Of a stretch of 39,198 bases of DNA, positions 1 to 39,198 are shown one piece after another (position 1 is the stretch's first letter; each line of letters opens with the position of its first letter). The stretch spans positions 1 through 39,198 of the forward strand of contig JAGDWZ010000035.1 in the NCBI GenBank assembly GCA_023269915.1, written 5' to 3'. The notes under the pieces are model-generated. The model did not search any database, was not told where the DNA came from, and worked only from the letters and a program-made list of their open reading frames with translations. Both the position numbers and the translations under genes were made by a program. This DNA is from Hydrogenobaculum sp. (GTDB lineage: Bacteria > Aquificota > Aquificia > Aquificales > Aquificaceae).

Positions 1-189
1 TTTGTAACAGCTAAGGTAGCTATGACAGATATATTCTTTAACTACTATATAGATGGTGAAAATGCAAATATATCTTTAGGCGCTCAAATAGTATCTCCAA
101 ACGGAGATTTAAAAGCTGCTACTGCGAAGAACAGTAATCAACTTAAATCCTTCACAGACTGGACACTTGCTTTAAGAACAGTATTTTAA
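1..189 (+). CDS. C-terminal fragment of an outer-membrane/porin-like protein (5' truncated by window)
   Basis: Open frame 1 from base 1: FVTAKVAMTDIFFNYYIDGENANISLGAQIVSPNGDLKAATAKNSNQLKSFTDWTLALRTVF*; alternating beta-like pattern and terminal Phe typical of outer-membrane beta-barrels. Confidence 0.5.
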   Translation, partial: FVTAKVAMTDIFFNYYIDGENANISLGAQIVSPNGDLKAATAKNSNQLKSFTDWTLALRTVF

Positions 190-256
190 GCTTTTAATAA
201 AAATAGCATGCTTGGGAGGGAAGGTAGGAAGGAGCTTTTCATAGCTTTGTCCTTTG

Positions 257-279
257 GCGGGTTTAAAGACCCGCTTTTT
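257..279 (+). terminator. Rho-independent terminator for the upstream porin-like gene
   Basis: GCGGGT-TTAAAG-ACCCGC followed by TTTTT; perfect 6-bp stem plus T-run. Confidence 0.8.
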
Positions 280-292
280 ATACTTTTTAACC

Positions 293-736
293 ATGTTTTT
301 GTATAGATATAAAAATATCACCCTTTACGTATATCTAAAAAAAGACAAGATTTTTTATATAAAGCCCTTTATATCAGAAGAAAAAGAAGATATACCAAAG
401 GATATAAAGGCTATATTTGATGAATACTTTATAAATAAAAAAGATATAGAGTGCTTTGATATGTTTTACATGCCAGAAAGATATCAAGATATTTATAAAT
501 ATCTCAAAGAAAACATAAAGTTTGGACAGGTAATAAGCTACAAGGAGCTTGGCGATAGACTGAATTTGCATCAAAGGAGTATAGCCACTGCCATGAAATC
601 AAACCCGCTTCCCATATTTATACCTTGTCATAGAGTGGTGTTTAACGGCTTTTACAAAGATAAAAATCACATAGGTGGTTATAACGCTGGTGTGGATGTA
701 AAAGCGTTTTTGTTAAGACACGAAAGCGTGTTGTAG
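293..736 (+). CDS. ogt: Methylated-DNA--[protein]-cysteine S-methyltransferase
   Basis: Contains the active-site motif IPCHRVV and GGYNAG typical of MGMT. The ORF-track start (TTG 254) would place the terminator hairpin inside the gene; ATG 293 (MFLYRYKNI) is preferred. Confidence 0.85.
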   Translation: MFLYRYKNITLYVYLKKDKIFYIKPFISEEKEDIPKDIKAIFDEYFINKKDIECFDMFYMPERYQDIYKYLKENIKFGQVISYKELGDRLNLHQRSIATAMKSNPLPIFIPCHRVVFNGFYKDKNHIGGYNAGVDVKAFLLRHESVL

Positions 737-1434
737 ATATTTTCTATATCTTCTAAAGATAGCTCTTCTGCTCTTTTAAGAGCATATCTATCTTCTATGT
801 TGAGCTTTTGTTTTAGCATCTTTCTTTTGTTTGAGAAAAGCTTTTTCAAAAATTCCATGTAATCTTTCTTTGGAAAAGAGGGAGTTTTTTCTTTTTTGTT
901 AAAAACTATCACAGAGGATGTAACCTTTGGTACAGGGTTAAAGAATCTACCTGGTACGCTAAAAGCGTAAGACACTTCAAAATATGTATTTGCATAAGCC
1001 CAAAGCCAGGATTTGTCTTTGGAGTTTGAGATAAGTCTCTCACCCACTTCTTTTTGAAGCATAAAAACCATTTTTGATATGTGTTCTTCTTGGTTTATCA
1101 TGTTTATTAGTATGTTTGCATACATGTTGTAAGGAAGGTTTCCTATGATTTTTGCTTTTTCATAGGTTGCTAAATCAAGCCTTGAAGCGTCTATATTTAT
1201 AATTTTTGCATCCTTGTATTTTTCTTCTAAAAGCCTATAAATATCTTTATCAAGCTCTACTAATATAAGCTCTTTTTTTGGCTTTTGGTATAAAAACTCT
1301 GTTAGAGCACCGAGGCCTGGTCCTATTTCTATAATTACATCATGTTCTTTTACATCTAAGAATTCTACTATAGCGTTTGCTATATTTTTTGATTTTAAGA
1401 AGTTTTGACCAAAAGATTTTTTAGGTTTTAACAT
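679..1434 (-). CDS. rsmA: 16S rRNA dimethyladenosine transferase
   Basis: KKSFGQNFL, EIGPGLGALTE, NLPYNMYANIL motifs characteristic of KsgA/RsmA. Confidence 0.95.
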   Translation of the reverse strand: MLKPKKSFGQNFLKSKNIANAIVEFLDVKEHDVIIEIGPGLGALTEFLYQKPKKELILVELDKDIYRLLEEKYKDAKIINIDASRLDLATYEKAKIIGNLPYNMYANILINMINQEEHISKMVFMLQKEVGERLISNSKDKSWLWAYANTYFEVSYAFSVPGRFFNPVPKVTSSVIVFNKKEKTPSFPKKDYMEFLKKLFSNKRKMLKQKLNIEDRYALKRAEELSLEDIENIYNTLSCLNKNAFTSTPAL

Positions 1435-1888
1435 TAAATATGTTGCAAAGGTATTGAAAGGGCTCTTCGAAAAGTTGATACTCTTGATGCTTTTGATATT
1501 TTAAAATGAGTTCAAGGGATTTTCTTATAAGTTCATAGGGTTTAAAGTCTTTGGAAAGTAAGTTTATAGATTGAAATCCGTTTATTGTGTGTATTACATC
1601 TTCTAAGATACCTTCCATTACCATATCAAACTTGTTTTCCTGGTAAAACATGCTTCTTTGCATATTGTTTTGGAGACTTTTAGCTAAAGCTATTATTTTT
1701 AACCATGTTTTCACCGTTTTTTCCCATTGGTCTTTGGGTAGATTTTGAAGCTCAATCGTTATATAGCTTATAAGATACTTTGCTACGTAGTCTGAGGCTG
1801 TTCTTTCGCTGATAAAGTCGTTAGACTGGTAAGTGCCTTCGTTTTTAATAAGGTCTGTTAGATCTTTTTTCACCGTTTTTGCTCTCAA
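1421..1888 (-). CDS. Hypothetical protein, helical; start uncertain (TTG 1888 or GTG 1873)
   Basis: Long ORF overlapping the rsmA start by 14 bp; no recognised family. The TTG start lies 2 nt from a strong hairpin (1891-1914). Confidence 0.65.
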   Translation of the reverse strand: MRAKTVKKDLTDLIKNEGTYQSNDFISERTASDYVAKYLISYITIELQNLPKDQWEKTVKTWLKIIALAKSLQNNMQRSMFYQENKFDMVMEGILEDVIHTINGFQSINLLSKDFKPYELIRKSLELILKYQKHQEYQLFEEPFQYLCNIFNVKT

Positions 1889-1890
1889 AG

Positions 1891-1914
1891 GGCGGTGCTA
1901 TTGTGAGCACCGCC
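1891..1914 (-). terminator. Strong hairpin between the HU gene and the downstream ORF; probable terminator or RNA-processing element
   Basis: GGCGGTGCT-ATTGTG-AGCACCGCC, perfect 9-bp stem. T-rich on the + side, only a weak T-run on the - strand. Confidence 0.55.
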
Positions 1915-1927
1915 ATTAATTTTTATT

Positions 1928-2197
1928 TTAGCCTAATTTCTTTAGTTCTTTAGATGGTCTCCAAACAGCGGTGGTTCTTGCTGGTATTTTTATTTCTTGG
2001 CCAGTTTTTGGATTTCTACCAGTTCTGGCTTTTCTTGTGCTAACTGTGAATGTGCCAAAACCTGGTATGGTGGTTCTTTCTTTTTTCTTTAGGCTTTCCA
2101 CCAATGCAGAAAATACAGCATTAACACATTTTTCAGCCTTTGCCTTTGTTATGTCGGCTTGCTGAGCCACATAACTAACTAATTCTGTTTTTGTCAT
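1928..2197 (-). CDS. hup: HU-family DNA-binding protein
   Basis: MTKTELVSYVAQQADITKAKAEKCVNAVFSAL...GFGTFTVSTRKARTGRNPKTGQEIKIPA is the canonical HU/IHF sequence; SD AGGAGGTTTACC-ATG. Confidence 0.95.
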   Translation of the reverse strand: MTKTELVSYVAQQADITKAKAEKCVNAVFSALVESLKKKERTTIPGFGTFTVSTRKARTGRNPKTGQEIKIPARTTAVWRPSKELKKLG

Positions 2198-2229
2198 GGT
2201 AAACCTCCTTTACGTGTTTTCAAATTACT

Positions 2230-2257
2230 ATTATATCACTAAAAATCTTACTGTCAA
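2230..2257 (-). promoter_or_regulatory. Sigma70-type promoter of the HU gene
   Basis: On the minus strand TTGACA-16 nt-TATAAT. Confidence 0.75.
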
Positions 2258-2299
2258 GATATATGAAAGAAAAATAAAAAATATTTTTATAAGGGATGC

Positions 2300-3133
2300 T
2301 TATATTAGAATATCCATACTGGCGTTGAGCCATTTGGAGGAGTGTATGATAGCCCCAGAAGATATATAATCAGGTTTTGCTTTGGCATAATCTTCTATGT
2401 TTGATTTGTTTATTTCACCTGAAAGCTCTACTTTTATAGAAGCTTTTTTTCTTACAAGCTCTATAGCTTTTTTTGCATCTTCTACAGTGAAGTTGTCCAG
2501 TAATACAATATCTATATCAAGACCAAGAGCTTCTTCAAGCTGCTCAAAGTTGCTTACCTCCACTTCTATCTTGTAAGCTATAGACAGATGTTTTCTTATC
2601 TCTTTTACGGCTTTTGATATGCTACCGTATAAATTTATGTGGTTGTCTTTTATTAACACCATATCGTAAAGAGCAAACCTATGGTTAGTCCCAGCGCCGG
2701 TTCTAACGGCGTATTTTTCAAAAAATCTGTATCCGGGTGTGGTTTTCCTAGTATCAAGTAGTTTCACTCCAAAATCTTTTATCTTGTCTATCACAAATTT
2801 AGTTTCAGTGGCTATGCCAGACAAAGATTGTATGAGATTTAAAGCCACTCTTTCTCCTATAAGAAGAGCTTTTGCACTTCCGAAAAGCTCCATTATTGTA
2901 TCTTGTTTGTTTACAAAATCCCCATCTTTGGCTTTTAATACTATATCTTTAACTCCTAAAAGCTCAAAAACTCTTTTTGCAAATATAAGACCGCTTACAA
3001 CACCAGATTCTTTTACCTTTATAGTGCCTTTGGCATTTATATCATTGGGCAATGGCGAGGAGGTTATATCCTCCCAGCCGATATCCTCTTCCAAAAAGTT
3101 CTTCAACGCTTCATCTATTTTTAGCCAATTCAT
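2300..3133 (-). CDS. nadC: Nicotinate-nucleotide pyrophosphorylase (carboxylating)
   Basis: ALNLIQSLSGIATETKF, LLDTRKTTPGYRFFEKYAVRTGAGTNHR, LIKDNHI, ELSGEI motifs of QPRTase. Confidence 0.95.
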   Translation of the reverse strand: MNWLKIDEALKNFLEEDIGWEDITSSPLPNDINAKGTIKVKESGVVSGLIFAKRVFELLGVKDIVLKAKDGDFVNKQDTIMELFGSAKALLIGERVALNLIQSLSGIATETKFVIDKIKDFGVKLLDTRKTTPGYRFFEKYAVRTGAGTNHRFALYDMVLIKDNHINLYGSISKAVKEIRKHLSIAYKIEVEVSNFEQLEEALGLDIDIVLLDNFTVEDAKKAIELVRKKASIKVELSGEINKSNIEDYAKAKPDYISSGAIIHSSKWLNASMDILI

Positions 3134-3141
3134 TAAAAATT

Positions 3142-4074
3142 TTAGGATTTTGCGTAGCTATGTAATCCTGGGAAGTATAAGTTTATAGCAAAGAAACATA
3201 TAAGGATTGTGATAAAACCTATTACCACCATCCAAGCCACTTTGGGACCTTTCCACCCCATCATATAGCGAGCGTGTAGGTAAGCCCCGAAGAAAAGAAG
3301 TACTATCAAAGCCCAAACTTCTTTTGGGTCCCAAGACCAATAACCACCCCAAGCTTCGTCAGCCCAAGCAGCCCCAAGTATTATAGAAGCTGTCCATATA
3401 GGAAAGACTATAGCCACAGATTTGTAGGCTATCTCGTCAAGTATATCTTCTGGTGGTAGCTTAGCCTTTATAGAAGCTGGTGAATAGTATTTTATAAGGT
3501 AAAACACCGCTGCTGCAAAAGCCACTGTAAAACCAGCATAACCTAAGAATGCTGTTAAAACATGTATATAAAGCCAATAGCTTCTTAAAGACGGCATGAG
3601 AGGCTCTATATTTGGATCGGCTTTTAGCATGGCAAAAAGATATATACCGCTTATAAAGAAGCTTACTATGCTACCCATTAGCTTGTAACCATACTTTTGC
3701 TCTATGTAAAGATAAACAACACCCACTATAAAAGACCAAAAGGTGAGCGCTTCAAAAAGATCTGTCCATGGTGGGTGGAAAAGACCCATTTTATAACTAT
3801 CCAACATTCTTGCTATCATAGCAGATAAGTTTAGCATCACGGCTAGACTCAAGCTTCCAGTGGACAACTTAGAAAAGAGATTGTTTCTTAAAATAACAAA
3901 AGCAAAATAAACAAAAAAGGATATAGTATAGGCAAAAAATGCAATTTTGTATAAGAAAAGATTGTTAAGCCCAGATAAGCCTAAAATCAAAGATATACCA
4001 ACGCCCGCCAAAGCATACCATATGTAAGATGGTATATGAAAACTTTTTGAAGATTCTAGTTTAAGTTCTCGCAT
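3142..4074 (-). CDS. Cytochrome c biogenesis protein, CcsA/CcsB (ResC)-type
   Basis: Multiple TM segments and the tryptophan-rich motif WGGYWSWDPKEVWALI; SD AAGGAG. Confidence 0.9.
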   Translation of the reverse strand: MRELKLESSKSFHIPSYIWYALAGVGISLILGLSGLNNLFLYKIAFFAYTISFFVYFAFVILRNNLFSKLSTGSLSLAVMLNLSAMIARMLDSYKMGLFHPPWTDLFEALTFWSFIVGVVYLYIEQKYGYKLMGSIVSFFISGIYLFAMLKADPNIEPLMPSLRSYWLYIHVLTAFLGYAGFTVAFAAAVFYLIKYYSPASIKAKLPPEDILDEIAYKSVAIVFPIWTASIILGAAWADEAWGGYWSWDPKEVWALIVLLFFGAYLHARYMMGWKGPKVAWMVVIGFITILICFFAINLYFPGLHSYAKS

Positions 4075-4107
4075 AAAAAACTCCTTGAGTTTAGGATACT
4101 TACAATT

Positions 4108-4968
4108 TTAAAGCTTTTTTGTGAAGTTTTCATGATTTTCCAAAAAGTATTTTACGTCTTCTATAATCCAATCTGGAGTTGATGCCCCTGCGCTTATACC
4201 TACAGTTTTAGCATTTTCCAACCAAGATAAATCTATCTCATCTTTGGTTTCTATGTGATAAGAGCGCTCGTTTAAAGATTTGCTTATTTCAAAAAGCCTT
4301 TTGGTGTTGCCGCTGTTTTTACCACCTATTATAATCATTACATCCACCATAGGAGCAAGTTCGTATATATCTGATTGGCGTTCCTCTGTAGCGTTGCAAA
4401 TAGTATTTACAACCTTTAATTCTTTTGCTTTTCTTAAAAGCTTTAAAACTATATTTTCAAAAAATACTTCATTTTGAGTAGTTTGAGCTACTACGCCTAT
4501 TTTATCTTCTTGTATGTCTTCCAAATCCTCAAGAGAATCTACTACTTTGTATCTGCCTTTTGCTTCTTCTAAATATCCTATAGTACCTTGTACTTCTGGA
4601 TGGTCCTTTTCGCCTATCACCACTACAAAATAGCCTTCTTTTGCAAGCGATACCACAGCCTCGTGTACTGCTTTTACATAAGGACAAGTAGCGTCTACTA
4701 CATTTGAGAAAGTGCTTCTAAGAAGTCTTTCCTTTTCTGGAGATATACCATGAGAGCGAACTATTACTGTGGCATCTTTATCTATGTTTATATCGTTTGC
4801 AGTTTTTATGCCTATATTAGATAGTCTATTAACTTCTTGAGGATTGTGAATAAGAGGTCCAAGCGTATAGACTTTTTCTTGTTGTTTGGCAGCTCTTTCT
4901 GCAAGGGTTATGGCCCTTTTTACGCCATAGCAAAAACCGGCATTTTTAGCTACTATTACTTTTGGCAT
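4108..4968 (-). CDS. ispH: 4-hydroxy-3-methylbut-2-enyl diphosphate reductase
   Basis: KNAGFCYGVKRAI, RSHGISPE, DATCPYVKAVH, TICNATEERQ, SAGASTPDWI motifs. Start corrected to MPKVIVAKN (4968) rather than 5064. Confidence 0.95.
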   Translation of the reverse strand: MPKVIVAKNAGFCYGVKRAITLAERAAKQQEKVYTLGPLIHNPQEVNRLSNIGIKTANDINIDKDATVIVRSHGISPEKERLLRSTFSNVVDATCPYVKAVHEAVVSLAKEGYFVVVIGEKDHPEVQGTIGYLEEAKGRYKVVDSLEDLEDIQEDKIGVVAQTTQNEVFFENIVLKLLRKAKELKVVNTICNATEERQSDIYELAPMVDVMIIIGGKNSGNTKRLFEISKSLNERSYHIETKDEIDLSWLENAKTVGISAGASTPDWIIEDVKYFLENHENFTKKL

Positions 4969-5123
4969 AAGTTTAATGGTATTTAAAAATAAAGCATTTA
5001 CAATGAAATTACTCATTATAATATATATCATTTGTTTAATATAAAAAATCAAAAAAATGTTCACTCATTGCAGATATTTGCATATATGTTGCATAAGAAT
5101 ATAAAAACCGTTAAAATATATTT

Positions 5124-6287
5124 ATGGAAGCTAAAAAAATTTATAAACCTTTTCAAGCTTTAAGCCATCCTTTGGACATAGTTAAAAATTTCACACCAAA
5201 CTGGTTTACACTGACGATGGGCACAGGTATAGTAGCCATAGACTTGCACAACTCCCCATACCACTTTCCTTATATGATACCCATAACAAAATTTATGTGG
5301 GAGCTAAATATAGTATTTTTTAGTATCATATCCATTCTTTTTATAGCAAGATGGGTATTTTTCTTTGAAGGAGCGAAAAAAATGCTTCATCACCCAGTAC
5401 AGTCCATGTTCATAGGTGCTATACCTATGGGTTTTGCAACCATAGTAAACGGTTTTATACTATTTGATGGAAATCTTCATGCTCATTTAGACTACTATCT
5501 TTGGTGGATAGACGCGGTACTAGCTATAATAAGTGGATTTTTGGTGCCATTTTATATGTTTACAACCCATGAGCATAGCTTAGACAAGATGACTGGCGTA
5601 TGGCTTTTACCAATTGTTCCGTCAGAGGTTGCAGCTGCTTCTGGTGGTTTTGTAGCTTCTCACGTTGATCAAATTCATGCTCAGTATATGATTTATACAA
5701 GCTACATACTATGGTCCTTGTCTGTCCCTCTTGCTATGAGTATATTGGTTATTTTGTTTTTTAGATTGGCAGTACATGGCTTGCCGCCGAAGGATATGGC
5801 AGTTTCCATATGGCTGGTGCTGGGACCTATTGGAACTGGTGCGTTGGCAATGTTTTTACTTGGTCAGGCTTCTTCTGGAGTGTTTTACGGTACAGAGTTT
5901 GAGCTTTTTTCAAGGATTTTCTTCAGAGTAGGTTTTATGATAGGTATGCTTTTGTGGGCTTACGGTCTATGGTGGTTTGTCATGGCTATAATGACTACGT
6001 TAAAATACCTAAAAGAAGGGTTACCCTTTAACATGGGTTGGTGGGGATTTACGTTCCCGCTTGGAGTGTTCACAGCAGCTACCATTCAAGTGTGGATTTT
6101 TACGGGATTTGAGTTTGTCAAGATACTATCAGGTATAGAAATAGTGATGTTAACTACTTTTTATACGATAGTTATGATAAGGACCATGCAAGGTGTATGG
6201 CATGGCTCGCTGTTTAGGGCTCCTTGCCTATCCACTGAGACGGGTCTGCCTATAGATAAAGATAAAATGTTAAATCCAAAAATCTAA
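5124..6287 (+). CDS. TDT-family (TehA/Mae1/Ssu1/SLAC1-like) anion transporter
   Basis: About 10 TM segments; N-terminal FTPNWFTLTMGTGIVAI typical of the tellurite-resistance/dicarboxylate transporter family. Confidence 0.8.
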   Translation: MEAKKIYKPFQALSHPLDIVKNFTPNWFTLTMGTGIVAIDLHNSPYHFPYMIPITKFMWELNIVFFSIISILFIARWVFFFEGAKKMLHHPVQSMFIGAIPMGFATIVNGFILFDGNLHAHLDYYLWWIDAVLAIISGFLVPFYMFTTHEHSLDKMTGVWLLPIVPSEVAAASGGFVASHVDQIHAQYMIYTSYILWSLSVPLAMSILVILFFRLAVHGLPPKDMAVSIWLVLGPIGTGALAMFLLGQASSGVFYGTEFELFSRIFFRVGFMIGMLLWAYGLWWFVMAIMTTLKYLKEGLPFNMGWWGFTFPLGVFTAATIQVWIFTGFEFVKILSGIEIVMLTTFYTIVMIRTMQGVWHGSLFRAPCLSTETGLPIDKDKMLNPKI

Positions 6288-6334
6288 TTTATGGTATAAT
6301 ATTGGCTTAAAACGATTTTTGGAGGTCAAAAGTC

Positions 6335-6739
6335 ATGAATATTCAGGAGTTAGAGAAGCTCTATACCCCTAAGAAAGAGTATCCAAAGTTTAAAGTAGGT
6401 GATACTATAAGGGTAAATTACAAAATAAAAGAAGGTGATAAAGAGAGGATACAGGGTTTTGAGGGTATCGTGATAAGGATAAAAAACAGAGGTCTCAACA
6501 AGATGTTTACCGTAAGAAAAGAGTCTTATGGTGTGGGTATAGAAAGGACGTTTCCTTACTACAGCCCAAATATAGACAGTATAAAGCTTGTAAAATATGG
6601 TAAGGTAAGAAGAGCAAAACTATACTTCTTAAGACAGCTAAAGGGTAAAACCGCCGCTCGTAAGATTAAAGAGATTAAACCATGGGAAAAAGAGGCTCAC
6701 GAAAAGCTCAAACAAGAAACCAAATCCAAGAAATCCTAA
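6335..6739 (+). CDS. rplS: 50S ribosomal protein L19
   Basis: [30 protein letters not shown]...[46 protein letters not shown]. Confidence 0.97.
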
Positions 6740-7320
6740 TCTACGAAGGACAGTTTTTAAAAAGAGGGCTTACGTTGGCTTGTGTAGATGAAGCTGGTAG
6801 GGGTGCTTTAGCGGGCCCGCTACTGGTGGGAGCTATCTTTGTAGATGATATAAATGCTTTTTTTCAAAAAGAATGCTCTTTTATAAGAGGGGATTCTAAA
6901 AAGCTGAAAGAAGAAGATAGGTTTCTGGCTTTTGATACCATAAAGAAGTATTTTAAATACAGCGTAGGCATAACCACCCATCAAGAGATAGACGATATTG
7001 GTATAGTAAAAGCTACAAAACTGGCTATGAAAAGAGCTTTAGAGAACCTTAAAAATTTTGATATAGTATTATCGGACTTTATAGATTTAGAAGATTACGA
7101 TTGTATAGCGATTACGAAAGGAGATGAGAAGAGTTTTTGTATAAGGCTAGCTTCGTTGGTGGCAAAAGCCGTTAGAGACAAAATGATGATAGAGTATTCT
7201 TCTAAATATCCTTTTAGTTTTGACAAACATAAAGGTTATGGTACCAAAGAACACATAGACGAGATAAAAACATTTGGACTTTCTGATATTCATAGAAGAA
7301 GTTTTTGTTATAATATTTAG
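6682..7320 (+). CDS. rnhB: Ribonuclease HII
   Basis: [47 protein letters not shown] overlaps the rplS 3' end by 58 bp. Confidence 0.93.
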
Positions 7321-7335
7321 TTTAAGGAGGTTTTT

Positions 7336-7686
7336 ATGAGAGTAAAAGGACGTTCTTCTAAAAAGTTTAGAAAAAAAGTGCTAAAGTTAGCAAAGGGCTA
7401 TAGAGGTCAGAAAAGTAGAGTTTATAGAAAAGCCAAGGAAGCCGTAATAAGGGCTTTAAAATATCAATACAGGGACAGGCGTCAACGTAAAAGACAGTTT
7501 AGAGCGCTTTGGATAGCTCGTATAAATGCAGCTTGTAGAGCAAACGGCATGACTTACAGCAAATTTATAAACGGCCTTAAAAAAGCTGGTATAAATCTAA
7601 ATAGAAAATCTCTCTCACAAATAGCCATATTAGACCCTCAGGCTTTTAAAGAGCTTATAGAAAAAGCCAAGCAGCATGTTGCCTAA
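7336..7686 (+). CDS. rplT: 50S ribosomal protein L20
   Basis: [63 protein letters not shown]. Confidence 0.97.
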
Positions 7687-8698
7687 CAAAGATGATATTT
7701 TAAGGGAGCTAAACCAAGAGTTAGCTTCCGTTTCGTCTTTACAAGATTTGGAAAAATTAAAAGCTAGATATTTAGGCAAAACAGGTATTGTAAAAGAGCT
7801 TTCAAAAGCTATAAAAGATATACCACCAGAAGAAAGAAAATCTTACGGAAGCCTTGTAAACGAGATAAAGGATGCCGTAGAAGAAATATTTAAAGAAAAA
7901 TTTTCTTATTTTAAAAGTTTAGAAGAAAGCAAAAAACTATCAAAAGATTTTATAGACCCTACTTTACCTATTACATCGCAATTGGGAAGCCTTCACCCCA
8001 TTAGTCTAACGTTGGAAAGAATTTTGTCCATATTAAAGTCTATGGGCTTTTTGGAGCAAGAAGGCCCAGAGCTTGAAAAAGAAGAATACAACTTTGACAT
8101 GCTAAACATACCAAAATATCATCCAGCCAGAGATATGCAAGATACATTTTACGTAAACAAAGAAGGTTATGTTTTGAGGACTCACACCTCTCCAATACAG
8201 ATAAGAACCATGCTTTCAAACAAACCACCCATATATATTACAGCCCCCGGTAAAGTGTATAGAAAAGATGATGATCCTACCCACTCACCAATGTTTTTTC
8301 AAGTGGAAGGTTTGGCGGTGGATAAGCATATCAGCCTAAGACATCTAAAATACGTTTTGGATACGTTTTTAAATATATTTTTTGGTAAAAGCCTAAAAAC
8401 AAGGTATAGAAGCTCTTACTTTCCATTTACAGAGCCATCTTTTGAAGTGGATATAGAGTGTGTGATGTGTGGAGGGGCTGGTTGTAGAGTGTGTAAGCAA
8501 TCTGGCTGGCTTGAGGTGATGGGATGTGGTATGGTGCATCCAAACGTTTTGAAAAACTGTGATATAGATCCATCTTTATATACTGGTTTTGCCTTTGGGA
8601 TGGGTGTAGAGCGTCTTGCCATGCTTTATTATGGTATAAGCAATATAAAACTTTTCTACGAGAATGATATAAGATTTTTAGCCCAGTTTGAAGAATAA
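7676..8698 (+). CDS. pheS: Phenylalanyl-tRNA synthetase alpha subunit
   Basis: [54 protein letters not shown]. Confidence 0.96.
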
Positions 8699-8730
8699 AA
8701 ATTTTTATGTTTTAATGGTAAAATAATTGT

Positions 8731-9363
8731 ATGAAGTTAAAAAGAACAGCCCTTTTATCGTTGGGAGCTTTTATAGGTTTTACGCTTTTTTACATAGGCC
8801 TAAATCAATGGCAACATGAAAAAGAATCCACTGGTAAAATAAACATAGTGACTGCAACACCCATCCAAAATCAAGCCCAAAACGCTGTGTCAACCACTCA
8901 ACCATCAGCTAATCAACCTCAAACATCCGCTCAGCCACCTACCCAAAACCAACCTCAAACTACCCAGGCACCTCAACCAAATCAGGCACCTCAACCAAAT
9001 ACCTCTCAACCCAGCACGACTTCTACAAATACAACACAAGTTGCACCCGTCAAACCAAACCCATCTCAAACGCCAAAAATATCTCAAAAACCAACTTCCT
9101 CTAAGACTATATCTCAGATAATAAAAAATAGCCAAGAAAAAGTACACCAAAATGTTTACAAAAATCAAAGCTTATTGTTTCAAATAGGAGCTTTTAAATC
9201 TCAGGTAGCTTTACAAAACGCTATATCAAAGGCAAGAGCCCTGGGATTTGAGCCAATTGTAACCCAGCAAAAAGGTTTTTATATCGTAAGAGTTAAGCTA
9301 AACAACTCTCAAGAGGGTTTAAAGCTTTTAACAGCTTTTCCCGGAGCTTTTAGAGTCCGTTGA
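8731..9363 (+). CDS. SPOR-domain membrane-anchored protein with Pro/Gln/Thr-rich linker
   Basis: N-terminal TM, low-complexity PQ/NT linker, C-terminal LLFQIGAFKSQVALQNAISKARALGFEPIVTQQKGFYIVRV (SPOR-like). Confidence 0.75.
   Translation: MKLKRTALLSLGAFIGFTLFYIGLNQWQHEKESTGKINIVTATPIQNQAQNAVSTTQPSANQPQTSAQPPTQNQPQTTQAPQPNQAPQPNTSQPSTTSTNTTQVAPVKPNPSQTPKISQKPTSSKTISQIIKNSQEKVHQNVYKNQSLLFQIGAFKSQVALQNAISKARALGFEPIVTQQKGFYIVRVKLNNSQEGLKLLTAFPGAFRVR
8965..9000 (+). repeat. Perfect 18-bp tandem duplication inside the SPOR-protein linker
   Basis: CAGGCACCTCAACCAAAT x2 encoding QAPQPN x2. Confidence 0.9.
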
Positions 9364-10112
9364 ATCTTCTTTTTATTACAAGCTTAATAATATTTGTAAG
9401 CTGGATAGTTCAGGGTATATCTGGATTTGGTGGCGGAGTTTTTATGCTTACGCTGCTTAGCTTGGTTATGAATATAAAATCTGCAGTGTTTACGTTTTCT
9501 TTTATTCAAGCCTTAGGACCTCTTAGCATTTTACTTGCTACTAAAATCTACAAACCAAATATAAGACTTATGCTTTACTTGTTGATAGGGTCTTTTTTGG
9601 GTATATTTTTAGGAACCAACATCTTAAAGGTTATAAATACGCCTTATATGGAAATATTTGCTGGAATTTTTTTCGTAAGCATAGGAGTTTTTGATGGTTT
9701 GGTCATTTTTAAGAAAGAAATTTTAAACATAGGCGCAAAAATAGAATTGCGACATGGGTTTTTGGTGGGTATTATGTCTGGTATATTTTCGGCTATAGTT
9801 GGTGTAGGTGGTCCACCAGTCGCCATATATCTAAGAAATATAGTAAAAGAGTTTGATGAGTATAGATATCTCATATCTCTTTATTTTGTTTTGATAGTTG
9901 GCATTAGGCTTTCTATGTACTATTTACTCCACGTTTTTTCACACGTAAGATACGATTATATAGCTTATTGGGGTATCTCGTCTTTGGCTGGTCTGTGGAC
10001 TGGTAGATTGGTTAGTAGGTTTATAAATAAGCATTATCTTAATTTGAGTGTCCCTTTTCTTACTGTAATATGTGGTTTGTTGTTGATAGGTAAGGGTTAT
10101 TTAAAGCTTTAA
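9360..10112 (+). CDS. TauE/SafE-family sulfite exporter-like membrane protein
   Basis: WIVQGISGFGGGVF, FLVGIMSGIFSAIVGVGGPPVAIYL; TTG start overlaps the previous stop. Confidence 0.85.
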   Translation: MNLLFITSLIIFVSWIVQGISGFGGGVFMLTLLSLVMNIKSAVFTFSFIQALGPLSILLATKIYKPNIRLMLYLLIGSFLGIFLGTNILKVINTPYMEIFAGIFFVSIGVFDGLVIFKKEILNIGAKIELRHGFLVGIMSGIFSAIVGVGGPPVAIYLRNIVKEFDEYRYLISLYFVLIVGIRLSMYYLLHVFSHVRYDYIAYWGISSLAGLWTGRLVSRFINKHYLNLSVPFLTVICGLLLIGKGYLKL

Positions 10113-10166
10113 TGTATTTATGCCTAATGTTATGGTTTTAGATATTTAATATGATATAATATTTAT

Positions 10167-10505
10167 ATGAACAAGAAATCTTCTTTGGAGCTCCAGTGGT
10201 TAGAAGAATTGTCCAAATTGGACAGCTTTGTCATCAAGACCCCGGTTCATAAGCAAGAATTTTGGACTGAATGGCAGGAAAAGTATTCCAAAGCAAGAAT
10301 GGGACGCATAGCCTCTATAAGGATGTTGAGAAAGAAAGGATTGGATGGTGAGCAGATAAGAAACCTAAAAGACACTATAAACTTCTACGATAGCGTTTTG
10401 GATTATCTGAACGATTTTAAGAACATAGCTTTGAACATAAGAGGTTTTTTCTTTACCACAGATACTTTTGAAATAGACGACGAAGATATAGACTTAGATT
10501 TTTAA
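10167..10505 (+). CDS. Hypothetical protein with acidic C-terminus
   Basis: 112-aa ORF, tail EIDDEDIDLDF; -10-like TATAAT 6 nt upstream of ATG; abuts aroK. Confidence 0.65.
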   Translation: MNKKSSLELQWLEELSKLDSFVIKTPVHKQEFWTEWQEKYSKARMGRIASIRMLRKKGLDGEQIRNLKDTINFYDSVLDYLNDFKNIALNIRGFFFTTDTFEIDDEDIDLDF

Positions 10506-11024
10506 GTGGACATTCCTATCTTCTTAGTGGGGTTTATGTGTAGTGGCAAAACATCTGTAGGTAGTATATTATCTTCTAGATTGAATTTTAGCTTTATAGA
10601 CGTAGATAAAGAGATAGAAAATAAACTCCAAATGAAAATAGAAGATATATTCTCTCAGAAAGGGGAACCGTTTTTTAGGGATTTTGAGTTAAAGATATTG
10701 AAAGATGTTTCAAGGCCAAAGAGTGTAATATCTACAGGTGGTGGGCTTGGTGCTAGAAAAGAGGCTATGGAGTTTATGAAAAAAGAAGGTTTTGTAGCTT
10801 TTTTAGATGTATCTTTTGAAGATTTTTACAACCGATGCAAAGATTTGCCAAATAGACCCCTTCTTAAAAAATCTTTGGAAGAGCTAAAAAGTTTATACGA
10901 TAAAAGGTATAGCCTTTATAGTATGGCCCATAAGCGTTTTGATGCTTCTAAAAACCCAGACATCATAGCAGAGGATATAATAAGGCATTATGAGCAATTT
11001 AAAAGAGATATCAGAGCTTGTTAA
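10506..11024 (+). CDS. aroK: Shikimate kinase
   Basis: LVGFMCSGKTSVGSILSSRL (P-loop), FIDVDKEIE, EPFFRDFE, ISTGGG; GTG start. Confidence 0.93.
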   Translation: MDIPIFLVGFMCSGKTSVGSILSSRLNFSFIDVDKEIENKLQMKIEDIFSQKGEPFFRDFELKILKDVSRPKSVISTGGGLGARKEAMEFMKKEGFVAFLDVSFEDFYNRCKDLPNRPLLKKSLEELKSLYDKRYSLYSMAHKRFDASKNPDIIAEDIIRHYEQFKRDIRAC

Positions 11025-11841
11025 GTTTGAGCACACAATATTTGCTTTGCCTTTTGGTATAAGTGCATTTTTGCTTTTGAGCCATGGTTTTGACCTTTGG
11101 AAGTTTTTACTTATCATAGTTGCCATGGTGCTTGTAAGAACAGATGCAATGACCATGAATAGACTATCAGATTTAGATTTAGATAAACTTAACCCCCGCA
11201 CTAAAAATTGGCCTCATGCGAAGGGCACTGTATCGGAGTTTGAGTTAAAGCTTATCATATTTTTAACATCTTATCTTTTTATTTTGGTAAGTTTAATGTT
11301 AAACAAACTTGCATTTTTGCTGTCTCCATTGGTGCTTTTGTCTATTTATGTGTATCCAAAGGCGAAAAGATTTACCTATATGCCCCATATATTTTTAGGC
11401 TTGGTTTATTTTCTTATACCAATAGGTGTAGACGTGGCTTTAAACAGTCATATATCAAAAGAGGCCATAGTTTTAGGTCTTGCGATGGGATTTTGGGTAA
11501 GTGGGTTTGACATGCTTTACGCTCTTCAAGATTATGAATTTGATATAGAGCATGGCGTAAAATCAATAGCCGTTTGGCTTGGAAAAGAGAAAGCTATATA
11601 TACCGCAAGGATATTTCATATAATAACGTTTTTGTGCCTTTTGTGGCTTCATTTTATAGACCATAGACTTGGATTTTTGTATCTTTTGGGACTTTTGGGG
11701 ATAGCAGGATTTTTGGTGTACGAACATAAGCTTATAAAACCAGATGATTTGTCAAAATTAAACAAAGCATTTTTTACTGTAAATGGTTATATAAGCATAG
11801 TTTTTATGCTTCTTATAATGATTTCTTTATGGATTTCATAA
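10990..11841 (+). CDS. UbiA-family prenyltransferase (4-hydroxybenzoate polyprenyltransferase / MqnP-like)
   Basis: KFEHTIFALPFG, NRLSDLDLDKLNPRTKNWP, LQDYEFDIEHGVKSI aspartate-rich motifs. Confidence 0.88.
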   Translation: MSNLKEISELVKFEHTIFALPFGISAFLLLSHGFDLWKFLLIIVAMVLVRTDAMTMNRLSDLDLDKLNPRTKNWPHAKGTVSEFELKLIIFLTSYLFILVSLMLNKLAFLLSPLVLLSIYVYPKAKRFTYMPHIFLGLVYFLIPIGVDVALNSHISKEAIVLGLAMGFWVSGFDMLYALQDYEFDIEHGVKSIAVWLGKEKAIYTARIFHIITFLCLLWLHFIDHRLGFLYLLGLLGIAGFLVYEHKLIKPDDLSKLNKAFFTVNGYISIVFMLLIMISLWIS

Positions 11842-12383
11842 AAAATGAAATAATAAAAGTAGCAAACCTTGTCTTCCAAGAGGGCCTTGTAAACGCCTTT
11901 GCTGGCAACATAAGCTATTCTTACAAGAACGATATGTATATTACAAAAAGAGGTTCTTTTTTTGGAGATTTAACAGAAAAAGATATAATAAAAGTAAATT
12001 TAAACAAACTACCTTCTTCGAAAGCCTCTTCTGAATTTTTTGTCCACAAAGCAATATATCTAAACACCAATAAAAAAGCTATACTTCATACACATCCAAA
12101 GTATACAGTTTTAGCATCTTTTTTCTGCGACAAGATTGAGCCTATAGACTCGGAAGGGAAGCTAGTTTTTGGATATGCACCTGTCTTAGAGGTAGACCCA
12201 CCTTCTTCTTCTAAAGCTTTGGAAGAAGCTTTGTCTTTGACTCTTAAGCACCACAAGATAGTTATAGTAAAAACCCACGGTGTTTTTGCAGCCTCAGGTA
12301 TTCTTATGGAAGCCTACGCTTATACTGGAGCTTTGGAACATTCTAGTTTTATGCTTTTAAAAGCCAAAAACATGATAAAATAA
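11829..12383 (+). CDS. Class II aldolase/adducin-family protein
   Basis: NAFAGNISY, AILHTHPKYT, VIVKTHGVFAAS - metal-binding His motifs of the class II aldolase family. Confidence 0.85.
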   Translation: MDFIKNEIIKVANLVFQEGLVNAFAGNISYSYKNDMYITKRGSFFGDLTEKDIIKVNLNKLPSSKASSEFFVHKAIYLNTNKKAILHTHPKYTVLASFFCDKIEPIDSEGKLVFGYAPVLEVDPPSSSKALEEALSLTLKHHKIVIVKTHGVFAASGILMEAYAYTGALEHSSFMLLKAKNMIK

Positions 12384-12390
12384 AATTAAG

Positions 12391-13200
12391 ATGGATGAAA
12401 TAAGTAGATTTTTAGATGTGGCAAAAAATGCCGCTTTAATAGGTGGAGAGGTGTTAAAAGAATACTTTGGGACTCTTAAAATATCAGATATAGAAGAAAA
12501 GTCTGAAAAAGATTTTGTTAGCTTTGTAGATAAAACATCCGAATCAAAAATAGTAGATTATATAAACTTTATTTTTAAAGACCATCAGATAGTAGGAGAA
12601 GAGGGGGCTTCAATAAACAATAGCCCATACAGATGGTATATAGACCCGCTAGATGGGACAAAAAACTACATAATGGGGTTTCCAATATTTGCTTGTTCTG
12701 TAGGGCTTGCCTACGAAGAGGAGCTCATAGCTGGAGCCGTTTATCTTCCTTACTTTGATAAACTTTATTTTGCGGCAAAAGGTTTAGGGGCTTTTAAAAA
12801 TGGAAAACCCATAAGGGTTAGCAATAGACATATACTAAAACATTGCAACATATGCTACGGTTTTCCTTCTCGTTCAAAAAGAGATTTAAATACTTACCTA
12901 CAAGCATCAAAAGAGCTTTTTATAGAAGCGGCTTCTATGAGGCGCCCTGGGGCTGCGGCTGTAGATATATGTTTTTTGGCAGAAGGTATATTTGATGGTC
13001 TCATGGAGTTTGAATTACATCCTTGGGATGTAGCGGGGGCTTTGATAGTGCTTTTGGAGGCTGGGGGGACTTACTCTTTATCAAATGGGTTAAAAAGCCC
13101 AACCGATGTGGTGGCGTCCAACGGAATCATACATGAGTGGATTTTAGATGTGGTACAAAAGAACGTAGGAGTTAACTATGAAGTATCTTGTAAGCGTTGA
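12391..13200 (+). CDS. suhB: Inositol monophosphatase family protein
   Basis: VGEEG, WYIDPLDGTKNYIMGFPIFACSVGL, HPWDVAGALIVLLEAGG. Confidence 0.9.
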   Translation: MDEISRFLDVAKNAALIGGEVLKEYFGTLKISDIEEKSEKDFVSFVDKTSESKIVDYINFIFKDHQIVGEEGASINNSPYRWYIDPLDGTKNYIMGFPIFACSVGLAYEEELIAGAVYLPYFDKLYFAAKGLGAFKNGKPIRVSNRHILKHCNICYGFPSRSKRDLNTYLQASKELFIEAASMRRPGAAAVDICFLAEGIFDGLMEFELHPWDVAGALIVLLEAGGTYSLSNGLKSPTDVVASNGIIHEWILDVVQKNVGVNYEVSCKR

Positions 13201-14059
13201 TTTTTCGGATATCACAAATTTGGTAATAAGAAGTGCAAAAGTCTTTGCTACAAAGTTAAACGCAGATTTGGAACTTCTTCATGTGATAGCTCCATTTACA
13301 TATCTTCCTTACCCAGAAGGGCTTTCTATAGACATAGTAGATATGGACATCATACAGAAAGCCGAGGAAAATGCAAAAAACTTAGCCTTAGAAAAGCTAA
13401 GCGCCTTAGCAGAATATCTTAAGCCTGTGAATACTACCTACAAAGTGATAGTGGATACACCTTTTGCTGAAATAATATCGAAAGAAGCCGAAGATAACAA
13501 TATGGACGGTATATTTTTAGGAGGTCACAGCAAAAATCTTGTAGAAAAAATACTTGTGGGAAGCACTACGGAGGATGTGGTTAAAAATTCAAAAGCAAGC
13601 TCCATAGTGATAAAGTCGAAAGAGATAGAAAAGCTTGATAACTTGCTTATAGCTTATGATTTTACAAGTATATGCGATAAGATGCTTGATTTTATATTTG
13701 ATACTTTTAAAAGCCTAAAACCACATATTACGCTTCTTCATATAGATAAGGGTATAAGTATAGAGATATCAAAGGATTTATCACAGACCATTGAGCAAAG
13801 TGTAAATGAAGCAAAATTAAAAAAGTTAGAAGATATAAAGAAAAGATTCTCACAAGTTTATAGCTTTTCTTACGAAATAATAAACGATAAAAACGTTGCT
13901 GGTGTATTGGAGAATTTTGCATCCAAGATAAATCCAGACATCGTTTTTATAGCTTCTAAAAGGCCTAAGCTTTTGGAAAGGATATTTGGAGGTGTTGAAG
14001 CACTTAGGATATTAAGGCACATCTCATACCCCCTTTATATATTTAAAGTAGAGGCTTGA
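13178..14059 (+). CDS. Tandem universal stress protein (two USP domains)
   Basis: KYLVSVDFSD...GIFLGGHSKNLVEKILVGSTTEDVVKNSKASSIVI (G2xG9xGS/T), second degenerate USP half. Confidence 0.85.
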   Translation: MKYLVSVDFSDITNLVIRSAKVFATKLNADLELLHVIAPFTYLPYPEGLSIDIVDMDIIQKAEENAKNLALEKLSALAEYLKPVNTTYKVIVDTPFAEIISKEAEDNNMDGIFLGGHSKNLVEKILVGSTTEDVVKNSKASSIVIKSKEIEKLDNLLIAYDFTSICDKMLDFIFDTFKSLKPHITLLHIDKGISIEISKDLSQTIEQSVNEAKLKKLEDIKKRFSQVYSFSYEIINDKNVAGVLENFASKINPDIVFIASKRPKLLERIFGGVEALRILRHISYPLYIFKVEA

Positions 14060-14060
14060 T

Positions 14061-15707
14061 ATGTTTAGAAAAATAGTGTTGTCGTTCCTTCTAATGGGTG
14101 GTGTGGCTTTGGCAAATCCATATTTTGATTATGCCATGTGCCATTATTATATAGATAATCCTCAGAAGGCCTATCCTTATTGTTCAAAGGCTTTAAAAGA
14201 AATGCCCACACCAAGCGTTTTTGAAGATGTGATAAGCATGTATGTGAGGGCTCATTATCTGGAGGGGGCTATATACGTAGCAAAGCTTTATAAAGATAAA
14301 TATCCAGATCTCAAAAGACCTTATATAGACTTATACACTCTTTATACTATGAATAAAAACCACGAAAAGGCAAAAGAAGTATTAGAGGAGGCTATCAAAA
14401 AATTCCCAAAGGATAATTTTTTTGCTATCAACCTTATAACTACGTATTTGCACGACGGAGAAATAGAAAAAGCCGAAGATATATTAAACAAGTTTTTGGC
14501 TTTTAAAAATGAGGGCGAAAAATACATATTTTACTATATAAGGGCTCGTATAGAACTTGCAGAGCAAGATAAAGAAAAAGCCATAGAGGATTTGAAAAAA
14601 GCTATAGAGCTAAAGCCAAATTTTGAAGAAGCCATAGATACGTTGGCTAACATATACGACCAAGAAGGAGACTATCAAAAGGAGCAAAAGCTCTACGAAG
14701 ACATACTTAAGAAAGACCCCACCAACGTAAATGTATTAGAACGTCTTGGTAACCTATTCTTCAAACTTGGGCTTAGCTACAAAGCCTCTGATGTGTTTAA
14801 AAAACTTACGGAACTAAACAAAGGAAATCCAAACTATCAATATCAATACGCAGTGTCTTTGCTTCAAAGTATGAGATACAATAAGGCTATATCTGTTTTA
14901 GAACCTTTATACAAAAATCATCCCAACAACAAAGCTATAGCTTATCTTTATGGTCTAGCTTTAGAAGCTGCTCATAAGCCTGTGAAAGCTTTAAGTGTGT
15001 ATAAAAAGCTTCTTAAAATAGATAGCAAAAACCCAAAACTTTACGAGAGGATAGCGGGTATTTTGATAGACGAGGGTAAATACAACGAAGCAATGCCATA
15101 CATAGAGAAAGGTCTAAAGTTAAATCCACTTAGTTCAAAGCTCTATATCTTTAAAGCCATAATTGCTGCAAGTCATCGTCATTATATAATGGCAAAAGTT
15201 TACGCAGATCAATCTATAAAATTAAATCCACACGACTATAGGAGCTATTTTATAAGAGCTATGATAGAAGATAAGCTCCATCAGATAGACAACGAAATAA
15301 AAGATTTAAAAAAGGTGGTAGCGTTGAAACCAAACGATGCTGAAATGCTTAATTATTTAGGTTATACGATGCTCCTTTACAACAAGGATATAAAAGAAGG
15401 ATTAGAGTATGTAAAAAAAGCTGTGAAATTATCTCCTAAAAACCCTTCTTATCTTGATAGTTTAGCCTATGGTTATTTCCTTTTACACGATTATAAAAAG
15501 GCTTTACAATACGAAGAAGAGGCTTATAAGCTAAATTCAAAGGATTCTGTGATAATAGAACACCTTGGTATGATAAAGCTTATGTTAGGGGATCGGAAAG
15601 AAGCTAAAAGGCTTTTGTTAGAAGCCTTGCATATAGTAAATAAAAATGGAGAAGAAGAGCCGGGTCAAAAGAAAAAAATTTTAGAGTTTTTAAAAGAGAT
15701 AAAATAA
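14061..15707 (+). CDS. Secreted/periplasmic TPR-repeat protein
   Basis: Signal peptide (FRKIVLSFLLMGGVALA) and many TPR units, e.g. AIEDLKKAIELKPNFEEAIDTLANIYDQEGDYQKE. Confidence 0.85.
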   Translation: MFRKIVLSFLLMGGVALANPYFDYAMCHYYIDNPQKAYPYCSKALKEMPTPSVFEDVISMYVRAHYLEGAIYVAKLYKDKYPDLKRPYIDLYTLYTMNKNHEKAKEVLEEAIKKFPKDNFFAINLITTYLHDGEIEKAEDILNKFLAFKNEGEKYIFYYIRARIELAEQDKEKAIEDLKKAIELKPNFEEAIDTLANIYDQEGDYQKEQKLYEDILKKDPTNVNVLERLGNLFFKLGLSYKASDVFKKLTELNKGNPNYQYQYAVSLLQSMRYNKAISVLEPLYKNHPNNKAIAYLYGLALEAAHKPVKALSVYKKLLKIDSKNPKLYERIAGILIDEGKYNEAMPYIEKGLKLNPLSSKLYIFKAIIAASHRHYIMAKVYADQSIKLNPHDYRSYFIRAMIEDKLHQIDNEIKDLKKVVALKPNDAEMLNYLGYTMLLYNKDIKEGLEYVKKAVKLSPKNPSYLDSLAYGYFLLHDYKKALQYEEEAYKLNSKDSVIIEHLGMIKLMLGDRKEAKRLLLEALHIVNKNGEEEPGQKKKILEFLKEIK

Positions 15708-15711
15708 TATT

Positions 15712-16422
15712 ATGAGGATATGGGATTTATCAAGTTTTATAAAGAGCGGTCCTCAAGAAAAGGTAATAAAAACTATCAAAGAAGATGCTCCTTCTTTTGA
15801 AGATACATTAAAATCGGAAGAGACTAAATCAAAATTTATACCTTTTACAAAGGATGGTTTCATGTCTGATAACTCTTCCTTGATAGAAATGTTTAAATTT
15901 TTTGATGTTGTGAGTCAATCTGAACAAGCTATGCCAAAAGAAACGACAAATCATGAACACAATCTAAAAGATCTTATTACCGGTGATACAAATAAAGCCG
16001 TAGGTTATAGTTTTGACAGTTTACCAAAAGATTTAAAAAACGAAATAGAGCAAGCGGTAGATAAGGCTTCTTCAAAATACCATGTTCCAAAAGAGCTTAT
16101 ATATGCCATCATAGACCAAGAGTCGTCTTTTAACCCTTATTCTGTAAACCACAACAAAGATGGAACCACGGATAGGGGGCTTATGCAGATAAACTATGAC
16201 CACAACATAGATATTATGAAAGAGTTTAATATAAAAGATAAAAATCAACTATTTGATATAAACACCAACATAGAAGTGGGCACAGCTATATTGGCTAGAG
16301 ATTTTCAAAAGTATGGCAATTGGCCTACTGCTATAAAAGCTTACAACGGTATAAAAGCCAACAACTGGGATTACGTAAAATCTGTCCTATCGAAGATAAA
16401 AAAGTATCAAAATATTACATAA
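15712..16422 (+). CDS. SLT-domain lytic transglycosylase
   Basis: YHVPKELIYAIIDQESSFNPYSVN...DRGLMQIN...NIEVGTAILARDFQKYGNWPTAIKAYN; no N-terminal signal peptide visible. Confidence 0.85.
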   Translation: MRIWDLSSFIKSGPQEKVIKTIKEDAPSFEDTLKSEETKSKFIPFTKDGFMSDNSSLIEMFKFFDVVSQSEQAMPKETTNHEHNLKDLITGDTNKAVGYSFDSLPKDLKNEIEQAVDKASSKYHVPKELIYAIIDQESSFNPYSVNHNKDGTTDRGLMQINYDHNIDIMKEFNIKDKNQLFDINTNIEVGTAILARDFQKYGNWPTAIKAYNGIKANNWDYVKSVLSKIKKYQNIT

Positions 16423-16427
16423 CACAA

Positions 16428-16447
16428 AAGCGGAAAAACTTCCGCTT
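16428..16447 (-). terminator. Intrinsic terminator for the minus-strand glycine-zipper gene
   Basis: AAGCGGAA-AAAC-TTCCGCTT, perfect 8-bp stem; T-rich (TTTTGTGTT, partly from the stem) on the minus strand. Confidence 0.6.
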
Positions 16448-16471
16448 GTCAACGGCTTATATTTTAAAGAG

Positions 16472-16900
16472 TTATTGATTTGGACAAATTTGCCTTGTCT
16501 CTTCCTTTACAAGATGCCCATTTTCATAATATTTGGTAGTGACTGTCTGACAGCCATTTTGGGCTTGTCCTTGTGGTATTGCCTGTACAGTTTGAGCTCC
16601 GTTTGAATACTGCACTGGTTGATTTTGGGTAGCTGCTTGTTGCGCAGCCTCATTTGCTATCTGACCAAGAGTACCACCTAATATAGCTCCCATTACACCA
16701 CCTATTACACCACCACGCCATCTGTTTGATTGGTCTAGCATTACTCCTGCTGTTGTGCCAAGTATACCGCCTACCGCTGCGCCCTGTTGACCAGCCGGTG
16801 ATAAGCTATATTGTCCTGTTTGTGCACAAGAGAAAAGCAAAGATGATACACAAACTAAACTTAACCATTTGCTATATTTAACTACTTGTTTAACATACAT
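16472..16900 (-). CDS. Glycine-zipper (2TM-like) lipoprotein
   Basis: Lipobox SSLLFSC; AAVGGILGTTAGVMLD...GGVIGGVMGAILGGTLG. Start moved to ATG 16900, correctly spaced from SD GGAGGT. Confidence 0.8.
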   Translation of the reverse strand: MYVKQVVKYSKWLSLVCVSSLLFSCAQTGQYSLSPAGQQGAAVGGILGTTAGVMLDQSNRWRGGVIGGVMGAILGGTLGQIANEAAQQAATQNQPVQYSNGAQTVQAIPQGQAQNGCQTVTTKYYENGHLVKEETRQICPNQ

Positions 16901-16966
16901 ACTTTTTACCTCCATCGTTTTTAATATATTAAGCTATCTTGATTTAGCAATGATATAAATGCCGTG

Positions 16967-16985
16967 GGGGAGTAAAGCACTCCCC
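16967..16985. other. GC-rich hairpin in the 5' intergenic region of the glycine-zipper gene
   Basis: GGGGAGT-AAAGC-ACTCCCC; no adjacent T-run on either strand. Confidence 0.6.
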
Positions 16986-16990
16986 AACAG

Positions 16991-17040
16991 TGGTAAACTT
17001 GTGAATCGTGGTAAACTTGTGAATCGTGGTATACTTGTCA
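16991..17040. repeat. 18-bp direct tandem repeat, 2 perfect + 1 partial copy
   Basis: TGGTAAACTTGTGAATCG x2 then TGGTATACTTGTCA and a further TGGTAT. Confidence 0.9.
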
Positions 17041-17061
17041 TGGTATGTTGATAATATTTTA

Positions 17062-17325
17062 TTATTTATGCTCCATCTTTTTCATGGGATGATGCCACAT
17101 TTTTCTGTGTGGTCTACAGGCTCTTAGCTCTTTCCAGTTTTGGGCTTTTTCTACGCAAGCCTTGTGTTTTTGTAGGAAATCCATTCTCTTGTCAATCATG
17201 TGAAGGATGCGTGCTTTCACGTGCTCAAATTTTTCTTGAGATTTGGTTCCCTTAGAAGTGGTTGGTTGCGCCAATACAACCCCAGATAAAAATGCAACTC
17301 CTAACACTGCTTTTGCTAACCTCAT
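17062..17325 (-). CDS. Small secreted protein, two Cys, His/Met/Lys-rich C-terminus; unknown function
   Basis: Signal peptide MRLAKAVLGVAFLSGVVLAQ; ...CVEKAQNWKELRACRPHRKMWHHPMKKMEHK. Start corrected to 17325 with AAGGAGG SD. Confidence 0.75.
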   Translation of the reverse strand: MRLAKAVLGVAFLSGVVLAQPTTSKGTKSQEKFEHVKARILHMIDKRMDFLQKHKACVEKAQNWKELRACRPHRKMWHHPMKKMEHK

Positions 17326-17455
17326 ATCAAGCCTCCTTAAAGTTGATATTTTAAATATAAGGCTAAGATGATGAAGATTGGATGAAAATGTTGACTTTGT
17401 AATCACATTTAGAACATTGATTATATTTTTGTTAAAATTAGTTTATAATAAAACT

Positions 17456-18784
17456 ATGGAAGATATAAAGGCTATTGTAAAAAATGTTGTCAAAGATGGC
17501 TTTGAGTTTGAGATATATTTGAGCAAATCCAACAAGGTGAAGATAGACATAGAGGATAAGGTTGTAGATAGAATAGAAGCTTCTAACGAGCAAGGCTTAG
17601 GGATAAGGGTTATAAAAGATGGTAAAATGGGTTTTTCTTATACTACAAAACTTACAAAAAAGGATATAGAAAATTGCACTAAAATGGCTATGGATATTGC
17701 TCTTTCTCAGGATAAAGAAGATGTGTTTGAGCTTTTAAAAGAACAAAAAGAAAATAAAAATTCCATAGAACTATTTGACAAAGAAGGTTTATCAAAGGCT
17801 AAAGAGGAAAAGATTAAGAAACTTATAGACATGGAAGATAAAATAAAAGCCTATGATCCTCGTATATCTTTGGTGAGAGACTTATCTTATACAGAGTCCA
17901 TATACTCGTACGTTATGGAGAACTCTTACGGAGTAAAAGTAGAAGAGACGCTTAGTGGTTTTTTTGTTATGGGGTGTGCTATAGCAAAAGATAGCCAAGA
18001 TACCTCGTCAGGATGCTCTTATATGGCAAGTAGATTTTTAGAAGATATTAATTTTGATTTAATATCGAAAGATATAGCTATAAACACCATTAGTCTTTTA
18101 AATCCTAAAAGCTTTGAAACAAGATCGTTGCCAGTTGTATTTTCGCCGGATAGCATGGTATCTTTGTTGAGGGCTTTTTCTAGTATATTTTTGGGGGATT
18201 CTCTTATAAAAAATAAAACAATGCTAAAAGATAAACTGCAAGAGCAAATAGCCAGTGAAGATATAACTATCATAGACGATGGGACTATAAATAGGGCTAT
18301 TGGAAGCTCTTGTTTTGATGCAGATGGAAATCCTACTCAGAAAAATGTTGTGGTGGAAAATGGTATTTTTAAAACATTCTTGCACAATATATATACGGCA
18401 AAGAAATCTAATCAGGAGCCTACTTCAAACAGTGTAAGGGCTGGTTATAAATCCATACCTCAAACGGGCGTTCATAATTTTTATTTAGCTCCAAAGGAAC
18501 ATTCTTTGGATACTCTTCTTGGTGCTTACGAAGAGTGTGTTTACATTACAGAGCTTATGGGGCTTCACATGGCAGACCCTATATCTGGTAATTTTTCTTT
18601 GGGTGCCTCTGGGATTTTTTATAAAAACGCTAAACCTATGTATCCTATAAGAGCTGTTACCGTGGCATCAAACTTTTTAGAGCTTTTGAAAAAGGTAAAA
18701 TTGGTGGGAAACGATTTCAGGTTTTTTGGTCATGTAGGTTCTCCTTCTGTGTTGGTAGAAAATATAACGATAGGTGGGGTGTAG
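17456..18784 (+). CDS. pmbA: TldD/PmbA-family protein (TldE/PmbA-type, no HExxxH)
   Basis: GLGIRVIKDGKMGFSYT, NSVRAGYKSIPQTGVHNFYL, GLHMADPISGNFSLGASGIFYKNAKP. Start at ATG 17456 (MEDIKAIVK), not 17378. Confidence 0.87.
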   Translation: MEDIKAIVKNVVKDGFEFEIYLSKSNKVKIDIEDKVVDRIEASNEQGLGIRVIKDGKMGFSYTTKLTKKDIENCTKMAMDIALSQDKEDVFELLKEQKENKNSIELFDKEGLSKAKEEKIKKLIDMEDKIKAYDPRISLVRDLSYTESIYSYVMENSYGVKVEETLSGFFVMGCAIAKDSQDTSSGCSYMASRFLEDINFDLISKDIAINTISLLNPKSFETRSLPVVFSPDSMVSLLRAFSSIFLGDSLIKNKTMLKDKLQEQIASEDITIIDDGTINRAIGSSCFDADGNPTQKNVVVENGIFKTFLHNIYTAKKSNQEPTSNSVRAGYKSIPQTGVHNFYLAPKEHSLDTLLGAYEECVYITELMGLHMADPISGNFSLGASGIFYKNAKPMYPIRAVTVASNFLELLKKVKLVGNDFRFFGHVGSPSVLVENITIGGV

Positions 18785-18785
18785 T

Positions 18786-19379
18786 ATGAACCTTTTTACA
18801 TCGCTTTTTGCCATGTTTTGTGCGATATTTTTCATAGTGGGAAGTTTTTACATAGCATCTGATTATTATTATTATACAAAGGAAGAGCATATATCAAAAG
18901 ATATGGCTATGGCTCTTTATAGCATAAAATCAAATTCAAATCAGATAGTGCTACCTTATGGAGAGGACATGGTTGTGGTGGTAAAAACCCCAAATAGAGT
19001 TATAAAATCCACAAATCTCATAAACCATCCTATAGACCAAAATTTGTTTCATGGTGCTACCGAGAAGATAGGCAACGATACTATAATAGTGGGTATAAAG
19101 ATCAGCAGCTTTGGGGATATAATGACAGAGCTTTTTAGAACGCCAATAGCCGTTGGTATGTTTTTAATAGGGCTTATGATTGCCACGTGGATAGTGTGGA
19201 GTCTTAGGAAAACGTTTGTGGACTATTTGGATGAGGAGCTTATAGAGAGGCTAAAAGCTCTAAGGCTTACTATAGCTACTGCTAAGATAATACCTCAGGA
19301 AAGCTCAGAGGAAGCAAAAAGGATAATAGATATAATACTAAGCTATGCTAAAGAACGCTCCAAGGAGAGCAAAACATGA
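18786..19379 (+). CDS. Two-TM membrane protein with extracytoplasmic domain and short cytoplasmic tail (sensor-like, no kinase)
   Basis: TM1 FTSLFAMFCAIFFIVGSFYIA, about 95-aa loop, TM2 IAVGMFLIGLMIATWIVW, helical tail; ATG 18786 preferred over GTG 18774. Confidence 0.7.
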   Translation: MNLFTSLFAMFCAIFFIVGSFYIASDYYYYTKEEHISKDMAMALYSIKSNSNQIVLPYGEDMVVVVKTPNRVIKSTNLINHPIDQNLFHGATEKIGNDTIIVGIKISSFGDIMTELFRTPIAVGMFLIGLMIATWIVWSLRKTFVDYLDEELIERLKALRLTIATAKIIPQESSEEAKRIIDIILSYAKERSKESKT

Positions 19380-20521
19380 AGATTTTGGTATCTTCCTTTG
19401 ACAAGCTTTTGATAGAGAAGCTACAACATCTTCTTTTGGGAGAGAGTGTCGTTTTTGTAAAGAACGGCGAAGAAGCCATAAGAAATGCTCCAAAAGATAT
19501 AGATATAATTATATACGATGCGGTTTCAGGGATAGTCTCAGAAAACGATTTAAATTCTTTGTTTGAAAAAGCCTATAAAGGTGCAAAATATATAATACTT
19601 ATGGATGAACTTTTCCCAATAGACCCAGACAATCTAAGGATGCCCAGCAAGATAGTGATTTCAAGAGATAGAGAGTTATCGGTGCTGCCGGAGCTTTTAA
19701 AAAAATATAAAGAGCTTATAACAAAAGAACATAACGTAAGCTCATCTAAGAATGAATACAGAGCCCAATACTCTACAAAAACTCAAGAAGCACATACTGG
19801 TATCGAAATCTCTGTTGTATCAAAAGATAATGAGCTTTTGGACATTATAAAAAACGCCTTAGAAGATGTGGCTTACATAAAGATATTTTCACCGGAATAT
19901 ACCAACAAAGAAGAGATACTAAATGCTGATATTATAATATACGATACTACCGAGGGCGTTAGTGCTGCAAAAGAGCTAATAAGCATATATCAAGGTTCAG
20001 ATATTCCGGTCGTTATCATATTGGACGATATGTTTCCTATAGACATAAGCCGTATTCCGATCCAGAAAAAGATAGGTATCATAAAAACCGAAGTAAAAAC
20101 TACCCTAAAGCCAATGATTTTAAAGCTTATATCTGATTATAATATTACATCAAGGAAGGCAAAAAAAGGACTAGATAAAATATCGGAGGTTTTAGCTATG
20201 GATTCTTCAAAAAGCCACTTAAAAGATATAATAGTAGATGTACTAAAAGAAGAGATAAGAAGCACAGTAAGAGAGTCGTTGTCTGGCATAGATTTTAAAG
20301 AGCTTGCAAAAAATGCTATACAATCTCAGATAGCAACAGAAGATATAAAAACCCTAATGCTAAACAGCGTAAACGAGATAGTAAACAATATGAGAAACGA
20401 GATCATGAACATCGCCACCAAAGAAATAGAAACCGCCATAAAAGAGGAAGACATAAAAGCTATTATAAGAGAAATCACTACCACTATACTAAAAGAACGC
20501 ATTGAAAGTCTTTTGGCTTAA
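19376..20521 (+). CDS. Tandem degenerate receiver-like (pseudo-REC) protein with helical C-terminus
   Basis: Two halves share DIIIYD...(L/I)xD(E/D)(L/M)FPID with beta/alpha alternation; ATGA overlap with the upstream gene. Confidence 0.65.
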   Translation: MKILVSSFDKLLIEKLQHLLLGESVVFVKNGEEAIRNAPKDIDIIIYDAVSGIVSENDLNSLFEKAYKGAKYIILMDELFPIDPDNLRMPSKIVISRDRELSVLPELLKKYKELITKEHNVSSSKNEYRAQYSTKTQEAHTGIEISVVSKDNELLDIIKNALEDVAYIKIFSPEYTNKEEILNADIIIYDTTEGVSAAKELISIYQGSDIPVVIILDDMFPIDISRIPIQKKIGIIKTEVKTTLKPMILKLISDYNITSRKAKKGLDKISEVLAMDSSKSHLKDIIVDVLKEEIRSTVRESLSGIDFKELAKNAIQSQIATEDIKTLMLNSVNEIVNNMRNEIMNIATKEIETAIKEEDIKAIIREITTTILKERIESLLA

Positions 20522-20523
20522 AG

Positions 20524-22740
20524 ATGAAAAGGCTTATATTGGCAGAAAAACCGTCGGTAGCAAAAGATATAGCATCTGCTTTATGTAAAAGCCTAGACAA
20601 AGACGCAAGTAAAAAGGGGTATTTTGAATGTAAAGATAAAAATCTATACATCACTTGGGCTATAGGACATTTGGTAGAGATAGATGATGAAATAGCACCA
20701 AGAAAATGGAGTTTAGAAACACTGCCTATACTTCCAGAAACCTTCAAATACAAAGTGATAGACAAAACATCAAATCAGTTTAAAGTGATTTCTAAGCTTT
20801 TAAAAGAAGTAGACGAGGTAGTGATCGCCACAGATGCTGGAAGAGAAGGGGAGCTTATCGCAAGACTTATACTTATGCTTAATCATTTTAGGGGGTCTGT
20901 TAAAAGATTTTGGACTTCTGACGCCCTTACAAAAGAAGTAATCTTAAGAGAGATGGAAAATCTAAAAGATGCTTCCTTATTTGATAGCTTGTATTATTCT
21001 GCCCTTGCTCGTTCACACGCTGATTGGATAGTAGGTATAAACCTCACAAGGCTTATGACAGTAAAAGCTGGCGGTGGTGTATGGTCTGTGGGTAGGGTTC
21101 AAACACCCACCCTTAAACTAATAGTAGATAGATACAGAGAAAACAAAGAGTTTATTCCAAAAGAGTACTATGTGATAAAAGCTATATTTGGTGATAAGAA
21201 AAGCATATCTAAATCTTACACTGGTTTTTTGTTGTTGGATAAAATCCAAGAAAAAACTTACAAGACGCTAAAAGATGCTTTAGAAGAAGATGAGGAAAGC
21301 CAAACAAAAAAATCCTTTAACGCCAAATATTTTACACCGCTTTTAGAAGAATCCAAAAACCAAATAATGAAAAAGCTCAAAGACATTGAAGAGGCTATTG
21401 TAAAAGATGTAAAAATCACCAAGAGAAAAGAAAACCCACCACTTTTACATTCACTTACATCTTTACAAAGAGAAGCCAACAGAATATATGGATACTCTTC
21501 TATGAGGACGTTAAACATAGCTCAAAAATTGTATGAGACTTACAAATGTCTTTCTTATCCTAGAACAGATTCAAACTACTTAGGAGAAGATGAAGAGACG
21601 AAAAAACTAGTAAAAGATATGCTAAAAAAGTTGGTGGACAAAAAGACCTTTGAGCTTTTATCAAAAAACGTAGATAAAGTAGGTAAAAGAGTGTTTGATA
21701 GCTCAAAGCTAACAGACCACCATGCTCTTATACCTTTTGGTCCTATACCAGAAAACGCCTCTTCTGATGAAAAAAATATATACAACCTTGTGTATAGGCG
21801 TTTTGTAGGAGCTTTTATGGAACCTTACGAATACGCCATAATAACTATAAAAACCCTTTTAGGAGAGTTTACTTTTTTATCAAATATAAATATAGAAACC
21901 CTTACAAAAGAAGAGTATCAAAGAACCTATCTTTCTTTATATAAACCTTACAAAGAAGCGCTCTTGGAAGAAGATGAAGACCCAACTTTAAAAAATATAG
22001 ACTTTGATTATATTAAAAGCCTAAAACCAGACGATAGAGTTTACAAGAAATCCCTAGAAGCTTTACAAAAATTTACTAAGCCACCAGCTCTTTACACAGA
22101 AGGTACGCTTCTTAAAGCTATGGAAAAGCTTGGGCTTGGTACACCGGCCACAAGGGCTTCTATAATAGAGACGCTTTTAGAAAGAAAATATATATCAAGG
22201 ATAGATAAATCGTTGCTTCCTACGTTAAAAGGCGAAGAGCTTGTAAAATCTCTAAAAGATAGCGATGTATCTAAACCTGAGATGACTACAAGATGGGAAG
22301 AAGAGCTTGAAAGAATATACAAAGAACGAAAATCAAAAGAAGGTTATATAAGGTTTATGCACAATATAAAGGAGTTTGTATCGGACAATATAGATAGGCT
22401 CAAGTTTGTAGAGATGGCTAAAGTGCCTATGGCTACCAAAAAGATGATAGAGTTTGCGAAATCTTTAGCAAAGAAGAAAAATATAAAACCTCCTCATTCA
22501 ACGGATTATGAAACTATAAAAGCTTTTATAGAAGAACACAATGAAAAAAAAGAAGAAAAAGATGGCGTCGAAAGCCCACCCACAGATAAACAGATATCCT
22601 TTGCCAAGGCTCTTGCGGAAAAGTTAAACCAAGAGATACCAGAAGATGCTTATGTTTCTACCAAAACCATGTCTCTATGGATTAAAAACGCTATGAAACA
22701 AACAGGCTATAAAAAATCCTACAGAAGGGGCAAAAAATGA
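20524..22740 (+). CDS. topB: DNA topoisomerase III (type IA)
   Basis: LILAEKPSVAKDIA, ATDAGREGELIARL, SHADWIVGINLTRLMT, VGRVQTPTL, SYPRTDSNYL (catalytic Tyr). Confidence 0.92.
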   Translation: MKRLILAEKPSVAKDIASALCKSLDKDASKKGYFECKDKNLYITWAIGHLVEIDDEIAPRKWSLETLPILPETFKYKVIDKTSNQFKVISKLLKEVDEVVIATDAGREGELIARLILMLNHFRGSVKRFWTSDALTKEVILREMENLKDASLFDSLYYSALARSHADWIVGINLTRLMTVKAGGGVWSVGRVQTPTLKLIVDRYRENKEFIPKEYYVIKAIFGDKKSISKSYTGFLLLDKIQEKTYKTLKDALEEDEESQTKKSFNAKYFTPLLEESKNQIMKKLKDIEEAIVKDVKITKRKENPPLLHSLTSLQREANRIYGYSSMRTLNIAQKLYETYKCLSYPRTDSNYLGEDEETKKLVKDMLKKLVDKKTFELLSKNVDKVGKRVFDSSKLTDHHALIPFGPIPENASSDEKNIYNLVYRRFVGAFMEPYEYAIITIKTLLGEFTFLSNINIETLTKEEYQRTYLSLYKPYKEALLEEDEDPTLKNIDFDYIKSLKPDDRVYKKSLEALQKFTKPPALYTEGTLLKAMEKLGLGTPATRASIIETLLERKYISRIDKSLLPTLKGEELVKSLKDSDVSKPEMTTRWEEELERIYKERKSKEGYIRFMHNIKEFVSDNIDRLKFVEMAKVPMATKKMIEFAKSLAKKKNIKPPHSTDYETIKAFIEEHNEKKEEKDGVESPPTDKQISFAKALAEKLNQEIPEDAYVSTKTMSLWIKNAMKQTGYKKSYRRGKK

Positions 22741-23678
22741 CAATAAAGGATATACAAGAGTTAAAAACCAAAATAGACCAGCTTAAAATACTTTACAAAC
22801 AAGGTAAAACAGATGTAGAAAAAGAGTTGAGAGCTTTTCAAAGAGAATTAAAACAAATATCAAAAGAGTTTTGTAAAAATTTAAGCCCATGGGATAGAGT
22901 AAGCATAGCAAGACACAACGAAAGACCTCAAACCCTTGATTATATAAAAGCCCTTTTTAAGGATTTTGTAGAGCTTCACGGGGATAGATGTTACGGGGAT
23001 GACCCGGCAATTATATCTGGATTTGCAAAATTTTACAACAAAAGCGTGTGTGTTATAGGACATCAAAAAGGAAGAGATACTAAAGACAAAATATATAGAA
23101 ACTTTGGCATGGCTCATCCAGAGGGCTATAGAAAAGCTCAAAGGATTATGAAGCTGGCGGAGAAATTTCAAATACCTATAATCACTTTTGTAGATACGGC
23201 TGGCGCATACCCAGGCATAGGGGCTGAAGAAAGAGGTCAAGCTCAGGCTATAGCCACAAGCATAGAGCTTATGGGAAGCCTGAAAACTCATATAATAACT
23301 GTAATAATAGGAGAAGGTGGTTCTGGCGGTGCTTTGGCTTTGGCGGTGGCCGATAGAATACTTATGCTTGAAAACGCCTGGTATTCTGTGATATCGCCAG
23401 AAGGTTGTGCGGCCATACTTTACAAAGATCAGTCAAAGGTTCAAGAAGCTACAAAATCTCTAAAAATAACGGCTCAAGACCTGTATGAGTTAGGCGTTAT
23501 AGACTGCATAATACCAGAGCCCTATTGCGGGGCCCATCTATCTCACAGGCTTACGTTTTTAAATGTAAAATTTTTCTTACGAAAAGCCCTAAACGAAATC
23601 TTGCAATATAACATAGAAGAAATAGTACGCAAAAGACAAGAGCGCTATCTTAATATAGGCTTTTACGAAGATGCTTAA
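22737..23678 (+). CDS. accA: Acetyl-CoA carboxylase carboxyltransferase subunit alpha
   Basis: IARHNERPQTLDYI, ELHGDRCYGDDPAI, GHQKGRDTKDKIYRNFGMAHPEGYRKA, TFVDTAGAYPG, IGEGGSGGALAL. Confidence 0.97.
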   Translation: MTIKDIQELKTKIDQLKILYKQGKTDVEKELRAFQRELKQISKEFCKNLSPWDRVSIARHNERPQTLDYIKALFKDFVELHGDRCYGDDPAIISGFAKFYNKSVCVIGHQKGRDTKDKIYRNFGMAHPEGYRKAQRIMKLAEKFQIPIITFVDTAGAYPGIGAEERGQAQAIATSIELMGSLKTHIITVIIGEGGSGGALALAVADRILMLENAWYSVISPEGCAAILYKDQSKVQEATKSLKITAQDLYELGVIDCIIPEPYCGAHLSHRLTFLNVKFFLRKALNEILQYNIEEIVRKRQERYLNIGFYEDA

Positions 23679-23682
23679 AATC

Positions 23683-24156
23683 TCAATCTCTGTGCCATTT
23701 TACCCTTAGGAAATGTGCACCGCTTTGATAATTAAGCTCTAAGCTTCCTTTATAAGCTTTGTGTACCGCTTCTCCTAAGCGCCTTGCTATATGCTCGTAA
23801 GTGGTTTTTATGGTTATTTTGTCGTCGTTTTCTTCTATTGTGGCTATTCTTTCCAAAGGTCTTAGATTTTTTTCTTTTTCCTCTTCGTTTTTTATAAGGT
23901 TTAAAATTTCTTCTTTATGTGCTTTTAAAAAAGCCCCGCTTAACTCTACAACGCCACCGTAATACTTATCTTGGATTCTTCTACAAGCTGGACATACCAT
24001 CTTCTTGGCATTTTTTGGGGCTTCTTCCCATTTGAATACCCCGTCATGAAAAACAACGCCACATATTTCACATACTGATGGCTCTTCGTATTTTTCCTTA
24101 CTAAAGTAAGGATCATGAATGTACTCTTCTATCATCCTATCTTTCCTGTTGTTCAT
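23683..24156 (-). CDS. Zinc-ribbon protein resembling the BCAM0308/NMD-like family
   Basis: CEICGVVFHDGVFKW...MVCPACRRIQDKYYGG; four-Cys zinc-ribbon pattern. Confidence 0.65.
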   Translation of the reverse strand: MNNRKDRMIEEYIHDPYFSKEKYEEPSVCEICGVVFHDGVFKWEEAPKNAKKMVCPACRRIQDKYYGGVVELSGAFLKAHKEEILNLIKNEEEKEKNLRPLERIATIEENDDKITIKTTYEHIARRLGEAVHKAYKGSLELNYQSGAHFLRVKWHRD

Positions 24157-24186
24157 ATCTATACCTCCTAAAATATTTATTCAATG

Positions 24187-24960
24187 TCATCTTTCTTCTC
24201 TGGCTACGCCACGTTTTGAGCTTTTAATAAAATCTACAAACATAAGAGCATACTTATTATTTTTGTATAAGCTTAAAACTTCTTCTATTGCGTCTTTTTT
24301 AAGCTTACCGCTTCTGAAAATTATTTTATACACATGCTTTATAACATCTATATCTTCTTTAGAAAATCCTCTTCTTTCAAGCCCTATGGTATTTATACCA
24401 AAGAGTTTTGCATGGGGCCCAGCTGCTTTTACAAAAGGAGGTATATCCAAAGATACACCGCTTAGCCCCCCAACCATAGCATAAGCCCCTATCTTTGTAT
24501 GTTGATGAGCCGCAGAAAGCCCTCCTACAAAAGCGTACTCTCCTACTTCTACATGTCCGCCCAAAGTGGCGCAGTTTGCCATTATAACCCCGTCTTTTAC
24601 TACACAATCATGAGCTATGTGTGTATAAGCCATCAAAAAAACGTTTGAGCCTATGGTTGTTTTTCTTTTGTCAAAAGTGGTACCTCTATGGATAGTAACG
24701 TACTCTCTTATAATGGTATTTTCACCTATTTCTACGATAGAACCTTCACCGTTGTCTTTTAGATGTTGCGGGTCTTCTCCTATTATAACCCCGTCGTATA
24801 TTTGTACGTTGTCTTTTATAATGGTGCCTTTTCTTATAAGTACTTTGTTTTTTATCTTAACGTTGTTTCCTATTTTTACATCATCTTCTATGATGCAAAA
24901 TTCACCTATCTCCACATTTTGGCCTATTTCTGCTTTTGGACTTATTATAGATGTCTTCAT
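24187..24960 (-). CDS. lpxA: UDP-N-acetylglucosamine O-acyltransferase
   Basis: Hexapeptide repeats; YDGVIIGEDPQHLKD, IREYVTIHRGT, AYTHIAHDCVVKDGVIMANCATLGGHVEVGEYAFVGGLSAAHQHTKIG. Confidence 0.96.
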   Translation of the reverse strand: MKTSIISPKAEIGQNVEIGEFCIIEDDVKIGNNVKIKNKVLIRKGTIIKDNVQIYDGVIIGEDPQHLKDNGEGSIVEIGENTIIREYVTIHRGTTFDKRKTTIGSNVFLMAYTHIAHDCVVKDGVIMANCATLGGHVEVGEYAFVGGLSAAHQHTKIGAYAMVGGLSGVSLDIPPFVKAAGPHAKLFGINTIGLERRGFSKEDIDVIKHVYKIIFRSGKLKKDAIEEVLSLYKNNKYALMFVDFIKSSKRGVAREER

Positions 24961-24972
24961 AAGTCTATAATT

Positions 24973-26079
24973 TTACCATACATTTAAAGAAGGATATAAA
25001 ATTTTAGATAAATTTCTAAGCTTCGCTTTTATATCTTCGATATCTTCTGCTGTTACGTTTATATGCCCTATTTTTCTACCTTCTCTTGGTGTCTTTCTAT
25101 ACCAATAAAGCTTTGCTCCTTCTAATGACAACACTCTATTTATAAGTTCTTTGTCTAGGTTTATGTTGCCTATTATGTTTATCATGCCCCCTTGGGTCTT
25201 GAGAGAAGGAGAATATATTGGCATATCTAATATTGTCCTTAAAAGCAACTCAAACTGAGAAAACTCTGCATCGTCTAGCGTATGATGCCCTGTGTTGTGG
25301 ACCCTTGGTGCAAATTCATTTATGTAAAGGTCTTTGGCTTTTACAAAAAACTCCACTGCCAAAACTCCTTTTTTTATATCAAGAGCTTTTAAAAGCCTAG
25401 TGGTGATGGCTTTGGCTTTTTCTTGAATCTCTATCGTAAAAGAATCTGTGTGGTTGTATAGCAAAATACCGTTTTTGTGTATATTTTTTGTCATAGGCAT
25501 AAAAACGACCCTATCTTTTGAGATGCCTGCTATCACAGACATTTCAAAATCAAAATAGCAAAACTCTTCTATTAAAAACGAATCTTTAGAATCTTTGAGT
25601 TTCTCTTTTAAAATTTCTATATCGTCTTTGGTATGCACTGTATATTGACCTTTACCGTCGTAGCCGTTTGATATAGTCTTAACTACCACTTCTTTATTTA
25701 AGCTATCCAGTATTTCAAAAAGCTCATCTGTATTTTTAGCTTCATAAAAAGGGACCACTGGAAAGTTTTTTTCTGCCAAAAACTTTTTTTCCAATAGTCT
25801 ATTTTGTTTTAATTCAATGGGTTTCACTCCAGGATACAACTTGTCTAGTAGCTTTTGATAGTCAAATATCTTTTTGTCAAAATGTTCAAACTCGTATGTT
25901 ATAACATCGCTAAAAGCTACAAACTCCTCTATTTGAGTTTCCTGGAATACATGTTTAGTTACGTGAGAGGCTGGAGAGTCCCCTTCAAAGGACAAGACAG
26001 CGAATTCTATATCCATTATGAGCCCTTCTATTATGCTCATCATGGCAAGCTGTCCATCGCCTATTATGCCAACCCTCAT
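24973..26079 (-). CDS. purK: N5-carboxyaminoimidazole ribonucleotide synthase
   Basis: ATP-grasp: VGIIGDGQLAMM, VVKTISNGYDGKGQY, INEFAPRVHNTGHHTLDDAEFSQFE, GKIGHINV-like C-terminus. Confidence 0.95.
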   Translation of the reverse strand: MRVGIIGDGQLAMMSIIEGLIMDIEFAVLSFEGDSPASHVTKHVFQETQIEEFVAFSDVITYEFEHFDKKIFDYQKLLDKLYPGVKPIELKQNRLLEKKFLAEKNFPVVPFYEAKNTDELFEILDSLNKEVVVKTISNGYDGKGQYTVHTKDDIEILKEKLKDSKDSFLIEEFCYFDFEMSVIAGISKDRVVFMPMTKNIHKNGILLYNHTDSFTIEIQEKAKAITTRLLKALDIKKGVLAVEFFVKAKDLYINEFAPRVHNTGHHTLDDAEFSQFELLLRTILDMPIYSPSLKTQGGMINIIGNINLDKELINRVLSLEGAKLYWYRKTPREGRKIGHINVTAEDIEDIKAKLRNLSKILYPSLNVW

Positions 26080-26169
26080 AGCATAATATTATAGCATTGT
26101 GAGAGGGTATTGATACCTCTAGTGAGAAATTAATCACATTGCTTTGGAAATTCTTGTAATTTTTGGTTA

Positions 26170-26193
26170 TTAGTTCAATGTATATTGAACTAA
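26170..26193. promoter_or_regulatory. Near-perfect palindrome, candidate operator upstream of the FlgO-like gene
   Basis: TTAGTTCAAT-GTAT-ATTGAACTAA: 10-bp perfect arms, 4-nt spacer, 36 bp before ATG 26229. Confidence 0.65.
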
Positions 26194-26228
26194 CACACTA
26201 TCTTTTTATGTGTATTATAATAGTAGTT

Positions 26229-27011
26229 ATGAAAAATTTTATTTTTGTATTAGGATTGGTTGGGGTTTTGTGTTTGGCTTTTGGTGGTGAGAAAGATACC
26301 CATCAAATCATATACCAGACAATATATCAAAAGAAAGTGGTAGCTAAGCCTAAGGTACCAGTGTCAAATCAACCAGCCTACATACAACAATCTTATAGTA
26401 GAGAATATTATTATAAATCGTGTATGACAGGTCATCGAAAGCCTATAACTAGCGTTGAAGCGATGGCAAAAGACATAGCAGATCAGCTTGTCTGTAGTGA
26501 GCTTATGCCTATAAGAGCGCCCATAGGTGTATCTGTGATAGTGGATTTAAATAGGCTTCATGAGACTACTGACTTTGGAAGGCTATTGTCTGAAGACTTG
26601 ATATCAGAACTTCAAAGAAAAAATATGGCAGTTATAGATATAAGATCTCAAACCTTCATGCTCATAAATCCACAAGGCGAGTTTTATTTGTCAAGAAATA
26701 TAAACAATTTGAGAAAAGAGTACAAGATAGGTTATGTGTTGGTTGGCACATACTCTGTAGGTGATTATTCAACGTCTGTAAATGCTAGAATAATAGATGC
26801 TTCAAACGGTTTGGTGGTAGCTACGGCTCATGCTTCTATACCCACTCAAATAATAAGCGATTTACTATACAACTCCTCTCAATCTGTGCCAGAGCTTCAG
26901 ATAAGAGGATCTTCAATGGCACCTTCTTATCAAAATGTGGCTCAAGCTACTATTCCGCCAGCGCTTGTGCCACAAGTAAAACGGCGATCTCCTGAAAACT
27001 TCAAAAAATAA
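26229..27011 (+). CDS. FlgO-family outer-membrane protein
   Basis: MKNFIFVLGLVGVLCLAFG signal; VSVIVDLNRLHETTDFGRLLSEDLISELQRKNMAVIDIR...GYVLVGTYSVGDYSTSVNARIIDASNGLVVATA. Start at ATG 26229, not 26163. Confidence 0.75.
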   Translation: MKNFIFVLGLVGVLCLAFGGEKDTHQIIYQTIYQKKVVAKPKVPVSNQPAYIQQSYSREYYYKSCMTGHRKPITSVEAMAKDIADQLVCSELMPIRAPIGVSVIVDLNRLHETTDFGRLLSEDLISELQRKNMAVIDIRSQTFMLINPQGEFYLSRNINNLRKEYKIGYVLVGTYSVGDYSTSVNARIIDASNGLVVATAHASIPTQIISDLLYNSSQSVPELQIRGSSMAPSYQNVAQATIPPALVPQVKRRSPENFKK

Positions 27012-27017
27012 TCTACA

Positions 27018-27090
27018 GCCGGTGTAGCTCAGTCGGTAGAGCGAGGCATTCGTAATGCCTAGGTCGTGGGTTCGAGTCCCATCGCCGGCT
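27018..27090 (+). tRNA. tRNA-Thr (anticodon CGU)
   Basis: Full cloverleaf: GCCGGTG acceptor / CGCCGGC, D-arm GCTC..GAGC, anticodon stem AGGCA-TTCGTAA-TGCCT, T-arm GTGGG-TTCGAGT-CCCAT; no encoded CCA. Confidence 0.93.
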
Positions 27091-27094
27091 TTTG

Positions 27095-28563
<1,469 letters not shown>

Positions 28564-28569
28564 TATATT

Positions 28570-28833
28570 ATGTATATGAGAAACTTAGCTTTGATTTTGG
28601 GACTTATCGGTGTGGCAAGTTTTGGGGCTTTTGCTGTAACCCCGCAAAAGGTGTTCGAAATGCATTGTATGCAGTGTCACAACGGCAAAAGGGCACCTTC
28701 CGCTAAAGAGCTTCATACGAAGTTTGCTGGTAAGAAAAAAGAGCTTGTAGAGGCTATATCACACTGTAGACCCGCTATGGCTTTACCAGCTTCAGAAAGA
28801 GAGGCTATTATAAACTGGCTATCTTCTAAATAA
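28570..28833 (+). CDS. Small monoheme periplasmic cytochrome c
   Basis: Signal peptide, CMQCH heme motif, PAMALPASEREAIINWL; ATG 28576 is an alternative start. Confidence 0.85.
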   Translation: MYMRNLALILGLIGVASFGAFAVTPQKVFEMHCMQCHNGKRAPSAKELHTKFAGKKKELVEAISHCRPAMALPASEREAIINWLSSK

Positions 28834-28840
28834 TTTAAAA

Positions 28841-28913
28841 GGCGGTATAGCTCAGGGGCTAGAGCGGAGATCTCATAAGTCTTAGGTCGGAGGTTCGAAT
28901 CCTCCTACCGCCA
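28841..28913 (+). tRNA. tRNA with CAU anticodon (elongator Met, or Ile2 if C34 is lysidinylated)
   Basis: GGCGGTA/TACCGCC acceptor, D-arm GCTC..GAGC, anticodon loop CTCATAA, T-arm GGAGG-TTCGAAT-CCTCC; CCA not encoded. Confidence 0.9.
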
Positions 28914-28920
28914 TTTTTAA

Positions 28921-31002
28921 CTAAATATCTTCTACTATCTCAAAGTCCAACTTACCCCTCTTTTCATCTACCTTTATTACTTTTACGTTCACACTATCCC
29001 CTAACCGATAAATTTTGTTGCTTTTGGTGTCTAGGAATCTGTGATTTTCTTGGTCGTAAACAAATTCTCCTTGGATAGAACCTATGCTTACAAAGCCTTC
29101 TGCCAATATAGTTTTAATTTGCACAAAAATGCCGTTTTGGATAATGCCAGTAATGATACCTTCAAAGACCTCACCTATCTTATCCTTCATAAACCTTGCT
29201 CTAAGAAGGTCTATAGCCTCATACTCAATTTTGTCCGCTAAACGCTCTTTTTCAGAAAGATGTACGGATGCCTCTTCAAGATACTCCATATTAAAAGCCA
29301 AAGACTTTTTCTTTAAAATGGATTTTACTATTCTATGGACTATGATATCTGGATATCTTCTTATGGGCGATGTAAAATGAGTATAATGTTTGGAAGCAAG
29401 ACCAAAGTGTCCTATATCTATTGGCGAGTATTTGGCTTTTTGCATGCTTCTTAAGGTTAGAAATCTTACCAAAAACTCTTCATCTTTTCCTTCAAAATGT
29501 TCTATAATTCGTTGGAAAAATTTTGGCTCAAACTCTTCTGGCATAGTAGTTTTGTATCCAAGTCCAGAAAGTATTTCTAATAGATTTTGCACCTTTTCTT
29601 TGTTTGGTTTTTCATGCACTCTATAAAAGCCTAAATTAGATTTCTCGTTCATAAATGTGGCTATTACTTCATTTGCGGACACCATAAACTCCTCTATTAT
29701 CCTATGGGCTATATGTCTTTCGTAAGGGACTATAGCGCTCGGCTCTCCTGCTTCATCTATGATAATCTCAGCTTCTGGTAAGTCAAAGTCTATGCTTCCT
29801 AAATCCCATCTTATCTTATGTCTTTTTCTATATAGATTTTCCATTTCTATTAGCGTTTCTCTTAAACCTTGTATTGGCGGTTTTAGTTTGCCAGTTATTA
29901 TATCTAAAGCTTCATCATAGGTAAGCCTAGCTTTTGAATTTATGACGCTTTCGTATATTTTGTAATCTAACAGTTTTGCGCTTTTATCAAAAACCATCTC
30001 TACACTAAGGCAAAATCTATCTTTATTTGGCACCAAACTGCAAAGGTCTGAAGAGAGTTCTTCCGGAAGCATGTGTATGGCTTCTCCGGGAAGGTAAACG
30101 GTGGTACCTCTTTCGTAGGCTTCCTTATCAAGGACCCCACCATATTTTACAAACAAAGACACATCTGCTATATGTACGAAAAGTCTATAGTTATCACCAT
30201 CTTTTTCAAGATAAACAGCGTCGTCGAAATCTTTTGCCTTTACTGGGTCTATGGTAAAACAAGGTTGGTTTCTCAAATCTTTTCGTTTTGATATCTCTTT
30301 TTCAAAATCAAACTTCTCTAAAAATATTTTTAACTCCTTTATAGCGTCTTTTGGATATTGGTTTTTTAAATTGTATTTTCTTTTTAAAAGCTCCAAAGAT
30401 AAGAAGCTCTCGGATGGGTTTCCTATTATTTCTACTATCTTTCCTTTGGCTTTTTGGGTTTTTGTGGGATACTTTGTTATTTTGACCAGTACAAGTTGGT
30501 CTGGTTTTATATTTTTGCATTGATTTTTAGAAAGCTCTATATCGTGGAAGTGATTTTCGTCTATTGGATTTGCAATGCACTTTTTAAAGTTTGATATACT
30601 GCATACAAACTCCTTTCTGGCACGTTTTAAAACTCTTTCTATCCTTAACTCTTTTTTACCTTTGTAAAGGACTACGTATCCTTCTACTTCGTCCTTGTCA
30701 AAAACTTTTTGCATCTCAAAAAATGGTATATATATATCTTCAGAACCATCTTTTGGTATTAAAAACCCAAAACCAGCAGGGTTTGCTTCCACTGTTCCCA
30801 CCACCCTTTGCAAAGATTCCTGACTTAAGCTAAAATGTCCTTTTGTGGTTAGTATTTTGTTTTGTTTTATTAGCTCTCTAAGTATTTTTCTAAGGATTTT
30901 CTTGTCTATAGGGATATTTTTAGAAAGTTCCCCAAAGGATACTGGCTTTTTCTTAGAGGATAAGAAGCTTTGTATAGCCAAAATTATTTCGTCTTTTTCC
31001 AT
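28921..31002 (-). CDS. rnr: Ribonuclease R
   Basis: TIDPVKAKDFDDAVYLEKDGDNYRLFVHIADVSLFV, RGTTVYLPGEAIHMLPEELSSDLCSLVPN, HYTHFTSPIRRYPDIIVHR, C-terminal S1 domain. Confidence 0.96.
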   Translation of the reverse strand: MEKDEIILAIQSFLSSKKKPVSFGELSKNIPIDKKILRKILRELIKQNKILTTKGHFSLSQESLQRVVGTVEANPAGFGFLIPKDGSEDIYIPFFEMQKVFDKDEVEGYVVLYKGKKELRIERVLKRARKEFVCSISNFKKCIANPIDENHFHDIELSKNQCKNIKPDQLVLVKITKYPTKTQKAKGKIVEIIGNPSESFLSLELLKRKYNLKNQYPKDAIKELKIFLEKFDFEKEISKRKDLRNQPCFTIDPVKAKDFDDAVYLEKDGDNYRLFVHIADVSLFVKYGGVLDKEAYERGTTVYLPGEAIHMLPEELSSDLCSLVPNKDRFCLSVEMVFDKSAKLLDYKIYESVINSKARLTYDEALDIITGKLKPPIQGLRETLIEMENLYRKRHKIRWDLGSIDFDLPEAEIIIDEAGEPSAIVPYERHIAHRIIEEFMVSANEVIATFMNEKSNLGFYRVHEKPNKEKVQNLLEILSGLGYKTTMPEEFEPKFFQRIIEHFEGKDEEFLVRFLTLRSMQKAKYSPIDIGHFGLASKHYTHFTSPIRRYPDIIVHRIVKSILKKKSLAFNMEYLEEASVHLSEKERLADKIEYEAIDLLRARFMKDKIGEVFEGIITGIIQNGIFVQIKTILAEGFVSIGSIQGEFVYDQENHRFLDTKSNKIYRLGDSVNVKVIKVDEKRGKLDFEIVEDI

Positions 31003-31478
31003 CAGAGCTTTACTCTCCCTTTAAACTCTCTTTGTAGTTCTCTTTTCATATCTTTTTCTTTTAGCTCTCTTCTTTTGTCGTAAAGCTTTTTACCTTTAAC
31101 TAAGGCTATATCTACTTTTACCTTACCGTTTTTAAAGTAAAGGCTAATAGGTATTATGGTGTATCCTTTTTCTTTTGATTTTCCTAAAAGCCTCAAAATT
31201 TCTCTTTTGTGAAGAAGTAACTTTCTTTTTCTAAGGGGGTCTGGGGGTTTTATGGTGGCATACTTATAAGGGGCGATGTATAGGTTGTATAAAAAAGCTT
31301 CGCCGTTTTCTATCCTCACAAAGGAATCTTTGAAAGAAACCGTTTGCTTGTTTCTTATGGATTTTATTTCGGGTCCTAAAAGCTCAATACCAGCTTGGTA
31401 CGTTTCTACAATTTCATTTTCATGAAGGCCTTCTTTGTTTACATATCTTGGTGTGTTATTTTGTTCATTTTTTTTCAT
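31002..31478 (-). CDS. smpB: SsrA-binding protein
   Basis: ETYQAGIELLGPEIKSIRNKQTVSFKDSFVRIENGEAFLYNLYIAPY, KGKKLYDKRRELKEKD. Confidence 0.96.
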   Translation of the reverse strand: MKKNEQNNTPRYVNKEGLHENEIVETYQAGIELLGPEIKSIRNKQTVSFKDSFVRIENGEAFLYNLYIAPYKYATIKPPDPLRKRKLLLHKREILRLLGKSKEKGYTIIPISLYFKNGKVKVDIALVKGKKLYDKRRELKEKDMKRELQREFKGRVKL

Positions 31479-31598
31479 AATATATATAATATACTACATT
31501 TATACCAATGAGTGTATAAGTTAAATTTTAAACTGTCAGAAATTGCATAAAGTTGTTGTTTATATGATATAATAGTGCAAAATCGTTGGAGGTGTTTT

Positions 31599-32441
31599 AT
31601 GTTAGAAAAAGCAATTTATAAGTCTTTTAAGCAAATCATGGTAGGTTTGTCATTCTTAGGACTTATTGGAACGACTTTTGCTGATACAAAGGTAAAAGAA
31701 ATGCAGCTTCCGGTACCAAAATGCTCAAGTCCTGTTTACAACGTATCTATTATGGATTTTGGTTGTAAAGCTGCCGCTTGTACAGCACCAAAAGCTCCTG
31801 GTGGTGGTTTTGCTGCGCTAGCTGCTGTGTTTGCCGGAAACGGTGGCATATCTTCTGTGGGTAAAGGCGTAACCAATATGCTTACTACGGCTCTTCAAAC
31901 TACAAACTGCTTTCATGTTATAGATTTAAAAGCTTATAAAAAGATGCAAGCTTTACTTGCGGCTACTGGGCAAAAGGTAAAACCACCACATATAGATTAT
32001 ATGATAACTGGAGATGTAACATCTATAAGTTTAAGCACTTCAGGTGGTGCTTTAGGCGCTGGTCTTATACCAGTATTAGGACTTATATCTGAAAGAAAAC
32101 AAGAAGCTCAAATGGGTATAGATATAAATGTACTAAATCCAGCTACCGCAGAAACAGTGCTTGCCAAAACTTTCCAAGCGGATAGCTCTAAAACATCATG
32201 GGGCATAGGTGGTGCTGGTGCAGCTGGTATGGCTGGTGCAGCTGGTGGTTGGAGCATATCTCACAACTTGTCTTTAGATAACGTGGCAAGAAGCGTAGTT
32301 ATACAAGCTGCCACTTACATAACCAAAGAACTTGCTGGTAAATATATAACTTATACACCACCACCTCCTGGAAAGAAGTCAAAAGACAACTCTTCTGGAG
32401 CAACTACGGAAGGAACAAGCGCTGGGGCAAACGCAAATTGA
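31599..32441 (+). CDS. CsgG/HfaB-family-like secreted protein
   Basis: VSIMDFG...SVGKGVTNMLTTALQTTNCFHVIDLKAYKKM...DYMITGDVTSIS; start corrected to ATG 31599 with GGAGGTG SD. Confidence 0.7.
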   Translation: MLEKAIYKSFKQIMVGLSFLGLIGTTFADTKVKEMQLPVPKCSSPVYNVSIMDFGCKAAACTAPKAPGGGFAALAAVFAGNGGISSVGKGVTNMLTTALQTTNCFHVIDLKAYKKMQALLAATGQKVKPPHIDYMITGDVTSISLSTSGGALGAGLIPVLGLISERKQEAQMGIDINVLNPATAETVLAKTFQADSSKTSWGIGGAGAAGMAGAAGGWSISHNLSLDNVARSVVIQAATYITKELAGKYITYTPPPPGKKSKDNSSGATTEGTSAGANAN

Positions 32442-32484
32442 TATGTTTCATAGTTTTTAGTAAAAGTATTTAGATATTATTTTT

Positions 32485-34032
32485 ATGGATAAGAATAGAG
32501 TATTTATATTTGATACGACGTTAAGAGATGGCGAGCAAGCTCCTGGCTTTTCAATGACCATAGAAGAAAAGCTGCAGATGGCCCATCAATTGGCAAGGCT
32601 TGGGGTGGATATCATAGAAGCTGGCTTTGCCATCGCTTCTAAAGGGGATTTTGAGGCTATAAGGCTTATCGCTTCAGAGGTAAAAGGACCTACTATATGC
32701 TCTTTGGCAAGGGCCAACGAAACCGATATAGAAAGAGCTGCTGAAAGCCTGAAACCAGCCGAGAGAAAGCGCATACATACCTTCATAGCCACATCCGATA
32801 TACACATGCAATACAAACTTAAAAAAACCAAAGAAGAAGTGTTAGAGCTTGCTAAAAAAGCGGTAAGATTTGCAAGAAACTTCACAGACGATGTAGAGTT
32901 TTCTTGTGAAGATGCCACCAGAAGCTCCAAAGACTTTCTTTACAAAATCATAGAAGAGGCTATAAAAGAAGGTGCTACCACTATAAACATACCAGATACC
33001 GTTGGTTATGCCACTCCTTTAGAGTTTTATGAGCTTATCACATCTATAAGAGAAAACGTTCCAAACATAGACAAAGCTATAATAAGCGTACATTGTCACA
33101 ACGACCTTGGTATGGCAACTGCCAACTCTTTGATGGCGTTAAAGGCTGGGGCAAGACAGGTAGAATGCACTATAAATGCAATAGGTGAAAGGGCTGGAAA
33201 TGCAGGTTTAGAAGAGGTGGTAATGGCTTTGGTAGTAAGAAGAGAATACTTTGACAACCTTTATACCAACATAAACACAAAAGAGATATACAAGACCAGT
33301 AGGCTCCTTTGTAGGATTACCAGTAGCTTCGTCCAGCCAAACAAAGCGGTGGTAGGAGACAACGCCTTTGCTCACGAGTCTGGTATACATCAGCACGGCG
33401 TATTGTCAAATCCTATGACCTATGAGATTATGAAACCAGAAGACGTCGGTTTTCCATCAAATAGAGTGGTGCTTGGTAAACACTCCGGAAGACACGCTTT
33501 AAAGTCTCGCTTGAAAGATTTAGGCATAGAACTACCAGAAGAAGAGTTTGAAAAGCTTTTTGAAGAGTTTAAAGCTCTTTCTGATAAGAAAAAATACATA
33601 TACGACGAAGATATAGAAGCCCTTATTTACAAAGATGTGTTAAAACACGACAGCAAGCCTATAAAACTCTTGAGCTTTCAAGTGCAAACTGGGGACAACA
33701 TACTTCCAACTGCCACAGTTAGCTTGGAGGTAAACGGCGAGAAAAAGGTACTTACATCTACCGGTGATGGGCCTGTAGACGCCGTTATAAAAGCCATAGA
33801 AAAAGCTCTACCCTACGAGCCAAAATTTTTAGATTATTCTATAAAAGCCCTCACGCCAAACGCCGATGCCCAAGCAGAAGCAAGGGTTTTGATAGAACTA
33901 AACGATATAAAGTCATCAGGTACAGCTACAGATACAGATATAGTAAAAGCTAGTGCAAATGCATTTTTAGACGCTGTAAACAAAGCGCTTTTCAAAAAAC
34001 AAGTAAAAGAAAAGGCTATAGAAGGGGTTTAG
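32485..34032 (+). CDS. leuA: 2-isopropylmalate synthase
   Basis: FDTTLRDGEQAPGFSM, VEFSCEDATRS, SVHCHNDLGMATANSLMALKAGARQVECTINAIGERAGNAGLEEV, HESGIHQHGVL. Confidence 0.96.
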   Translation: MDKNRVFIFDTTLRDGEQAPGFSMTIEEKLQMAHQLARLGVDIIEAGFAIASKGDFEAIRLIASEVKGPTICSLARANETDIERAAESLKPAERKRIHTFIATSDIHMQYKLKKTKEEVLELAKKAVRFARNFTDDVEFSCEDATRSSKDFLYKIIEEAIKEGATTINIPDTVGYATPLEFYELITSIRENVPNIDKAIISVHCHNDLGMATANSLMALKAGARQVECTINAIGERAGNAGLEEVVMALVVRREYFDNLYTNINTKEIYKTSRLLCRITSSFVQPNKAVVGDNAFAHESGIHQHGVLSNPMTYEIMKPEDVGFPSNRVVLGKHSGRHALKSRLKDLGIELPEEEFEKLFEEFKALSDKKKYIYDEDIEALIYKDVLKHDSKPIKLLSFQVQTGDNILPTATVSLEVNGEKKVLTSTGDGPVDAVIKAIEKALPYEPKFLDYSIKALTPNADAQAEARVLIELNDIKSSGTATDTDIVKASANAFLDAVNKALFKKQVKEKAIEGV

Positions 34033-34850
34033 GGTTTATATGATGTTAAAAGCTCAAAAATTTGAGGTGCTAAATCAAAAGCATCAACACCAGTCCATAT
34101 TTTAAAGCTTTCTAAACCTTGATAAATAAGCATGGGAAGGCCGTTTATACCAACGGCTCCTTTTTCTTTTGCTTTCTTTATAAGAAGTGTATCTTTGTAT
34201 ATTACATCAAAAACTACATGATGAGCAGCTATCTTATCATAATCAAAAAGAGGTTTATCATCATCTTTTAGTCCCACCGATGTAGTGTTTACTATTATAT
34301 CTACATATTGCAAAACATCTTCTATCTTCTCTACAACTTCTATATTGAAAATCTCTTTTAGTTTTAAGGCTTTTTCTATAGTCCTATTGTATAAATAAAC
34401 TTTTGCCCCAGCGTTTGTAAGTGCGTATATTATAGCTTTAGAAGTCCCACCTGCTCCAAGGACTAAGGCTTTTTTACCTTGCAAAGTGGTTTTTTCTTCT
34501 AAAGCTCTTTTAAAGCCTATATAATCTGTATTGTAGGCTTTTATAGTATTGTCTTCAAACTTTAAGGTATTGCAAGAGCCTATTTTTTCGACTTCTTCTG
34601 ATACCTCATCTACAAACCCCAAAATACTTTCTTTGTGAGGTATGGTAATATTTAAGCCCTTTATAGACAAAGCTTTTGCACCTTTTACAGCATCTTTTAA
34701 ATCCTCTGGTTTTACTTCAAAAGGTACATATATGGCGTTTATATTTTTTTGGTTAAAAGCAAAAGACTGAAAAACTGGTGATAGGCTATGCTTTACCGGG
34801 TATCCAAATATGCCGTAGCAAAGGGTTTGACCGTTTGGTAGCTTCATCAT
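34029..34850 (-). CDS. aroE: Shikimate dehydrogenase
   Basis: YGIFGYPVKHSLSPVFQSFAF, LNITIPHKE, AYNTDYIGF, VLGAGGTSKAIIYAL. Confidence 0.95.
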   Translation of the reverse strand: MMKLPNGQTLCYGIFGYPVKHSLSPVFQSFAFNQKNINAIYVPFEVKPEDLKDAVKGAKALSIKGLNITIPHKESILGFVDEVSEEVEKIGSCNTLKFEDNTIKAYNTDYIGFKRALEEKTTLQGKKALVLGAGGTSKAIIYALTNAGAKVYLYNRTIEKALKLKEIFNIEVVEKIEDVLQYVDIIVNTTSVGLKDDDKPLFDYDKIAAHHVVFDVIYKDTLLIKKAKEKGAVGINGLPMLIYQGLESFKIWTGVDAFDLAPQIFELLTSYKP

Positions 34851-35926
34851 CTTAGCTTTAGAGTGGCTATTGTAAATATTGCAAGAAGTATAGATACTAT
34901 CCAGATTCTTACCACTATTTTGGGTTCTGGTGTGCCGTTTAACTCAAAATGATGATGAATAGGCGCCATTTTGAAAACCCTTTTTCCTTTGGTAATTTTA
35001 AACACACTTACTTGGATTATAACGCTTAAAGCCTCTATCACAAAAACCCCACCAGCTATTATAAGAGATAGCTCTTGTTTTGACATAATGGCAAGCATAC
35101 CAAGAGCAGCCCCAAGCCCAAGAGAGCCTACATCTCCCATAAACATTTGAGCCGGAAAAGAGTTAAACCACAAAAAGCCAAGACCAGCCCCCACTATAGC
35201 CATACCAAATATAGCAAGCTCACCGGCGTTTTCTACGTAGTGAATTTCCAAATACTTTGCCAGTATGCTGTTGCCAGCAACGTAAGAGATAATACCAAGG
35301 GCAAAAGCAGTAGTCATGGCAGGGACTATAGCAAGCCCGTCAAGTCCATCTGTAAGATTTACGGCGTTTGAAGTGGCTATTAAAACAAGCATTGTAAAAA
35401 CTATGTAGAAATATCCCAAATCTAGTTTTAAGCTTTTAAAAAAAGGAAAGTATATATGAGTATCTATATGCATAACAAAGTAAAGCAACAAAGCGCTTAT
35501 AAAACTCACCACAATTTGACCAAGCATCTTGGCTTTTGCGGATATGCCTTTTTTATTTTTTAGTTTTGCAAAATCATCTATAAAACCTACGGCGGCAAAC
35601 CCAAGCACAGTAAAAGCCATTATCCATGTTTGTGCTATATCAAGTCTCATTAGTAAAATTGAGGCAAGTTCAAGGCTCAATATTATAATAAGTCCACCCA
35701 TTGAGGGTACAAACTTTTTCTTAGAATGGGCTTCCGGGGTATCTTCTCTTACGTATCCACCGTACAATCTATTTAAGGCTGTCACCTTTCTCATGAAAAT
35801 AGGAGATAGCGCTAACGTGATAAGAAAACTCAGGATAACAGCCATCAAGGCTCTAAAGGTAATATATCTTAATACGTTGAATAAAAATATGTGGTTTTTA
35901 AGGACTAAACCAAGCCAGTAAAGCAT
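34847..35926 (-). CDS. mraY: Phospho-N-acetylmuramoyl-pentapeptide transferase
   Basis: HSKKKFVPSMGGLIII, FIDDFAKLKNKKGISAKAKM, NAVNLTDGLDGLA, QMFMGDVGSLGLG, MAPIHHHFELNG. Confidence 0.96.
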   Translation of the reverse strand: MLYWLGLVLKNHIFLFNVLRYITFRALMAVILSFLITLALSPIFMRKVTALNRLYGGYVREDTPEAHSKKKFVPSMGGLIIILSLELASILLMRLDIAQTWIMAFTVLGFAAVGFIDDFAKLKNKKGISAKAKMLGQIVVSFISALLLYFVMHIDTHIYFPFFKSLKLDLGYFYIVFTMLVLIATSNAVNLTDGLDGLAIVPAMTTAFALGIISYVAGNSILAKYLEIHYVENAGELAIFGMAIVGAGLGFLWFNSFPAQMFMGDVGSLGLGAALGMLAIMSKQELSLIIAGGVFVIEALSVIIQVSVFKITKGKRVFKMAPIHHHFELNGTPEPKIVVRIWIVSILLAIFTIATLKLR

Positions 35927-36490
35927 CTAACACCTGTTTTTGCTAAGGAGTCTATCTAAGATTATAGCGGCAGCGTTTCTAACGGATAGATGGTTCCAGT
36001 CAGAAGCCCCGTATACGGGTTCTAATATCAAGTCAAAGGTTTCCATCAACGATTTTGGTATGCCGTAACCAGTACCAAATAGTATAAGATAGTCTTTATC
36101 ACCAGCTTTTATAGCTTCTGAAAGTTCTTTGTAAGATATTGTGTTTGGATAAGTCCTAGCATCTGTTCCAACGGTTATGGGCTTTTTACCCTTTTTAGAA
36201 ATTATGTCTTCTATAACTTCTTCGTAGTTGTAAACAAGTTTTACCAAAGATACGCTTTCATACCTTGTAAATTGCTTATCCTTGTTTTCTTCTGAAGTCC
36301 AATACTCTATCTGTCTTTGAATAACCTCTCTTTGAGAATCCACTGGATGGACTATGTAGTAAGTCTCTACATCGTAAGTCTTAGCCGGCCTTGCTATATC
36401 GTGCAAATCGAGAGTAGTAAAAGATGTGATGATTCTGTTGCCAAACCTATCTGTAGCAGGCCAATGTAAAACCGCTATAAAAACGCTCAT
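35927..36490 (-). CDS. SPOUT-type RNA methyltransferase (Methyltrn_RNA_4-like)
   Basis: IAVLHWPATDRFGNRIITSFTTLDLHDIAR...LILFGTGYGIPKSLMETFDLILEPVYGASDWNHLSVRNAAAIILDRL. Confidence 0.75.
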   Translation of the reverse strand: MSVFIAVLHWPATDRFGNRIITSFTTLDLHDIARPAKTYDVETYYIVHPVDSQREVIQRQIEYWTSEENKDKQFTRYESVSLVKLVYNYEEVIEDIISKKGKKPITVGTDARTYPNTISYKELSEAIKAGDKDYLILFGTGYGIPKSLMETFDLILEPVYGASDWNHLSVRNAAAIILDRLLSKNRC

Positions 36491-37077
36491 TTAAACCTAT
36501 ATTCCTCTTTGTTTAAAAGCCTAAAAACGTTGTCTTTGTGTTTATAAAGTATTAGAAAAGCTATAACGCTGGCACCAATTTTTTGAGGCACACTAAAATC
36601 TCCTTGTAAAAACAAGAAGTATCCTACCAAAACAGAAATTATAGAAGCCAAAGATACGTATCTAAAAAGATAAAATACCAAAGCCCACACAAAAAACATC
36701 TTTAAAGCAAGAAAAGGAGATATTCCAAACACCACACCAAAGGCGGTAGCGACCCCCTTCCCGCCTTTAAAGTTTGCCCTATAAGAGTATATATGCCCAA
36801 CGATAGGAGATATCATCACAATCCCAAACCACAAAGAATCTGGATTTATATAAAATCTATCAAGCAACGCTATCAAAAACCCTTTAAAAGCATCTAAGAA
36901 AAATACCAAAACTCCGTATTTTTTGCCAAGGGTCCTAGTAACGTTTGTGGCACCTGCGCTTTTACTTCCTACTGATGTAATGTCTATACCTTTGTAAGAG
37001 CCTATAACTTTTGCAAAAAGGATAGAACCCAAAAGATAACCAAATATGCTAAGAAGAAAACCCATTACAATATTCAT
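36487..37077 (-). CDS. plsY: Acyl-phosphate glycerol-3-phosphate acyltransferase
   Basis: YLLGSILFAKVIG, SVGSKSAGATNVTRTLGKKYG, GHIYSYRANFKGGKGVATAFGV. Confidence 0.95.
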   Translation of the reverse strand: MNIVMGFLLSIFGYLLGSILFAKVIGSYKGIDITSVGSKSAGATNVTRTLGKKYGVLVFFLDAFKGFLIALLDRFYINPDSLWFGIVMISPIVGHIYSYRANFKGGKGVATAFGVVFGISPFLALKMFFVWALVFYLFRYVSLASIISVLVGYFLFLQGDFSVPQKIGASVIAFLILYKHKDNVFRLLNKEEYRFK

Positions 37078-37078
37078 A

Positions 37079-37666
37079 TTAGAAGCCGCCTTCTTCTTTT
37101 GGTTTAAAATCGTTTCCTATAGAATACATCCAGTTAAAATACTTTTCGTAAATATCGGCAAGCTGCGGGCTTTTGATGATAAGAAGGTTTTCGTAATTTA
37201 GCTTTTCAGCGGATGCAGTCCAGTTGTAAGAACCAGTGATTACCTCTTTACCGTCAATCACCGCAAATTTATTGTGCATAAGCCCCTTTACAAACCTTGT
37301 TTCTTCCACTGGCAAAGTTTTGATAGGTATACCAGCTCTGTAGAAAAATCTTGCCCTTGAAAATCTTGTGTTTGCTTCATGCACATCCATTACAAGTCTA
37401 ACCTTGACTCCTCTTTTATAAGCATCTATGACGGCTTGACCTATGGGTCTTGACGTGAAAGCATACATTGCTATATCTATAAAAGAGTGAGCGTTGTTTA
37501 TCTGTCTTATAATGGCGTCTGATGCCCCGCCGTTTGGCGAAAAATAAACAGATACCAAAGCGTTGTTTATTTGTAGAGTTTTAGCACCAGATGGCTTTGA
37601 TGAGCAAGAAAATAAAGAAACAAAGAAAACAGCACCAAAAAATATCAAAAATATCTTTCTTATCAT
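37079..37666 (-). CDS. Phospholipase D-family nuclease lipoprotein (NucT-like)
   Basis: Lipobox SLFSC; single HKD motif LMHNKFAVIDGKEVITGSYNWTASAEKLNYEN. Confidence 0.88.
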   Translation of the reverse strand: MIRKIFLIFFGAVFFVSLFSCSSKPSGAKTLQINNALVSVYFSPNGGASDAIIRQINNAHSFIDIAMYAFTSRPIGQAVIDAYKRGVKVRLVMDVHEANTRFSRARFFYRAGIPIKTLPVEETRFVKGLMHNKFAVIDGKEVITGSYNWTASAEKLNYENLLIIKSPQLADIYEKYFNWMYSIGNDFKPKEEGGF

Positions 37667-38916
37667 AGGTATTTAAACGCTTTTTGCCCTATGTCTTTTC
37701 TATAAAGAGCGTCTTTAAAATCTATAAGGGATATTGCATTGTAAACGTCTTCTAAAGCCTTTTTTAAATCTTTTGATTTGGCGCATACTGTTAGTGCTCT
37801 GCCACCCATAGAGTATATTTCTCCGTCTATTAGCTTTGTGTTGGCTTGAAATATTACTGCGCCTTTTTCTTGGGCTTTTTCTAAATTTCTTATAGGTGTG
37901 GGCTCGCAGTTTCCGTATGGATAGTTTTTACAAGCCATTACAACACCCACTGCAAAATCTTCAGATATACCATCTTTTAGAGCTTCTGGATTATGGATTA
38001 TATCTATCAAGCTTTTTTCAAGCCTCATCATAAGCACCTGAGCTTCTGGGTCTCCCAATCTTACATTAAACTCCAAAACGTATGGTTTTCCCTCAGATAT
38101 CATAAGCCCTATATATAAAAATCCTGTATAGTTAAACCCTTCTTGTTCTAAGCCTTTCATCAGGGGCTTTACGATGCTTTCTTTTATTTTTAAATCCATT
38201 TCATTGTTTATTATAGGGGCTGGTGAGTATGCACCCATGCCGCCGGTATTTGGTCCTTCGTCGTTGTCTTTTAGCCTCTTGTGGTCTTGAGACGTTGGCA
38301 TCACACCAAACTTGCCATCTTGTATGGCTACTATGTAGGAAGCTTCCTCACCTTTTAAAAACTCTTCTATCACTACCTTTTTACCAGACTCTCCCAGTTT
38401 ATTTTTTATCATAAAATCTTCTAAAACTTGTATGGCCTCTTGTTTTGAATTTACTATTACAACACCCTTACCAGAAGCAAGACCATCTGCCTTTATAACG
38501 GCGGGATAGCCTATATCCTCTATGAAGTTTAGGGCTTTTTTAACATCTGTAAACGTGCTGTAGTTGGCAGTGGGTATTTCATACTTTGACATAAAAGCTT
38601 TCGCAAAATCTTTTGAGCTTTCAAGCATAGCAGCTCTTTTGGAGGGTCCAAACACAAAAGCCTTGCCTTCCAATAAATCCTTTATGCCTTTCACAAGGTA
38701 TATTTCTTGACCTGGGATGACTATATCTATTTTATTTTCTATTATGAATTTGGCTATATCCTCTATGTTGTTGGCATCAAGTTCTATGTTTTTAGCTATA
38801 TTATAAGTACCAGCGTTTCCAGGAAAAACAAAGATGTCTTTTATAAGGGGGTCTTGTCTTAATTTCCAAACTATAGCGTGCTCTCTAGCTCCTGAACCTA
38901 GTACTGCAACCTTCAT
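37663..38916 (-). CDS. purD: Phosphoribosylamine--glycine ligase
   Basis: VAVLGSGAREHAIVWKL, VIKADGLASGKGV, DEGPNTGGMGAYSPAP, EFNVRLGDPEAQVLMMRL. Confidence 0.96.
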   Translation of the reverse strand: MKVAVLGSGAREHAIVWKLRQDPLIKDIFVFPGNAGTYNIAKNIELDANNIEDIAKFIIENKIDIVIPGQEIYLVKGIKDLLEGKAFVFGPSKRAAMLESSKDFAKAFMSKYEIPTANYSTFTDVKKALNFIEDIGYPAVIKADGLASGKGVVIVNSKQEAIQVLEDFMIKNKLGESGKKVVIEEFLKGEEASYIVAIQDGKFGVMPTSQDHKRLKDNDEGPNTGGMGAYSPAPIINNEMDLKIKESIVKPLMKGLEQEGFNYTGFLYIGLMISEGKPYVLEFNVRLGDPEAQVLMMRLEKSLIDIIHNPEALKDGISEDFAVGVVMACKNYPYGNCEPTPIRNLEKAQEKGAVIFQANTKLIDGEIYSMGGRALTVCAKSKDLKKALEDVYNAISLIDFKDALYRKDIGQKAFKYL

Positions 38917-39173
38917 CTTCTTTTCTTATAGTATAAAAGATTGCCGTCGTTATCAAATTTGGCTATACCGCTATTCCCTTTCACAGTGTAGAGGCACCCT
39001 TTTTTTGTATGAGATACTTTTATATCTTTTATATCACCCACATAAGAAGAAGCATCTGCAGTTATATAATTAACGTCGCAGTTTGACATAGGTTCGTATC
39101 TTCTATGCCATGCCAAAGCCAAAGAAACTATCCCTAGATATAAAATTAAAAGTTTTTTGTAAGCTTTTAACAT
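38913..39173 (-). CDS. Small hypothetical exported protein
   Basis: N-terminal hydrophobic segment; ATGA-type overlap with purD. Confidence 0.6.
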   Translation of the reverse strand: MLKAYKKLLILYLGIVSLALAWHRRYEPMSNCDVNYITADASSYVGDIKDIKVSHTKKGCLYTVKGNSGIAKFDNDGNLLYYKKRR

Positions 39174-39198
39174 AATTATATTATTTTATCATAAAAGC

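Follow-up and report, generated by a model that had tools for sequence, protein, structure and literature searches.

A membrane protein lacking a kinase and a tandem pseudo-receiver protein encoded behind pmbA/tldE in Aquificaceae: a candidate signalling pair without phosphate transfer

What might a sensor-like membrane protein and a receiver-like soluble protein do together when no kinase stands between them? The question is raised by two adjoining genes, here called A and B, in a window of 39,198 nucleotides of Hydrogenobaculum DNA, which is the whole stretch analysed (Table 1). From the sequence alone, a preliminary description had read A as a two-TM protein with an extracytoplasmic domain and a helical tail, having neither H-box nor ATPase, and B as a 381-residue protein with two receiver-like domains and no output domain, the two genes being coupled through an ATGA at 19376. 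This reading of both products and of their junction is borne out by hydropathy, structure models and profile comparisons, as detailed below. The ATGA overlap spans 19376-19379 and an AAGGAG lies 8 bases upstream of the ATG of B. An alternative GTG start of A at 18774 would add four amino acids. The stop codon of the preceding pmbA/tldE gene ends at 18784, one base before the ATG of A at 18786, and the three genes are tightly packed. A motif check indicates that the pmbA/tldE product next to A is the subunit without the HExxH/HExxxH metal site; a catalytic tldD copy (HEAVGH) lies elsewhere in the genome, and it is the gene for the regulatory-type subunit alone that is linked to A-B.

Table 1. 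Coordinates of the pmbA/tldE-A-B locus and of the segments of proteins A and B, in positions of the window.
Feature	Position	Strand	Basis and remarks
pmbA/tldE gene	17456..18784	+	PmbA/TldD family; first gene of conserved trio; Pfam PmbA_TldD domains 1, 2 and 3 over cut-off
Protein A, kinase-less two-TM membrane protein, 197 aa	18786..19379	+	ORF, ATG start; family alignment n=36; AlphaFold2 model, pLDDT 78
A, first membrane segment, residues 3-28 (helix on to residue 48)	18792..18869	+	Hydropathy, model
A, extracytoplasmic region, residues 29-118, four strands, fast-evolving	18870..19139	+	AlphaFold2 model; column identity 0.28
A, second membrane segment, residues 119-141	19140..19208	+	Hydropathy, model
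A, cytoplasmic helical tail, residues 142-197	19209..19376	+	Column identity 0.52; alignment n=36
AAGGAG ribosome-binding site for B, inside A	19362..19367	+	Read from sequence
Protein B, tandem pseudo-receiver with C-terminal helices, 381 aa	19376..20521	+	ORF; family alignments; AlphaFold2 pLDDT 79; Foldseek
B, pseudo-receiver 1, residues 1-112	19376..19711	+	Model, alignment n=43, hhalign
B, pseudo-receiver 2, residues 143-254	19802..20137	+	Model, alignment n=43, hhalign
B, C-terminal helices, residues 321-380	20336..20515	+	Model; last ~20 residues conserved order-wide

The surroundings of the three genes also hold features characteristic of the genus. Past B, the packed gene run goes on with a gene for a type IA topoisomerase-like protein and with accA (20524-23678 of the window), which are absent from this place in other genera. 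On the other side, at 17062-17406 on the minus strand, a small secreted-looking protein is encoded that is rich in His, Met and Lys and contains two Cys; it is genus-conserved beside tldE and a metal-binding role is possible.

In the AlphaFold2 model of A, the outer domain is small and beta-rich, and the helix that begins in the second membrane segment runs on into a two-helix tail. This tail is the most conserved part of the protein (column identity 0.52 as against 0.28 in the outer region), with the consensus LKALRLTLATxKIIPEESxxEaKxIvDsIL. Searches of A against Pfam and NCBIfam gave no match to a kinase, HisKA or HATPase domain, and a PDB sequence search with A found nothing. A degenerate HisKA or HAMP domain was considered for the tail and ruled out by profile comparison (1.6% for HisKA, 0.3% for HAMP). 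Structure prediction, which the preliminary description had named as a check on both proteins, yielded a receiver fold for B but no significant fold match for the outer domain of A: its similarity to the Cache sensor domains of KinD and CqsR (Foldseek probability 0.60-0.80, E 0.25-0.59, none significant) gives a weak hint of a Cache-like fold.

The AlphaFold2 model of B, built on 43 family members, contains two alpha/beta domains of receiver type with five strands each, mostly at pLDDT >90 and with alpha4 reduced to one turn, followed by a low-confidence linker and C-terminal helices. The top solved match in Foldseek was PleD, a tandem receiver protein (E 1.2e-7). Since dehydrogenases came next at E about 1e-5 and whole-chain TM-scores were low, the packing of the domains being different, the fold assignment rests on the combination of this match with sequence profiles. 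When compared by hhalign with 27 true receivers from these genomes, pseudo-receiver 1 scored 93.8% and pseudo-receiver 2 88.4%, three unrelated control folds did not exceed 0.8%, and the two domains matched each other at 99.9%. The profile of B against PDB chains retrieved mostly response regulators, at sub-threshold to marginal values (best E 0.0026). The curated cut-off of Pfam Response_reg (PF00072) is not reached by B, weak matches occurring in 9 of the 43 members (best E 6e-4), and a genome search with PF00072 marked seven places in this genome, B not among them. Taken together, the AlphaFold2 model, Foldseek and the hhalign profiles confirm that B is a true relative of receivers in the CheY-like superfamily.

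Another Rossmannoid family, NARF (PF20299), may be a close cousin of B. Weak NARF matches were found in 19 of the 43 family members, and several genomes have B as their best match to NARF; by profile, true receivers nevertheless match B better. One relative of B (L105:6001-7326) passed the NARF cut-off over two stretches (28.7 bits against a cut-off of 25), an observation which suggests a possible kinship between NARF and degenerate receivers. After the second receiver-like domain, no Pfam domain was found in B, so that a known domain was rejected for the C-terminal helices. Their last 21 residues match Hydrogenothermaceae-type homologues (hhalign 62%).

The active-site residues of both domains are altered in a consistent way, and the canonical five of response regulators (DD, D, T/S, K) are not all present in B. 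All 43 sequences have lost the two adjacent acidic residues that end strand 1: in the first domain the position is occupied by S/T7 and F8 with an Asp one residue on (D9), and in the second by S149 and mostly F, again with an Asp one residue on (D151). The Thr position is Asp in both domains (D77, and D217 with one Glu), and the Lys position is R97 in the first domain and Arg, rarely Lys, at 237 in the second (Lys in this genus). In contrast to these losses, the phospho-Asp position is kept in both domains. The residues invariant in the 43 sequences are D9, D48, D77, K92 and R97 in the first domain and S149, D151 and D190 in the second. In the model, the residues at these active-site positions sit where strands 1, 3, 4 and 5 end, around the usual pocket, and in pseudo-receiver 1 D9, D48, D77 and R97 make up an invariant charged cluster. 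A pseudo-receiver (PsR) is defined as a receiver relative without at least one of the five active-site residues (PMC12632262), and with the acidic pair lost, Thr replaced by Asp and Lys mostly by Arg, both domains of B are pseudo-receivers by this definition.

Judged from these residues, phosphorylation of B is unlikely, rather than excluded, because Asp48 and Asp190 have been kept. Receivers changed at DD, T or K can retain some chemistry (PMC12632262), and the genome holds at least four HisKA-type kinases, one of which might phosphorylate B on Asp48/Asp190 as a weak response regulator, A modulating the kinase. However, the acidic pair and the Thr are gone from all sequences and the Lys from nearly all, and no histidine kinase gene was found beside the A-B pair in the loci examined; we therefore regard such a role as very unlikely.

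Profile searches for A and for B were run across the phylum, and A was found in 63 and B in 62 genomes of Aquificaceae, a family of heat-loving bacteria. In all 62 Aquificaceae genomes that have both, B is directly preceded by A on its own strand; the spacing, as measured in the named loci, varies between an overlap of 4 bases and a gap of 37 bases. In the sole genome with A but without B, A stands at a contig end. This adjacency is far beyond chance. The preliminary description had looked to Aquificales for it and would have been refuted by its absence from related genomes; its expectation holds throughout Aquificaceae but not in two other families of the order, which have B homologues without A; the adjacency is therefore an Aquificaceae trait. 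Likewise, A and B do adjoin as described, but the block that is conserved is larger than a two-gene pair: pmbA/tldE, which had been missed, stands in front of A-B in 9 of 9 genera compared, and the conserved unit consists of three genes. Positions -2, -1 and 0 are common to all nine genera, whereas none of the genes beyond the trio is common to more than four. As the flanks have been reshuffled between genera while the order of the trio stayed fixed, the A-B adjacency reflects more than general synteny. It might still be argued that A and B share no function and are an old operon held together by vertical descent alone, given that adjacency by itself is no proof of function and that B occurs without A elsewhere. 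Retention in 62 of 62 genomes is hard to attribute to inertia when everything outside the trio was reshuffled in the same genera, and we consider this the most remote of the explanations.

The fixed place of pmbA/tldE also admits an explanation in which the three genes form a unit around the TldD/TldE peptidase, with A anchoring B at the membrane and B acting as an adaptor or regulator of TldD/TldE. By analogy this is conceivable, as the response regulator RssB serves a protease, and it would account for the gene in front of A-B in nine genera, here at a distance of one base. Yet in the two sister families tldE was not found beside B homologues in the loci examined, and the sequence of B has no feature that points to protease binding, so we hold the proposal to be unlikely. 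Outside Aquificaceae, B homologues adjoin unrelated genes (TrkA-C, Na/H exchanger, LPG synthase, HypF, ThiI-like), and this context gives no clue to function.

Two side observations were made in the sister-family loci. A GlmS-like frame (glutamine amidotransferase and SIS domains; L172:1-2463, genome G087), which adjoins a single-domain B homologue, is split by an intein with LAGLIDADG endonuclease domains. A record titled as a Gammaproteobacteria MAG (locus L124, genome G035) holds a B homologue of the type of sister family f2 and is probably mislabelled or mis-binned.

The relatives of B indicate how the protein may have changed. B of a Hydrogenobaculum sp. locus (L077), from the named neighbours of this genome, is 81% identical to B of the window. 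In another family of the order, the homologues have a single receiver-like domain, an acidic linker and C-terminal helices related to those of B; the single domain matches each domain of B at 98.6-98.7% in hhalign, only the last ~21 residues of the C-terminal helices of B relate to theirs, and a PDB sequence search with these homologues returned none. In a third family, tandem proteins of the B type occur without A. By eye, the alignment suggests that most single-domain homologues keep D, T or S, and K and have lost the acidic pair alone, which together with the loss of T and mostly of K in the tandem proteins would make a stepwise decay series. The occurrence of homologues without A implies either that the partnership with A arose later than B itself or that A was lost in those families, and it implies that the basic role of B is independent of A. 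From the distribution of the sequences, A is an Aquificaceae-specific partner of B.

The arrangement of a pseudo-receiver, a variable acidic linker and C-terminal helices, which the single-domain homologues share, would also suit a scaffolding role for B, in which it would position or assemble some component at the membrane or pole, A being an anchor and not a sensor. The analogy is with FrzS, a phosphorylation-independent receiver joined to a coiled coil (PMC1974792). However, none of the loci examined has genes for motility or polarity close to B and the C-terminal part of B matches no known family, and a scaffold of this kind seems to us distinctly unlikely.

The best reading is that A is a phosphorylation-independent membrane sensor or anchor with the pseudo-receiver protein B as its partner. 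We give an even chance to the proposal that A and B are a signalling pair linked to the membrane and working without phosphate transfer, in which A is a kinase-less input in direct contact with B. We infer that the small outer domain of A would receive a signal, which the second membrane helix would relay to the conserved helical tail, and that the tail would dock on the pseudo-receivers of B, pseudo-receiver 1 being the likeliest site. B would then serve as a soluble switch or scaffold made of two phosphorylation-incompetent receiver domains and a variable linker, and its C-terminal helices would probably oligomerise or bind an output partner. Pseudo-receiver 1 is the most conserved part of B (0.52) as the tail is of A, a pattern that a shared interface would be expected to give. 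Pairwise distances of the tail and pseudo-receiver 1 correlate after removal of the TldE background (partial r 0.43, computed with this single background gene and non-independent pairs), and other segments of A and B give similar values, so that the correlation is a weak sign of contact. Between B with A and B without A, nine positions differ, mostly conservatively, and the comparison does not map an interface. It is quite improbable, in our estimate, that such a phosphorylation-free module of A acting via B would target the adjoining TldD/TldE peptidase; if true, it would be a membrane-to-proteolysis pathway without a described counterpart.

Pseudo-receivers and kinase-less membrane proteins are both already known kinds. 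In the literature covered, which left subscription papers aside, nothing was found on the A-B pair or on TldE-linked signalling, nor were the constant pairing, the tandem pseudo-receiver without an output domain and the tldE linkage. The mechanisms by which pseudo-receivers switch are described as a mystery, and almost all of those characterised are orphans (PMC12632262). B is a pseudo-receiver protein with a constant non-kinase membrane partner in every Aquificaceae genome examined, and kinase-free direct control of a pseudo-receiver thereby becomes testable on a small thermostable pair.

Among known systems, the Cache-domain sensor histidine kinases KinD and CqsR resemble A in having two membrane helices around an outer domain, and the outer sheet shows the weak, non-significant fold similarity given above; unlike them, A has a much smaller outer domain and no HAMP, HisKA or ATPase. 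FrzS from Myxococcus xanthus, like B, has an N-terminal pseudo-receiver followed by helical, probably coiled-coil material, but it contains one PsR, has lost the Asp and kept the Lys where in B the Asp remains and the Lys is mostly gone, and has no membrane partner gene of the A type. PleD from Caulobacter (receiver-PsR-diguanylate cyclase), the best fold match, shares with B the two receiver-type domains in tandem, whereas its first domain is a working receiver and a GGDEF enzyme stands at its end, neither of which B has. Compared with the described PsR proteins (PMC12632262), B consists of two PsR in tandem with neither a true receiver nor a known output domain, and it differs from them in its reduced alpha4, in falling under the Pfam Response_reg cut-off and in the constant presence of a gene for a kinase-less membrane partner.
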